From: Lachnospiraceae bacterium
Lineage (GTDB): Bacteria; Bacillota; Clostridia; Lachnospirales; Lachnospiraceae
Assembly (NCBI GenBank): GCA_016287095.1
Contig: JAEEVK010000010.1
Location: 1 to 54,009 of the forward strand
Length of the DNA stretch: 54,009 nt
Direction: 5' to 3'
Shown here: positions 1 to 54,009 of the stretch, piece after piece
Layout: each line of letters starts with the position of its first letter
Position numbering within the stretch: position 1 is the first letter of the stretch
Position numbers and translations under genes: made by a program
Notes under the pieces: model-generated
What the model was told of the DNA's origin: nothing
The model's input: the letters and a program-made list of their open reading frames with translations, nothing else
Database searches by the model: none

Positions 1-72
1 GCTCTCGTAACTCAACGGTAGAGTGGCTGCCTTGTAAGCAGTAGGTTGTGGGTTCAAATCCCTCTGGGAGCT
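1..72 (+). tRNA. tRNA-Thr (TGT)
   Basis: Cloverleaf with a 7-bp acceptor stem, a 7-nt anticodon loop (31-37) carrying TGT at 33-35 and a T-arm containing GGTTCAAATCC. The discriminator is T72 and no CCA end is encoded. First gene of the array visible here; the array may continue upstream of the window. Confidence 0.88.
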
Positions 73-155
73 GTATAAATTTATGAAAGGAATGGCAAAG
101 ATTATGTTGCTACGATTACTATCATTATCGCTTATACAACTTAATACTATTAGAT

Positions 156-230
156 GCACCCGTGATGCAATCGGAAGACATACTATGCCCAAACCATAGT
201 TTTATAAGAGTTCAAATCTCTTCGGGTGTA
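156..230 (+). tRNA. tRNA-Leu (CAA), short variable arm
   Basis: Acceptor stem 156-162/223-229 with discriminator A230. D-arm ATG/CAT stem with a Leu-type D-loop. Anticodon stem 183-187/195-199, loop CCCAAAC with anticodon CAA at 190-192. T-stem 206-210/218-222. Two oddities: the variable region is only about 6 nt (200-205) where bacterial tRNA-Leu normally has a long helical arm, and position 33 is C instead of the near-universal U. No CCA encoded. Confidence 0.75.
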
Positions 231-231
231 C

Positions 232-305
232 ACACCTGTGATGCAACAGGCAGACATATGGCACTTAAAATGCTGTTATTATGGGTTCGAATCCCATCAG
301 GTGTA
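232..305 (+). tRNA. tRNA-Leu (TAA), short variable arm
   Basis: Acceptor stem 232-238/298-304, discriminator A305. Anticodon loop CTTAAAA (264-270) gives anticodon TAA at 266-268 with normal T33. T-stem 281-285/293-297. The variable region is 5 nt (276-280), so this is a class I fold for an amino acid that normally uses class II tRNAs in bacteria. One base separates it from the preceding tRNA. Confidence 0.82.
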
Positions 306-306
306 C

Positions 307-379
307 GCCCTTGTGATGGAATGGAATACATACTGTGCTAAGAACGCAGGTTTTACGGGTTCGACTCCCGTCAAGGGTA
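307..379 (+). tRNA. tRNA-Leu (AAG), short variable arm
   Basis: Acceptor stem 307-313/372-378, discriminator A379. Anticodon stem 333-337/345-349, loop CTAAGAA, anticodon AAG at 340-342. D-arm shares the GATG...ACAT pattern of the two tRNA-Leu before it. Short variable region, no encoded CCA. An A34 anticodon in bacterial Leu would probably need A34-to-inosine editing or superwobbling. Confidence 0.8.
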
Positions 380-383
380 CTAT

Positions 384-458
384 ACCCACTTGATGCAAAC
401 GGAAGACATCTCATATTCAGAGTGTGAGTTTATATCAGTTCAAATCTGATAGTGGGTA
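384..458 (+). tRNA. tRNA-Leu (CAG), short variable arm
   Basis: Acceptor stem 384-390/451-457, discriminator A458. Anticodon loop TTCAGAG (416-422), anticodon CAG at 418-420. D-arm again GATGCAA...GACAT. Short variable region. Fourth consecutive tRNA-Leu of the same reduced architecture; together they read UUG, UUA, CUU-type and CUG codons. Confidence 0.78.
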
Positions 459-502
459 TGAGACCTATGTAACACAAAGTATTATGAAAGGAAGAAGAAA
501 CA

Positions 503-604
503 ATGATAAAGATAAGGAAGATCCAAAGTTCACAGCAGTCAATCAATATCATTTGCTCGCGCAGATGGTTTTATCGTGATGCTTTGGAATATCCTAAACT
601 ATAG
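503..604 (+). CDS. possible 33-aa ORF inside the tRNA array
   Basis: ATG at 503 is preceded by an AAAGGAAG-type ribosome site at 487-494 and gives 33 residues, basic at the N-terminus (MIKIRKIQSS) and ending before a TAG at 602-604. It fills most of the only large gap in the tRNA array. No family is recognised and the length is close to what chance allows, so this may instead be a decayed tRNA or spacer. Confidence 0.22.
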   Translation: MIKIRKIQSSQQSINIICSRRWFYRDALEYPKL

Positions 605-643
605 TCACTGTGTGATACTTATTATGAATGTAGGTTTATCAAA

Positions 644-708
644 AGGACTATCAGGGTATTCCTTATGAGTTGAATATCTTGATAGTCCTCTTTATTGTGT
701 TATTTTTT
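644..708 (+). terminator. long hairpin within the tRNA array, possible terminator
   Basis: Ten-base arms AGGACTATCA (644-653) and TGATAGTCCT (680-689) are perfectly complementary and an inner GGTATTC/GAATATC pairing lengthens the stem. A T-rich stretch follows (690-708). It would separate the first five tRNAs from the next nine, or act as a processing signal. Confidence 0.5.
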
Positions 709-716
709 GTACATTC

Positions 717-807
717 GGCTTCGTAACCCTAACTGGTAAGGGAGCAGTCCTGAAAACTGCCAGTACCCGCTAACAACGGCGTCTCGGTTCAAGTCCGAGC
801 GAAGTCG
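717..807 (+). tRNA. tRNA-Ser (TGA)
   Basis: Acceptor stem 717-723/800-806, discriminator G807, long variable arm as expected for tRNA-Ser. Anticodon loop CCTGAAA gives TGA. Position 33 is C rather than U, the same irregularity as in tRNA-Leu(CAA) of this array. No CCA encoded. Confidence 0.82.
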
Positions 808-811
808 CTGA

Positions 812-883
812 ACTCCTGTAGGCTAATGGAGAGACCACTGGGCTACGAACCTAGAAATGAGCGTTCAATTCGCTTCGGGAGTG
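812..883 (+). tRNA. tRNA-Arg (ACG)
   Basis: Acceptor stem 812-818/876-882 and discriminator G883. Anticodon stem CTGGG/CCTAG with loop CTACGAA gives ACG. The D-stem pairs imperfectly (GGCT against GACC). No CCA encoded. Confidence 0.83.
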
Positions 884-888
884 CTTAT

Positions 889-981
889 GGCAGTATAATC
901 CTAATTGGTAAGGAAGCAGTTTGCTAAACTGTGAGTAACCGGTTAATCCCCGGTGTCAGGGTTCAAGCCCCTGTACTGTCG
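889..981 (+). tRNA. tRNA-Ser (GCT)
   Basis: Acceptor stem 889-895/974-980, discriminator G981. Anticodon loop TTGCTAA gives GCT. Long variable arm with an ACCGG/CCGGT stem, the normal class II architecture, in contrast to the tRNA-Leu genes of the same array. Confidence 0.9.
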
Positions 982-989
982 CTTGTTAT

Positions 990-1062
990 GGCATCGTGGC
1001 TAAACTGGATAAGGCACTGGGTTGCAGCCCCAGGATTGCAGGTTCGAGTCCTGTCGATGTCT
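990..1062 (+). tRNA. tRNA-Cys (GCA)
   Basis: Acceptor stem 990-996/1055-1061. Anticodon stem CTGGG/CCCAG with loop TTGCAGC gives GCA. Discriminator is T1062 (U in RNA), the Cys identity base. No CCA encoded. Confidence 0.9.
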
Positions 1063-1069
1063 TTTCTAT

Positions 1070-1141
1070 AGGTCTTTGGTGCAACGGTCAGCATCTCGGT
1101 CTCCAAAACCGAGGATAAGAGTTCAAATCTCTTGAGACCTG
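1070..1141 (+). tRNA. tRNA-Trp (CCA anticodon)
   Basis: Acceptor stem 1070-1076/1134-1140, discriminator G1141 (Trp identity). Anticodon stem CTCGGT/ACCGAG with loop CTCCAAA gives anticodon CCA. T-arm carries GTTCAAATC. Confidence 0.9.
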
Positions 1142-1145
1142 CTAT

Positions 1146-1216
1146 AGGCAGTTAGTTTAATGGTAGAATATCCGGCTCTGAACCGGAAGACATAGGTTCA
1201 AATCCTATACTGTCTG
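1146..1216 (+). tRNA. tRNA-Gln (CTG)
   Basis: Acceptor stem 1146-1152/1209-1215, discriminator G1216. Anticodon stem TCCGG/CCGGA with loop CTCTGAA gives CTG. T-arm with GGTTCAAATCC. Confidence 0.9.
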
Positions 1217-1249
1217 CTATATCCCAACATTCCTATGGATTGCCTACAT

Positions 1250-1321
1250 ATCCCCATAGTGTAACGGATAGCACAAAAGACTTCTAATCTTTTAATAGGA
1301 GTTCGAATCTCCTTGGGGATA
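1250..1321 (+). tRNA. tRNA-Arg (TCT)
   Basis: Acceptor stem 1250-1256/1314-1320, discriminator A1321. A-rich anticodon stem AAAAGA/TCTTTT with loop CTTCTAA gives TCT. T-arm contains GTTCGAATC. Confidence 0.9.
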
Positions 1322-1328
1322 CTTATAC

Positions 1329-1402
1329 ACAAGCGTATTTCAGTTGGTCAGAAGCTCTGTCTGATAAGCAGAGTGTCGTGGGTTCGACTCCCACCGCTTG
1401 TA
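1329..1402 (+). tRNA. tRNA-Ile (GAT)
   Basis: Acceptor stem 1329-1335/1395-1401, discriminator A1402. Anticodon stem CTCTGT/GCAGAG with loop CTGATAA gives GAT. T-arm GGGTTCGACTCCC. Confidence 0.9.
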
Positions 1403-1404
1403 TA

Positions 1405-1474
1405 GGGCGTTAATACAATGGCTAGTATATTCGACTTTGACTTGAAGTATATCAGTTCGATTCTGGTACGCCCC
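1405..1474 (+). tRNA. tRNA-Gln (TTG)
   Basis: Acceptor stem from 1405 pairs for 6 bp with ACGCCC ending at 1473; the seventh pair is a T-T mismatch. Anticodon stem TTCGA/TTGAA with loop CTTTGAC gives TTG. T-arm ATCAG/CTGGT. Last gene of the array and the least regular of the glutamine tRNAs here. Confidence 0.78.
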
Positions 1475-1584
1475 GTTTGTTGTAATAGTGTAATTAATTA
1501 TAACAGGGGAATCACTATATTTTTATAATGACAAATATCGTTAATGGGAGTATACTATACTTATACAAAAAGTCGGAGGATAGT

Positions 1585-3336
1585 ATGCTCCTTTTTACGC
1601 AGATAAAAAAAGATAGAAAAAGCATCGCCTGGGGCAAGGATATTTTCGCAGGTGTGGTTGTTGCGCTCGTTTCTATCCCCATCTCGATGGGCTATGCGCA
1701 GATAGCAGGACTCCCTCCGGTATATGGACTTTATGGCTCATTACTTCCTATATTATTATATGGATTGCTTACTACTTCGAAACAGTTTGTAATCGGTGTT
1801 GATGCCATGCCTGCTGCCATGGTCGGCGGTATGCTGGCAGAGATGAGCATAGCAGAACAAAATGAAATACTCGATATTGTTCCAATTATTACTCTCTTTA
1901 CTGCCATCTGGTTTTTTATCTTCTATTTTTGTAAGGCAGGAAGAATTGTAAATTATATTTCTATGCCTGTTATGGGCGGTTTTATTTCCGGCGTAGGACT
2001 TACCATTATTCTCATGCAGGTTCCAAAACTTTACGGTGGGGCTCCCGGAACAGGGGAGGCAGTAAAGCTTATCCGTAATATAGTTAGCGAACTATCTAAC
2101 TGGAATCTTCTGTCAGCCATCTTAGGCATAGGAACTATAGTAATACTGCTTGTATGCAAAAAGCTGATTCCTAAGATTCCCATGACCGTTGTTATGATGT
2201 TACTTGGAGCTCTTCTTCAGATTGTTTTCGGACTTGATTCCTATGGGGTAAAAATGATGCCTCAGGTAGAAAGCGGTCTTCCATCCATAGTTATCCCTGA
2301 TTTTAGCGTACTTTCCGGCCGACTTCCTGATACTGTCATCACTTCTCTTGGTATTGCCGGAGTTATAATGGCGCAAACTTTACTGGCTTCCGGAAATTAT
2401 GCCAGAAAATATCATGATAAACTTGACTCCAATCAGGAACTTTTGGCTTACGGAGTTATGAACCTTGCAGGGGCATCCGTAGGCTGCTGCCCTATAAACG
2501 GAAGCGTTTCTCGTAGCGGTATCTCTGATTCCATGGGATGTCATTCTCAGGTGATGTCCGTTTCTGCATCTGTTACCATGCTTTTCGTTCTGCTGTTTGG
2601 CACACCCTTATTACAGTATTTGCCTGCTCCGATGCTGACGGGCATTGTTATCACTGCTCTTATCGGAATACTTGAAACAGATCTGGCTATAAAGCTATGG
2701 AAAAGAGTGAAAAATGAATGGGTTGTATTTATGGTAGCTTTCGCCAGCGTCCTGTTCCTTGGTACTCTTTACGGAGTTATAATCGGTGTGCTTCTTTCAC
2801 TGTGGGAAGTGGCTATCAGAGCTTCATCACCGCCAACAGCCTTTGTTGGCAGGATTCCAGGTCATGGAAATTTCTATTCAATAAAGAGAAATCGTTATGC
2901 CCGTGCCATAAAAAATACTATTGTATATCGCTTTAGCGGAAACCTGTTCTTTGCAAACATTGACTTTTTCTGTGATTCTATCGAACAAGCCATAAAAGAA
3001 GATACTCACCAGGTAGTAGTGGATGCAAGGGCAATCGGAAGTGTTGATATTACTGCAACTGAAAGACTTGTTAAACTGAACAGCTCTTTGAGAAAACGGG
3101 GGATTTTGTTCTATATTGCTGAACATGACGGCTCCCTCAACGACCAGCTTCGCCGCCTCGGAGGAGCGTCTCTGATAGATGAGGGAGTTGTAAAAAGGAC
3201 TATTACACTTGCGTTAAGTGATGCGGGATTGGAAAAGCCGTATGACTTAGAGCCCGGTGAGGACGGATCCGAAACCTTTGAAGAGACGGATGCATCTCAT
3301 CACGAATATGAGTGGACATTCGGCAAGAAAGAGTGA
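1585..3336 (+). CDS. SulP-family anion permease with C-terminal STAS domain
   Basis: A 583-residue multi-pass membrane transporter of the SulP (SLC26) family, which moves sulfate, bicarbonate or other anions. The SulP signature lies near the N-terminus (IPISMGYAQIAGLPPVYGLY, within roughly residues 25-50), followed by about 10-12 hydrophobic segments and a cytoplasmic STAS domain at about residues 430-560 (VVVDARAIGSVDITATERL). The start at 1585 is chosen because it follows GGAGG at 1576-1580; an upstream in-frame ATG at 1528 has no ribosome site. The substrate cannot be told from sequence. The protein ends with an acidic tail. It lies just downstream of the tRNA array and 38 bp before the next gene, so co-transcription with the following locus is possible. 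Confidence 0.92.
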   Translation: MLLFTQIKKDRKSIAWGKDIFAGVVVALVSIPISMGYAQIAGLPPVYGLYGSLLPILLYGLLTTSKQFVIGVDAMPAAMVGGMLAEMSIAEQNEILDIVPIITLFTAIWFFIFYFCKAGRIVNYISMPVMGGFISGVGLTIILMQVPKLYGGAPGTGEAVKLIRNIVSELSNWNLLSAILGIGTIVILLVCKKLIPKIPMTVVMMLLGALLQIVFGLDSYGVKMMPQVESGLPSIVIPDFSVLSGRLPDTVITSLGIAGVIMAQTLLASGNYARKYHDKLDSNQELLAYGVMNLAGASVGCCPINGSVSRSGISDSMGCHSQVMSVSASVTMLFVLLFGTPLLQYLPAPMLTGIVITALIGILETDLAIKLWKRVKNEWVVFMVAFASVLFLGTLYGVIIGVLLSLWEVAIRASSPPTAFVGRIPGHGNFYSIKRNRYARAIKNTIVYRFSGNLFFANIDFFCDSIEQAIKEDTHQVVVDARAIGSVDITATERLVKLNSSLRKRGILFYIAEHDGSLNDQLRRLGGASLIDEGVVKRTITLALSDAGLEKPYDLEPGEDGSETFEETDASHHEYEWTFGKKE

Positions 3337-3374
3337 TCCCTTTTTCAGACTAAACGAAAGGAAACGGAATAATT

Positions 3375-5267
3375 ATGATAGTTTATGATGGAATAAAAAC
3401 TGATTTTCTTTCCAGTTGCGAGAAAGATACCATAGCTATTGAGATAGAAGAAAATATTCTTTCCAAGATGGGAAAACATACTCCTAAAGCTGAATTTCGT
3501 TCCTGGGAAAACTCCTTAAATTATATGTATAAAGTCCTGACTGACAAAGGTATTCCCGATGATGCGGGAATAGCTATTGAGTTTAATATTCCTCAGACTT
3601 CAAAAAGGGTTGACTTCATGATTTCGGGATATGATACACATGATGAACCCGGTATGGTGATAGTTGAATTAAAACAATGGGATTCGCTTACACAAGTTCA
3701 GGGAACGGATGCTATTGTTGAAACATATGTCGGATCAGGAAATCACAAGGTAGTTCACCCGTCTTATCAGGCATGGTCCTATGCCCAGTTGATCAGGGAT
3801 TATAATCAGGAGGTTCAGGATAGAAGAATTAAATTGTCACCCTGTGCCTGTCTGCACAATTATATTCGTCACGAGAATGATCCACTTGATGCCGAACAAT
3901 ATAAGGAGTACCTGGATGAAGCTCCGGCATATACTAAAGGACAGGCAGATAAACTGCGGGATTTTATAAAAACATCAATCAATAAAGGCGACAAAAAGGA
4001 AGTTTTATATATAATCGATCATGGAAAGATACGTCCTTCAAAAAGCCTGCAGAATACGATCGGCTCAATGCTTAAAGGCAATAAAGAGTTTGTAATGATC
4101 GATGAACAAAAGGTAGCGTATGAGGAAATCTTAAGGCTATCTATGTTATGTCAGAAAGACATGAAAAAACGAACCATAATAGTAAAAGGTGGTCCGGGTA
4201 CAGGAAAAACAGTAATAGCGGTAAATCTTTTGGCAGAATTAACACTAAGAGATCAGCTTGTACAGTATGTTTCAAAAAACAGTGCACCAAGGCAGGTATA
4301 TCTTAAAAAGTTAAAAGGCCAGATTAAAAAGAGCAGTGTTGATAATATGTTCAAGGGATCCGGAATGTATACGGAATCCGGGTGCAATACCATTCATACA
4401 TTGTTATGTGATGAGGCACACCGTTTAAACGAAAAATCCGGTATGTTTCATAATCAGGGAGAGAACCAGATAAAAGAGATAATACATGCAGCATTTTGCA
4501 GTGTTTTCTTCATTGACGAAAGTCAGAGGGTTACAATGGATGATATCGGTTCTCAGGAAGAGATAGAAAAATGGGCAAAAGCAGAGGGATCGGAGATATA
4601 TTATTTAGAGCTTTCATCCCAGTTTAGGTGTAATGGTTCGGATGGATATCTTGCATGGCTGGATGATGTTTTGGAAATAAGAAAAACAGCTAACTATAAC
4701 CTTGAAGGTATTGATTATGATATCAGGATCTGTGATACTCCTAATGAAATGAGAAATCTTGTAATAGAACATAACAGGGCTTCAAATAATGCTAGAATAT
4801 TGGCAGGATATTGTTGGGAATGGTATAAGCAGGAGCAGAACAATACAGATTATCACGATATTAAAATCGGAGATTTTGAAATGAGCTGGAATTTGGGTAA
4901 CGGCGAACCTTTTGCAGTCAGTGAAACTTCAATAAATGAAGTTGGCTGTATACATACATCTCAAGGACTGGAATTTGATTATGTAGGTGTGATATTAGGA
5001 GATGATATTCGTTTTGAAAATGGTAAAGTCATTACTGATTTTAATAAGCGTGCCAAAACCGATCAATCACTAAAAGGTATAAAGAAGTTATATAATGAAT
5101 CTCCTGAGGAAGCAAATAAACGTGCTGATGAGATAATAAAAAATACATATAGGACTTTGCTGACCAGAGGCATGAAGGGTTGCTATATTTATTGTACGGA
5201 TCCCGGGATGAAAGCATATTTGAAGAAAAGATTGGAGTCAGTAAACGAAACAGGAAACAATAGATAA
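3375..5267 (+). CDS. nuclease-like/helicase protein (DUF2075, Schlafen group 3 helicase domain)
   Basis: A 630-residue cytoplasmic protein. The N-terminal part contains a PD-(D/E)XK-like pattern: Asp near residue 80 (RVDFMIS) and VIVELKQ near residue 97, typical of restriction-type nucleases. The rest is the DUF2075 helicase: Walker A GGPGTGKT near residue 273, Walker B-like CDEAHR near residue 345, then SSQFRCNGSDGYLAWLDD, QGLEFDYVGVILGDD and TLLTRGMKGCY as the later helicase motifs. Pfam groups this domain with the helicase half of group 3 Schlafen proteins. An AAAGGAAA ribosome site precedes ATG 3375. Two WYL-domain genes follow at short distance (20 and 59 bp), so the three look like an operon. 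Nucleic-acid cleavage or remodelling in conflict or RNA repair is inferred; the substrate is unknown. Confidence 0.9.
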   Translation: MIVYDGIKTDFLSSCEKDTIAIEIEENILSKMGKHTPKAEFRSWENSLNYMYKVLTDKGIPDDAGIAIEFNIPQTSKRVDFMISGYDTHDEPGMVIVELKQWDSLTQVQGTDAIVETYVGSGNHKVVHPSYQAWSYAQLIRDYNQEVQDRRIKLSPCACLHNYIRHENDPLDAEQYKEYLDEAPAYTKGQADKLRDFIKTSINKGDKKEVLYIIDHGKIRPSKSLQNTIGSMLKGNKEFVMIDEQKVAYEEILRLSMLCQKDMKKRTIIVKGGPGTGKTVIAVNLLAELTLRDQLVQYVSKNSAPRQVYLKKLKGQIKKSSVDNMFKGSGMYTESGCNTIHTLLCDEAHRLNEKSGMFHNQGENQIKEIIHAAFCSVFFIDESQRVTMDDIGSQEEIEKWAKAEGSEIYYLELSSQFRCNGSDGYLAWLDDVLEIRKTANYNLEGIDYDIRICDTPNEMRNLVIEHNRASNNARILAGYCWEWYKQEQNNTDYHDIKIGDFEMSWNLGNGEPFAVSETSINEVGCIHTSQGLEFDYVGVILGDDIRFENGKVITDFNKRAKTDQSLKGIKKLYNESPEEANKRADEIIKNTYRTLLTRGMKGCYIYCTDPGMKAYLKKRLESVNETGNNR

Positions 5268-5287
5268 GATTTTAGAAAGGTAAGAAC

Positions 5288-6529
5288 ATGGCACAGTACA
5301 GCGAATCAGTTAAAAACTTTGAACGTGTACGGGACTATATGCGTGAGTTTTACGTGTATGGTTTTAAAAGCCGTGAGGATTATACGCAGAAAAGTGCCCG
5401 TTCCTACGATGATGAGAGGCGCAGGCTGGAGAGCTGGCTGGGGGATTATATGTCTTTTAAGCAGACATCGTCAGGGAAAAATGTGTTTATATCCATAGAC
5501 AGCCGTACCTCTCAGCACAATCCACTGTACAGGGCTTGGAAAGCAAAGAGTTTTACAGATGGGGATATTACGCTGCATTTTATGCTGATGGATATACTTC
5601 CTTCGGGAAATCCCACCGATCCAACCGGGATATCCATAAAGGATATAATGGCCAAAGTTGATGACTATCTGACAGAGACCGGGTCCGATAAGACCTTTGA
5701 CGAGTCCACTATCCGTAAAAAGCTAAAGGAGTATGTGGAAGAGGGCCTGGTTAATGCCCAAAAATCCGGGAAAAATATGCTCTATAGCAGGACTGCTGAT
5801 CATGAGCTCCCAAACAGGGATTTACTGGACTTTTTCTCTGAGACCGCACCCTGTGGCGTGATCGGTTCCTTCTTATTAGATAAGGGGGAGCAGACGAAGA
5901 GTCTCTTTACCTTTAAGCACCACTATATAACAAGTGCGCTGGACAGCGAGATACTCTGCGAGCTTTTTTTAGCCATGAGTGAAAAAAGGATGGTTACTCT
6001 GACTGCAGTTGGCAGGAAAAAAGATAAAATAAAGGAACATCACGCAGTACCGCTAAAGATACTGGAAAGTGTGCAAAACGGCAGGCAGTATCTGATGGCT
6101 TTTGTACCTTCGATGAACAGGATAGTTTCCTATAGGACGGACTATATCATAGATGTTAAACCGGACGAGGTTTGCCCTGATTTTGATATTTTAAGAGAAA
6201 AGCTCGCAGGTATGAGACAGCATATCTGGGGAGTCAGTACTGAGGGGCATTCCGGAGAACGGATGGAGCATGTGGATTTTACCGTGCATTACGGAGACGA
6301 TGAGCAGTTTATCCACACAAGACTCGAGCGTGAAAAACGTTGTGGGACAGTAGAAAGGATAGACGGTAATACCAGCAGGTTTAGTGCTGATGTTTACGAC
6401 TGCGGGGAGCTGGTACCATGGATTCGCACTTTCATTTGCAGGATAGAGGAGATACATTTTTCGGACAAGGAGCTGGAGGACCAGTTTAAAAAGGATATTA
6501 AGGAAATGTATCTGTTATATGATATTTAG
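5288..6529 (+). CDS. WYL-domain regulator (long form)
   Basis: A 413-residue protein with an N-terminal helical/winged-helix region, a second helical segment around residues 115-160 (SIKDIMAKVDDYL, DESTIRKKLKEYVEEG, a wHTH-like stretch), and a WYL-type beta-barrel domain around residues 220-310 (AVPLKILESVQNGRQYLMAF, then RIVSYRTDYI). WYL domains bind nucleic acid or nucleotide ligands and commonly regulate defence and RNA-repair operons. Ribosome site AAAGG lies at about 5275. It is 20 bp after the helicase gene and 59 bp before a second WYL gene, which suggests a co-expressed pair that may form a heteromer. Regulation of the upstream helicase or downstream Ro-like gene is inferred. Confidence 0.88.
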   Translation: MAQYSESVKNFERVRDYMREFYVYGFKSREDYTQKSARSYDDERRRLESWLGDYMSFKQTSSGKNVFISIDSRTSQHNPLYRAWKAKSFTDGDITLHFMLMDILPSGNPTDPTGISIKDIMAKVDDYLTETGSDKTFDESTIRKKLKEYVEEGLVNAQKSGKNMLYSRTADHELPNRDLLDFFSETAPCGVIGSFLLDKGEQTKSLFTFKHHYITSALDSEILCELFLAMSEKRMVTLTAVGRKKDKIKEHHAVPLKILESVQNGRQYLMAFVPSMNRIVSYRTDYIIDVKPDEVCPDFDILREKLAGMRQHIWGVSTEGHSGERMEHVDFTVHYGDDEQFIHTRLEREKRCGTVERIDGNTSRFSADVYDCGELVPWIRTFICRIEEIHFSDKELEDQFKKDIKEMYLLYDI

Positions 6530-6588
6530 GTTGAAAGTTGAATGCATTGAAGCAATCCGTATCATAAATTATTAGAAAGGAACAGGCA

Positions 6589-7560
6589 ATGATTTTCAGC
6601 GAGCTGTACAGTGCTTATTACAATGCAGTGGCTGCCATACTTAAGGAAGCCGCGGAAAATAAAATAGATAGCGGCCGGATCAGGGATATCATAGAAAAAT
6701 ATGCCTTCGGTGAAAGCGTGCTGAACATTGAGCCTGCTTTAAAGGAAGGCAGATGGTCGTTGTTAAAGCCGGATGGGACTTCTGTATTGGAAAAGAAGCC
6801 TACCATGCCCTTGACAAAAGTGGAAAAACAATGGCTAAAGGCGATATCCATGGATCCCAGGGTTTCATTATTTTTCCTTGAGGGGACCTGTTCAGGAAGT
6901 AATCCAAATACAGATACCTGTCAGATCAACATGGGGTTTGAGGATGACATATCACCCCTCTTCACCCCCGCCGATTACGAGCTTTTTGACAGATACCTCG
7001 ATGGGGATGACTATACTGATGAGAACTATCGCAGCAACTTCCGTTTGATACTTGATGCCATCAAAAATCAGTATCCGCTAAGCATTCATATGGAAAACCG
7101 TACCGGAAAGAGAGTGAGGCAGGCGGTTTTACCGGACCATCTGGAGTATTCCGAAAAGGATGATAAGTTCCGTCTGATAGGAGCCTGGAAAAAGTCGAGA
7201 GTTATCATTAACCTCGGGCGCATATCCGACTGCAGGAGATATAAAGGACCTGAAGAGCCGCTAAATGAGACCAAAGAAAACGGGCTAAAGAAAGCGACTT
7301 CACGAAAAGTGGTATTTGAGCTTGATGACAGGCGAAACGCCTTGGAGCGTGTGCTGCTTCATTTCGCTCACTTTGAAAAACAGGCAGAGCATATTGATGA
7401 GAGGAAATATAAGGTAACGGTCATCTATGACAGGGATGATGAGACCGAGATGGTGATACGGCTCCTTTCCTTCGGACCTATGGTAAAGGTGATAGCTCCT
7501 GAGAGCTTTGTGGATTTAATAAAGAAAAGATTAGTTGATCAGAAAAGCTGTGGACTTTAA
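6589..7560 (+). CDS. WYL-domain protein (second of pair)
   Basis: A 323-residue protein. The central part (about residues 140-215) is a WYL-like domain: AIKNQYPLSIHMENRTGK, then FRLIGAWKKSRVIINLGRIS. The C-terminal part (LERVLLHFAHFEKQAEHID, then KYKVTVIYDRDDETEMVIRL, then SFGPMVKVIAPESFV) matches the WYL C-terminal extension. There is no clear helix-turn-helix at the N-terminus, unlike the gene before it, so DNA binding may depend on the partner. An AAAGGAA ribosome site precedes ATG 6589. The gene ends in an intrinsic terminator that overlaps its last codons, closing the operon. Confidence 0.85.
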   Translation: MIFSELYSAYYNAVAAILKEAAENKIDSGRIRDIIEKYAFGESVLNIEPALKEGRWSLLKPDGTSVLEKKPTMPLTKVEKQWLKAISMDPRVSLFFLEGTCSGSNPNTDTCQINMGFEDDISPLFTPADYELFDRYLDGDDYTDENYRSNFRLILDAIKNQYPLSIHMENRTGKRVRQAVLPDHLEYSEKDDKFRLIGAWKKSRVIINLGRISDCRRYKGPEEPLNETKENGLKKATSRKVVFELDDRRNALERVLLHFAHFEKQAEHIDERKYKVTVIYDRDDETEMVIRLLSFGPMVKVIAPESFVDLIKKRLVDQKSCGL

Positions 7561-7576
7561 GTTCGCAGCTTTTTTT
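7543..7576 (+). terminator. intrinsic terminator of the helicase-WYL operon
   Basis: AAAAGCTG (7543-7550) pairs with CAGCTTTT (7566-7573), followed by an unbroken T-run to 7576. It overlaps the stop codon of the second WYL gene. Confidence 0.8.
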
Positions 7577-7578
7577 CC

Positions 7579-7607
7579 GTGATAAATCTTTTTAGGGGCG
7601 TTATAAT
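7579..7607 (+). promoter_or_regulatory. promoter for the tRNA-like RNA / Ro-like gene
   Basis: Perfect -10 TATAAT at 7602-7607 with a 4/6 -35 (GTGATA, 7579-7584) at 17-bp spacing. Predicted start near 7612-7616, immediately before a structured non-coding region. Confidence 0.5.
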
Positions 7608-7613
7608 CACGCA

Positions 7614-7799
7614 TGTAAAGACGCAGACAGCAATTGTTTGGAGAATTATTATGGTCAAATAATGAAAAGACGCGTCTTGTATTTAAGGTAAAGGCACCTA
7701 CAGCAAGTGTTAAACTCTTATTGGTGAATTTGGTTTAGAGATCAGCAATGGCTGATATAATGGGTTCGAATCCCAACACATATGGTGCCTTGTTTTTTC
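7614..7799 (+). ncRNA. Y-RNA-like (YrlA-type) tRNA-mimic RNA
   Basis: Two structured parts. First, stem AAGACGC (7618-7624)/GCGTCTT (7672-7678) enclosing hairpin ATTATT/AATAAT (7645-7650/7658-7663). Second, a tRNA-like module: outer stem AAGGCACC (7691-7698)/GGTGCCTT (7784-7791), inner stem GTGTT (7707-7711)/AACAC (7775-7779), a D-arm-like AAAC/GTTT segment, a shortened anticodon-like hairpin ATCAGC-AATG-GCTGAT (7741-7756), and a canonical T-arm TGGG-TTCGAAT-CCCA (7761-7775). It is not a tRNA: the anticodon position has a 4-nt loop and there is no normal 3' end. A T-run (7793-7798) follows the outer stem, so it could also terminate the short RNA. Bacterial YrlA RNAs mimic tRNAs in this manner and lie beside Ro-protein genes; the next gene here is Ro60-like. 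Secondary structure was drawn by eye. Confidence 0.68.
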
Positions 7800-7818
7800 A
7801 GAAAGTGAGGACTTTGGT

Positions 7819-9309
7819 ATGTTAAACATATTAAAATCAGAAGCAAACAAAACATATACTGAGAATGGTGCAGTGACCCTCTCTACCACAGGAAGCGACT
7901 GCCTGGACTTTTTTGCATGCGCAGGTGCGATAAGACGTGAGAGCGAGGACGAGATCACCGAGAGATTTATGCGTGCTTTCACTGAGGATAAAGATATCGC
8001 TATGAAGCTTCTGTTCTTTTCAAGAGATGTCAGAGGAGGTTTAGGCGAGAGAAAGGTTTTCCGTACCATATTAAAGTGGCTGGCAAATACCGCTCCCGAT
8101 TCTGTAGTTAAAAATCTCGGCATAGTAGCAGAGTACGGTAGGTACGACGATATGCTCGTACTTTTAGGCACACCTTGCGAGGCTGCTATGCTTGAGCTTA
8201 TAAAGAAACAGTTCGAGGCGGATATGGTGGCTTTAGGTATCCGCGACGGTGTTTCGCTGCTTGCAAAGTGGCTTCCTTCTGTAAATACCTCTTCTTCTGA
8301 TGCCAAAAAGGCAGCCAGAAAGATAGCGGGCTATTTAGGTCTCAACATGGCCTCATACAGAAAGGCACTTTCTGCCTTAAGAGCTCATATCAGCATCATA
8401 GAGAACAACCTTAGAGAAAAGGACTACAGCTTTGATTACTCAAGGCAGCCTTCTAAGGCTATGTTTAAATACAAGAAGGCCTTTATCCGCAATGACAGGG
8501 ACAGATATATGTCTTTCCTTGCTGCGGTTAATACAGGTAAAACTGTGCTTAACGCAGAAAACGTATATCCTTACGAGCTGGTTGAGCCTTACCTTAGCTA
8601 TAACGAGTGGTACAAGGGCCGTAACTTTATGAGAAAAATCTCTGATGAGGAGAAGGCTGTCCTTAATGCTACCTGGGCTTCAATGCCTGATTTCGGCTCA
8701 AAAGAGGATGCCCTGGCAGTAGTAGATACTTCAGGCTCCATGTACGGCGGTGGTAAGCCCATCCCTGCAGCAGTGGCGCTTTCTCTGGGCCTTTACTTTG
8801 CAGAGCACAACAGGGGCGCATACAAAAACCATTTCATAGAGTTTTCGGAGCAGCCTCAGCTCATAGAGATAAAGGGTGAGACCTTTGCCGACAGGTTAAG
8901 GTATATCGCATCCTTTACCAGGGTTGCAAACACCAATATCGAAGCAGTATTTGACCTTGTGCTGAATGCTGCTGTAAAGAATCATGTATCTCAGAAAGAT
9001 CTGCCTAAAAAGCTGATCATCATCTCCGATATGGAGTTTGATGAATGTGTAAATAATGCTGAGCTGACCAATTTCCAAAATGCCAAGGTAAAATACGAGG
9101 CAGCTGGATATAAGTTACCTCAGGTAGTATTCTGGAACGTGGCTTCACGCAACAGGCAGCAGCCCGTAACCCGGAACGAGCAGGGCGTGGCCCTAGTATC
9201 AGGCTGCACACCCAGACTTTTCTCCATGATAGCAGGTGGAAACCTTTCACCTTACACATTCATGCTGGAAGTCATAAACAGCAAGAGATATGCCAACATA
9301 GTGGCATAA
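7819..9309 (+). CDS. DUF2828 / Ro60-like protein with TROVE-like and vWA domains
   Basis: A 496-residue protein. The N-terminal two thirds is an alpha-helical repeat region resembling TROVE/HEAT (SRDVRGGLGERKVFRTIL near residues 73-90, then VAEYGRYDDMLVLL near 103-116). The C-terminal third is a von Willebrand A domain with an intact MIDAS-type motif VVDTSGSMY at about residues 301-309 and LIIISDMEFD near residue 400. Ro60 proteins (Rsr in bacteria) are rings of TROVE repeats closed by a vWA domain; they bind Y RNAs and misfolded RNAs and work with exonucleases. The family most like this is DUF2828, for which an RNA role is inferred. A GAGG site lies 6-8 bp upstream of ATG 7819. The candidate Y RNA ends 20 bp before the start codon. 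Confidence 0.85.
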   Translation: MLNILKSEANKTYTENGAVTLSTTGSDCLDFFACAGAIRRESEDEITERFMRAFTEDKDIAMKLLFFSRDVRGGLGERKVFRTILKWLANTAPDSVVKNLGIVAEYGRYDDMLVLLGTPCEAAMLELIKKQFEADMVALGIRDGVSLLAKWLPSVNTSSSDAKKAARKIAGYLGLNMASYRKALSALRAHISIIENNLREKDYSFDYSRQPSKAMFKYKKAFIRNDRDRYMSFLAAVNTGKTVLNAENVYPYELVEPYLSYNEWYKGRNFMRKISDEEKAVLNATWASMPDFGSKEDALAVVDTSGSMYGGGKPIPAAVALSLGLYFAEHNRGAYKNHFIEFSEQPQLIEIKGETFADRLRYIASFTRVANTNIEAVFDLVLNAAVKNHVSQKDLPKKLIIISDMEFDECVNNAELTNFQNAKVKYEAAGYKLPQVVFWNVASRNRQQPVTRNEQGVALVSGCTPRLFSMIAGGNLSPYTFMLEVINSKRYANIVA

Positions 9310-9313
9310 AAAT

Positions 9314-9340
9314 ACCTGATATCCGTTTTGGATATCAGGT
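9314..9340 (-). terminator. terminator hairpin between convergent genes
   Basis: Perfect 11-bp stem ACCTGATATCC/GGATATCAGGT with a 5-nt loop. On the minus strand it is followed by ATTTTT, so it best fits termination of the metallophosphoesterase gene; it may act both ways. Confidence 0.7.
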
Positions 9341-9357
9341 TGGATTTAAGGTAAGGA

Positions 9358-10458
9358 TCATTTTCCCTTCAGGTTAATAACTACATACTCAGATTTGGTA
9401 CCGGGTTTAAATTTCAGCTCCCAGTCGGATATACCGGAGGTGACGATAAAATCGGTGCCATTTCTTTTTTCATAGCCATAGGTTCTGTCGTTTGGAGCCA
9501 TTCCCAATACGGTCATAGGGAAAAACTGTCCGCCGTGGGTATGGCCCGAAAGTACCAGGTCTGACTTGGAGACTGATTCATTTTCGTAATCATGAGGCTG
9601 ATGATCGAGGACTATGATATATTTATTTTCATCGATATCCCTGGTCAGTTCTTCGATGCTTTTTCTGCTGTTGTTGGAGGCATCTGCCCTGCCGACTACC
9701 GCGATCTTGTCATCGATTTCCAGGACCTTGTCCTGCATGACATGTACCTTGTTAAGCATAAGGTTAAACTCAAAGTCGCTTGCGGAGTATCCTCTGTAGT
9801 TTCTGCCATATCCCTTGTCATGATTTCCGTAAACATAGTAGACACCGTATGTGGATTTAATTTTTCCCAGCGCCTCGCAGGCTTTTAACATATCTTCTTT
9901 GCCTGTGCCGTCATCTATAAAATCTCCGCAGATAAAAACTATATCTGCGTTTTCTTCATTTATCTTTTCAACCTCTTTCATGAAGCCTTCGCCATCGAAG
10001 GTGGTCCCGATGTGAGAGTCTGCAAACATGACTATCTTCAGATTACCGACCGACTTATAGGTTTCCAGATCATAAACTGTTGTAAAGACATGGTTACAGG
10101 TGAAAAATGCTACTCCGAGATAGACAGTACACAGAATGAGTGAACCCCATCCCTGCCAATAGAAGGTGTTTTCCCTGTCTCGGACTTTATTTATGATAAA
10201 GCCCGCGATGCCGAATATCAGTCTGAAAAGCATCAGGTGGATAAGGACTATTACTGCATTTATCACGGACATTGTAATGACAAAAATTCCAAATCCTGCT
10301 GCCAGTATAACCGTTGGGATTACTATTTTCAGCAGTTTGCTGTCCTTGGTGATTTTTTTGATGCCCGGAAATTTCCCGATGGTCCAGATTAAATATATGC
10401 TTCCCAATATAGCCGCGATACCGACGGCTGTAACAACCATACCCCACATACCGTTCAC
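9358..10458 (-). CDS. membrane-anchored metallophosphoesterase
   Basis: A 366-residue protein with about four hydrophobic helices in residues 1-120 followed by a calcineurin-like phosphoesterase domain. All metal-binding blocks are visible: ADSHIG, CGDFIDDG, YGNHDKG and SGHTHGGQF in that order. Such YkuE/YaeI-type enzymes hydrolyse phosphoesters, in some cases of lipid precursors; the substrate here is unknown. The start is a GTG at 10458, 5 nt after a GGAGGAG ribosome site; an ATG four codons in is an alternative. The gene lies 90 bp downstream of the HD-domain gene on the same strand. Confidence 0.9.
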   Translation of the reverse strand: MNGMWGMVVTAVGIAAILGSIYLIWTIGKFPGIKKITKDSKLLKIVIPTVILAAGFGIFVITMSVINAVIVLIHLMLFRLIFGIAGFIINKVRDRENTFYWQGWGSLILCTVYLGVAFFTCNHVFTTVYDLETYKSVGNLKIVMFADSHIGTTFDGEGFMKEVEKINEENADIVFICGDFIDDGTGKEDMLKACEALGKIKSTYGVYYVYGNHDKGYGRNYRGYSASDFEFNLMLNKVHVMQDKVLEIDDKIAVVGRADASNNSRKSIEELTRDIDENKYIIVLDHQPHDYENESVSKSDLVLSGHTHGGQFFPMTVLGMAPNDRTYGYEKRNGTDFIVTSGISDWELKFKPGTKSEYVVINLKGK

Positions 10459-10548
10459 GAACGCTCCTCCGTTTCTTCCTGAATGTTTTTTATTCTATCA
10501 GAAAACACAGGTAATATCAAATAAATATTTTATAAAAGATTCCGTAGC

Positions 10549-11163
10549 TTAAGGCTGTAACCAGCCTTTATTTATGGCATTATCCAGGTTTTCGGAGATC
10601 CAGGGGTAGATGGCGGGCATAAATTCTTTTACTATGCTCATTCGTTTTTCTACCATTGCTCTATGGGTTCCGCCCTCTGTCCATGTGTGACCTTCTGTCA
10701 GGGTATTGTGTAAAAACGGCTGGATGCGGTCGAGGCAGGCTGCATATTTTGCATCCGATGTTTCCATGGCATCAAACTCTTCCCAAAGGGCACGGATCAT
10801 GGGTCCCTGATCTTCAGGCAGCTCTGCAAAGAGCTTGTCGGCAGCAGCATTTTCGCGGCCTGCCTTGCTGGCATTACCGGTTACATCATAGGCGAAGGTA
10901 TCTCCGGCATATATTTCTATCAGGTCGTGTACGACGCACATCTGCACTACGCGGCCGATATCAACGGGCTCTGTTGCGTATTCCTTAAACAGCATAGCCA
11001 TGACTGCGATATGCCATGAGTGCTCGGCATCGTTCTCTCTTCTTGATTTATCTATAAGCATGGTCCTGCGGAGTACGGAGGTCATCTTGTCTATCTCCAC
11101 AGTAAACAGGAGCTGTTGGTCCAGCCTTTCATTCCCGCTATTTATATAATCATTAAGGCCCAT
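10549..11163 (-). CDS. HD-domain hydrolase (YfbR/HDDC2-like 5'-nucleotidase)
   Basis: A 204-residue soluble protein. The HD metal site is seen as AEHSWH (about residues 46-51) and VVHDLIEIYAGD (about residues 82-93), the pattern of YfbR/HDDC2-type deoxynucleotide 5'-phosphatases, which make deoxynucleosides from dNMPs. An AAAGGAG site precedes ATG 11163. It is divergent from the large secreted protein at 11351. Exact substrate is inferred from the family only. Confidence 0.87.
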   Translation of the reverse strand: MGLNDYINSGNERLDQQLLFTVEIDKMTSVLRRTMLIDKSRRENDAEHSWHIAVMAMLFKEYATEPVDIGRVVQMCVVHDLIEIYAGDTFAYDVTGNASKAGRENAAADKLFAELPEDQGPMIRALWEEFDAMETSDAKYAACLDRIQPFLHNTLTEGHTWTEGGTHRAMVEKRMSIVKEFMPAIYPWISENLDNAINKGWLQP

Positions 11164-11274
11164 TTGAGTATCTCCTTTGGTTTAGTATGGGAAAATTATA
11201 ACATCACACAAAAAAGATGTCCACAGAAATTGATCGGGGAAGTCCCAAATCGGACTAATTTATTAAAAGTAACA

Positions 11275-11302
11275 TTGAATATTTATTATATGGTGCTATA
11301 AT
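11275..11302 (+). promoter_or_regulatory. sigma-A promoter of the secreted repeat protein
   Basis: -35 TTGAAT (11275-11280), 16-bp spacer, -10 TATAAT (11297-11302) with a TG extension nearby. Confidence 0.6.
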
Positions 11303-11350
11303 GTATTTAAGCTTTATAAAAAAATAATGCTTAATTGCAGAAGGAGAGAT

Positions 11351-14314
11351 ATGAGAAAACGTAGTCATTTTTTAGCAGTATTATTGACACTGGTAATTGT
11401 GATTTCCAATTGCTTTTGTGAAAAACCGGAAGTACCTGTAAGTGCTAAAGAATCCGGCAGCCTTTTATGTTCCGATCTTAGGGGCAGTAATGAAGGGTTA
11501 CAAAGCTATGGCCGCTGGTCTCAACCGGTATATTCATATCTGGTAGATACCGGATCCGGATTTATGAGAGTTCAGGGCAATGCCAATGATAAGGGAGTTT
11601 GTATAGTTTATTATGATAAGTCTTTTAAGGTAACTTCCAGAAAAGAACTTGCTGAAGAACTTCCGCTTTTTGGCGGTTTTTATGCCGATGATACAGGATA
11701 TTATCTTGTTACCGGACAGGAAAACACAAAGGAAAGCGATAAGGTAGAAGTATACAGGATCACAAAATATACCAAGGACTGGAAAAGAGTTGATTCTGCA
11801 AGTCTTTACGGTGTCAATACCTATAAGCCTTTTGATGCGGGCTCATGCAGGATGGATAAGGACGGACAGTACCTTATAGTCAGGACCTGTCACAAAATGT
11901 ATAAATCTTCGGACGGTAATAATCATCAGGCTAATGTTACTATAGAGGTTGATACTTCATCGATGGAGATAACCGATTCCCATACCTCGGTTGCCAACTC
12001 TTCTGTAGGATATGCAAGCCATTCCTTCAATGAGTTTGTAAAGATCGAAAATCATTCTATAGTAGCGGTAGAGCATGGTGATGCAGGCCCCAGAGCGATA
12101 GCTCTTATGAAATATCCTACAGATGTAACTACCGGACAGTTCCAGAGCAAAGTAAACCTCATTAATGTTATGGAATTCCCGGGAAATAGGGGCGACAATA
12201 CTACAGGAGCAACTGTTGGCGGTTTTGAGATTTCCAAGGATTCTTATCTTATAGCCGGCAGCTCTGTTGTTCAGGATGAAAAGAACACTACACGTTCAAC
12301 CAAGAATGTTTTTGTTGCTTCTGTAGATAAGGAAACAGATGAAGTCAATATCAATTGGCTTACCTCTATTTCAGAAGGAAATGGAACCGCATCCACTCCT
12401 CATCTTGTAAAAATATCCGATAAAAGCTTCATGGTTCTCTGGACAGAAAACGATAGAGTAAAGTATGTACTCGTTGACAGTACCGGAAATGAGACTTCAG
12501 ATACTTATTCGATCGAAGGTAAGCTTTCTGACTGTCTGCCCATAGTATCTAACGGGAAAGTTGTATGGTATACCTGGAAGGATGATAATGAAAGCTTCTA
12601 CACTATTTCCATTAATTCTTTAGAGACTTATGAGAAAAAAGATTTTAACTATGATCATGAGTATGAATGTACAAAGCTTGATGGAAAGAATGGCTCATTT
12701 AAATGTAAAAAATGCGGTAAGACCGTAAGCGGAGAAGTACCTGTTGGATTTAAGCCTTACTGGAAAAAGACAACCGATACGGGCAGTTATTGGTCAAACG
12801 TTCCCAGTGATATATATAAGGATGACGTTATCGTATTCTTAAATAATCTGGATTACGGCGGAGATGCAAACAGTGAGTTTGCGGCTATGGCTGTAGAGTC
12901 AAGTGATCCGGAGCATTGTATACTGACATATAATCCGAACGAGGTTCATTTTACGGCAGGCGGTAAGTATACTGTAAAAATGTACTTAAAGTTTAATCCT
13001 GAAATATCCAGGGAATACACCTTTACAGTAGAGCCGGTTGATGAGCAGACGGAAGTGACTAAGGCACCCACCCCTACGCCTACTAAGGAGCCTACTCCTA
13101 CACCTACCAAGGAACCTACTCCTGAACCTACTGAGGAGCCCACTCCCGAGCCTACTAAGGAGCCTACTCCTACACCTACCAAGGAGCCTACCCCTACACC
13201 TATTAAGGAAGAACCTACCACTATAGTAACAGAAGCTCCTGATGTAGATACAGATGAGGGAGAGTTATACGGGGCCGACTTTAGCTTCAAAGATATATCA
13301 AACTCATCAACAGTAAGCTTTACAGGTGATGACGGACGACCTAAAATAGTAGTATTGGGTGATTTCGTAGATTGCTGGAACACCATTGATATGATAGATA
13401 CCATTACTTACTATCTGTCAGAAATAGATTTACAGATTTTTGGTATAGATATAAAGAGTAATAGTGCTGATGATATTCTTGAGACTCTGGAATATAACAG
13501 TTTGGATGGTTCCTTCTCCTGTAGCACCGAAAAAGGTATCAAGGCTTCAGGCAATATGGACTGGAGCGAAATAAAGCAGGCTATTTTTGATGCAGGCGGT
13601 ATAAAAACTTCGGGACGAAGAAGGGGCGGATTTGTAACTCCTGTAATTGCTTATATTGATGCATATGGCAATATCCTTAAGGTAACTACCGGATACATTG
13701 ATTATGACGATCTATATGCAGATATCGATTTACTGCTGACGGATGGTGAGGATGACAGTGAGGTCGGAAACAGAGTCGGAAAGAATTCAGCTATAGTTTC
13801 CACTAAAACATCCAAAAACGGAGATGTAACCCAGCTGGTACTTAAGACTGATGTAATGGGTGGAAAGACGCTGAGCGTTACAAAGGCTTATACCGACTTA
13901 ACCCTTGAAGAGACAAAATACAGTATATCAGGTAATAAGGCTAAGCTCACTCTGTTTGCTACAAAGGGTAATGCACTTACTCTTCCCGGCTATGTAAAGC
14001 TTGAAGGTAAGAAGTACTATGTAAAATATATTGGTAAGCTTGCATTTGGCGGAAATACCAGTGTTACAGAGATCACTCTCGGAAAGCATGTAACTAAGAT
14101 TTACAAGAGTGCATTTAACGGCATGAAGAACTTATCTGTGATCAACTTAAATGCTGCTAAGCTCAAGAGTGTCGGCAAGAAAGCATTTAAGGGTATCGAT
14201 AAGAATGCGGTATTTAATATCACAGGTACCAAGGAGCAGTTTGAAAAGGCAAAGGCCCTTATAGAAAAGTCGGGTGTTGCAAGTACTGTAACATTCAACT
14301 GGATTGAAGCATAA
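11351..14314 (+). CDS. large secreted protein with Thr/Pro repeat linker and LRR_5-like C-terminus
   Basis: A 987-residue protein not assigned to a known enzyme family. ATG 11351 follows AAGGAGAG directly; an earlier ATG at 11327 lacks a site. An N-terminal signal sequence (RKR then a hydrophobic stretch to about residue 25) suggests export. The first half (about 40-440) looks like repeated beta strands, possibly a propeller. A Cys pair of the CKKC type and a Gly/Tyr-rich segment follow, then a linker at about 565-625 made of repeats such as EPTPTPTK. A bacterial thioredoxin-like or other alpha/beta segment comes next (about 640-800), and the last 100 residues resemble a BspA-type leucine-rich repeat (FGGNTSVTEITLGKHVTKI). 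No sorting motif is visible, so surface attachment is unclear. Confidence 0.8.
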   Translation: MRKRSHFLAVLLTLVIVISNCFCEKPEVPVSAKESGSLLCSDLRGSNEGLQSYGRWSQPVYSYLVDTGSGFMRVQGNANDKGVCIVYYDKSFKVTSRKELAEELPLFGGFYADDTGYYLVTGQENTKESDKVEVYRITKYTKDWKRVDSASLYGVNTYKPFDAGSCRMDKDGQYLIVRTCHKMYKSSDGNNHQANVTIEVDTSSMEITDSHTSVANSSVGYASHSFNEFVKIENHSIVAVEHGDAGPRAIALMKYPTDVTTGQFQSKVNLINVMEFPGNRGDNTTGATVGGFEISKDSYLIAGSSVVQDEKNTTRSTKNVFVASVDKETDEVNINWLTSISEGNGTASTPHLVKISDKSFMVLWTENDRVKYVLVDSTGNETSDTYSIEGKLSDCLPIVSNGKVVWYTWKDDNESFYTISINSLETYEKKDFNYDHEYECTKLDGKNGSFKCKKCGKTVSGEVPVGFKPYWKKTTDTGSYWSNVPSDIYKDDVIVFLNNLDYGGDANSEFAAMAVESSDPEHCILTYNPNEVHFTAGGKYTVKMYLKFNPEISREYTFTVEPVDEQTEVTKAPTPTPTKEPTPTPTKEPTPEPTEEPTPEPTKEPTPTPTKEPTPTPIKEEPTTIVTEAPDVDTDEGELYGADFSFKDISNSSTVSFTGDDGRPKIVVLGDFVDCWNTIDMIDTITYYLSEIDLQIFGIDIKSNSADDILETLEYNSLDGSFSCSTEKGIKASGNMDWSEIKQAIFDAGGIKTSGRRRGGFVTPVIAYIDAYGNILKVTTGYIDYDDLYADIDLLLTDGEDDSEVGNRVGKNSAIVSTKTSKNGDVTQLVLKTDVMGGKTLSVTKAYTDLTLEETKYSISGNKAKLTLFATKGNALTLPGYVKLEGKKYYVKYIGKLAFGGNTSVTEITLGKHVTKIYKSAFNGMKNLSVINLNAAKLKSVGKKAFKGIDKNAVFNITGTKEQFEKAKALIEKSGVASTVTFNWIEA

Positions 14315-14336
14315 ACAGATTATTTAATTAAACGAA

Positions 14337-14371
14337 AACTCCGGAAATGAATGAGATTTCCGGAGTTTTTT
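14337..14371 (+). terminator. intrinsic terminator
   Basis: AACTCCGGAAA pairs with TTTCCGGAGTT across a 9-nt loop, followed by a T-run to 14371. It ends the transcript of the secreted protein. Confidence 0.88.
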
Positions 14372-14454
14372 GCCTTTATATTAAGTGAATTGGAAGCTTT
14401 TTCTTTATTCTTTTTTGCCGAAGCATCGGTATGAATGGGTAGTGTAAATATCAT

Positions 14455-15018
14455 TTACATTAATTTCTCATCATAAATCGCACGCTGACCGCCTACATAT
14501 TTAGGACGGCGTCTTGCACAGATGATGGGTGCTTCACCGATCTTTCTCAGTGATATACGAAGAGGTACTACTACATTATGGATGTGCATACCGATCATGG
14601 TACCGCCGATATCTATACCGGCATCTCCCTTAGCCTCTACTGATTCTACAAGTACCGGATCTTCGAAACGGTTATAGCACTCCGTAGCAAAAGCTCCGCC
14701 CGCATGATTGGGCTGTGGGATGGCGTTTACCTGCTCAAATCCAAATTTAAGCATGGTCGCACGGTCTACTACAAGTGCTCTGTTTAAGTGCTCGCAGCAC
14801 TGGGCTGCAGGGAGGATTCCATGCTCTCTAAGTACAGGGATTATACCGTCATATATAGCTCTTGCCGAATCCATGTTTGTGGCGGTTCCTATCTGGCTGC
14901 CAAGTACCTCGCTTGATGAACAGCCGATAACGAACAGAGAGCCTTCCTTAAGATTTGCTGCCTTTATTATTTCTGTAACTGCCTGCCTGCTTTGTTCTGT
15001 AATGTCCTTAAAATCCAT
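14455..15018 (-). CDS. YwlG-like protein (TIGR01440/DUF436)
   Basis: A 187-residue soluble protein of the widely conserved Firmicutes family typified by Bacillus YwlG. Recognisable blocks are FVIGCSSSEVLGSQIGT near residues 29-45, AAQCCEHLNRALVVDR near 71-86 and GIDIGGTMIGMH near 133-144. The biochemical role is not known. It follows the ECF S component gene by 13 bp on the minus strand and is presumably cotranscribed with it. A ribosome site GAAAGGAAAG lies just upstream of ATG 15018. Confidence 0.88.
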   Translation of the reverse strand: MDFKDITEQSRQAVTEIIKAANLKEGSLFVIGCSSSEVLGSQIGTATNMDSARAIYDGIIPVLREHGILPAAQCCEHLNRALVVDRATMLKFGFEQVNAIPQPNHAGGAFATECYNRFEDPVLVESVEAKGDAGIDIGGTMIGMHIHNVVVPLRISLRKIGEAPIICARRRPKYVGGQRAIYDEKLM

Positions 15019-15031
15019 GATCTTTCCTTTC

Positions 15032-15595
15032 TCATTTAAGTTCCATACGCTTAAATATCTTGATCAGTCCGCCCTTGAAGCACAGAAGGAGTGAACCTAC
15101 AACTCCGAGCAGCGCCTGAGCTATCTCGTAAGGGAGCTTTATCATAGCATACTCAAAGGTCGCATAGACAAATGTTTTTCCAAGTGTATAACCTGTAACC
15201 ATTATAACTGCTCCGATAAGAGTTGCAATGAGAGCACTTACAAAATGCTTCTTATTGGTAGAGTACATAGCTCGTCCGGCAATGAGAGCGATAACTACTG
15301 CCTGCAGACCGTGAGTAACCAGGGATACATACATGGGAAGCGGATAGAATATCATATCTCCGAGGAAGGATCCGACTCCTCCGACTACAAATGCTGCAAA
15401 AGGATCAAGCAGCAGGGCTGCGGTACATATGACGGTATCGCATAAGTAGAGATGTCCGCCGGGAACGGGGATACCGAAACTCGACATCGCAATATTCAGT
15501 CCCATGAATAATGCCGTAATGGTGATCCATCTGGTCTTGTTTATATCTTTAAGTCTTCTGTTTTTTATAGTTGTATTTGTAGTTGCTGCCTGCAT
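15032..15595 (-). CDS. ECF transporter S component (substrate-binding membrane subunit)
   Basis: A 187-residue membrane protein with about six hydrophobic segments. The N-terminal region (TALFMGLNIAMSSFGIPVPG) and the glycine-rich loop (FVVGGVGSFLGDMIFYP) are typical of ECF S components that bind vitamins or their precursors and dock to a shared EcfAAT energy module encoded elsewhere. The substrate cannot be deduced: there is no recognisable riboswitch upstream and the neighbour is YwlG-like. GAGGTGG precedes ATG 15595. It is divergent from the leader/ABC exporter operon. Confidence 0.85.
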   Translation of the reverse strand: MQAATTNTTIKNRRLKDINKTRWITITALFMGLNIAMSSFGIPVPGGHLYLCDTVICTAALLLDPFAAFVVGGVGSFLGDMIFYPLPMYVSLVTHGLQAVVIALIAGRAMYSTNKKHFVSALIATLIGAVIMVTGYTLGKTFVYATFEYAMIKLPYEIAQALLGVVGSLLLCFKGGLIKIFKRMELK

Positions 15596-15750
15596 ATTAC
15601 CACCTCGCTATATGATTTTCTTGGGATGTTAGATAAAATATCACAGATTTGGTATTATTAAAATCACCAATTTAGAAGAAAATTATATAACCAGATTCAG
15701 AATTCATTTGTGAACAAATTTCAAAATCTTAAAAATTTATAAATTAATGG

Positions 15751-15779
15751 TTGACAAAAACGTTTTATACCTTTATAAT
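15751..15779 (+). promoter_or_regulatory. consensus sigma-A promoter of the leader/ABC exporter operon
   Basis: Perfect -35 TTGACA (15751-15756), 17-bp spacer, perfect -10 TATAAT (15774-15779). The strongest promoter in the window by consensus, yet it drives a gene set behind a terminator, which fits control by attenuation. Confidence 0.88.
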
Positions 15780-15832
15780 GCGATATCAGTGAAACCAAAT
15801 GTCAAATATTGAAGAAAGAGAGGTAAAAAGCT

Positions 15833-15934
15833 GTGACGTTAGTTTACGATTTAATCAAAAATGCGAGAGCAAACAACAACTTAATAGTATACGATGTACA
15901 TGAGCATACCTCGACCGGGACTAAGGAGATCTGA
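15833..15934 (+). CDS. 33-aa leader peptide of the ABC exporter operon
   Basis: GTG 15833 follows GAGAGG (15818-15823 region) and opens a 33-codon reading frame beginning MTLVYDLIKNARANN and ending TGA at 15932-15934. It lies between a perfect promoter and an intrinsic terminator, with the heterodimeric exporter beyond. In Bacillus subtilis the bmrB leader in front of bmrCD works by ribosome stalling that relieves termination when translation is inhibited; this layout matches. Function as a sensor rather than a product is inferred from position. Confidence 0.65.
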   Translation: MTLVYDLIKNARANNNLIVYDVHEHTSTGTKEI

Positions 15935-15980
15935 ATAATTGGAAAATCTTAGTTTATATTACTATATGAATAGGAATATG

Positions 15981-16014
15981 AGACCGTGGTACTGATGTGC
16001 TGCGGTCTATTTTT
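15981..16014 (+). terminator. attenuator terminator upstream of the ABC exporter
   Basis: A 12-bp stem (15981-15992 with 15997-16008, including G-U pairs), loop TGAT, followed by ATTTTT. It sits 46 bp after the leader stop codon and 46 bp before the exporter start codon, so full-length mRNA needs readthrough. Confidence 0.78.
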
Positions 16015-16059
16015 ATGCACAGGTCGGGATGTGAAGAAAGGTTTTTTAGGAAAGGAAAA

Positions 16060-17805
16060 ATGAAGAAGATAAGTTTTTATTTAAAGAAATATTGGTATTT
16101 ATATCTTCTGGCGTTATTCTGTTTATTCATATATGAATTTTTGGATATGGTATCTCCACAGGTAACGCAGAGGATAATCGATGATGTTATAACAGACGGA
16201 CAGGTAAGTCTGCTGCCCTGGCTTATACTTATGCTTATTATAGTAGGTGTGGGCAGAGTAGCTGCCGGTTATGTCAGGGAATTTACCTTTGACAAAACGA
16301 GCTTCCGTGTAGCTTCAGATATCAGGAAGCATCTGTTCGGACATATCCAGGGACTGTCGGTTGACTATTTTGACAAGATGAACACCGGCGAGATAATGTC
16401 CAGGGTTAAGGATGATGTGGATAAGATCCAGGGAGCGTTCGGATACATAGGTATGCTGTTCCTCCAGGTTGTTATCCATACGGTGATGATACTTTGGTGC
16501 ATGTGGCGCATCAGCCCGTTCCTCACTATTTTCCCTCTGGTAGCCCTGCCTTTATGTGCAACCATAGCGATAGTTATGGAAAGAAAGCTGGATAAGGTTT
16601 ATGAAGAGATAAGTGACGAGGATGCCGATATGAACACCGTGGCTGAGGAAAACCTCGCCGGAGTACGTGTAGTAAAGGCATTTGCCAGGGAAAAGTTTGA
16701 GATCGGAAAGTTTTTAAAGCATAACAAGAGGTTCTATGACCTCAACATGAAGCAGTCAAAGGTCTGGATAAAGTATAATCCTATAATGCAGATGATGACA
16801 AAGCTATTGATAGTTGTCGCATTACTGCTCGGCGGACTTAAGGTTATAAATGGGGAGATGACTCTCGGCGGCTTGGGAGCGTTCCTTGAGTACTGTGCAA
16901 ATGCAGTATGGCCCATGGAGATGCTTGGCTGGCTTTCAAACGAGCTGGCATCGGCATTTGCATCAAAGAAGAAGCTGGATAAGATCTACGCAGAGACTGC
17001 AAAGATCAAGGATCCTGAGAAAAAAGCAGATGACCTTACAGACAATTTCGAATTTAAGGATCTGGAATTTAAGAATGTAAGCTTCTCCATAGATAATAAG
17101 AAAATACTTGATAATGTATCTTTCAAATTAGTAAACGGAAAGACACTTGGTATCATGGGAGCTACGGGCTCGGGAAAGACTACCATTATCAATATGCTCT
17201 TAAGATTCTATGATCCTGAGGAAGGGCAGATACTCTTAAACGGAATGGATATCCGTGAAATGCCTTTGGCGGTAGTAAGAAAAAATGCCTCAGTAGTAAT
17301 GCAGGATGTATTCCTTTTCTCAGATACTATAGATGAAAATATCCGTCTGGGAAATAAGGACAGCATAACCAAGGACGAAATAAGCGAGGCTCTGACAAAG
17401 GCCTGTGCATCGGACTTTGTCGGCAAACTGGATGAAGGAACCGAAACAGTCATCGGAGAAAGAGGCGTAGGCCTTTCCGGCGGACAAAAGCAGCGTATCA
17501 GCATGGCCAGAGCTTTTGCAAAGCATGCACCAGTCCTGGTACTTGATGACTCAACCTCGGCTCTTGACATGGAAACCGAGCATGAGGTACAGGAGAACTT
17601 AAGCGAGCTTAAGAATGCCACAAAGATAATCATCGCTCACAGGATTTCCGCAGTCCGTCATGCTGACGAAATCATAGTCCTTGAAGAGGGAAAGATTTCC
17701 GAAAGAGGAAATCACGAGAAGCTGCTGGGTGAAAAGGGTTACTATTATAAGACCTACATGGCTCAGTACGGAGATGTTTTAAAGCAGCTGGAAAATGTAA
17801 ACTAA
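16060..17805 (+). CDS. ABC exporter half-transporter with degenerate catalytic site (BmrC-like)
   Basis: A 581-residue fused membrane-plus-ATPase protein. Six transmembrane helices occupy about residues 10-310. The nucleotide-binding domain has Walker A GATGSGKTT (about 366), signature LSGGQKQR (about 470) and Walker B VLVLDDSTSALD (about 492). The residue after the Walker B Asp is Asp instead of the catalytic Glu, as in heterodimeric exporters with one inactive site. The start at 16060 is chosen because AGGAAAGG lies just upstream; an earlier ATG at 15997 falls within the terminator. The next gene (29 bp on) encodes the partner. Probably exports drugs or other hydrophobic compounds; induction by translation inhibitors is inferred from the leader. 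Confidence 0.92.
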   Translation: MKKISFYLKKYWYLYLLALFCLFIYEFLDMVSPQVTQRIIDDVITDGQVSLLPWLILMLIIVGVGRVAAGYVREFTFDKTSFRVASDIRKHLFGHIQGLSVDYFDKMNTGEIMSRVKDDVDKIQGAFGYIGMLFLQVVIHTVMILWCMWRISPFLTIFPLVALPLCATIAIVMERKLDKVYEEISDEDADMNTVAEENLAGVRVVKAFAREKFEIGKFLKHNKRFYDLNMKQSKVWIKYNPIMQMMTKLLIVVALLLGGLKVINGEMTLGGLGAFLEYCANAVWPMEMLGWLSNELASAFASKKKLDKIYAETAKIKDPEKKADDLTDNFEFKDLEFKNVSFSIDNKKILDNVSFKLVNGKTLGIMGATGSGKTTIINMLLRFYDPEEGQILLNGMDIREMPLAVVRKNASVVMQDVFLFSDTIDENIRLGNKDSITKDEISEALTKACASDFVGKLDEGTETVIGERGVGLSGGQKQRISMARAFAKHAPVLVLDDSTSALDMETEHEVQENLSELKNATKIIIAHRISAVRHADEIIVLEEGKISERGNHEKLLGEKGYYYKTYMAQYGDVLKQLENVN

Positions 17806-17834
17806 TTTTTTAGATATAGAAGGAAGTGAGAAAT

Positions 17835-19613
17835 ATGTCGCGTAATGCAACTAAGCAGGACGAACACTTAGAACAAACGAGCAAGGCGAAGACGCTGGCC
17901 CGGTTGTTTAAGTACCTGTTTAAATACAAGGGGCTGATAGCATTGGTCTTAGTGATCATGGGTATCAGTACCACCATATCGATAATAAATCCGCTGATCA
18001 TAGAGCGTGCGATCAATGTCCATATTATAGGAAAGAGTACGGACGGACTTATACAGCTTTGTGCCATAGCGGCAGGGCTCAACATAGCTCTGGTTTTGCT
18101 CATCAAACTCAGAATGTACCTGATGGCAAAGATGTCAAACGAGATAGTGCTGAAGATCAGGCAGCAGCTGTATGAGCATATACAGACCCTGGGCTTCGGA
18201 TTCTTTGACGGAAGACCTACGGGTAAAATACTTTCACGTATAATGGGTGATGTAAACTCTCTGAAGGATGTTTTATCAAACTCGGTAACCACCCTTATAC
18301 CTGATGCGATAACCATTATCGCAGTAATAGTCATCATGCTGATAAAGGACTGGAGACTGGGACTTGCTTCACTTTGGAGCCTGCCCATCATGATCTTCGG
18401 AGTATCCTTCTTAGAAAAGCGTTCGCATAAGGGCTGGCAGAATTTCAGGAAAAAGAGCTCTAATCTTAATGCGTTCCTTCATGAGGACATCGCCGGGATC
18501 CGTGTCATCCAGAGCTTTCATGCAGAGGATGAGACCCAGAAGACCTTTAACAAACTGACCGATGAACATTGCGATTCTTTTGTGTCGGCATGCCGCTGGG
18601 CTGATCTTTTCGGACCGGTCATCGATATATGCTGGGCAGCAGGATTGATAGCCATGTATCTCATAGGTATACAGTTTGTGGGCATCGAGAATGTATCAGT
18701 AGGTACACTGGTAGCATTTGGTTCATATATCGGTATGTTCTGGCAGCCGGTTATGAACTTAAGCAATTTCTATAACCAGATGATCACAAATATTGCCGGA
18801 GCAGAGCGTATCTTTGAAATATTTGATACAAAGCCTGAAATCTGTGACAAGGAAGATTCCATAGAGCTCACAGATGTAAAGGGTGAGATTGATTTTGAAA
18901 ATGTCAGCTTCCACTATGATGAGGATCCTGATGTACTCCACGAGGTCAGCTTCCATGTAAATGCAGGTGAGACCATCGCACTTGTCGGTCCCACCGGAGC
19001 AGGAAAGACCACCATTGTAAACCTTATATCAAGATTTTACGATGTCCAGAGCGGAAAGGTTCTTTTGGATGGAAATGATCTGAGAGATGTTTCTATAGAT
19101 TCCTTAAGGAGTAAGCTGGGTGTCATGACTCAGGATAACTTCCTTTTCACAGGCACGATAAAGGAAAATATCCGTTATGGCAGACTTGATGCAACTGACG
19201 AAGAGATCATAGAGGCAGCTAAAGCAGTTAACGCTCATGAGTTTATCATGAAGATGGAAAAAGGATATGACACTGAGCTGTCAGAACGAGGCGCAGGCTT
19301 GTCTGCAGGACAGAGACAGCTGATAGCATTTGCAAGAACCATGGTCAGTGACCCTAAGATTCTGATACTTGACGAAGCAACCTCAAGCATCGATACACAT
19401 ACCGAGATACTGGTACAGCAGGGTATCGAAAGACTGCTTAAGGGCAGAACCTCATTTGTTATCGCTCACAGGCTTTCCACCATCCAGAATGCAGACCGCA
19501 TCTTTGTTGTAGACAAAGGCGGTATCATGGAGAGCGGATCACCTACAGAGCTTATCGCCAAAAGAGGCGAGTACTACAAACTCTATATGGCACAGTTTAA
19601 GAATGTGTCGTAA
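17835..19613 (+). CDS. ABC exporter half-transporter (BmrD-like partner)
   Basis: A 592-residue membrane-plus-ATPase protein. Walker A is GPTGAGKTT, Walker B ILILDEATSSID with the catalytic Glu present, and the signature is LSAGQRQL instead of LSGGQ. In a heterodimer the deviant signature here would face the deviant Walker B of the upstream subunit, putting both changes in the same composite site and leaving one active site, as in BmrCD and TM287/288. ATG 17835 follows AGAAGGAAG at 17818-17826; a GTG at 17826 is less likely. Ends before a tandem terminator. Confidence 0.92.
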   Translation: MSRNATKQDEHLEQTSKAKTLARLFKYLFKYKGLIALVLVIMGISTTISIINPLIIERAINVHIIGKSTDGLIQLCAIAAGLNIALVLLIKLRMYLMAKMSNEIVLKIRQQLYEHIQTLGFGFFDGRPTGKILSRIMGDVNSLKDVLSNSVTTLIPDAITIIAVIVIMLIKDWRLGLASLWSLPIMIFGVSFLEKRSHKGWQNFRKKSSNLNAFLHEDIAGIRVIQSFHAEDETQKTFNKLTDEHCDSFVSACRWADLFGPVIDICWAAGLIAMYLIGIQFVGIENVSVGTLVAFGSYIGMFWQPVMNLSNFYNQMITNIAGAERIFEIFDTKPEICDKEDSIELTDVKGEIDFENVSFHYDEDPDVLHEVSFHVNAGETIALVGPTGAGKTTIVNLISRFYDVQSGKVLLDGNDLRDVSIDSLRSKLGVMTQDNFLFTGTIKENIRYGRLDATDEEIIEAAKAVNAHEFIMKMEKGYDTELSERGAGLSAGQRQLIAFARTMVSDPKILILDEATSSIDTHTEILVQQGIERLLKGRTSFVIAHRLSTIQNADRIFVVDKGGIMESGSPTELIAKRGEYYKLYMAQFKNVS

Positions 19614-19621
19614 TATATCAG

Positions 19622-19695
19622 AAGGGAGCCTCCCGCTGTATTACAGTTGGAGACTCCCTTTAGATTCGGCTCCGCTGCGAAGCAGTGGAGTTTTT
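19622..19695 (+). terminator. tandem terminator hairpins after the ABC exporter
   Basis: First hairpin: AAGGGAG/CTCCCTT with an inner CTCC/GGAG (19622-19660). Second: CTCCGCTGC-GAA-GCAGTGGAG (19670-19690) followed by TTTTT. The second T-run overlaps the stop codon of the convergent PAP2 gene. Confidence 0.85.
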
Positions 19696-20587
19696 ATGAT
19701 TTTTTAGTTTTCAAAAATGCCGAGCTTACAACCGAATAGATGATATAGGTTATAAGTGTTCCGAAACATACATCCGTCAGGAAATGATTTGTCATATGGA
19801 TCCTGTTATAACCGTATATGGCTACAAATACGCAGGCGAGAGCAAAGCAGATAAGGTTCTTCTTCATGCTCTTTTTCTTGCAGACATCTGCCAGCATCGG
19901 CAGGGAGAACATCATCGACGCTATCGTCATGTTTCCGCTCGGCCAGCTCTTGAAATTATCATTACTGCCGGCCAGGTTTGGTCTCATCTCCCACCAGTTC
20001 CTGAACTCACTTGCAGGATCATCGAGGGTTAACAGGTATTTATACCTGGGTCTGGAACCTACCTGCTTTAACCAGAGATTTACATTATCTGCAACTATAC
20101 CTGCTATAAGTATCGATGCACCGACCGCTATCAGCTTATCTGCTTCGGTGTCATCAAACAGGAAATAGCAGACGATCGGTACCCAGGCATATAAGACTAC
20201 CCAGAAGCCCCAGCTGAGGATGGACATAAACGGAGAAGACTCACCTGCGGTGTATCCGAATAACTCGCGAACCTTGCTGCCGTTATAGCTGTTACTGTAG
20301 TAAACGGCCATAAAGTAAGCTACTACAAGCAGTACCTTGGCCAGCCCGTCATATTGGTGTCCTTTTTTCTTTAAGCCTTTAAACAGGCACATACCTGCTG
20401 CAGGATATAAGCAATATGAAAAGTATGAACCGTATGTGGCAAAGAAAGCACCTATGTCGGTTTTGTTTGCCAGTGCCTCGTTGATATTAAAATCACAGAA
20501 TGAACCAATGATTATACCCACAAGGCATACAGCTATAACTCCCAGGAAACATCCGAATGGAACAGCCATTATTTTCTTATCCTTCAT
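19694..20587 (-). CDS. PAP2-superfamily membrane phosphatase
   Basis: A 297-residue membrane protein with about seven hydrophobic helices. The three phosphatase blocks are visible: KQVGSRPR (motif 1), SWPSGN (motif 2) and RIHMTNHFLTD (motif 3). Motif 2 normally reads PSGH; here the His is Asn, so the acid catalyst is altered and activity may be reduced or different. ATG 20587 follows GGGGGAC; a TTG five codons upstream is less likely. The family acts on lipid or undecaprenyl phosphates. It is convergent with the ABC exporter and divergent from the NAD-linked operon. Confidence 0.84.
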   Translation of the reverse strand: MKDKKIMAVPFGCFLGVIAVCLVGIIIGSFCDFNINEALANKTDIGAFFATYGSYFSYCLYPAAGMCLFKGLKKKGHQYDGLAKVLLVVAYFMAVYYSNSYNGSKVRELFGYTAGESSPFMSILSWGFWVVLYAWVPIVCYFLFDDTEADKLIAVGASILIAGIVADNVNLWLKQVGSRPRYKYLLTLDDPASEFRNWWEMRPNLAGSNDNFKSWPSGNMTIASMMFSLPMLADVCKKKSMKKNLICFALACVFVAIYGYNRIHMTNHFLTDVCFGTLITYIIYSVVSSAFLKTKKS

Positions 20588-20660
20588 TTTGAAGTCCCCC
20601 AATCAATATTATATACTGGTATATCGTCAGAATCTGTGAAAAATATAACGCTGCATAGAA

Positions 20661-20737
20661 TTATTATCATTTAAAGGATTGTTTGAAAATCTGCTTGACA
20701 TCATAATAACGATGTGTTATTATCTAAATGATAATAA
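20661..20737 (+). promoter_or_regulatory. promoter nested in inverted repeats (candidate NrtR operator)
   Basis: -35 TTGACA (20695-20700), 17-bp spacer, -10 TATTAT (20718-20723). A 7-bp inverted repeat ATAATAA/TTATTAT (20703-20709 and 20717-20723) covers the spacer and -10. A second, perfect 13-bp inverted repeat TTATTATCATTTA (20661-20673) and TAAATGATAATAA (20725-20737) flanks the promoter. The operon ends with an NrtR-type regulator, so these are candidate autoregulatory operators. Confidence 0.62.
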
Positions 20738-20796
20738 GAGAAAAAGACATAATATTTGTTTAACTATAGGCAGAATACAGAGAGGATCGATCATAT

Positions 20797-21078
20797 ATGA
20801 CCAAATTTTCATTGCTTCGTTTTATGAAAAGAATATTGGAAAAAGGGTCACCGGAAAAATCGGAGGAGTCCCTGCGGCAGTTAAGAAAAATCCTTGAGGA
20901 CCAGAATGCGGCTAAAGAGATGATAAGCCTGGTGGACAGTACTTTAGTCAGTATACCCGAGGCTAAAGAGGCAGCCAAAAAGGATCTTTTTTCAGAAGAA
21001 GAGCTTGTGATAGCATTTCGCAGAGCTGCTGACAGGAGACGCAGGGAAGAGGAGCTGGCCCGTCAGGGCAGGTGTTAA
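20797..21078 (+). CDS. 93-aa hypothetical protein, first gene of the NAD-linked operon
   Basis: Not recognised. A 93-residue charged, mainly helical protein without signal peptide or membrane segment; the C-terminus is rich in Arg and Glu (RRAADRRRREEELARQGRC). AGAGG lies 11 bp before ATG 20797. Directly behind the operator-embedded promoter and 13 bp before the LRR gene. May be a small adaptor for the module that follows; no direct evidence. Confidence 0.65.
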   Translation: MTKFSLLRFMKRILEKGSPEKSEESLRQLRKILEDQNAAKEMISLVDSTLVSIPEAKEAAKKDLFSEEELVIAFRRAADRRRREEELARQGRC

Positions 21079-21091
21079 CGGAGGATAAGCT

Positions 21092-22066
21092 ATGGGAGAA
21101 TATTTTGACAGTGCATATGTAGCTGCGGATGGCGTGATCCTCTTTTACGAGGATGATGATGTATCTCTCCAGATACCCGGAAAAATGGGAGATATGGACA
21201 TACATACCATAGGTGACGGGGCCTTTATGGAGTCTGAAACAATACAGTATGTCAATCTTCCCTACGGTTTAAAAAGCATTGGTCAGAATGCCTTTAAAGG
21301 CAGCAGACGTCTTCAGTGTCTAAATATCCCCAGTACTGTCGAGCAGTTTGGTAATAATGCTTTTGCGGTATGCAACGATCTGGAGCACCTGCGGATTTAC
21401 AGTTATGAAATGGACGAGCAAAAGTATCTGGAGATGAAGGCCTCATGCAGATGTGCCAATAGTACCGTATATATAGCAAACGGAATGATATATGATAAGA
21501 GGTTAAGAGATGCAGTAAGTGCTGCTTCAGTAGGGTCGGCAAATGTGGTACCGGATGGGATAGCCAGGCTTTTTATGGCGGACAATCCAAATAAATATCA
21601 TAAGGATACCCTAAATAATATGAAGCAGTCCTGCTTTGGGTTTGATAAAAGATCTCCTTATATTTCAGAATATGACAGTATAAAAGACTTACTTTCAAAT
21701 CCTGATTTTGCGGAGACGGATGCCTTATCGGAGGGTAAAAACGATCAGTACTTAAAAAGCGAGGATACACCGGAGATAGAAAAAACAGCCATTCTTACAT
21801 TTGATGATAATAAAACAAAATATGAGAACGGAGTATATTATCTTTTGCTGGATATTGTGATAGGATACCATTTCTGGCAGTCTCTGGTCCCGGTTAATTA
21901 TGACGGAAAACTCTACTATATATACAGAAGGCATTTTCTTTCTTCAAAAACGAACCTAAATTATATCAGAAATGATGTCAAGGTAGTTTCAGATACCGGG
22001 GAAAATGTTATCTTAGAGGAGGCTCGAAGGGTGTATGCAAAATATAAATTATTGTCAATCCTGTAA
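21092..22066 (+). CDS. intracellular protein with BspA-type leucine-rich repeats
   Basis: A 324-residue protein. The N-terminal third contains LRR_5-type repeats (IHTIGDGAFMES, then YGLKSIGQNAFKGSRRL, then STVEQFGNNAFAVC). The remainder is not recognised. There is no signal sequence, unusual for BspA-type repeats that are mostly surface displayed, and the C-terminal half includes a Tyr-rich segment (GVYYLLLDIVIGYHFWQSL). GGAGG precedes ATG 21092. It overlaps the radical SAM gene by 32 bp, indicating translational coupling. A recognition or scaffold role for the downstream enzymes is inferred. Confidence 0.75.
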   Translation: MGEYFDSAYVAADGVILFYEDDDVSLQIPGKMGDMDIHTIGDGAFMESETIQYVNLPYGLKSIGQNAFKGSRRLQCLNIPSTVEQFGNNAFAVCNDLEHLRIYSYEMDEQKYLEMKASCRCANSTVYIANGMIYDKRLRDAVSAASVGSANVVPDGIARLFMADNPNKYHKDTLNNMKQSCFGFDKRSPYISEYDSIKDLLSNPDFAETDALSEGKNDQYLKSEDTPEIEKTAILTFDDNKTKYENGVYYLLLDIVIGYHFWQSLVPVNYDGKLYYIYRRHFLSSKTNLNYIRNDVKVVSDTGENVILEEARRVYAKYKLLSIL

Positions 22067-22994
22067 GATAGGTGAAAAAACACGCGAAATAAATATACTT
22101 GGAAAACCCATAACAGTAAAAAATTACATATGCTCCGCTGATGGCATAAACTATAAGGAAAAGCCTGAAAACATAAAACTGCAGCTGTTTGTAAATATGC
22201 TTACCTTCTGTCCTGCAAACTGCAGGTTCTGTGTTGCTAAAAATACTAAACAGGATAAAAAGATAGACATTGATAAGTTTAAATCAGTGATGAAGCTTCT
22301 TAAAGCTGAAGACAGGATCAGAGGCATTAAGATAACCGGAGGCGAGCCTTTTTACGATATAGATTTACTGAACGAAGTTATCTCTGCTATCTATGATATA
22401 TTTGGATATGAGACAGAAGTCGCTATCAGTACAAACGGGACAGGCTTGGAAAATCTGAAAAAAATAAAGGATTTAGAGCATATTGAGACTATACATCTAA
22501 GCCACCATCATTACGATGATAATGTTAACCGGGAGTTATTCGGGAATATAAAAAATATTCCGGATAAGAAATTATTGAAAGACATAATTGGCTCAGTCTC
22601 TTACAAAGACATTTTTGTTTTGAACTGTATCTTATTAAAGGACTATATAAACTCGCCTGAGGAAGCACATAAGTTTATGGATTTTGCGATCGATATAGGG
22701 GCCCCTAAGGTTGGATTTATGACATGTTCGCAGGTAAACGGATATGCAAAAGAACAGAGTATTCCATATGAGGCGGTGATAAAGGAAGATGACCCTGCAT
22801 TGCTCTTTACCAGAGGCTTCTTTGATTATGATTATTGTCATTGCAGTGATGGGGTTTATTCATCTGAAGATGGCAGGATCGTTGAGTTTTACGGAAAGAG
22901 CACAAAGATGGAGGATTACGCATACTGCAGAGGTCTGGTGTATGATGCCGATGACCATCTGAAGGACGGCTTCGGAGGGAACATTATAATGTAA
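22035..22994 (+). CDS. radical SAM enzyme
   Basis: A 319-residue protein with the radical SAM cysteine motif CPANCRFC (CX3CX2C) near residues 59-66, a GGEP motif (KITGGEPFYD) near residue 103 and STNGTG near 135. An extra N-terminal CQSC pair and later Cys residues (CHC, YCRG) may hold another cluster. The enzyme would cleave S-adenosylmethionine to make a radical; the substrate is unknown. It starts inside the LRR gene and ends 20 bp before the vWA gene. Modifying one of the neighbouring proteins, or a small molecule linked to NAD, are both possible. Confidence 0.88.
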   Translation: MQNINYCQSCKIGEKTREINILGKPITVKNYICSADGINYKEKPENIKLQLFVNMLTFCPANCRFCVAKNTKQDKKIDIDKFKSVMKLLKAEDRIRGIKITGGEPFYDIDLLNEVISAIYDIFGYETEVAISTNGTGLENLKKIKDLEHIETIHLSHHHYDDNVNRELFGNIKNIPDKKLLKDIIGSVSYKDIFVLNCILLKDYINSPEEAHKFMDFAIDIGAPKVGFMTCSQVNGYAKEQSIPYEAVIKEDDPALLFTRGFFDYDYCHCSDGVYSSEDGRIVEFYGKSTKMEDYAYCRGLVYDADDHLKDGFGGNIIM

Positions 22995-23014
22995 TAGAAA
23001 GGCAGGTGAGCATA

Positions 23015-24277
23015 ATGGTTATAGAGGATGAGATTGTTAGATTTAAAATGCAGCTGCTTCGTAAGATGCCCTTTTACGGAGATATCGTTATGCGCCTGCC
23101 GATAGTCAGGAACGATGCGGTTCCTACTGCCCAGACCAATGGCCGGATGATTGAATACAATGCCAAATTTTTATCCGGAATGCGGGAGGGACAGAGAAAT
23201 TTCGTAATAATGCATGAGATTTTCCATGTACTTCTTTTCCATTGTGACAGACGTAACGAGAGAAGGCCGCGCATCTGGAATACAGCCGCTGATATAATAG
23301 TAAATCACATGCTGCAAAGGCTTACCCATGAAATGAATTCGAGAGGTATAGTTTTTGAGCGGCCACTTGACGGGATATTTGAATATATAAATGACAGTGA
23401 AACGGTTGAAAACCTGTATGCTAAATTGTTGGAAGCAAACAAGGATCAAAAGGAAAACTCTAAAAAGGTCAGGGTTATGCTAAATAACTGGGGACCATAC
23501 CGTAACAAACAGTTTAATGCTCCGGAGGATATTATATTAATCGATGTTACCGAGCATAGCGGGGATGTTAAAAAGGGTAAAGATGATGAAGATTCTAAGG
23601 ATTTGCTTAAAGAAATCGGATTAAGCAAACAGGCGTTACTTGATATCATCAGGGAGTCTGCAACAAAAAACAGGTCAAGCATGGGCAGTTATTTTGTTCC
23701 TAAGCAGCTGTTTGGCCTGGTAGAATCCAAGAAGATAAAATGGCAGGTTCTGCTTAAGGATTTCCTGATAGAAGAGATTAATGAAGAAACCTCTTATTCC
23801 ACTCCCGAGAGAAAATACATCCATATGGATCTGATCATCCCGGGGTATGGGACACAGGAGGAAAAACTCGAGGAGATATGGGCGTTCGTAGATTCGTCAG
23901 GCTCCATCGGCAGCAATGAAATGTCCCAGTTCCTGACACAGCTATACAGGATATCGAAGGAGTTTCATTGTGTTATTAATATATGCTACTGGGATACAGA
24001 GGTCACTGATGTATATAAAAAAATAGCTAACGAAAAAGACATATTTAACAGCCTGCCAAAGCATTCGGGCGGCACGGATATCAACTGTGTCTACCGCTGG
24101 ATAAAAGAAAACAAGGTGAAACCGGATGTTATGCTGGTGCTTACGGACGGGTTTTTCGGAGAGCTTAGTCAGCAGTATTATAACCGGACATTAAGTCAAA
24201 AGACCATACTGGTGCTTTCAGGAAATATACAGGTTACGGAAAGCATGAAACATATAGGCAAAATTGCACGTTTATAA
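23015..24277 (+). CDS. HExxH metallopeptidase-like / vWA protein (DUF2201)
   Basis: A 420-residue protein. The N-terminal half has a zinc-protease-like HEIFHVLLFH motif near residues 67-76 and the C-terminal half a vWA domain with MIDAS FVDSSGSIGS near residue 290, then SGGTDINCVYRW and VLTDGFFGE. This two-part architecture is DUF2201, whose genes usually sit next to MoxR ATPases, acting as an ATPase-cochaperone pair. Its MoxR partner is now 5 kb away because a transposon was inserted between them. ATG 23015 has AGG 8 bp upstream; GTG 23006 is an alternative start. Confidence 0.86.
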   Translation: MVIEDEIVRFKMQLLRKMPFYGDIVMRLPIVRNDAVPTAQTNGRMIEYNAKFLSGMREGQRNFVIMHEIFHVLLFHCDRRNERRPRIWNTAADIIVNHMLQRLTHEMNSRGIVFERPLDGIFEYINDSETVENLYAKLLEANKDQKENSKKVRVMLNNWGPYRNKQFNAPEDIILIDVTEHSGDVKKGKDDEDSKDLLKEIGLSKQALLDIIRESATKNRSSMGSYFVPKQLFGLVESKKIKWQVLLKDFLIEEINEETSYSTPERKYIHMDLIIPGYGTQEEKLEEIWAFVDSSGSIGSNEMSQFLTQLYRISKEFHCVINICYWDTEVTDVYKKIANEKDIFNSLPKHSGGTDINCVYRWIKENKVKPDVMLVLTDGFFGELSQQYYNRTLSQKTILVLSGNIQVTESMKHIGKIARL

Positions 24278-24297
24278 TAGAAAGAGGTATAGACATG

Positions 24298-24311
24298 TTA
24301 TCTTTAGTAGT
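24298..24311 (+). repeat. left terminal inverted repeat of the element
   Basis: TTATCTTTAGTAGT, directly after the ATG that originally began moxR. Read with the left flank it now encodes only a nine-triplet dead-end ORF ending at TAG 24319-24321. Confidence 0.75.
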
Positions 24312-24336
24312 TAATGTATAGCAAGTTAAATAATAA

Positions 24337-24383
24337 ATATATCCTAATAAACTCAGTAAATATAAGGGTTTGTTAGGATATAT
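24337..24383 (+). repeat. left subterminal 16-bp hairpin
   Basis: Arms ATATATCCTAATAAAC (24337-24352) and GTTTGTTAGGATATAT (24368-24383) pair fully with one G-T wobble, loop 15 nt. Not followed by a T-run; likely a recombinase or accessory-protein site, or an insulating structure. Confidence 0.7.
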
Positions 24384-24447
24384 CATTGTAAAGTATGTGT
24401 ACAGTAAAAATTGAATATTAAATAATTATTATACAGTAGAATAATGC

Positions 24448-24476
24448 TTGAACATATGTTATGTTGATGGTAAAAT
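24448..24476 (+). promoter_or_regulatory. promoter of the recombinase genes
   Basis: -35 TTGAAC (24448-24453), 17-bp spacer, -10 TAAAAT (24471-24476), upstream of the first recombinase. Confidence 0.5.
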
Positions 24477-24541
24477 ATAAAGTAATAAGAGGTATTTTAA
24501 CATTATAGACATATCATAAATGTATTGGAGGTATTTAATAC

Positions 24542-25627
24542 ATGGAACTACATGTTATAGAACGTGAAGGAAGGGAGACAGTTGTTCTACTGGATAATGA
24601 GATGAGAATTGTAAAGCCAGTATACGACTATCTGAAATTCCAAAGACAAAAGGATAAAGCTCTCAATACCTTAAAGGCAAGTGGAAGTGATTTACGAACC
24701 TATTGGGAGTTCTTAAACGATAGTGGTTATGAGTATGATAAGGTTACTCCTAAGATGATTGCTGAGTTTATAGACTATCTAAGGGCATCAGATGATGATG
24801 TCATAGCTCTTAACAAAGAAAGTAAGAGAACGAATAAAACAATCAATCGTATTTTGAGTACAATCCATATGTTTTATCAGTTTGAAGCAGATATGCAGGA
24901 AATAGATAATCCTATCCTAATGCATGATGTAAACAGACCTTTTAATGCTTTTAAAGGCATCTTGGAACACGCAAAGTCTGATAATAAAACAAAGCAGTCA
25001 ATCTTCAAGGTAAAGGAAAGTGATTATAAGATAAATCTTGTTACTGATGATGAAATGGAACTGTTTTTAAACCGTTTGGACAAGCGTAGAGACATTCTTT
25101 TATACAAGATGCTCTATCTTACAGGGGCAAGAATACAAGAGGTATTAGACCTTGAAATAGACGCTGTACCACTTCCGGATATGTCACAGTTAGTAGGATG
25201 CTTTCGGCAGATTAAGTCTAAAGGAAAGACCAGGGATTTGTATGTTCCTATGTCACTAATCAAGGAACTTGATGATTTCATCATGGAAGAAAGAAACCTT
25301 ATTGACACAGACCACAGTTACATCTTTGTATCAGAGCAGAAAAGACAGCTTGGCAAACAGCTTACCTATCATGCAGCCTATGACAAGCTTAAAAAGGTAC
25401 AGGAAGAAATCGGTGTGAATTTTAACTTCCACGATTTAAGACATACCTTCTGTTCTAACCTTGTGCAGTCTGGAATGGATGTAAGTGTTGTAAGAATGAT
25501 TATGGGACATGAACATTTATCTACTACTCAGAAGTACACACATCTCTCTAATCCGTACATTGAGGACAGTCTTTCAAGGTATTGGAATCAGAGTACATTG
25601 ATTGGAGGTGGCTCTGATGGCAAGTAG
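24542..25627 (+). CDS. tnpA: tyrosine recombinase, TnpA type
   Basis: A 361-residue tyrosine recombinase, the same length as Tn554 TnpA. An N-terminal SAM-like core-binding domain covers about residues 10-120. The catalytic residues are visible: Arg in TGARIQEVLDL (about 196), HDLRHTF (about 296-302), GHEH and the nucleophile Tyr in QKYTHL (about 332). GGAGG precedes ATG 24542. Its last codons overlap the start of the second recombinase. Confidence 0.92.
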   Translation: MELHVIEREGRETVVLLDNEMRIVKPVYDYLKFQRQKDKALNTLKASGSDLRTYWEFLNDSGYEYDKVTPKMIAEFIDYLRASDDDVIALNKESKRTNKTINRILSTIHMFYQFEADMQEIDNPILMHDVNRPFNAFKGILEHAKSDNKTKQSIFKVKESDYKINLVTDDEMELFLNRLDKRRDILLYKMLYLTGARIQEVLDLEIDAVPLPDMSQLVGCFRQIKSKGKTRDLYVPMSLIKELDDFIMEERNLIDTDHSYIFVSEQKRQLGKQLTYHAAYDKLKKVQEEIGVNFNFHDLRHTFCSNLVQSGMDVSVVRMIMGHEHLSTTQKYTHLSNPYIEDSLSRYWNQSTLIGGGSDGK

Positions 25628-27068
25628 ACCAGATGGTGATGTATGGAACATCGTTGACAATGACAAGGACTCACAGCACTATGGAAGGAACTTTAAGTTT
25701 GATTTTTCCTATATTTCAAGCGAAGAAATCAAGGATGTTGTAAAGGACTATGTTTGGCAGAATTACAGGGTTGGAAATAATAGCTTATCATGGCTGTATG
25801 CTCAGTTGGGAAATTTTAAGACTGTCATGGCATGCTTTGAAGCAAATAGAATAGTTTCGTTGAGAGCAATAACCAATACGGATATAGATATACTTTGTTC
25901 ATATATGAATACAACTTTATCTGAGAGAACTGGCAATAAGTTTTCAACTTCAAAGAAGAGAAATACTTTAAACACTTTTAAAAACATAGTCCGTTGGTGT
26001 CAGCTTCACAGACCTAATGATGTACCTACAACAGAAATCTTTACAGGAAATGAGTATATCGGTGTTAATCGTAAGCTTAAAATCGACTTTATTCCAGATG
26101 ATGTTGTAGCACAGATAAATGAGGCTCTTAAAAAAGAAGAAAATCCATATCTAAAGTATGGCATTATCATCTTACAGTCCACTGGAATGCGTATTGGAGA
26201 CCTCTTAAAACTTCGTATTGACTGCATTAAGCCACATTTGATTAGTGGGTATACAATCGAGTGGATTCAGCACAAAGGACGCAAAGATAAGGCTCCTATG
26301 CCTGTTAGAAGCGAATGTGTAGCTGCGATAGAGAAGCTTATTGAGGTTACAGAACCACTGCGAAATGAAGCTATAGAAAGAGATAAAAATAATCTATTAA
26401 TTTATAGATATTTAAATGGTACTCAGTATGGTAAATACAATGGAAAAGTAGCTACGCCTACATCGGGTGCATTTTCGTATTGGTTTGATACCTTTGTCAA
26501 TAGAAATAACATCAAAGATGCCAATGGCGATTACTACAACCTTACAAGCCATCAGTTCAGACGAACTCTTGGAACAGATATGCTTTCCAAAGGAACTAAT
26601 ATAAATGTTATTCAGCAGGTGTTAGGTCATTCAGATCCATCCGTTACAAAGCGTTTCTATGCAGATGTAAAGGATAAGGAACGAGCAGAAGTATTTAAGA
26701 GTGTAGGTGTTATAGGCAACATCAATCAGATACAAAGTAGTGCTTTTGATAGTGTATCAGAGTTTGAATGGTTCAAGGTTAATAAGGATAAGTGTGTTGC
26801 AGGTTTGTGTGATGGTTATTGTACAAAACCTGTTACAGATGGAAATATCTGTCCGAGACTTCTTAAAAGGCAGAAATGCTATACTTGCAGTCGTTATATC
26901 ACTACACCAGAGTATTTAGAGGCTCATAAACAGCATTTGGCAAACCTTGAAAAACAGCTTGAAGAAGGTGCTATTTATGGCGAGCATTACGCAGAACACT
27001 TTATACCAACCATAGAGGTATTAAAAGTCATCATTGAAAGATTGGAGGGATTGCAAAATGGCAACTAA
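25617..27068 (+). CDS. tnpB: tyrosine recombinase, TnpB type with C-terminal Cys cluster
   Basis: A 483-residue recombinase. Catalytic motifs: TGMRIGDLLKL (Arg), HQFRRT (His-Arg), LGHSDPSVTKRFY with the Tyr nucleophile. The C-terminus has an array of cysteines (CVAGLCDGYC, then CPRLLKRQKCYTC) that could bind zinc, as in TnpB-type proteins. ATG 25617 follows GGAGGTGG inside the tnpA coding end; an upstream TTG is less likely. Shorter than Tn554 TnpB (about 630 aa). Overlaps the third recombinase by 11 bp. Confidence 0.9.
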   Translation: MASRPDGDVWNIVDNDKDSQHYGRNFKFDFSYISSEEIKDVVKDYVWQNYRVGNNSLSWLYAQLGNFKTVMACFEANRIVSLRAITNTDIDILCSYMNTTLSERTGNKFSTSKKRNTLNTFKNIVRWCQLHRPNDVPTTEIFTGNEYIGVNRKLKIDFIPDDVVAQINEALKKEENPYLKYGIIILQSTGMRIGDLLKLRIDCIKPHLISGYTIEWIQHKGRKDKAPMPVRSECVAAIEKLIEVTEPLRNEAIERDKNNLLIYRYLNGTQYGKYNGKVATPTSGAFSYWFDTFVNRNNIKDANGDYYNLTSHQFRRTLGTDMLSKGTNINVIQQVLGHSDPSVTKRFYADVKDKERAEVFKSVGVIGNINQIQSSAFDSVSEFEWFKVNKDKCVAGLCDGYCTKPVTDGNICPRLLKRQKCYTCSRYITTPEYLEAHKQHLANLEKQLEEGAIYGEHYAEHFIPTIEVLKVIIERLEGLQNGN

Positions 27069-28608
27069 CTTGGCTTTACAATTACAGGTCATAGAGCCTG
27101 ATACAGACTTAAACAGCATAATGATAGGCAATTCCCGATACAGTGATGATGTGTGGGATTTAAGAGCCTTTATTACAGCTAAAACATTTAATGAGTCACA
27201 TAAATATATCCGTTTTGAATACATAACTGATGTAGATATAAAGGAAACTGTGAAACAGTATGCCTACTATAAACTTGGTAAAATAAAACCTAAAACGGTT
27301 AGAAATTATATCAATGGTCATCTTCCAATGTTTATAGAATACTGTTCTATAAGCGGCATTCACAGCTTTGAAGATGTTACCTTAGAGGATTATCTTAACT
27401 TCAATCTTTGGATGAAGGATGAAAAGAAAGTGGCAACAGCTACAGGATTTATTTCGTGTCATGTGGTAGAAGAAATCATCCGTGTCGGTCAGATAAAAGG
27501 ATGGGATGCACCACAGTTTCATCTTCCAAAGAAAGAAACGGCTAATCAGTTATGGAATACCAAAAGTTCTATGAGAACCAACAAGACAAAACCCATTCCA
27601 GAGGATGTGTTTGATAAGATTTTGTACCATGCCGTACATGATGAAAAGGATGCGCTTACAAAGGCAGGTATTATCATTCAGAGTCAGACAGGACTTCGTA
27701 TCAACGAGGTTTTATCGATACAGGAAGGATGCGTAAAACGCACATCAGATGGCTATGATTACATGGAAGTAACACTTAGTAAGACTGAAAAAGGTGAGCC
27801 TATCATTCATAAGGTGTTTATCAATAACCTTGTAAAAGATGCCATCGCAGAGCTTTCAGAATACACAGCAGAACTTCGTAAGGAAAGCGGATTAAAAGAG
27901 TTGTTTCTTTGTAAAAATCGAAGCAAAGGCAATCTAATTGATGTTTATAATTCAGATAGATTTGGGTTGTATAAATACAATGCTTTTATAAAGAAATACG
28001 ATATTCGAGATAACAAAGGTGAGTTATATCAGCTTACATCACATCAGTTTAGAGCAACTTTTGTAAGGGAACTTATTAAAAGAAAAGTGCCTATCGCTAT
28101 GATTATGAAACAGTATTCTCATGTTTCTATTGAAATGACTGCACACTATCTTAGTTTGCAGGAAGAAGAGGTTAAAGAAATCTATTCTGATATGATTTTA
28201 AGTCCAGAATCAAAGATTGCAGGGCTTCGTGCTAAAGAGATCAAGGGAAAACTTGATGATTTATTTCATGGCAAAACCGAGGCTGAGATTGATGATGTAA
28301 TAACAGATTTAGCAAAGACAATGAGTTTTAATCCGTTACCTACAGGAGTATGCTTGTACGATTTTAGACGAGGTAATTGCACCGATGGAGATGGCTGTTT
28401 CTTTTATAACTGTCCTAACTACATCACAGAGGTTCAGTTCTATCCAATCTTAAAGGATGAACTGGATTTACTTGAAAAGGAAATGGCAAGACTAAAGGAA
28501 CTTGGTCAAGAGCCAGCATATCAAGTGCAGGCAGTTAAGTACAAATATCTGAAACCATTGGTAGAAAGTCTGGAGGTGCAGTTAAATGGCAAAGAAAGTG
28601 TCGGATAG
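27058..28608 (+). CDS. tyrosine recombinase, second TnpB-like protein
   Basis: A 516-residue recombinase with TGLRINEVLSI (Arg), HQFRATFVREL (His-Arg), and YSHVSIEMTAHYLS (His, Tyr). It ends in a Cys-rich segment (CLYDFRRGNCTDGDGCFFYNC) like the preceding protein. ATG 27058 follows GGAGGG. Three recombinases in overlapping order make this a trio element, as opposed to classic Tn554 with two recombinases plus TnpC. Confidence 0.9.
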   Translation: MATNLALQLQVIEPDTDLNSIMIGNSRYSDDVWDLRAFITAKTFNESHKYIRFEYITDVDIKETVKQYAYYKLGKIKPKTVRNYINGHLPMFIEYCSISGIHSFEDVTLEDYLNFNLWMKDEKKVATATGFISCHVVEEIIRVGQIKGWDAPQFHLPKKETANQLWNTKSSMRTNKTKPIPEDVFDKILYHAVHDEKDALTKAGIIIQSQTGLRINEVLSIQEGCVKRTSDGYDYMEVTLSKTEKGEPIIHKVFINNLVKDAIAELSEYTAELRKESGLKELFLCKNRSKGNLIDVYNSDRFGLYKYNAFIKKYDIRDNKGELYQLTSHQFRATFVRELIKRKVPIAMIMKQYSHVSIEMTAHYLSLQEEEVKEIYSDMILSPESKIAGLRAKEIKGKLDDLFHGKTEAEIDDVITDLAKTMSFNPLPTGVCLYDFRRGNCTDGDGCFFYNCPNYITEVQFYPILKDELDLLEKEMARLKELGQEPAYQVQAVKYKYLKPLVESLEVQLNGKESVG

Positions 28609-29005
28609 TCAAGTCGCAGGCATTAAGGCTCATGCAGAGGCTAAGAATAAAGAAACCATTGATAAGGTCAACAAGGCTATAGATAAGCTTAAAAGGAAGA
28701 ACAAACCTATTAACTTTGAAACTGTCTGTAAGGAGGCAGGCGTATCAAGAGCAACTCTTTACAACAATGCACAGCTTAAAGAGCGTATTTTAAGCCTTAG
28801 AGCAATCTCAAAGGCAAGTCCTTTAGATGATGTGGTTGCTGTTAAAAAAGATAAAATACAGCTCAAGGATGATAAGATTGCATCTCTCAGAGAGCAGGTT
28901 AAAAAGTTAGAGGATGACAAAAAGAAACTGATTGTTCAGTTAGTCGATTATGAGGAACTAAAATCCGAGAATGAACGACTAAAGAAACAGTTAGCCAAGA
29001 AATAG
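28586..29005 (+). CDS. tnpC: DUF6262 / TnpC-like protein
   Basis: A 139-residue protein with an N-terminal HTH-like region (FETVCKEAGVSRATLYNN) and a C-terminal coiled coil (about residues 85-135). It matches the TnpC-type accessory protein of Tn554-family elements, which affects orientation and efficiency of transposition. ATG 28586 follows GGAGG and overlaps the preceding gene by 23 bp. Confidence 0.85.
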   Translation: MAKKVSDSQVAGIKAHAEAKNKETIDKVNKAIDKLKRKNKPINFETVCKEAGVSRATLYNNAQLKERILSLRAISKASPLDDVVAVKKDKIQLKDDKIASLREQVKKLEDDKKKLIVQLVDYEELKSENERLKKQLAKK

Positions 29006-29015
29006 AGGTACGCTT

Positions 29016-29195
29016 ATGAATAATGAACACAAAGAAAAGATTTATTATATACAGCAACAGGCAGATGAATTGAGTGCAGAAATATCAAAACTTATGAGAA
29101 AGGATGCTGACCTTTCAGAAAAACATCTTAATGAATTGATTAAGTTAGGCGTATTCATCTCAATGACCTGCCAAGAGTTATTGGATGAAGAATAA
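29016..29195 (+). CDS. 59-aa protein at the right end of the element
   Basis: ATG 29016 follows a GAGG site at 29004-29007, giving 59 residues (MNNEHKEKIYYIQQQADELS at the start, ending CQELLDEE). Largely helical and acidic, probably coiled coil. It follows DUF6262 by 10 bp and is the last gene before the right terminus. Function not recognised; part of the element cargo or an accessory. Confidence 0.7.
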   Translation: MNNEHKEKIYYIQQQADELSAEISKLMRKDADLSEKHLNELIKLGVFISMTCQELLDEE

Positions 29196-29212
29196 TTTTA
29201 GGAAAGGGAAAC

Positions 29213-29292
29213 GTAGTAGACAGTATTTTGTGTAAAGAAAGTAATAAATGCTTATTTTACAATACTTTCATACATACGACACAGTCTACTAC
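29213..29292 (+). repeat. right subterminal long inverted repeat
   Basis: GTAGTAGAC (29213-29221) and GTCTACTAC (29284-29292) are perfect inverted copies, with a second inner pair GAAAGTA/TACTTTC (29237-29243 and 29263-29269). The outer arm overlaps the right terminal repeat. Confidence 0.7.
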
Positions 29293-29301
29293 TAAAAATA
29301 A
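29288..29301 (+). repeat. right terminal inverted repeat of the element
   Basis: ACTACTAAAAATAA, the inverted counterpart of 24298-24311 with 13 of 14 matches. Three bases (GAA) separate it from the ATG of moxR. Confidence 0.75.
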
Positions 29302-29304
29302 GAA

Positions 29305-30414
29305 ATGACAATAAAAGAATTTGGCGAGTGCGTAGAATTTAATATTGAGCATAATATAAAGCATGCCATCCTGGGACTCGGGGCTCCCGGTGTAGGCAAA
29401 TCACAGATCATACAGCAGATAGGTAAGAAATATGGGTTTAAGGTAATAGATATCCGACTTGCCCAGATGTCAGAGGTCGAGATAGGCGGACTTATCTATC
29501 CCAATGAGAGCCGTACCAAGACAGTATGGCTGACACCTGAGGTGCTGCCGGATGAGGAGCGTGACGGAAAAAATACAATCCTGCTCCTGGATGAGATAAC
29601 CTCCTGTACAAAGAGAGTACAGGTAGCAGCTTATCAGTTGATCCTTGACAGGCGTATCGGACAGTATCATCTGCCCGAGGGCACTTTTGTCATAGCTCTC
29701 GGTAACCGTGAGGATGATGACGGAGTATATATCAGACTTGCGGGACCTCTTGCAGACCGTTTTGAAATACATTATATAGAACCCAATTTCGAAGACTGGA
29801 AGAAAGATTATGCTCTGAAAAACAATGTTCATCCTTATGTTATCAGCTATCTGACCTTCAAGCCGTCAGCACTTCACAATCAAAAGGCCGAGGAAGGCAA
29901 TATGGTATTTGCTACTCCCCGTTCATGGGTGAGAGTTAGTGATATCCTGCACTTTGACTCGGATGTAAATAATCCCGTGATCCGCTATAAGATCATCGGA
30001 AATGTGGGCGAGGTTGAGGGAAATCAGTTTGTTGAATATTGTAAAAAGCAGGCAAAGGTTGTTACTGCGGATGACTTTATGTCCGGCAAAGCACCTGCTC
30101 CGAAATCACCTGAAGAAATGTCAATCCTGGTAGCATCTATGGTAAATAAGGCATCAGTACTTAAGGATGTTGGAAATACTGTAAAAACCGACGAGCAGAG
30201 ATATCTGATCGAAAGGATAGTGAGAGCTCTGTTCAGACTTCCTCAGGCAGAATACACTATCATAGGTTTAAAAGGCCTGCTTGACATCAACCGTGAAGCG
30301 GTGAAATCGGTATTCCTGCAGATGGACGAAAAGAGCATTCAGAAATTTATCGAAAAGAACGGATATGCATTAGGGCTTGAGGAAAAATCAAAGACGGGCA
30401 TTTTCCGAAAATAA
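29305..30414 (+). CDS. MoxR-family AAA+ ATPase (partner of the DUF2201 vWA protein)
   Basis: A 369-residue AAA+ protein. Walker A is GLGAPGVGKS near residues 25-34, Walker B ILLLDEITSC near 92-101, and an arginine-bearing sensor region (TFVIALGNRED, then GPLADRFEIHYIEP) follows. The family acts as chaperone-type ATPase on vWA-containing partners. ATG 29305 has no proper ribosome site (AATAAGAA only) because the native AAAGAGG site is at 24280-24288, on the far side of the inserted element; expression is probably lowered, or depends on readthrough from the element. Reading frame intact. Confidence 0.9.
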   Translation: MTIKEFGECVEFNIEHNIKHAILGLGAPGVGKSQIIQQIGKKYGFKVIDIRLAQMSEVEIGGLIYPNESRTKTVWLTPEVLPDEERDGKNTILLLDEITSCTKRVQVAAYQLILDRRIGQYHLPEGTFVIALGNREDDDGVYIRLAGPLADRFEIHYIEPNFEDWKKDYALKNNVHPYVISYLTFKPSALHNQKAEEGNMVFATPRSWVRVSDILHFDSDVNNPVIRYKIIGNVGEVEGNQFVEYCKKQAKVVTADDFMSGKAPAPKSPEEMSILVASMVNKASVLKDVGNTVKTDEQRYLIERIVRALFRLPQAEYTIIGLKGLLDINREAVKSVFLQMDEKSIQKFIEKNGYALGLEEKSKTGIFRK

Positions 30415-30436
30415 GCAGTTTGAAGGGGGATCAGGG

Positions 30437-31129
30437 ATGAGCGAATTAAAAAAATATTTAAAAAGCGAATTAACCGGATGGAACCCCTTTGATATTATCT
30501 GGCTGATCATAGCTACGGCAGTCATCCTCGGTCTTTCAATATATTGGGAAGACACCTGGGTGAGTCTGCTGGCTGCGGTTACAGGGACATGGTGTGTAAT
30601 ACTTACGGGTAAAGGGAAGCGTTCATCCTTTATATTTGGCATTATAAATGTGGTATTTTATGCGATAGTGGCTTTTCAGGCAAAGTATTACGGAGAGGTA
30701 ATGCTGAATGCGCTTTATTATTTCCCAATGAATTTTGTCGGCTGGTTTGCATGGAAAAAGCATATGAATGATAAGACAGGCGAGGTTATTAAGGAACGCC
30801 TGACACTGAAGAAAAGTGCCGTAGTATACGCTCTGACGGCAGTAGCGATATTTATTTACGGATTTATACTGGACAGATTGGGAGGGAATCTTCCTTACAT
30901 TGACAGTATGAGTACCGTGATATCCGTAGTTGCCCAGATACTTTCCATTAAGAGACTTATGGAGCAATGGGTACTGTGGATAGTGGTGGATGTAGTGACG
31001 GTTATCATGTGGGCTGTCCATTTTGCACAGGGCGGTGAGACCATAGCCACACTCGCGATGTGGGCCGTATACCTTGTAAATGCGGTGATCATGTTCATCC
31101 GGTGGTACAAGGAATCTAAGGAAAAGTGA
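30437..31129 (+). CDS. pnuC: nicotinamide riboside transporter PnuC
   Basis: A 230-residue membrane protein of the PnuC family with about seven hydrophobic segments. The W..F..I-type blocks FGIINVVFYAIVAFQAKYYG and YYFPMNFVGWFAWKKH are characteristic, as is MEQWVLWIVVDVVTVI. It imports nicotinamide riboside, which is phosphorylated inside the cell by NadR. ATG 30437 follows AAGGGGGATC; earlier in-frame codons have no such site. It is 22 bp after moxR and 12 bp before nadR. Confidence 0.92.
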   Translation: MSELKKYLKSELTGWNPFDIIWLIIATAVILGLSIYWEDTWVSLLAAVTGTWCVILTGKGKRSSFIFGIINVVFYAIVAFQAKYYGEVMLNALYYFPMNFVGWFAWKKHMNDKTGEVIKERLTLKKSAVVYALTAVAIFIYGFILDRLGGNLPYIDSMSTVISVVAQILSIKRLMEQWVLWIVVDVVTVIMWAVHFAQGGETIATLAMWAVYLVNAVIMFIRWYKESKEK

Positions 31130-31141
31130 GGTGACGAAGCT

Positions 31142-32155
31142 ATGCAATACAATGTAGGAATGTATGGTGGATCCTTTAATCCGCTGCATATGGGGCATGT
31201 TGACTGTATAATAAGAGCAGCGAATATGTGTAAGGAGCTGTACATCGTCTTAAGCATCGGACACAACCGCGGAGAGATAGATGGCAGGATCCGGTATCGC
31301 TGGATATATCAGCTGACGAAACATATCGGAAATGTTAAGATCATAACACTCGAGGATGAGGCGGCATCAAAAGCGGAATACGATGAAAAATACTGGCAGA
31401 GTGATGCGGACAAGGTAAAGGCAGCAGTCGGAAAGCCCATAGACGTGGTATTTTGCGGCAGCGATTACGATGAAAACAGCTTTTGGAACAAGTGTTATCC
31501 GGACAGTGAATTATATATTTTCCCAAGAAATGATATCAGTTCAACAGAGATCCGAAAAGATCCGTATGCACATTGGGACTGGATACCGAATATTGCAAAG
31601 CCTTATTATGTGAAGAAAGTGCTTCTGATGGGTGGCGAGAGTACCGGAAAATCCACACTTACTATAAATCTTGCGAACCGTTTTAACACTAACTATATAG
31701 ATGAAGCGGGACGCGATATTTCTGAACGCAGTGGTACGGATATGATGATGCTGTCAGAGGATTTTACGGAGATTCTCCTGCAGCATAAACTGAATGAGAT
31801 AAAAGCGATAGAGCATAGTAATAAGGTGATCTTTGAGGACACGGATGCTCTTATCACACAGTTTTTTATGGGCTTCCTGGAAGACCCGGGCATCGAAAAG
31901 AACAAGGCATTATCTGATGCTATCGATGCCTTAAACCTCTATGATCTGATACTTTTCCTGGAACCGGATGTCGAATTTGTCCAGGATGGTGACAGGAGCG
32001 AGGAGATCCGTGACAATAGGGAAAAATACAGTGACCAGATAAAAGATTTAATTCTATCCCATGGGAAAAGGTTTGTAATTGTGAGCGGTTCCTATGAGGA
32101 GAGGTATGAGAAGGCAATTGCTGAGGTAAACAGATTATTTGAGAAGGAGTGTTAG
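31142..32155 (+). CDS. nadR: bifunctional NMN adenylyltransferase / nicotinamide riboside kinase
   Basis: A 337-residue NadR without the DNA-binding N-terminal domain of the enterobacterial version. The adenylyltransferase part has the HxGH motif (GGSFNPLHMGH) at residues 10-20 and SSTEIRKDP at about 137; the kinase part has Walker A GGESTGKST at about 163. It phosphorylates nicotinamide riboside to NMN and couples NMN to ATP to form NAD. Start ATG 31142 follows GAGGTGAC. Directly after pnuC and followed, without a gap, by nrtR: a complete NR salvage route plus regulator. Confidence 0.93.
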   Translation: MQYNVGMYGGSFNPLHMGHVDCIIRAANMCKELYIVLSIGHNRGEIDGRIRYRWIYQLTKHIGNVKIITLEDEAASKAEYDEKYWQSDADKVKAAVGKPIDVVFCGSDYDENSFWNKCYPDSELYIFPRNDISSTEIRKDPYAHWDWIPNIAKPYYVKKVLLMGGESTGKSTLTINLANRFNTNYIDEAGRDISERSGTDMMMLSEDFTEILLQHKLNEIKAIEHSNKVIFEDTDALITQFFMGFLEDPGIEKNKALSDAIDALNLYDLILFLEPDVEFVQDGDRSEEIRDNREKYSDQIKDLILSHGKRFVIVSGSYEERYEKAIAEVNRLFEKEC

Positions 32156-32162
32156 GATTTTT

Positions 32163-32993
32163 ATGCAGTCAGAAAAAGAATATCTGTCGCAATATAATAT
32201 CAACAAGTATGAGCGCCCGTCGGTAACTACCGATATCGCAGCCTTTATGATCAGGTCGGAGGAAAGTGACAACTATAAAAGAGATTCCGAAAACAGGCTG
32301 TCCATTCTTTTGGTAAAGCGTGGGGTTCACCCCTTTATGGATTGCTGGGCGCTGCCGGGTGGATTTCTTAAGCCCAATGAGACTGTGGAGGAATGTGCAC
32401 TGCGTGAGATAACCGAAGAAACAAATGTTGTCCCGGTTGCGATACTTCCTGTAGGCGTGTTCAGTGAGCCGGGGCGGGACCCCAGGGGCTGGATCATATC
32501 AAATGCCTTTTTCTCTGTTATCACGGAAGAATCCGTAAAGCAGGTTGGAGGAGATGATGCTGCGGATGCACAGTGGTTTGATGTATCATTTGAAAAGGAT
32601 AATGATGGAGATTATCATTTGTCACTTTCTTTAAGAGGAAACACCGCTTTAGAAAGTATACATTTGGATGCAGTGCTGACAAAGGAAAGAACCAAGTTTG
32701 GCAAAAGCATTTTCCTTATAAAGGACAGTGGCGGCTTGGCATTTGATCATGCAAGGATCATTGCGGAAGCAGTGTGTTTGCTCAGGAAGTATGCTCAGGA
32801 TTTCAATACCATCTTTGATTTCCTGCCTGAGAAATTTACTCTTAATGAGGTTCAAAAGGTGCAGGAGACGATATTGGATATCTCAATTCTACCGGCGAAC
32901 TTCAGGCGCAAGATAAATGATTATGTGATAGAGACGGATGAGTATACTCAGGGTGCCGGGCATAGGCCTGCAAGGCTGTTTAAAAGAAAGTAA
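32163..32993 (+). CDS. nrtR: NrtR-type Nudix-fold transcriptional regulator of NAD metabolism
   Basis: A 276-residue protein. The N-terminal Nudix fold contains a Nudix box at about residues 64-88 (GGFLKPNETVEECALREITE, then ETNVV) in which the usual final Gly is Asn, so hydrolase activity is probably lost. The C-terminal winged helix (FTLNEVQKVQETILD, then NFRRKI, then RPARLFK) is the NrtR DNA-binding domain. NrtR proteins sense ADP-ribose or NAD and repress NAD salvage genes. It ends the operon whose promoter carries two nested inverted repeats. ATG 32163 is preferred over an upstream TTG. Confidence 0.88.
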   Translation: MQSEKEYLSQYNINKYERPSVTTDIAAFMIRSEESDNYKRDSENRLSILLVKRGVHPFMDCWALPGGFLKPNETVEECALREITEETNVVPVAILPVGVFSEPGRDPRGWIISNAFFSVITEESVKQVGGDDAADAQWFDVSFEKDNDGDYHLSLSLRGNTALESIHLDAVLTKERTKFGKSIFLIKDSGGLAFDHARIIAEAVCLLRKYAQDFNTIFDFLPEKFTLNEVQKVQETILDISILPANFRRKINDYVIETDEYTQGAGHRPARLFKRK

Positions 32994-33064
32994 AACTTTA
33001 AAAAATTTCAAAAATGTAGTATACTGTCAGAATAGGAAATAAATTAATAAAGGAGACCTGTATA

Positions 33065-33592
33065 ATGGAAATCTGGGATTTATATGACAGAGATGATAAT
33101 AAGACAGGAAAGACTTGGGAGAGACGCCCGGGAAATGTAAACGGGATACCTGACGGGCTGTATCATATGGTTTGCGACATATTGGTTCAGCATGTGGACG
33201 GTACATTTCTTTTGACCAAAAGACATCCAAATAAGGACGTATATCCGGGATACTGGGAAGCCAGTGCAGGCGGTTCGGCTTTGGCAGGGGAGTCACCTTT
33301 AGAGTGTGCAAAGCGGGAGTTATTTGAAGAGACCGGTATAAAGGCTGAAGAAAAGGATTTCCGGTTTATCAGTCATACTCACAGGGATACCAGCCACAGT
33401 ATGTTTTATTCATATGTGGTAGTGACGGACTGTGAGAAGGACTCGGTAGTACTGCAGGAAAGTGAAACAGTGGATTATAAATGGGTTGACAAGAAAGGAC
33501 TGTTTGAATATGTGGATTCCGATCTGGCAATAAAAACCCATAATGACAGGTATAAGGAATTTTTTGAAAAACTGGGATATGTAAAAACTTGA
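33065..33592 (+). CDS. Nudix hydrolase (YfcD/IDI-like)
   Basis: A 175-residue protein with a complete Nudix box at about residues 73-97 (GSALAGESPLECAKRELFEE, then TGI). The fold and the opening MEIWDLYDRDDNKTGK resemble the YfcD/isopentenyl-diphosphate-isomerase-like Nudix group. The substrate is unknown; nucleotide-sugar or NAD-linked pyrophosphates are conceivable. AAGGAGACC precedes ATG 33065. The next gene follows after 23 bp, so it heads a five-gene plus-strand set ending with the TIR protein. Confidence 0.88.
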   Translation: MEIWDLYDRDDNKTGKTWERRPGNVNGIPDGLYHMVCDILVQHVDGTFLLTKRHPNKDVYPGYWEASAGGSALAGESPLECAKRELFEETGIKAEEKDFRFISHTHRDTSHSMFYSYVVVTDCEKDSVVLQESETVDYKWVDKKGLFEYVDSDLAIKTHNDRYKEFFEKLGYVKT

Positions 33593-33615
33593 GATAAAAT
33601 AAAAGGAGAAGAGTT

Positions 33616-36084
33616 ATGGAACGTATTAAAATTGATGAGAAGTGGACATTCCGCAGGGGCTTTTGTGACAGCTTAGGTATGCTAAAGGCGGATCCCGGGA
33701 TAGAGGTAAATCTCCCGCATGACGGTATGATAGGTACAGCGGTTTCGGCAGATGCCCCCGCTAAGATGGATATGGGATATTTTACAGGGGGACTGTCAAA
33801 TTACACTAAATATGTAAATATCCCAAAGGAATGGGAGAATGAAAGCATAGGACTCCGTTTTGACGGTGCTATGATGAATGTTACGGTTGATGTAAACGGA
33901 TTTATGGCCGGACGTCAGCATTATGGGTATGCACCCTTTTATGTTGATCTGACAGATCTGGTTACATTTGGAAAGGAAAACCGTATAACCATAAATGTGA
34001 ATATGAGCATGCAGCCAAATTCCCGCTGGTACACAGGTTCGGGTTTGTACCGAGGAGTGGAGCTTGTACATGGACCGAAGGTACATGTAGCTAATGACGG
34101 GATATTTGTGTACACTAAGGAAGTGGCTGACGGATATGCCTTTCTTGAAGCACAGGTGGATGTTCAAAATGAAACTGCGGAGAAGAGACTTACAGAGGTG
34201 GAGTTAGTTCTGGTTCAGGATGAGAAACAGGTTGCTGCCTCTGCAAAGAAAGTAATCTGGGTTGATGCCCGCAGTACAGGTACAGCCAGGATCGCATTTT
34301 CTGTTAAGGATCCGTTGATCTGGGATGTGGATGATCCGAATCTGTATACGGTAAAAGCCACTGTTAAAAACCTCGGAGTTTATCGCACGCACTTTGTGGC
34401 TGATCCGGAAGAAAACTGTACCGCGGATGAGGCGTGTATACTTTTCGGTATTAAGACAGTGACTGCGGATGCTGTTCGAGGCTTGCGGATAAATGGAAAA
34501 TCGGTAAAGCTGAAGGGAGGATGTCTCCATCACGATAATGGTCTGATGGGATCTGTATCCCTGTATGAAAGCGAGGCCCGTAAGATAAAGAAACTTAAAG
34601 AGATCGGATTTAATGCGATCCGTACTACTCATAATCCGCCTTCATCAGCTTTGATCGAGGCTTGCGACAGGCTCGGTATGTATGTGTTTGATGAGGCCTT
34701 TGACGCATGGGGTATGGCTAAGAGAAGCGGTGATTACAGCCAGTTTTTTGATGCAGACTGGGAAAAAGATCTGACTGCGTTTGTGCGCAGAGACAGGACA
34801 CACCCCAGTGTTGTAATATGGTCCATAGGTAATGAAATACCTGAGCGTGGGGGCCTTAATGACGGATATGCACTGGCATTAAAATTGGCCGAAAAGGTAA
34901 GAAGTCTGGATGGTACAAGACCTGTAAGTAACGGAATTTGCTCATTCTGGAGCGGTCTGGATGATGAACTGGCTGAAGGACTGAGCTGGTTCCAGAATTC
35001 CATAGACGGTGGTAAATCAAAAGATTTCTGGGAAAAGGGAACGGAGCCTTTTACAAATGGGTTGGATATCGTAGGCTATAACTATATGGAAGACTTTTAT
35101 GAAAGGGATCATGAGCTGTTTCCTGACAGAGTAATATTGGGCTCCGAGAATTTTCCTAAAGAGATTGGTTTCAGATGGCCTCTTGTGGAAAAGCATCCCT
35201 ATGTCATCGGAGATTTTACTTGGACGGCATGGGACTATATAGGAGAAGCAGGGCTTGGAAAATCAGTATATTTAGATCCTGATGATCCTTTCTTAAAAAA
35301 AGGTCCGTATGCTCTGATGCCTCAGGAGTCATCGCCGTTTCCCTGGAGAACTGCGAACGATGCTGACTTTGATATTACAGGAACAAAGCGGCCTCAGGGA
35401 GCATACAGGAGTGTAGTGTGGGGCAGCAGTGCGACTCATCTTTATACTGTACATCCTAAGAACTTCGGTAAAGAGGAATTGATCGGTCCTTGGGGATTTA
35501 CTGATGTACTGTCATGTTGGAACTATGCTGATTACGAAGGAAAACCTATAGAGCTTGTAGTATTTTCAAATGCACAGGAAGTAGAAATATTGATAAACGG
35601 AGAATCTGCTGGTCGTAAAAAGGTATCTTCGGAAAGGCCCTTGCCAAACAGTGTACGGTTTGAGGCTGTATATAAGCCCGGAAAAGTAGAGGCAATAAGC
35701 TATACAGACGGAAAAGAAGTAAGCCGCGACGTACTGGAAACAACCGGTGAGCCTGTGGGACTTCGCCTGAAGCCTGAGAAACAAATCCTACAGGCAGATG
35801 GGCATGATGTACTTTATGTATGGATAGAGGCAGTAGATAGTGATGGACATGTCGTACCGGATGCAGCTGTGCCGGTAAGCGTGAAGGTTGAAGGCAGCGG
35901 GACTCTGGCAGGCCTTGGTACAGGCAATCCGATAACCGATGAGAATTATACAGATAACGAGACGGTTACTTACCATGGCAGGGCACTTGCTATTATCCGC
36001 TCTGGGTACGAAAAAGGCGAGACTGCTATATCTGTCGCAGCTGTAGGATTGGCAGGGGACAGTGTTAAGATAAAAATAGTTTAA
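33616..36084 (+). CDS. glycoside hydrolase family 2 beta-galactosidase-like enzyme
   Basis: An 822-residue GH2 enzyme without signal peptide, probably cytoplasmic. The order is sugar-binding jelly-roll, immunoglobulin-like domain, then TIM barrel. The catalytic acid/base lies in VVIWSIGNEIPE (about residue 409) and the nucleophile in ILGSENFPKE (about residue 511). The C-terminal part carries Ig-like extensions (residues about 640-820, including GHDVLYVWIEAVDSDGHVV). It hydrolyses beta-galactosides or related glycosides; exact specificity not readable. AAAGGAGAAG precedes ATG 33616. In the same set as Nudix, IMPase-like, AKR and TIR genes. Confidence 0.92.
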   Translation: MERIKIDEKWTFRRGFCDSLGMLKADPGIEVNLPHDGMIGTAVSADAPAKMDMGYFTGGLSNYTKYVNIPKEWENESIGLRFDGAMMNVTVDVNGFMAGRQHYGYAPFYVDLTDLVTFGKENRITINVNMSMQPNSRWYTGSGLYRGVELVHGPKVHVANDGIFVYTKEVADGYAFLEAQVDVQNETAEKRLTEVELVLVQDEKQVAASAKKVIWVDARSTGTARIAFSVKDPLIWDVDDPNLYTVKATVKNLGVYRTHFVADPEENCTADEACILFGIKTVTADAVRGLRINGKSVKLKGGCLHHDNGLMGSVSLYESEARKIKKLKEIGFNAIRTTHNPPSSALIEACDRLGMYVFDEAFDAWGMAKRSGDYSQFFDADWEKDLTAFVRRDRTHPSVVIWSIGNEIPERGGLNDGYALALKLAEKVRSLDGTRPVSNGICSFWSGLDDELAEGLSWFQNSIDGGKSKDFWEKGTEPFTNGLDIVGYNYMEDFYERDHELFPDRVILGSENFPKEIGFRWPLVEKHPYVIGDFTWTAWDYIGEAGLGKSVYLDPDDPFLKKGPYALMPQESSPFPWRTANDADFDITGTKRPQGAYRSVVWGSSATHLYTVHPKNFGKEELIGPWGFTDVLSCWNYADYEGKPIELVVFSNAQEVEILINGESAGRKKVSSERPLPNSVRFEAVYKPGKVEAISYTDGKEVSRDVLETTGEPVGLRLKPEKQILQADGHDVLYVWIEAVDSDGHVVPDAAVPVSVKVEGSGTLAGLGTGNPITDENYTDNETVTYHGRALAIIRSGYEKGETAISVAAVGLAGDSVKIKIV

Positions 36085-36119
36085 TCGATCAGAGTTACGG
36101 TTAGATGAGAGGGGATATT

Positions 36120-36890
36120 ATGCTCATAGATGATATTATTCGGATAGCTAAAGAAGCAGGGAACATAATGGTGACTGCGGTTCGTCCCAAGATTATGGAA
36201 AAATCCGGACATGCAAATTTCTGTACTGAGACCGATGAGAAGATACAGGCATTTCTTTTCGGAGAACTGGGAAAGGTACTGCCGGAAGCAGCATTTCTGG
36301 GTGAAGAGGACGGTCAGGATGTATTTTCCGAGAAAATGGAAAGTGGTTACTGCTTCGTAATAGACCCGATTGACGGAACATCGAACTTCATATATGGGTA
36401 TCGTCCATCTGTTATATCGATAGCTCTTCTCAAGGATGGAAATCCATATATGGCAGTGGTTTATAACCCATATGATGATATTGTATTGTCTGCAAAAGCG
36501 GGTGAAGGTGCTTATGCTAATGGAGAACGGATAATGTCCTCCGAGGCTCCGTTATCAGATTCGTTGGCAGTTTTTGGTACAGCACCTTATTATGCGGGCT
36601 TGCAGGAGCGCACATTTGAAATAGCGAAGAAGCTTCTGCCACAGTGCGTTGATTTACGTAGATCCGGTACTGCGGCATGGGATATGTGCTGCGTGGCAAT
36701 GGGGCATTGCAGCCTGTATTTCGAACTTCGGATCCAGCTGTGGGATTATGCTGCAGCCGCATTGATAGCTCAGGAAGCCGGATGTATAGTTACGGATATC
36801 GAAGGCAGACCGTTATCCTATAAAGGACCAACCTCTGCATTGTGCAGGGCACAAGGGATAAAAGAAATCCCGGAGTGTTTTCACGGATGA
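36120..36890 (+). CDS. inositol-monophosphatase-family phosphatase
   Basis: A 256-residue Mg-dependent phosphatase of the IMPase/FBPase/CysQ superfamily. Metal-site blocks are LGEEDG (about 62), DPIDGTSNF (about 82) and WDYAAAALIAQEAGC (about 208). Substrates in this family include inositol phosphate, fructose bisphosphate and PAP; none can be chosen. ATG 36120 follows GAGAGGGG; an upstream in-frame ATG at 36105 would contain this site in its coding part and is rejected. Sits 35 bp after the GH2 gene. Confidence 0.9.
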   Translation: MLIDDIIRIAKEAGNIMVTAVRPKIMEKSGHANFCTETDEKIQAFLFGELGKVLPEAAFLGEEDGQDVFSEKMESGYCFVIDPIDGTSNFIYGYRPSVISIALLKDGNPYMAVVYNPYDDIVLSAKAGEGAYANGERIMSSEAPLSDSLAVFGTAPYYAGLQERTFEIAKKLLPQCVDLRRSGTAAWDMCCVAMGHCSLYFELRIQLWDYAAAALIAQEAGCIVTDIEGRPLSYKGPTSALCRAQGIKEIPECFHG

Positions 36891-36920
36891 GATAAGGTAT
36901 TTTTGAAAAGGAGTAGGAGT

Positions 36921-37952
36921 ATGAGACAGATAACATTAGGAACTACAGGCATCACCGTTCCTCAGAACGGTTTCGGAGCTCTGCCGGTGCAACGTTGCGA
37001 TGTGGATACGGGTGTAAAGATCCTGATTCGTGCATACGAGGGTGGGATGACATATTTTGATACGGCAAGAGCCTATTCAGATAGTGAGTATAAGATAAGC
37101 AAGGCATTTAATACAAAGGAAGCACGTTCAAAGATTTATATTGCCACCAAAACTCAGGCAAAAACGCCTGAGGCTTTCTGGAAAGATCTGGAGACTTCTT
37201 TGACGACTCTTGGTACGGACTATATAGATGTGTATCAGTTCCATATGGCAGGACAAGTATATGCTCCCGGAGATGGTACGGGCATGTACGAATGTATGCA
37301 GGAAGCAAAAGCCAAAGGGATGATCCGTCATATAGGCATTACTGCTCACAAAATAGGAGTGGCAAAAGAGGCGGCAGAGAGCGGGCTGTATGAGACCTTG
37401 CAGTTTCCGTTTTCATATCTGTCGGGAAAGCAGGAATTGGAACTTGTAGAAATCTGTAGGAAAAATAATGTAGGTTTTATAGCCATGAAGGGATTGGCAG
37501 GAGGTCTGATAAACAGGTCGGATGCCGCTATGGCATATATGACTCAGTTTGACAACGTACTTCCCATATGGGGAATACAAAGAGAGAGCGAGCTGGAGGA
37601 GTGGCTGTCATATATGGAAAATACTCCTGCTATGACAGAAGAAATTACGGAGTTTATAAAACGAGAGCAGGACGAGCTGGCAGGTGAGTTCTGTAGGGGC
37701 TGTGGGTACTGTATGCCATGTCCTATGGGTATTACAATAAACCAATGTGCCCGTATTTCCCTGATGCTTCGCCGTGCACCGTCTGCGGGATGGCTGTCGG
37801 AGCACTGGCAGAATGAGATGAAGAAAATCGAGACCTGTATCAATTGCAGACAGTGTGTTTCAAAGTGTCCGTACGAGCTCAATACTCCGGAGTTGCTGAA
37901 GAAGAATTACGAGGATTACAAGAAAGTTCTGGCCGGGGAAGTAACAGTATAA
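36921..37952 (+). CDS. aldo/keto reductase with two C-terminal 4Fe-4S motifs
   Basis: A 343-residue protein. The barrel has the usual AKR active-site pattern (YFDTARAY, KIYIATKT, YQFHMAG). The C-terminal part has CRGCGYCMPCPMG (about 258) and CINCRQCVSKCPY (about 306), two four-cysteine clusters for 4Fe-4S ferredoxin-like centres. Anaerobes use this fusion for electron-linked reductions with unknown substrates. AAAAGGAG precedes ATG 36921. The next gene follows in 18 bp. Confidence 0.9.
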   Translation: MRQITLGTTGITVPQNGFGALPVQRCDVDTGVKILIRAYEGGMTYFDTARAYSDSEYKISKAFNTKEARSKIYIATKTQAKTPEAFWKDLETSLTTLGTDYIDVYQFHMAGQVYAPGDGTGMYECMQEAKAKGMIRHIGITAHKIGVAKEAAESGLYETLQFPFSYLSGKQELELVEICRKNNVGFIAMKGLAGGLINRSDAAMAYMTQFDNVLPIWGIQRESELEEWLSYMENTPAMTEEITEFIKREQDELAGEFCRGCGYCMPCPMGITINQCARISLMLRRAPSAGWLSEHWQNEMKKIETCINCRQCVSKCPYELNTPELLKKNYEDYKKVLAGEVTV

Positions 37953-37970
37953 AAAGGCAAGGAGAAATGT

Positions 37971-39014
37971 ATGGCAAGGATAATCGGGGAGATACCGGAA
38001 CACATATCACATGCGGAAGACATCATGTACCATTTTGTCAGGGCTGAACTGCCGGATTATATTTCAGTGTCCATGTTCCCGGATATTCCTGCGGAAGATG
38101 ACAGTCAGAAACTGGAATTTGACATGCTTCTGTTTGTTCCGCATATGGGCGTATTTATTTTGGAGATTCGGGATGTTGTGGGATTCATGTATCAGGCTGG
38201 TATATATTTATACATGACGAAAGCAGGAAAGTCTATCGTGATGGATGGGGAAAGAAGGGCGAGACGGCTGCAAAGGCAGGGATTTGTCCTTCGCGACTAC
38301 CTGAAGAAAAAGTTCAATATTGCACCGCTTATATACGAGTTTGAATGTTTTCCGTATATTTCCATGAGGGGATTGGAAAACTCGAATTATCCGGCTGATT
38401 TTGACCCAAGCCATGTAATTATGTCAGATGATCTGCACAGCGGCCTGCATTTTTTGCATAAGCTTATTGGGATCACCATTATGGAGCAGCAACAAAAGGG
38501 GCTTGCGGCCTTTGAAGACCTTTCAGATAAGGATGCGCATGACATTTTGTATTTTTGGAAGACTGGTTTGTTAGACATACCTCGTCCTGAGAGGCCACCT
38601 TTGGTTTTTTTGAGTTACAACAGGAACAATAACGAGATATCAAAAGAGATACAGACCGTTTTAGAAGATAGAGGTATCTTTGTCTGGCGTGCACCGAAGG
38701 ACGTACCACTGGGGGAATATTATCTGCCGAGTGAAATGAAAGCCATAGAGGAATGTGATGTGTTTTTAATTCTGCTTTCCATTCCGGCTCAGAATAGTGA
38801 GGAAGTAAAAAAGGAATTTCAAAAGGCGCTGGAAATCAAAAAGCCTATACTGCCTGTCTGGGTGGAAGACGTTGCTGAGACTGAGATCGCAGAGTATTAC
38901 AAGGAAAATCTGACAGAATATCAATACCGTGTCATGACCAAAATAGATATCAATGTGATCAATGAAATCGTTGCGACAGTTAAGAAGATTAAGAGGGAAG
39001 ATAACACCACATGA
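37971..39014 (+). CDS. NERD-like / TIR-domain fusion protein
   Basis: A 347-residue protein. The N-terminal 150 residues resemble a NERD (nuclease-related) domain: LEFDMLLFVPHMGVFILEIRD near residues 46-66, but the last motif reads EIR instead of the usual EVK, so nuclease activity is uncertain. The C-terminal part is a TIR domain starting at about 210 (PLVFLSYNRNNN) with SSIxxxx-type helices and VKKEFQKALEIKKPILPVWV near 278, in which an Glu (near residue 281) is placed where TIR NADases have the catalytic Glu. TIR proteins in bacteria act in defence by consuming NAD. The start follows AAGGAG. It ends a five-gene set starting next to an NAD salvage operon; a functional link is inferred. Confidence 0.8.
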   Translation: MARIIGEIPEHISHAEDIMYHFVRAELPDYISVSMFPDIPAEDDSQKLEFDMLLFVPHMGVFILEIRDVVGFMYQAGIYLYMTKAGKSIVMDGERRARRLQRQGFVLRDYLKKKFNIAPLIYEFECFPYISMRGLENSNYPADFDPSHVIMSDDLHSGLHFLHKLIGITIMEQQQKGLAAFEDLSDKDAHDILYFWKTGLLDIPRPERPPLVFLSYNRNNNEISKEIQTVLEDRGIFVWRAPKDVPLGEYYLPSEMKAIEECDVFLILLSIPAQNSEEVKKEFQKALEIKKPILPVWVEDVAETEIAEYYKENLTEYQYRVMTKIDINVINEIVATVKKIKREDNTT

Positions 39015-39058
39015 TGATGTAAGGAGATAAAAGTATCAAACATTGTAAAAATATTAGA

Positions 39059-39098
39059 GGCTCAGGTACTCAAAAATATCATTTGAAGTACCTGAGCC
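39059..39098. terminator. bidirectional terminator between convergent genes
   Basis: GGCTCAGGTACT (39059-39070) and AGTACCTGAGCC (39087-39098), a perfect 12-bp stem. It separates the TIR gene (plus) from the ABC operon (minus). Confidence 0.82.
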
Positions 39099-39104
39099 TT
39101 AAAA

Positions 39105-40706
39105 CTATTTCTGTTTCTTACACAGTGACAATACTTTCCTGTAGTTAAGCCCAGCCAGCAGACTGACAAAAGCAATCATTATCACAAGTACAAGATTTTG
39201 GTCCATAAATGTGCCCAGACCTACAGTAAACCCTATAAGGAGCATGCAGGCCAACATATTAGGGAAAAGATAAAGCGCGACAGCTGCTCCCTGTTTGATC
39301 ACTTCGATTTCATTTTCCCAGTCAAGGCGCATATGCTTTATGCCACAGACGCAGCCCCAAGTGGTTGAAAATGCACATAGCACAAATCCCAAAACTAAGG
39401 ACAGTAGCGTAGTGAGTATCGGCGCCTTTGCGGAAATGCTAAAGGTTACTATTGAAAATAATGTAACCGGGACTGTCAGATACAGGTTAAAAAGCATTTT
39501 CCCTTTGTAAAGGGTTTCTTTTTTTATGGGAAGGCTCTGTACTATCCAATAGTTCTTGCCTTCCAGAGATGGAGTAAATGCAGTCGTAGCAACCATCCCT
39601 GCAAAGAAATAGACAATGAACGGGATAGCGGGATACAGCATTTCTTTTGTGATAGGAGCATCCTGTGTAATTTTCGCAAGAATACTGTCCACATCGAAAA
39701 ACAGTATTGCTATACCGGCAGCCAGACAAAGCAGTTCACCTATCGGAGCATTTGTCATATATATGGTCGAGCCGGTCATTCTCTTAAATTCTTTAAATAC
39801 TATGGTGCCGAGAACGCTTCGCTGTTTGCAGGTGCTCTTGACCTTTTTCTTTGATGCGGCGTGAGACTTCAGTGCCGAGTTTATCTTGCGGTATGACCTT
39901 CCTACAGGTATGAAGATGATTTCAAAAAGGATTATTGTAATTCCGATAAGAAGCAAGATATCGGATATGTTGAAAGTTTTTACCGCATTGCTAAACCAGT
40001 TTGCCGGCGGATAGAATTTCTCTGCTGTTCCGGTTATGGAAGAAACGGATTTCATCACTTCCTCAGTTTTTTCATTTTTTATCATATCTTCAATGAAAAA
40101 TCTTGGGAGGAAGCAGGCAGCAGTAAACAACAGTACGAGAATTGTCTGAACAAGTGTCTTGTGCTTGAAGCCTGAGCCTATCTTTGTGATCAGGTACCCA
40201 AGGAATGATGCTATGAGCATCGGGATTATAGGCAGGAACAAAGACAGGGCTATCCATACAGGATACATAATCGGAGATGCTTCCGAGTATATGCCGTATA
40301 CTACCATGGTGGATAGTGAAACGGTCATTTGCCAGGGCAGACTTTTAACATACATATATAGGAATTTGCATCCGGCTACATCCTTTGCTTTAAAGGGAAG
40401 GGACATAAGCATGTCGTATTCCTTAAAGTTAAATAAATATCCGTTTGTCTTAAAAAGAGTAAAGAAAAATGATATAAGGGAGATAACCAGTGCGTTCATA
40501 GTCGGGATGGAGTCGGTGAGACCGAAATATCCAAACCCTATACTCTGGGCTATACAGTAGGCGACAAGCATCAGGTAAAGGAGTGCCATTCCGATGGTCG
40601 TGCCGATGATCCTGCCTTTTTTCTTTTTATCCTTACAGTATTTAAGTATATTTCTCTGGCTGGTGGAGAGAAGAAGTGCATTTAATAATATCGATTTTCT
40701 TTTCAT
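39105..40706 (-). CDS. ABC-2-type permease (large)
   Basis: A 533-residue membrane protein with about 10-12 hydrophobic segments, paired with the ABC ATPase upstream. It resembles the permease halves of YtrB/EcsB-type exporters. The hydrophilic middle (RMTGSTIYMTNAPIGELLC) is poorly characterised. Last gene of the minus-strand operon; ends at the terminator hairpin. Substrate not deducible. Confidence 0.85.
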   Translation of the reverse strand: MKRKSILLNALLLSTSQRNILKYCKDKKKKGRIIGTTIGMALLYLMLVAYCIAQSIGFGYFGLTDSIPTMNALVISLISFFFTLFKTNGYLFNFKEYDMLMSLPFKAKDVAGCKFLYMYVKSLPWQMTVSLSTMVVYGIYSEASPIMYPVWIALSLFLPIIPMLIASFLGYLITKIGSGFKHKTLVQTILVLLFTAACFLPRFFIEDMIKNEKTEEVMKSVSSITGTAEKFYPPANWFSNAVKTFNISDILLLIGITIILFEIIFIPVGRSYRKINSALKSHAASKKKVKSTCKQRSVLGTIVFKEFKRMTGSTIYMTNAPIGELLCLAAGIAILFFDVDSILAKITQDAPITKEMLYPAIPFIVYFFAGMVATTAFTPSLEGKNYWIVQSLPIKKETLYKGKMLFNLYLTVPVTLFSIVTFSISAKAPILTTLLSLVLGFVLCAFSTTWGCVCGIKHMRLDWENEIEVIKQGAAVALYLFPNMLACMLLIGFTVGLGTFMDQNLVLVIMIAFVSLLAGLNYRKVLSLCKKQK

Positions 40707-40739
40707 AGTCTATACCATGTTTAGTTAGTGTGTAAAATA

Positions 40740-41456
40740 TCAGGTTTCCAGGAATGCCTCTTCCAGAGATGCACCGTGTGTGAGTTCATCCATAGTACCG
40801 GAAGTGATAATTTTTCCATGTTTTATGATCGCTACTTTATTACATAGCTTTTCGGCCACATCCAGTACATGTGTTGAGAAGAAGATGGCGGTTCCTTTTT
40901 CGCAGAGTTCATGCATGATCTGTTTAAGTATGAAGGATGCCTTGGGATCCAGGCCTACGAAGGGTTCATCCATAACGATCAGCTTTGGCTCATGGATGAG
41001 AGCGGAGATGATAGCAAGCTTTTGCTTCATACCATGTGAATATGAGCTTATGAGATCTCCTAAAGCGTCCGTGATCTCAAGCCTTTCCGCATAATGATCT
41101 ATACGTTCTTTGCGGTCTTCTTTACTTATCTCAAAGACATCTGAGATAAAATCCAGGTACTGCATACCGGTCAGATTTTCGTACAGATCCGGATTATCCG
41201 GGATGTATGCGGTGATTTTCTTGCATTCGATGGGATCCTTCTTGACGGAATGTCCGTCTATAAGGATTTCTCCTTCCGTAAAATCCAGAACACCCACAAC
41301 TGCACGTATAGTAGTGGATTTTCCTGCTCCGTTGTGTCCGATGAAGCCGTAGATATCGCCGCTTTCTATGGTGAGTGTTACATTGTCGGCGGCTTTCTTA
41401 CCTTCACCGTAGGTTTTTGAGTAACCTTTGATCTCTAATATTGGTTTCTTTTCCAT
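40740..41456 (-). CDS. ABC transporter ATPase (YtrB-like)
   Basis: A 238-residue nucleotide-binding protein. Walker A GHNGAGKST, signature SYSHGMKQKL, Walker B LIVMDEPFVGLD. It pairs with the 533-residue permease 33 bp downstream. The family powers exporters of antibiotics or cell-envelope compounds, but the substrate is unknown. A ribosome site GGAGAA precedes ATG 41456. Confidence 0.92.
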   Translation of the reverse strand: MEKKPILEIKGYSKTYGEGKKAADNVTLTIESGDIYGFIGHNGAGKSTTIRAVVGVLDFTEGEILIDGHSVKKDPIECKKITAYIPDNPDLYENLTGMQYLDFISDVFEISKEDRKERIDHYAERLEITDALGDLISSYSHGMKQKLAIISALIHEPKLIVMDEPFVGLDPKASFILKQIMHELCEKGTAIFFSTHVLDVAEKLCNKVAIIKHGKIITSGTMDELTHGASLEEAFLET

Positions 41457-41467
41457 ATGTTGTTCTC

Positions 41468-42868
41468 CTATGATTGAAGTTGTTCATATACAATTTTGGT
41501 CTCTTCCGAAGTTGCAGCACTTACATAATATGTCATTTCAGCAGTCATCACTTTGATGTAGTTTCCTTCTTCAGGGTTCAGGAAGACCTTGCAAGAATTA
41601 CCGTTTACAGAAAAGTTTCCTTTGTATAGGTTGGATATACCAAAACCGGAAATCTTGGCAAGTTTGAGATTGTTAACATCTTCGCCCCATTCGATAGCAG
41701 TTATATCATTTATGTCTATTACATAATCATCGGATAACTGGTGGCAGATGAGTTTATTGTCTTCGAGCTTAAGTTTGATAGGAGTAGCTTCTGTCATCCC
41801 CACATATACTAGCGAACCAAGCGTAAACATGAATACGAGAACGATAAAAGCATATACCAGTTTACCAACGGGATGAGCAGCGTTTACGGTACCGCCGACA
41901 CCAACTCTTTTCTTTACGTTCAATCTTTTATTATTTGGATTGTAGTAGATGATACCACCAATCCAGTTGTCATCCTCGTCCTGAGTTACGGTCATTTCTT
42001 TTTCATATCTCTGCTCTATCTTTTTGTCTCTTAAGACATATATGAAAATCCCTATCATTATTATCAAGAAATAGATGATGGTAAAAATAAAAAACAATAA
42101 CTCTGAATACCATAATACTAAGAAAACAAATGTTGTTGCCAGCAGGATGGTGTTCAGCCAAAGGAATTTAACTGAAAAGTCCGAGAGATTCTTTTTCTTT
42201 GCTCTGTTATAATTGGCATTGATAGCGGAATCTGTCGAAATAACTTCATTTTTCAGGTTGTCCATCATATAGGCAACTCCGGATATAAGCAGCCCGACAG
42301 CCCAGAAGATGGCTGCAAGCCCTGTACCGAGAAAGTTACCTGCGAATGTAGATTTTACGTTAATAACCTTTAAATCTACTAAAAGAGCTGCAATAACTAT
42401 AAACAATCCTATGATGTTTGGAATTAAAAGGCTTGAAAACTTTATGGTATGGATGCTTCCTGCTGTATTGATGTCTGTATAGATTACCTTCTGTTCCTGA
42501 GAGAGTCCAAGAGTTCTTTTCAGGCTTTTCATTTCCTTGTTCCCCAGAAAGAAAGGGATGAAGATACCTATTAGTGAAGCATAGAATAATACCATCCACA
42601 GTGTGGTCTGAAGGATAAAACCGTGTAACAGAAGAAGCACTATGGAAAGAGCGAGACTTATATACAGAACTTTTTGGGCCTGACCACGGCGTTTGCTGTA
42701 TATCATGTCAATAGTTTTTTCCGTTTCTCCCTCTTTAAACTCTTTCTTCATGGTCAGCCCAAGGATCATTTTAGCTGATTTCCAGTTTTTGGGATACAGT
42801 ATGAAAAACATAATGAGGAGTGTTGGAATAAGGAGTATGCACATTACTATGCCAAAGATAAGTGACAT
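41468..42868 (-). CDS. multi-pass membrane protein with DUF5808 and PH-like C-terminal region
   Basis: A 466-residue protein with about eight transmembrane helices in three groups. After a DUF1648-like first half, the segment DDNWIGGIIYYNPNNKRLNV followed by KRVGVGGTVNAAHPVGK matches DUF5808. The C-terminal 90 residues look like a small beta-rich, PH-like domain. Proteins of this type occur beside GntR regulators and ABC exporters; role unknown. It starts 2 bp after the GntR stop codon. Confidence 0.82.
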   Translation of the reverse strand: MSLIFGIVMCILLIPTLLIMFFILYPKNWKSAKMILGLTMKKEFKEGETEKTIDMIYSKRRGQAQKVLYISLALSIVLLLLHGFILQTTLWMVLFYASLIGIFIPFFLGNKEMKSLKRTLGLSQEQKVIYTDINTAGSIHTIKFSSLLIPNIIGLFIVIAALLVDLKVINVKSTFAGNFLGTGLAAIFWAVGLLISGVAYMMDNLKNEVISTDSAINANYNRAKKKNLSDFSVKFLWLNTILLATTFVFLVLWYSELLFFIFTIIYFLIIMIGIFIYVLRDKKIEQRYEKEMTVTQDEDDNWIGGIIYYNPNNKRLNVKKRVGVGGTVNAAHPVGKLVYAFIVLVFMFTLGSLVYVGMTEATPIKLKLEDNKLICHQLSDDYVIDINDITAIEWGEDVNNLKLAKISGFGISNLYKGNFSVNGNSCKVFLNPEEGNYIKVMTAEMTYYVSAATSEETKIVYEQLQS

Positions 42869-42870
42869 GG

Positions 42871-43245
42871 TTAATCATTACCCCCTTCCCAATATTTATC
42901 GATCAGATCGATCAGCTCCTGCTTTTCCACACCTGAAATACGGGCTTCAGAGACGATTCGCCTTAATTCCGTTTTGTTGGCATCGGAAACAGAGGCTTCT
43001 TTTTTTATCTCCGTGCGGATACGAGCCCCGTTTTTTCTGTCTGTCATTATATAGCCTTCGGTTTTCAGTAACTGATAAGCTTTACTGACAGTCATAGTAT
43101 TTATACCCATTTCCAGTGCGAGATCCCTTACCGTCGGAAGTTTTTCTCCGGCTTTCAGTTCGCCGCTGGAAATCCCCATTACTATCTGGTTTCTCAACTG
43201 AAGGTATATAGGGATATCTGATAGTTCGTCTATTCTTATGATCAT
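42871..43245 (-). CDS. GntR-family (YtrA-type) regulator
   Basis: A 124-residue regulator with an N-terminal winged-helix domain (GELKAGEKLPTVRDLALEMG, then INTMTVSKAYQLLKTEGY) and a short C-terminal part, which is the YtrA subfamily pattern. These regulators usually repress ABC exporter operons for cell-envelope-active compounds. The gene is in the middle of the operon it would control; a perfect palindrome upstream of the first gene is a candidate operator. Confidence 0.92.
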   Translation of the reverse strand: MIIRIDELSDIPIYLQLRNQIVMGISSGELKAGEKLPTVRDLALEMGINTMTVSKAYQLLKTEGYIMTDRKNGARIRTEIKKEASVSDANKTELRRIVSEARISGVEKQELIDLIDKYWEGGND

Positions 43246-43262
43246 GTTTATTTCCTCATAAC

Positions 43263-44024
43263 TTATAACTTGCGTCGGGTAAATACCAGCACTCCGATTA
43301 TATCACAAAATGCGATTAAAATAAAGGTGCATAATAGTGCTTCGGTAAAATCTGAGGGGACTGCACCTTCCGTTGATAAGGTAAGTCCGTCCATCAGTCT
43401 TGAAGGGATGATGTTTTTTATGCTTGGTATATAACCGAGTAATATAAATGCAAAGAATATTACGCCGGTACCGAGCAGTACCTGACCGCTGTTATCACAC
43501 AGGGCACTGAAAAGTACCAATGTTGACATGGTGAATATACCAAAAAGCCAGTACATAAATATCCCGAAAGCAAGATTTGTTACTCCGTCATTTCCCCAGA
43601 AATAAACGGTGTAACCAAGAGTAATACCGGTATACACGAGATAAAGTAAGGTCCAGGCTCCATATACTGTTAAGAGCTTTGAAAAGAATATTTTATTCCT
43701 TGAAAGTCCCTTTGTCACGATCTGAACCAGGGTACCTTTCTGGTATTCGTTTGTAAACAATCCACTGAAAAGCAGGATTGTTACTATCAGCACCATAGGA
43801 GCATTTTTAAAAAACTGTGTCCAGCTGGTAAGTGCTGTGACGGTAACTTCACCGATAACTAAGCCCTGATCTGCAAACTGATCGGAAAGCATCTCATATA
43901 ACCAGGGAGTGAGTTTAGCCATAGCGGGGTTCAGGATACCAAAGAATATGAATATTATACCGAGTATAAGCAGCTTTCCCGTTCGGGTCAGCTCCATACA
44001 TTCCTTTTTTATAAATGCAGTCAT
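43263..44024 (-). CDS. ABC-2-type permease (YxlG-like)
   Basis: A 253-residue membrane protein with about six hydrophobic helices, opening MTAFIKKECMELTRTGKLLI and containing the NEYQKGTLVQIVTKGLSRNK block common in permeases of this type. The start codon overlaps the end of the ATPase gene by 4 bp, indicating coupled translation. With the ATPase and the 67-residue protein upstream it corresponds to the YxlE-F-G arrangement of Bacillus. Confidence 0.88.
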   Translation of the reverse strand: MTAFIKKECMELTRTGKLLILGIIFIFFGILNPAMAKLTPWLYEMLSDQFADQGLVIGEVTVTALTSWTQFFKNAPMVLIVTILLFSGLFTNEYQKGTLVQIVTKGLSRNKIFFSKLLTVYGAWTLLYLVYTGITLGYTVYFWGNDGVTNLAFGIFMYWLFGIFTMSTLVLFSALCDNSGQVLLGTGVIFFAFILLGYIPSIKNIIPSRLMDGLTLSTEGAVPSDFTEALLCTFILIAFCDIIGVLVFTRRKL

Positions 44025-44962
44025 TTTATTGCCTCCAGGAAAATATCTTCCAAGGTTGATTCCTGTTTTTCTATCTTGATAAACGGGATGTTGTTATCAG
44101 CGATAAAGTTCAGTGTATAAGGGAGCAGGGAAGCCTCTTTTAATATTATATTATTAGAGCCGTTCCGCTCTGTTTTGCCGGCAGAACCTGCTTTTTGGGC
44201 TTTTGTTTTTTCGCAGATAAAGCGGTAAAGGCTATCGGAATCTTCTTTTCGCTCCAACTGTATTTCCAGTGCATTCCCACGGCGTTTACTTTTAACTTCA
44301 TCGATACTGCCCTGCATGATGATCTTTCCTTCATTGAGCAGAGCCATTTCATCACAGATGTGTTCAACATCTGAAAGAATGTGTGTGGAGAAGAGGATGG
44401 TTGTTTCTTCTTTGGCAGCTACAAGGATATCAAGTATTTCCTTGCGTCCTAACGGATCAAGTGCAGAGGTGGGCTCATCACAGATCAGGAGCTTTGGCCT
44501 ATTGAGCAATGCCTGGGCGATACCCAGTCTCTGCTTCATACCTCTTGAAAAACCTTTTATGCGATGCTTCTCTTCTCCGAGTCCTACCAGTTTTAGGAGT
44601 TCTTCGCTTCTGGTTCGGATTTCCTTTCTATCCATTTTTGTAATCTCACCGCAGAATGAGAGGTACTCCTTCGGAGTCATGAAAGAATAGTATTCGGGGA
44701 CATCGGGCAGATAACCTATAAAGCGGTTCGTTTTGGTATTGCCGTAGGTTACCTTTTCACCGTTTACGAAAATTTCTCCGGTATTTGCAGTCATCAAGCC
44801 TAAAACCAGTTTCATGGTCGTGGTTTTTCCGGCACCGTTTTTGCCTACGAAGCCAAAAACCTTTTTGGGCGGAACATTTAAGTTCACGCCTCTTAAAACT
44901 TTTTTGTCTCCAAAGCTTTTTTCAAGGTTTTCTATTCTTAAGATGTAATTATCCTGAGTCAT
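44021..44962 (-). CDS. ABC transporter ATPase (YxlF-like)
   Basis: A 313-residue nucleotide-binding protein with Walker A GKNGAGKTT, signature GFSRGMKQRL and Walker B LLICDEPTSALD. A C-terminal extension of about 90 residues follows the core, as is usual for drug-exporter ATPases of the CcmA/YxlF group. It follows the small PLDc_N gene by 25 bp. Confidence 0.92.
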   Translation of the reverse strand: MTQDNYILRIENLEKSFGDKKVLRGVNLNVPPKKVFGFVGKNGAGKTTTMKLVLGLMTANTGEIFVNGEKVTYGNTKTNRFIGYLPDVPEYYSFMTPKEYLSFCGEITKMDRKEIRTRSEELLKLVGLGEEKHRIKGFSRGMKQRLGIAQALLNRPKLLICDEPTSALDPLGRKEILDILVAAKEETTILFSTHILSDVEHICDEMALLNEGKIIMQGSIDEVKSKRRGNALEIQLERKEDSDSLYRFICEKTKAQKAGSAGKTERNGSNNIILKEASLLPYTLNFIADNNIPFIKIEKQESTLEDIFLEAIK

Positions 44963-44987
44963 TTTGGGTTCACTTCCTTAAATAATT

Positions 44988-45191
44988 TTAGGCGTCTTCC
45001 TTACCGAGTAAGAAATATATCACAGGACCGATAAACTCCATACCTATGATCGCTACGATAACCCAGAGGGTTCTGTTGCCACGTTTATAATTTTTGTGAG
45101 TAAAAATATGACGAAGAGTTACAGTCAGCAGGATAATCTCTGCTATGATAAGCGGGATGAGAAAAGGTAACATTTCTTTAATATCAGGCAT
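44988..45191 (-). CDS. small membrane protein with PLDc_N domain (YxlE-like)
   Basis: A 67-residue protein with two transmembrane helices. The motif RTLWVIVAIIGMEFIGPVIY followed by FLLGKEDA matches the phospholipase-D N-terminal membrane anchor (PLDc_N). In Bacillus the related YxlE is an anti-sigma partner, but that role is not evident here. First gene of the operon. GGAGG lies 8 bp before ATG 45191. Confidence 0.85.
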   Translation of the reverse strand: MPDIKEMLPFLIPLIIAEIILLTVTLRHIFTHKNYKRGNRTLWVIVAIIGMEFIGPVIYFLLGKEDA

Positions 45192-45226
45192 TTGTGGTTC
45201 CTCCTTAGATTTTTTATCGTGTATGC

Positions 45227-45254
45227 ATTGTATTATTTACTGTAATACAAACAA
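45227..45254 (-). promoter_or_regulatory. promoter and GntR-type operator of the ABC operon
   Basis: Minus-strand -35 TTGTTT (45249-45254), 16-bp spacer, -10 TACAAT (45227-45232). It overlaps a perfect palindrome TTGTATTA-N7-TAATACAA (45228-45250), suitable as the site for the YtrA-type regulator encoded in the operon. Confidence 0.7.
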
Positions 45255-45312
45255 TACATCTAAAAAGTGATTTTGTCAACAGTTATTTGAAAAAATAAGC
45301 TGCCATATTTCT

Positions 45313-45341
45313 TTGACTATTCAGAATTAAAATGGTAGAAT
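45313..45341 (+). promoter_or_regulatory. promoter of the membrane-anchored protein
   Basis: -35 TTGACT (45313-45318), 17-bp spacer, -10 TAGAAT (45336-45341), followed by a 50-bp leader. Confidence 0.55.
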
Positions 45342-45391
45342 GTTATTCATAGTTGTTTTTAACGAAAATGTTATATATAAGGAAGATTATC

Positions 45392-46423
45392 ATGGCAGAA
45401 GAAAAGCTTAACCCCAAAAAAAGCAAAGTTAAAAAAGTGATAAAAATTTTGGTTATTATCGTTGCGGTGATAGATGTTATACTTTTGGGTGCTGTATTAT
45501 ATTTCAGACTTCCTGTGTCAGAGTATTATGATCATTCGCAAGCAGAATTTACCATACCGGACATCCATAAAGGGTTCATAGCACAGGGGTTGTCTTTGGA
45601 CACTGCGAGTGACTGCTTTTTTATTACCGGGTATATGAATGATAAGAGTGCATCTCCTATATATATGGTAGAAAAGTCGACGAACAAATATGTAAAGAAG
45701 CTTCTTATGCAGAATCCCGACGGCAGTGAGTTTCACGGACATGCGGGAGGACTTACGGTACATGAGGACTATATATATGTAGCCGGGAGCGGTGATTCGT
45801 GCCTTTATGTATTTAACTATGACGATGCCATAAAAGCATCTGACGGGGATATAATAAAAAGCATAGGAACTTTTCCTATGCCTGATGATATGAGTGTGGC
45901 ATATACTTCTTCTGATGAAGATGTGATATATGCCGGAGAGTTTTTTAGGGAAGAAAACTACAAAACAGATGAGACACATAAGATGACTACAGCTGCAGGT
46001 GATTATAATCAGGCTCTGATGTTTGCCTATCATTTTTCAGATGACGAGGACGCATTGTTTGGTATCGAGCCCGAACCTTTCGAGGTGTATTCCATAACAG
46101 ATCTGGTACAGGGTATGGATACTTATAATGGACAGATATATCTTTCTACATCTTATGGTGTGGCTTTTTCACATATATATGTATATGATAAGCCTGAGAG
46201 CAGGAAGAATCTGGAGATAGCCGGTCTTACACTCCCTCTTTATGAGCTGGATTCATCCGTACTGAGAAAGGACTTTAAATATGCACCTATGTCAGAAGAG
46301 ATCGTCTGTGTTGATGACCGTATATATACGATGTGTGAATCGGCTTCCAATAAATATATATTCGGAAAACTGACAGCAGCTACAAAGTGTTATTCAACCG
46401 ATATTGACTGGGATACACCCTGA
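45392..46423 (+). CDS. membrane-anchored extracytoplasmic protein, possible beta-propeller
   Basis: A 343-residue protein with a basic N-terminus and one transmembrane helix (about residues 18-40: KILVIIVAVIDVILLGAVLY), then an exported domain of about 300 residues with repeated short strands (IYMVEKSTNKYVKKL, YIYVAGSGDSCLYVF, IYLSTSYGVAFSHIYVY) that look like a propeller. No enzyme motif. ATG 45392 follows GGAAG; upstream ATG 45353 has no ribosome site. Its last 34 bp overlap the convergent ABC gene on the minus strand. Not assignable to a known family. Confidence 0.72.
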   Translation: MAEEKLNPKKSKVKKVIKILVIIVAVIDVILLGAVLYFRLPVSEYYDHSQAEFTIPDIHKGFIAQGLSLDTASDCFFITGYMNDKSASPIYMVEKSTNKYVKKLLMQNPDGSEFHGHAGGLTVHEDYIYVAGSGDSCLYVFNYDDAIKASDGDIIKSIGTFPMPDDMSVAYTSSDEDVIYAGEFFREENYKTDETHKMTTAAGDYNQALMFAYHFSDDEDALFGIEPEPFEVYSITDLVQGMDTYNGQIYLSTSYGVAFSHIYVYDKPESRKNLEIAGLTLPLYELDSSVLRKDFKYAPMSEEIVCVDDRIYTMCESASNKYIFGKLTAATKCYSTDIDWDTP

Positions 46424-47379
46424 GGGTTTGTAACCTCTTGGATCCTTTCAACGGACGGATAATTTGAGCGCATATTTCCGATACAGTTATTGATGCACAT
46501 GGTACTTTTCATCATCTCGCCTCGGTACTGGGTGATCTTGGTGAGCTCTGCAAAGTTTTCCACACCGTTGCCTATCATGCTTCCACCTGTGAGCAGCAAT
46601 AGTATGTATCCGAGGACTCCTGAAAAGGTATTGAAAAAATAAGTCCATGCGATTCTTTTATGAGCCTGCATATTCTGATGAAGGATATCCAGGCTTATTT
46701 TTTCTGTTTTTTCCTCAACTGTTTTTTTGCCGTCAAAGATACGGATCGCATCTTTGCCTGCGATAATGGGAGCTACCCAGTTGTTATACTTGGCAAAGCT
46801 TTCCTGAGCATTTCGGCGGAAAAACGGAACCTTTCTTATTATAATGACACTGCTCAGGAAAAAGAAGGGAACCATTATCAAAATAGCGATACAGAAAAGT
46901 GAGAAATTCAGCAGGATAAGCATTATGGATGACAGTAGCAGATTTGTCGCAGCTATCATCATATGCATGAAATTGATCGGTGCATCAAGGTAATCATTTA
47001 CCTTATCTATATCATTGTTTAATCTGGTGATCCAGTCACCGACAGCATATTCCTCCATTTCTCCCTGTGTACGGGAAAGAAGTGAGCCGAGGACTTTTTT
47101 ACGGAGCTTTTTCTGAAAAAGGATATTAATCCTTATGGCCAGAGTGCTCCATATGGTCATGTTGTAGGCAAAAAGCAGGACGGTTAACAGCAGGAACAGG
47201 AGAAAGGTCGGGAGAAGACTGTCCTCATCTTTTATCTCCATAAGCCTTACAAAGCGTTCAATCATATTTGCGGATATGAGTGCATTTAAAAAATCAAAGG
47301 GCATGCGAAGGATCAGCATGAGGATGAACTGCTTATGCATATTGAGGTCTTTTAGTATTCTGAAAGCATTTCTTGTCAT
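46390..47379 (-). CDS. ABC exporter transmembrane protein (second membrane half)
   Basis: A 329-residue protein with six hydrophobic helices of the type-I ABC exporter fold, and no ATPase domain. It ends SNYPSVERIQEVTNPQG, the sequence that normally links the membrane domain to the nucleotide-binding domain, so it looks like a full exporter half cut at the linker. Third gene of the minus-strand three-part exporter. Ends 34 bp inside the convergent gene. Confidence 0.85.
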   Translation of the reverse strand: MTRNAFRILKDLNMHKQFILMLILRMPFDFLNALISANMIERFVRLMEIKDEDSLLPTFLLFLLLTVLLFAYNMTIWSTLAIRINILFQKKLRKKVLGSLLSRTQGEMEEYAVGDWITRLNNDIDKVNDYLDAPINFMHMMIAATNLLLSSIMLILLNFSLFCIAILIMVPFFFLSSVIIIRKVPFFRRNAQESFAKYNNWVAPIIAGKDAIRIFDGKKTVEEKTEKISLDILHQNMQAHKRIAWTYFFNTFSGVLGYILLLLTGGSMIGNGVENFAELTKITQYRGEMMKSTMCINNCIGNMRSNYPSVERIQEVTNPQGVSQSISVE

Positions 47380-47398
47380 AGATGTATATCTCCTGCCT

Positions 47399-48028
47399 TT
47401 AAGAAAGAAATCCGGATTCTATCTTATATATATGATCGTAACCATCAAGGTGTGTCGCCTGATGGGTGACATGGATCACGGTTTTGTCTTTTGAAAACTC
47501 TTTTATGGATTCCAAAACAGATGCCGTTGTATCCTTGTCAAGTGCTGAGGTTGGCTCATCGAGGAGCAGAATATCGGCATTTTTGCACATTGCACGGGCT
47601 ATAGCTATGCGCTGGGCCTGTCCGCCCGACAGCTCATCGGCGCTGTTCCCGAGATATGTGTTGATGCCTTCCGGAAGTGAATCGATCCAGTTTTTTATAT
47701 TTGCCATTTTACAGACTTGGTCTATACGGTCTGCCGGGTAATCATGTCCCAGTGTAATATTTTCATATATGGATAATGGCAACAGCATGGGCGTCTGCAT
47801 GACCACGGATACGCATTTGCTGATTTCTTTCGGGTCGGTTTTACCTGCGACGGATATGGTTCCGGAAGTTGGTGCATATAGTCCCGCAATCAGTTTTAAC
47901 AGAGTGCTTTTTCCACATCCGCTTTCTCCGATAATACCGATTTTTTGTCCTTTTTCGATGTTCAGTGTTATGTTATGAAGCACCTGTTGTTCACCATATG
48001 TGAAAGATATATTTTGCAGCTTTATCAT
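47399..48028 (-). CDS. ABC exporter ATPase (stand-alone)
   Basis: A 209-residue nucleotide-binding protein: Walker A GESGCGKST, signature LSGGQAQR, Walker B ILLLDEPTSALD, H-loop VIHVTHQATH. Lies between two membrane-only proteins, and a single ATPase serving both is probable. GGAGAAT precedes ATG 48028. Confidence 0.9.
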   Translation of the reverse strand: MIKLQNISFTYGEQQVLHNITLNIEKGQKIGIIGESGCGKSTLLKLIAGLYAPTSGTISVAGKTDPKEISKCVSVVMQTPMLLPLSIYENITLGHDYPADRIDQVCKMANIKNWIDSLPEGINTYLGNSADELSGGQAQRIAIARAMCKNADILLLDEPTSALDKDTTASVLESIKEFSKDKTVIHVTHQATHLDGYDHIYKIESGFLS

Positions 48029-48126
48029 TTTATTCTCCGTTGTTATATGATTGTTATGCCAAAGTTATCTCGAAACCGCCTTCTGCGTTTCATCGGTAAC
48101 AAAACGATACTTCGCATCCGATTTTG

Positions 48127-49065
48127 TTATAAAATAGAAATCCTTGACAGGTTTACCGTAAATACCTTGAATCTTGCCATGTGGCTTGGCAGGTTCATAA
48201 TGGTCTGGGTTACACCGTTTTGCAGATTCAGAAAAACAAACAATGTGCCTAAGGACATCTTGTTTCTAAGTACCAGGAATCCCCCGCATAGAAAGAGCAG
48301 GAGAAGAGGAAGCTTTGATAGCACACCGGATAAGGAATTATAGATGGCGTGCATCCTGCCTTCGTGCGTGGCATGGACTCCCCATGTGCTGAGTTTTTCT
48401 TCGTATGACTTCATACAAAACTTTTCTCCGGAAAAGATCTTTACTATAGGAAAGGAGTGGATAAGGCCAAAGGCGATACGGTTCATTTTCTCTTTTTCAT
48501 CCATCGTAGCGGAGACAATACCGGTGAGTTTCCTGCCGGAATACATCACATAGATTAGGATGAGGACAGTTGGCAGAGTAAAGACCATGGTGAGGAGCAC
48601 ATTTTGAAACAGCAGAAAAACGAGGACCAGTGTGCCGGTCAGGAGCATGCCTGAAAATTCAAAAAAGTTGTTTCCGAGATAACTGTTTGCCTGAGCCAGT
48701 TCGTTCTGAAGTACGGACATGGTGTGTGCTGCATCAGTACCGGAGTCCATAGCAGAAGGCGTTGCTTCTATAGAGGTATGTAATAGATTCCGCATATATC
48801 CGGTCCTGAGAGTATGCGCCATCTTTTCTGAGGTATAACGTGATATATAATGATTAAAGAAATTGGTTACTGCATTTGATATCAGGAAAAGGCATAGGAT
48901 TAGTATCAGAGAGCTTTCTATCGTGGTTCCGGCTTCTATGTTGTTGATCAGCTTAGCTATATATAGCATATATATCATCTGTGACAGGTTGGCGATGAGT
49001 GTCAGACAGACCGACAATATCACAAACAGCTTATTCCTTTTTATAAGTTTTTTTAGTACATGCAT
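48127..49065 (-). CDS. ABC exporter transmembrane protein (first membrane half)
   Basis: A 312-residue protein with six transmembrane helices of the type-I exporter fold, and no ATPase domain. It stops at NLSRISIL, just at the usual linker. Shifting one frame gives about 18 more residues in an open frame (from the TTTCTATTTTATAAC run) before another stop, so a small frameshift near 48127-48135 is possible. A full nucleotide-binding domain starts 99 bp downstream. First gene of the operon, divergent from merR. Confidence 0.82.
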   Translation of the reverse strand: MHVLKKLIKRNKLFVILSVCLTLIANLSQMIYMLYIAKLINNIEAGTTIESSLILILCLFLISNAVTNFFNHYISRYTSEKMAHTLRTGYMRNLLHTSIEATPSAMDSGTDAAHTMSVLQNELAQANSYLGNNFFEFSGMLLTGTLVLVFLLFQNVLLTMVFTLPTVLILIYVMYSGRKLTGIVSATMDEKEKMNRIAFGLIHSFPIVKIFSGEKFCMKSYEEKLSTWGVHATHEGRMHAIYNSLSGVLSKLPLLLLFLCGGFLVLRNKMSLGTLFVFLNLQNGVTQTIMNLPSHMARFKVFTVNLSRISIL

Positions 49066-49111
49066 CGCTAATTTCCTTTTTTAAATATATACTGTTCTGC
49101 TTGTTAATTGA

Positions 49112-49142
49112 AATATAAACCCTGCCCCAAGGTACGAGTCAA
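49112..49142 (-). promoter_or_regulatory. MerR-type operator-promoter of the split ABC exporter
   Basis: Minus-strand -35 TTGACT (49137-49142), 19-bp spacer, -10 TATATT (49112-49117). The overlong spacer contains a dyad ACCCT-N5-AAGGT (49119-49133). MerR regulators typically untwist such 19-bp spacers to activate; the divergent merR gene lies next to it. Confidence 0.68.
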
Positions 49143-49170
49143 TATGTTTTTGAAATGTTTTACAAAATCG

Positions 49171-49202
49171 TTGACTTATGTGGATAGAAATGGCACTATA
49201 GT
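49171..49202 (+). promoter_or_regulatory. promoter of the MerR regulator
   Basis: -35 TTGACT (49171-49176) and -10 TATAGT (49197-49202) with an unusually long 20-bp spacer. Just before the merR ribosome site. Confidence 0.45.
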
Positions 49203-49221
49203 GGTATAGGGGGTACAGCAG

Positions 49222-49695
49222 ATGGAAGAATATCAGTTGCTTAAAATCGGAGAACTTGCAAAGCTGTCAGGGGTATCGATCAAAGCTCTCAGAGTGTATG
49301 AGAAAAAGAAGATAATCAAGCCGGTAAAGGTTGATGAGGAAACCGGGTACAGATATTATTCTGCCGGACAGATGGAGATGATCGAGTCTTTACTGGAACT
49401 GCAGGATATGGGATTTACTTTAAGTGAAATAGAGAAGGTCCTCTCAGGCAAGAGCTCTAAGGATGAGCTTTCTGAAATATTTGACAGAAAGAGGGATGAA
49501 CTTCAGGACAGGATATGGAAAACTGAGGCCAGACTTAAGGAACTTGAAATACTAAAGGAAAATCTTGGTAAGGATTCCGGTATAAAGGCCTTTAATGAAA
49601 TGGATGATGACGAAAGAGCCAGAACCCTGGCAAAACTTATCCGTGTAAATGAGGAAAATGTAAGACAGGTATTAAGTGAAGTGGTATGGCTATAA
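49222..49695 (+). CDS. MerR-family transcriptional regulator
   Basis: A 157-residue regulator. N-terminal winged helix with LLKIGELAKLSGVSIKALRV and the YYSAGQMEMIESLLEL block, followed by a coiled coil (about 85-130). No large effector domain, so the signal is unknown. It probably activates the divergent three-gene exporter, whose promoter has the long-spacer dyad. Ribosome site GGGGG upstream of ATG 49222. Confidence 0.92.
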   Translation: MEEYQLLKIGELAKLSGVSIKALRVYEKKKIIKPVKVDEETGYRYYSAGQMEMIESLLELQDMGFTLSEIEKVLSGKSSKDELSEIFDRKRDELQDRIWKTEARLKELEILKENLGKDSGIKAFNEMDDDERARTLAKLIRVNEENVRQVLSEVVWL

Positions 49696-49723
49696 TTTTG
49701 TGAAAAAATATTTAAAAAAGGTA

Positions 49724-49752
49724 TTGACTTTAAATTGAAATTGGTATACAAT
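49724..49752 (+). promoter_or_regulatory. promoter of guaB
   Basis: -35 TTGACT (49724-49729), 17-bp spacer, -10 TACAAT (49747-49752). Confidence 0.65.
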
Positions 49753-49770
49753 TTCGTTTAATATTTTACT

Positions 49771-49795
49771 CCCTGCCTCTACTCTAGGGGCAGGG
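49771..49795 (+). promoter_or_regulatory. GC-rich hairpin in the guaB leader
   Basis: CCCTGCC (49771-49777) pairs with GGCAGGG (49789-49795) in an AT-rich leader of about 130 nt. It is followed by A's rather than T's, so it is not a standard terminator. Could stabilise the mRNA or take part in control; no purine riboswitch core is recognisable. Confidence 0.45.
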
Positions 49796-49885
49796 AAAAA
49801 CTCATTTTAAGGAAACTTTATCATAGTAAAGCGCTAATATTTTTTTCGTTTTCTATTAAAAATTCACATATAAAAGGAGGATGAC

Positions 49886-51397
49886 ATGGCTTACTTTTTC
49901 GAAGAACCGTCACACACTTTCAGCGAGTACCTGTTAGTACCGGGATACACATCACCTGATTGCATTCCCGCAAATGTTTCTCTTCGTACACCCCTTGTAA
50001 AATTCAAAAAGGGTTCCGAAGAATCTCCGATTTCCTTAAACATCCCTTTGGTTTCAGCTATCATGCAGTCAGTATCTAACGATACCATGGCCATAGCTTT
50101 AGCAAAGGAAGGCGGAATGTCATTTATTTACGGCTCCCAGTCTATCGAAGACGAAGCTGCTATGGTTGCTAAGGTAAAAGCCTATAAGGCCGGTTTTGTA
50201 GTAAGCGATTCAAACTTAAAGGAAGACGATACTCTTCAGGATGTACTTGATCTTGTAGAGAAAAACGGACACAATACTATCGCTATAACAAGTGATGGAA
50301 CTGCACACGGAAAGCTCCTGGGTATTGTTACCAGCCGTGATTACCGTGTCAGCCGTATGGAGACCTCTCTCCAGGTAAAAACTTTCATGACTCCTTTAGA
50401 AAATCTTGTCACTGCTCCCGATACTACTACATTAAAGGAAGCAAATGATATTATCTGGGATAACAAGCTTAATTCCCTTCCCTTGATTGATGCTAACGGA
50501 TGCCTTAAATACATGGTATTCAGAAAAGACTATTCAGAGCATAAATCCAATCCCAACGAAATTCTTGATTCAAAGAAGAGATATATGGTAGGTGCAGGTA
50601 TCAATACCCTCGACTATGAGAAGCGTGTTCCCGCTCTTGTAGAAGCAGGTGCTGATGTACTCTGTATCGATTCTTCAGAAGGATATACCTGCTGGCAGGA
50701 GAAGACACTTTCCTATATCCGTGAGAAATATGGTGATACCGTAAAGGTTGGTGCCGGTAATGTTGTAGACCGCGACGGTTTCATGTTCCTGGCAAAAGCC
50801 GGAGCAGACTTTATCAAGATCGGTATCGGCGGAGGTTCAATCTGTATCACACGTGAGCAGAAGGGTATCGGCCGTGGCCAGGCTACAGCAGTTATCGAGG
50901 TAGCAAAGGCACGTGATGAGTACTACAAGGAAACCGGTGTTTATATCCCGATCTGTGCAGACGGCGGTATCGTTCATGACTACCATATGACATTAGCTTT
51001 GGCTATGGGTGCTGACTTCATCATGCTCGGACGTTACTTCGCACGTTTCGATGAGAGCCCTACAAGCAAGCTTATGGTTAACGGACAGTACGTAAAAGAG
51101 TATTGGGGCGAAGGTTCCAACAGAGCACGTAACTGGCAGAGATACGACCTCGGCGGCAAGGCAAAGCTCAGCTTCGAAGAGGGTGTTGATTCTTACGTAA
51201 CTTATGCAGGTCCTCTGAAGGACAATGTTGCTAAGTCACTTTACAAGGTTAAGTCAACCATGTGTAACTGCGGTGTGCTTACCATTCCCGAGCTTCAGAG
51301 AGATGCAAAGATCACTCTTGTATCTGCTACATCTATCGTAGAGGGCGGATATCATGATGTTATCCTTCATAACACACCCGGATCAAACCAGAGATAA
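49886..51397 (+). CDS. guaB: inosine-5'-monophosphate dehydrogenase
   Basis: A 503-residue IMP dehydrogenase, catalysing the NAD-dependent oxidation of IMP to XMP, first step of GMP synthesis. The catalytic Cys is in [13 protein letters not shown] (about residue 320), and the middle part contains paired CBS domains (about 100-220, [20 protein letters not shown]). Length is typical. AGGAGG precedes ATG 49886. A terminator hairpin follows the stop codon. Confidence 0.96.
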
Positions 51398-51413
51398 AAT
51401 ACGGACATACATG

Positions 51414-51445
51414 AAAAGGACTGACCAATCGGCCAGTCTTTTTTT
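51414..51445 (+). terminator. intrinsic terminator of guaB
   Basis: AAAAGGACTG-A-CC pairs with GG-C-CAGTCTTTT (one mismatch), followed by a T-run. Confidence 0.82.
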
Positions 51446-51480
51446 CAATTTGATTATGCATTTGATAAAAGCTATGAAAA

Positions 51481-51546
51481 GTTATAAAATGAAATCAGAA
51501 GTTATAACAAGTTATAAACGAAATATAAAGTTATAACAACTTATAA
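51481..51546 (+). repeat. phased GTTATAA repeat cluster
   Basis: GTTATAA occurs at 51481, 51501, 51511 and 51530, and CTTATAA at 51540. Two copies extend to GTTATAAC, an 8-bp palindrome. Spacings are 20, 10, 19 and 10 bp, close to whole helical turns. They lie between the guaB terminator and the next ribosome site, so they could be operators or a curved-DNA element. Confidence 0.6.
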
Positions 51547-51571
51547 ATACTATGTAAAAAAGGAGATTAGT

Positions 51572-52057
51572 GTGACACAGCATATCATTCATCCGATTCC
51601 TCCGGTATATAATGAGAACTCAAAAATCCTTATCCTTGGGAGTTTTCCTTCAGTAAAATCGAGAGAAGCAGGATTCTTCTATGGCCATCCGCAGAACCGG
51701 TACTGGAAAGTATTGGCAGGGGTTTTCAATGATGTGGTTCCTGAAACCATTCCTGATAAAAAGACGTTTCTGCTGAGGCATAATATTGCTGCATGGGATG
51801 TTATAGCCTCCTGTGACATAGAGGGTTCATCCGATTCCAGTATTAGAAATGTAGTGCCGAACGACCTGACGACCATACTCGGAACTGCAGATATCAGACA
51901 GATTTTTACCAACGGCAAAACTGCCTATACTCTGTTCCAAAAATACACGGTACCTCTCGTCCACAGGGACAGCATCTGTCTGCCATCAACATCTCCCGCC
52001 AATGCGGCATGGAATCTTGAGAAGCTGATAGAGGCATGGAAAGTCATCGTAGAATAA
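51572..52057 (+). CDS. DNA-deoxyinosine glycosylase (UDG superfamily)
   Basis: A 161-residue protein of the hypoxanthine-DNA glycosylase group in the uracil-DNA glycosylase superfamily. Motifs: ILILGSFPSVKSREAGFFYG near residues 18-37 and LPSTSPANAAWN near the C-terminus. It removes deaminated adenine (hypoxanthine) from DNA. A GTG start at 51572 is preceded by AAGGAG; no closer ATG. Upstream lie the phased GTTATAA boxes. Confidence 0.9.
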   Translation: MTQHIIHPIPPVYNENSKILILGSFPSVKSREAGFFYGHPQNRYWKVLAGVFNDVVPETIPDKKTFLLRHNIAAWDVIASCDIEGSSDSSIRNVVPNDLTTILGTADIRQIFTNGKTAYTLFQKYTVPLVHRDSICLPSTSPANAAWNLEKLIEAWKVIVE

Positions 52058-52085
52058 TTGTCGACATAAAATGGCGAAATTACGA

Positions 52086-52114
52086 TTGACAAATGAGATA
52101 TAACGGTATAAAAT
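52086..52114 (+). promoter_or_regulatory. promoter of the HTH-Uma2 gene
   Basis: -35 TTGACA (52086-52091), 17-bp spacer, -10 TAAAAT (52109-52114). Confidence 0.6.
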
Positions 52115-52134
52115 AGGAAAAGGAGGTGAAATGT

Positions 52135-53028
52135 ATGACAATTAGTGAGATGCTTGAGATAAAGAAGGAATATGGATTTTCCTATGAGTACATCTCAGAA
52201 AAATCCGGCGTGCCGGCGAGTACAGTACAAAAAGTTTTCTGTGGAACTACTACTGCACCAAGAAGAACTACTATAGAGGCTTTGCTAAAAGTGTTTGAAC
52301 CCTTAAAAACCAAGAATAATCATACATTAAATCCGGAAAAAAGCAAAGATAGAAACAAATGCAGTTACGCATATGAACATATAGAAGATGATCTGAATAT
52401 AAGCTATGTCTGTGAGGAACCAGAAGAGTTTTATACTACAAGTGGAACGGCTGCCCTACAGCCTGACGACTATAAAAATAAGACCATAGATGATTATTAT
52501 GCATTACCTCCGGATATCAGAGTGGAACTGATAGATGGCGTATTCTATGATATGGCATCGCCTGCAACATCTCATCAGAAGATAAGCACATTTTTGCTTG
52601 TGACCTTACAAACTTTTATTGATGCTAATAATGGCTCATGTCAGACGTATGCGGCGCCGACTGATGTACAGCTCGATTGTGACGAGAAGACCATGGTTCA
52701 GCCTGATGTTTTTGTCCTATGTGATGAGAACAAAGATGAAGAAAAATGTATTTTCGGTGCTCCGGATTTAGTTATAGAGATCCTTTCACCTTCGACACGA
52801 TATCATGACACTATGCGAAAACTGTATAAATACAGAAATGCGGGAGTAAGGGAGTATTGGATTGTTATGCCGAGAGAATTAAAGATCCGGGTATATTTCT
52901 TTGAAAAATCCGATACGCCGATAGAATACTCGTTTATGGACAAAATCCCCGTAGGTATATGGGATGGCAGATGCAAGGTTGATTTTAGCAGGATATATGA
53001 GAAGATAAAAAAGAATCTTTATGATTAA
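52135..53028 (+). CDS. HTH-Uma2 (DUF820) PD-(D/E)XK nuclease-like protein
   Basis: A 297-residue protein. An N-terminal XRE-like HTH (about residues 1-60: YEYISEKSGVPASTVQKVFC) is joined by a linker to a Uma2/DUF820 domain (about 110-270). The nuclease-type residues are VQPDVFV (Asp) and DLVIEILSPST (Glu and following). Uma2 genes are common in Firmicutes and cyanobacteria, and their function is not established. ATG 52135 follows AGGAGG; GTG 52126 overlaps that site and is rejected. Direct DNA binding by the HTH is inferred. Confidence 0.86.
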   Translation: MTISEMLEIKKEYGFSYEYISEKSGVPASTVQKVFCGTTTAPRRTTIEALLKVFEPLKTKNNHTLNPEKSKDRNKCSYAYEHIEDDLNISYVCEEPEEFYTTSGTAALQPDDYKNKTIDDYYALPPDIRVELIDGVFYDMASPATSHQKISTFLLVTLQTFIDANNGSCQTYAAPTDVQLDCDEKTMVQPDVFVLCDENKDEEKCIFGAPDLVIEILSPSTRYHDTMRKLYKYRNAGVREYWIVMPRELKIRVYFFEKSDTPIEYSFMDKIPVGIWDGRCKVDFSRIYEKIKKNLYD

Positions 53029-53035
53029 AAAATTC

Positions 53036-53064
53036 TTGACAATTATAAATTTTTGTGAGATAAG
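53036..53064 (+). promoter_or_regulatory. promoter of the metG T-box leader
   Basis: Perfect -35 TTGACA (53036-53041). At 17-bp spacing the hexamer is GATAAG (53059-53064), and TATATA follows 5 bp later. The -10 choice is uncertain. Confidence 0.5.
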
Positions 53065-53095
53065 TATATAAACTAAATTGATACATAAGGCAATG

Positions 53096-53350
53096 AAGGG
53101 AAGAGTAAGCTGTAAGGATGTCCACAGAGAGTCCGCGTATGCTGAGAGCGGATGGCAAAGAGATGGCTGAAAATGGTCCCGGAGCTGCGGAGCCGAGGAA
53201 ATATCTTAGGTTTCGACGGGTTCACCCGTTACAGTGAGGACTGTTGATGGACAGTTGCTAAGGCTTTCGCTGCGAAGCGGAAGTGAATTAAAGTGGTACC
53301 ACGTGAGTCAGACTCTCGTCTTTAATTAAGACGGGAGTTTATTTTTTTTG
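53096..53350 (+). promoter_or_regulatory. T-box riboswitch of metG
   Basis: A long structured leader with a Stem I region (TCCGC/GCGGA, 53131-53150 region) and the T-box core AAGTGGTACCACG (53291-53303), in the antiterminator side. It is followed by a terminator ACTCTCGTCTT/AAGACGGGAGT (53312-53322/53328-53338) with a T-run. A candidate specifier codon ATG lies at 53163-53165, in line with the methionine enzyme downstream. Uncharged tRNA-Met binding would stabilise the antiterminator and allow transcription. Confidence 0.88.
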
Positions 53351-53409
53351 GTCCACCGGCATTACCGAATTCAAGTGGGCCGATGTTCAAGAAAAAGGAG
53401 AGAAAGCAT

Positions 53410-54009
53410 ATGAGCAGGAAAACGTATTACATCACAACAGCGATAGCTTACGCTTCGGGAGTTCCCCATATCGGGAATACATATGAAATAATACTTGCAG
53501 ACAGTATCGCAAGATACAAAAGGCAGCAAGGTTATGACGTGTTCTTCCAGACGGGAACCGACGAGCACGGCTTGAAGATAGAAGAAAAAGCAGCTATCAA
53601 AGGAATCGAACCCAAGGAATATGTGGACATTATCGCAGGGAAAATAAAGGATATCTGCGACCACTTAAATATCTCCTATGATAATTTCATCCGAACCACG
53701 GATGAGTATCATGTAGCCCAGATGCAGAAAATATTTAGGAAGCTTTATGACCAGGGCGACATATATAAGGGGAAATATCAGGGAATGTACTGTACTCCGT
53801 GTGAATCCTTCTGGACCGAGTCACAGCTAAAGGACGGGAAATGTCCCGATTGTGGAAGGGAAGTACATCCTGCAAGTGAAGAGGCATATTTCTTAAGATC
53901 GAGCAAGTATGCCGACAAGCTTATTAAACATATCAACTCCCATCCGGAATTCATACAGCCTATATCCAGGAAAAATGAGATGATGAACAATTTCCTTCTG
54001 CCCGGACTT
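53410..54009 (+). CDS. metG: methionyl-tRNA synthetase (partial, cut by the window end)
   Basis: The first 200 codons of MetRS, open to the window end. The HIGH-type motif is PHIGNTYE at about residues 20-27. The zinc knuckle region is YCTPCESFW then KCPDCGRE (about residues 138-161), the clostridial form with two Cys pairs. It joins methionine to tRNA-Met. AAGGAG precedes ATG 53410. Expression is under the upstream T-box. The C-terminal part lies outside the window. Confidence 0.95.
   Translation, partial: MSRKTYYITTAIAYASGVPHIGNTYEIILADSIARYKRQQGYDVFFQTGTDEHGLKIEEKAAIKGIEPKEYVDIIAGKIKDICDHLNISYDNFIRTTDEYHVAQMQKIFRKLYDQGDIYKGKYQGMYCTPCESFWTESQLKDGKCPDCGREVHPASEEAYFLRSSKYADKLIKHINSHPEFIQPISRKNEMMNNFLLPGL

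Follow-up and report, generated by a model that had tools for sequence, protein, structure and literature searches.

YrlA RNAs carry a GNCGAA-type Ro-binding sequence after their stem, and Chen et al. (2014) reportedly found that more than 250 bacteria and phages have Y RNAs close to Ro60, a set that may already cover the phage members of the DUF2828 family considered here. In Salmonella, tRNA fragments induce the rsr-yrlBA-rtcBA operon via RtcR (passages of PMC7790460); a CARF domain is part of RtcR, and genes with CARF domains are often accompanied by WYL genes (passages of PMC4012209). For RYPER, a scaffold role has been predicted (passages of PMC8394870). Within the open-licence literature, as judged by titles, abstracts or passages, no RNA partner of DUF2828 is described; the nearest is a guess in a 2025 phage paper, one passage of which supposes that Y RNAs accompany such a gene and refers to Chen et al. 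2014 for mycobacteriophage Y RNAs (PMC12282133). An earlier sequence-only reading of the locus described here had likewise known of no RNA partner, which is too strong for the wider family in view of that guess and of the annotation of mycobacteriophage DUF2828-family proteins as "Ro-like RNA binding protein".

Our locus lies in a 54,009-nucleotide stretch of a Lachnospiraceae genome (contig JAEEVK010000010.1), hereafter the window, in which positions 7560-7818 sit between a WYL-type regulator gene and a DUF2828/DUF7788 gene (Table 1). This interval holds two modules, A and B, that on their sequence would be bacterial Y RNAs in the wide sense, each having a terminal stem and an effector domain and lying beside a gene whose product has a predicted Ro60 fold. 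Our reading, to which we give a probability of roughly 0.8, is that they are a pair of Y RNAs belonging to the Ro60-fold protein whose gene follows them, working by a mechanism of handle and adapter. That they are Y RNAs of the Ro-like protein at all we hold slightly more firmly, and for a role in tRNA damage we see about even odds.

Table 1. Features of the window locus, and of related loci in which the handle replaces an anticodon loop
Feature	Location	Strand	Basis or remark
WYL-type regulator (a)	5288-6529	+	relatives in 16/25 homologous loci
WYL-type regulator (b)	6589-7560	+	relatives in 14/25 homologous loci
Sigma-70-like promoter, GTGATA-17-TATAAT (putative)	7579-7607	+	consensus match alone, 10/12 positions
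Y-RNA-like module A	7618-7679	+	sequence reading, strict finder, folding z -3.0
Y-RNA-like module B	7691-7792	+	sequence reading, strict finder, folding z
tRNA-like cargo of module B, ordinary (unpermuted) order	7707-7779	+	sequence reading, T-arm count, relatives
U-run, UUUUUU	7793-7798	+	directly 3' of module B
DUF2828/DUF7788 protein, 496 aa, predicted Ro60 fold	7819-9309	+	Pfam, alignment, structure model
tRNA bodies with handle replacing anticodon loop	L094 1485-1980; L068 2078-2183; L067 876-1029		
tRNA bodies with handle replacing anticodon loop	L073 2961-3068; L069 2683-2789	reverse	

The two modules follow a common plan: a stem of 7 to 8 pairs (AAGRYRCN/NGYRYCUU), ACAGCAA left unpaired, an insert that varies and a G at the end. 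Module A runs in the order AAGACGC (7618-7624), AG, ACAGCAA (7627-7633), a hairpin insert, GCGUCUU (7672-7678, forming 7 pairs with the first element) and a closing G at 7679. In module B the arms of the closing stem are AAGGCACC (7691-7698) and GGUGCCUU (7784-7791), which form 8 pairs and enclose a U, ACAGCAA (7700-7706) and a tRNA-like insert, the closing G standing at 7792. The insert comprises an acceptor-like stem GUGU/ACAC, a D-arm-like GG loop, a hairpin AUCAGC-AAUG-GCUGAU with a loop of 4 bases (7741-7756) and a T-arm at 7761-7775 (UGGG, 7761-7764; UUCGAAU, 7765-7771; CCCA, 7772-7775), and this tRNA-like cargo is retained in two close relatives (L010 and L011). The T-arm, the 4-base-loop hairpin and the TATAAT box that the sequence-only reading had noticed are all confirmed in the sequence. 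The 5' stem it described is also present, but as a second complete module (A) and not as the 5' part of one RNA; the acceptor-like pairing it saw exists, but its correct place is 7707-7710/7776-7779, inside the closing stem, and the family signature ACAGCAA had escaped it. TATAAT occupies 7602-7607, with GTGATA 17 bases 5' of it as read from the window letters, and the promoter ends 10 bases before module A. The U-run that follows module B is possibly an RNA 3' end or an attenuation point ahead of the gene; the terminator caller gave no terminator there.

Taken singly, the window sequence makes a weak case. Module A folds the more clearly, with 1 of 200 shuffles as good, and module B modestly (z -1.9; 7 of 200), while the whole 205-base stretch folds no better than shuffles (z -1.1; 28 of 200). 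Neither at the gathering score nor at E up to 5 does Rfam place a Y RNA or tRNA on the modules; the only match of its tRNA model within 7500-7900 is at 7525-7593 (17.7 bits), outside the modules. The search with the YrlA covariance model (RF02553) that the sequence-only reading had suggested as a check was likewise without a match in 7500-7900 at E up to 5, but it did give below-cut-off matches in other DUF2828 loci, described below. Because folding and Rfam are weak for this one sequence, the case rests on comparison.

For the comparison, a strict finder demanded an 8-base stem with at least 7 pairs, the outer three formed and at most one G-U, then one base, RCAGCR and the final G, and was run on one locus per gene, within 1.2 kb upstream. 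The order sample consisted of 392 genomes, of which 41 had a DUF2828 match over the Pfam cut-off, two of them with two genes, giving 43 genes; two genomes with matches below that cut-off (G098 and G412) were omitted, their loci not being included. A strict module lies upstream of 37 of these 43 genes, one of which (L108), with its odd stem and motif, looks like chance, and upstream of all 25 genes of a second set. The modules number 88 in the order sample and 90 in the second set, compared with shuffle means of 2.0 and 1.0, and thus 178 in both sets, 175 of them unique since the sets may share identical or near-identical genes, compared with about 3 in shuffles. Control regions of the order sample and the second set gave 0 and 1 matches on the reverse strand, 4 and 4 inside genes, and 2 and 0 downstream. 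The finder reports up to 8 modules per gene; the same plan, repeated, is seen in the upstream regions of the 25 homologues, and 58 of the 62 module-bearing loci have at least one module whose 3' arm ends in CUUG. The strict finder passed over six of the 43 genes; by eye, and outside the counts, modules with an altered motif stand at three of these (L096, L105 and L106), the handle (stem plus ACAGCAA) takes the form of a closed hairpin at L110 and L095, and the sixth, L111, has the permuted tRNA-like RNA described below. A looser finder tried for counting gave 315 upstream matches over a background of 35 downstream, 50 on the reverse strand and 38.6 in shuffles, and was replaced by the strict one because of this high background and of duplicates of one gene among its 112 loci.

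The motif and the gene also keep company when sought separately. Upstream, ACAGCAA goes with a paired stem in 148 of 160 cases, compared with 0 of 12 inside genes, 5 of 24 elsewhere on the same strand and 1 of 21 on the reverse strand. A pattern search of the order sample with a 17-base signature was positive in 66 of the 392 genomes: 33 of the 43 with DUF2828, as compared to 33 of the 349 without a DUF2828 match (p 5e-21). Most signature hits in the genomes without DUF2828 are chance, because among 30 loci a stem begins at the signature in 1 of 15 from such genomes but in 13 of 15 from genomes with DUF2828. DUF2828 is rare across the phylum, where a sample of 299 genomes yielded it in 4, including that of the window; two of the other three, G575 and G601 of one genus, have modules, and G516 has none within the stretch examined. 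TROVE genes occur in 6 of the 299 genomes of the phylum; three of the six loci (L132, L134 and L135) have below-cut-off YrlA matches, and the six together yield one strict module match, which lies in L132 and on the other strand from the gene. By eye, a permuted tRNA-like RNA without ACAGCAA was noticed at L111 1855-1976 (genome G195), upstream of a divergent homologue (30% identity), perhaps with a different handle.

Pairing was assessed separately, because the strict finder demands it and its pair counts are thus biased. With modules anchored by AAG-N6-ACAGC and the next CTTG alone (5 anchors without CTTG were dropped), pairs 4-7 are all formed in 115 of 143 modules, whereas redealing the 3' arms 1000 times gave a mean of 49 and a maximum of 63, relatedness being uncorrected in these figures. 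Pair 4 is G-C in 63 and A-U in 53, and pair 6 is A-U in 67 and G-C in 48. The T-stem changes on both sides too, in 11 unpermuted cargoes.

The product of the downstream gene matches PF11443 (DUF2828; 1.6e-34) and PF25043 (DUF7788; 7.6e-45), the only Pfam families at E ≤ 0.001; TROVE (PF05731) has no match in the protein and none in its own genome, which is 85% complete. The structure model, built from 20 aligned relatives, is of moderate confidence (pLDDT 78, pTM 0.66), and at E ≤ 0.001 it has 13 PDB matches, every one of them a Ro60, TROVE or Rsr structure, among them a phage Ro60 (9l5y) and Deinococcus Rsr, although at TMq 0.39-0.51 and with a high rmsd (8-12). The predicted fold is that of Ro60, a helical-repeat ring with a vWA domain, and this, taken with the want of a TROVE sequence match, makes it a Ro60-like protein and not a TROVE member. 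Residues D303, S305, S307, T372 and D404, which we take to be the MIDAS metal site, are invariant in the 20 relatives. PHROGs labels the phage family "RNA-binding protein".

In the neighbourhood of DUF2828 relatives, 25 homologous loci searched with flanks of up to 3 kb (some shorter) include 15 with the RNA ligase RtcB, 21 with WYL regulators and 3 with RlaP. RtcB is absent from the window, the RtcB of its own genome being on another contig, and RlaP has no match in that genome. We infer that WYL proteins take the place of RtcR at DUF2828 loci. Upstream of the WYL pair, a Schlafen group 3 helicase-type protein (PF09848) is encoded at window 3375-5267; Schlafen-type relatives were found in none of the 25 loci, where 3 kb flanks barely reach the corresponding place. 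Further away, about 6 kb upstream of the Ro-like gene, 14 tRNA genes are clustered at window 1-1476.

What the modules carry is diverse. Inserts of strict modules range from 12 to 192 bases. A T-arm of the quality seen in the window is present in 38 of the 175 unique modules, compared with 0.035 expected in shuffled inserts, and at least one T-arm module occurs at 36 of the 62 module-bearing loci; 137 inserts have none, and since 26 of the 62 loci are without any T-arm module, tRNA mimicry is not a general rule. tRNA-like cargo takes three topologies. The first is the unpermuted order of a tRNA read outside-in from the Y stem, as in the window, L010 and L011, and with tRNA scores over the cut-off at other loci (e.g., L012, at 43.2 bits, L015, L021, L077 and L109); 17 Rfam tRNA matches lie inside strict modules, and one more in plasmid locus L117. 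In the second topology the order is permuted as in YrlA: the YrlA model matches in or over modules at 34-45 bits (cut-off 69) in L030, L081, L090, L116 and L125 (two matches), so that permuted cargo exists at these loci. In the third, a complete tRNA body has the handle built into its anticodon arm as a closed hairpin (L067, L068, L069, L073 and, twice, L094), and the hairpin, with a GACA loop in several, is followed by ACAGCAA. The finder for this last form also demanded tRNA ends and gave 7 matches over all loci, which become 6 because L047 is an ordinary tRNA; these come from five genomes of four genera, and five shuffled rounds gave 0. The tRNA model scores three anticodon-handle RNAs of L094 at 53, 45.5 and 45.4 bits.

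tRNA matches between modules, not inside them, were seen at L012 2789-2861, L032 2606-2676 and L019 2433-2505. A pattern for closed-hairpin handles, TTGACAAA-N4-7-ACAGCAA, was rejected as mostly chance, both in genomes (35 of 385, few with DUF2828) and in viral contigs (at least 120 stretches).

The proposal of the sequence-only reading, in which a tRNA mimic of Y-RNA type partners a DUF2828 protein resembling Ro60, has held up. Two of the outcomes that it had named as refuting, a lack of covariation and a lack of T-arms in homologous regions, did not materialise: the same modules stand upstream of other DUF2828 genes, the stems covary when pairing is not required, T-arms recur in homologous upstream regions, the protein has a predicted Ro60 fold, and the cargo of other loci attracts the below-cut-off YrlA matches. 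Beyond this we suggest, tentatively and at rather less than an even chance, that the Ro handle is an RNA domain that can be moved from one RNA to another and has been joined to tRNAs in three ways: around a tRNA of ordinary order, as in the window, around a permuted tRNA, as in the YrlA-like cargo, or in place of the anticodon loop, which would yield "Y-tRNAs" whose ends are those of a normal tRNA. The inserts carried by the Ro-like protein, tRNA mimics among them, would then form a library for recruiting or blocking enzymes that cut tRNA and enzymes that repair it, at a locus that often has RtcB and WYL genes. A tRNA whose anticodon arm holds a Ro handle would stand as a natural intermediate form linking tRNA to YrlA.

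The family extends to phages and plasmids, with homologues in 682 of 50,697 phage records. When 14 phage stretches were searched with the strict finder over 2 kb upstream and 1.5 kb downstream, 11 had matches and 9 had clear sets, upstream of the gene in CKA15, FADO, L119, F370 and EfV12 and downstream of it in Silverleaf, Crossroads, EC6 and Staphylococcus phage S-CoN_Ph5 (as a group L116, L121, L126 and L129). Several phages have other stem sequences, and phiN3 has possible modules; the single match in L127 looks like chance, and the strict finder gave no module in phage stretches L120, L122 and L124 or in plasmid L118. Plasmid L117 has five modules, then RtcB, then the DUF2828 gene, and in phage contig L119 an RtcB gene likewise lies between the modules and the DUF2828 gene. 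Several tRNA genes are present in 5 of the 14 stretches (L114, L115, L121, L123 and L125), and the homologue adjoins arrays of 15 tRNA genes in FADO and 18 in EC6. Inside the FADO array (Bacillus phage FADO, L115, 5105-5225) there is, by eye, a module with a permuted tRNA insert. A protein query of IMG/VR found no relative, probably because query patterns from close relatives are too narrow, since named phages have many relatives. Upstream of the homologue in Listeria phage CKA15, a passage of PMC12282133 describes three regions, seemingly non-coding, whose RNA is very abundant, and such regions are taken there for possible Y RNAs. One of them, at positions 26,236-26,727 in that paper and among the most abundant unexplained RNAs of the infection, matches Rfam ROOL (RF03087) at L114 (OR088597.1) 4458-5009 with 90.1 bits, below the cut-off (99.1, E 7e-17). 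The three ACAGCAA modules of CKA15 lie elsewhere, at L114 5651-5915, positions 25,289-25,553 of the record. This region is not one of the modules, so its abundance is no proof that modules are transcribed.

On the handle-and-adapter reading, one transcript, starting a few bases 5' of module A, would carry both modules and might be processed to separate RNAs. Each module would present the same handle to the protein (the stem of 7 to 8 pairs, the unpaired ACAGCAA and the final G), and the inserts would differ, a plain hairpin in module A and a tRNA mimic in module B. The ring protein would grip the handle, leaving the insert as adapter or bait for partners that could be tRNA-handling or RNA-degrading enzymes. 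The function of such an RNP would probably be to survey or repair structured RNAs that have been cut, tRNAs above all, a role that has been proposed for Rsr, YrlA and RtcB in Salmonella.

Alternatively, one could envision the tRNA mimics as decoys that titrate anticodon nucleases or tRNA-cutting toxins, with the protein merely stabilising them. This is the main rival, and it is compatible with the same anatomy: the anticodon loop is shortened or replaced in window module B and in the tRNAs with handles, homologues are present in the many phage records noted above, some beside several tRNA genes, and the idea has been raised for YrlA (a passage of PMC7790460). The same passage reports that YrlA fragments were undetected in Salmonella, so that YrlA is not a nuclease substrate; an inhibitor fits this observation as well as an unrelated RNA does. 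Most inserts have no T-arm, which speaks against decoys, and we consider them rather unlikely. Modules that lie between a promoter and a start codon, with UUUUUU ending module B, might also form a cis-regulatory leader, an attenuator in the 5' UTR that would control the gene in response to damaged or uncharged tRNA and would resemble Y RNA in form only. A leader is difficult to reconcile with as many as 8 modules per gene, with modules downstream of the gene in four phages, with an RtcB gene separating modules from the DUF2828 gene in L117 and L119, or with handles placed within RNAs that have a full tRNA body, and we regard it as improbable.

A series of repeated small RNAs immediately ahead of a single gene, from which a U-run separates them, also recalls a type III toxin-antitoxin-like pair, in which the repeated RNA would neutralise a toxic protein. 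Type III antitoxin repeats are alike, however, whereas the inserts described here vary from module to module, and the protein has a predicted Ro60 fold, not that of a ToxN-kind endoribonuclease, and no match in PADLOC; such a pair is very improbable. That the modules are functionless scars of tRNA genes or mobile elements, as the tRNA cluster of the window and the several homologues beside tRNA genes could suggest, is scarcely tenable given the stem covariation, the near-invariant motif, the association with the gene in many families of one order and the presence in phages.

We return to the reading of A and B as Y RNAs with a common handle. As a working hypothesis, DUF2828, whose members occur in gut bacteria and phages and have had no function assigned to them, would represent a second branch of Ro60 RNPs with an RNA handle of its own. 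The RtcB, RlaP and WYL neighbours point to tRNA damage, and with many inserts per locus, what a Y RNA brings to Ro60 becomes testable insert by insert.

Compared with known systems, the locus is most like YrlA and Rsr (e.g., Salmonella rsr-yrlBA-rtcBA), in which a terminal stem and a tRNA-like domain are likewise encoded beside a Ro60-fold protein, often, though not in the window, with RtcB. It differs in what follows the stem: the YrlA model has a GCGAAUG-like sequence there, whereas DUF2828 modules have ACAGCAA, and in the window modules ACAGCAA stands in place of any GNCGAA-type or GCGAAUG sequence. The order of the cargo differs as well, being permuted in the YrlA model (T-arm, acceptor hairpin, D-arm), whereas window module B has a D-like arm, the hairpin and then the T-arm. 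Unlike YrlA/Rsr, DUF2828 loci have arrays of up to 8 modules per gene, mostly with non-tRNA inserts, and where the YrlA/Rsr operon uses RtcR they have WYL regulators nearby, presumably as a replacement. Deinococcus radiodurans Rsr/Y RNA/PNPase (RYPER) resembles the locus in having a Ro60-fold protein with a small RNA gene nearby, but its protein is of the TROVE family and its RNA is different. The phage "Ro-like RNA binding protein" (PHROG 850) belongs to the same protein family, with modules in 9 of the 14 stretches and possible ones in phiN3, although stem sequences are different in several and the modules lie downstream in four. We read the DUF2828 system as a variant form of Rsr/YrlA that differs from the known one in its docking motif, in its arrays of modules and in having tRNA mimics of three topologies.
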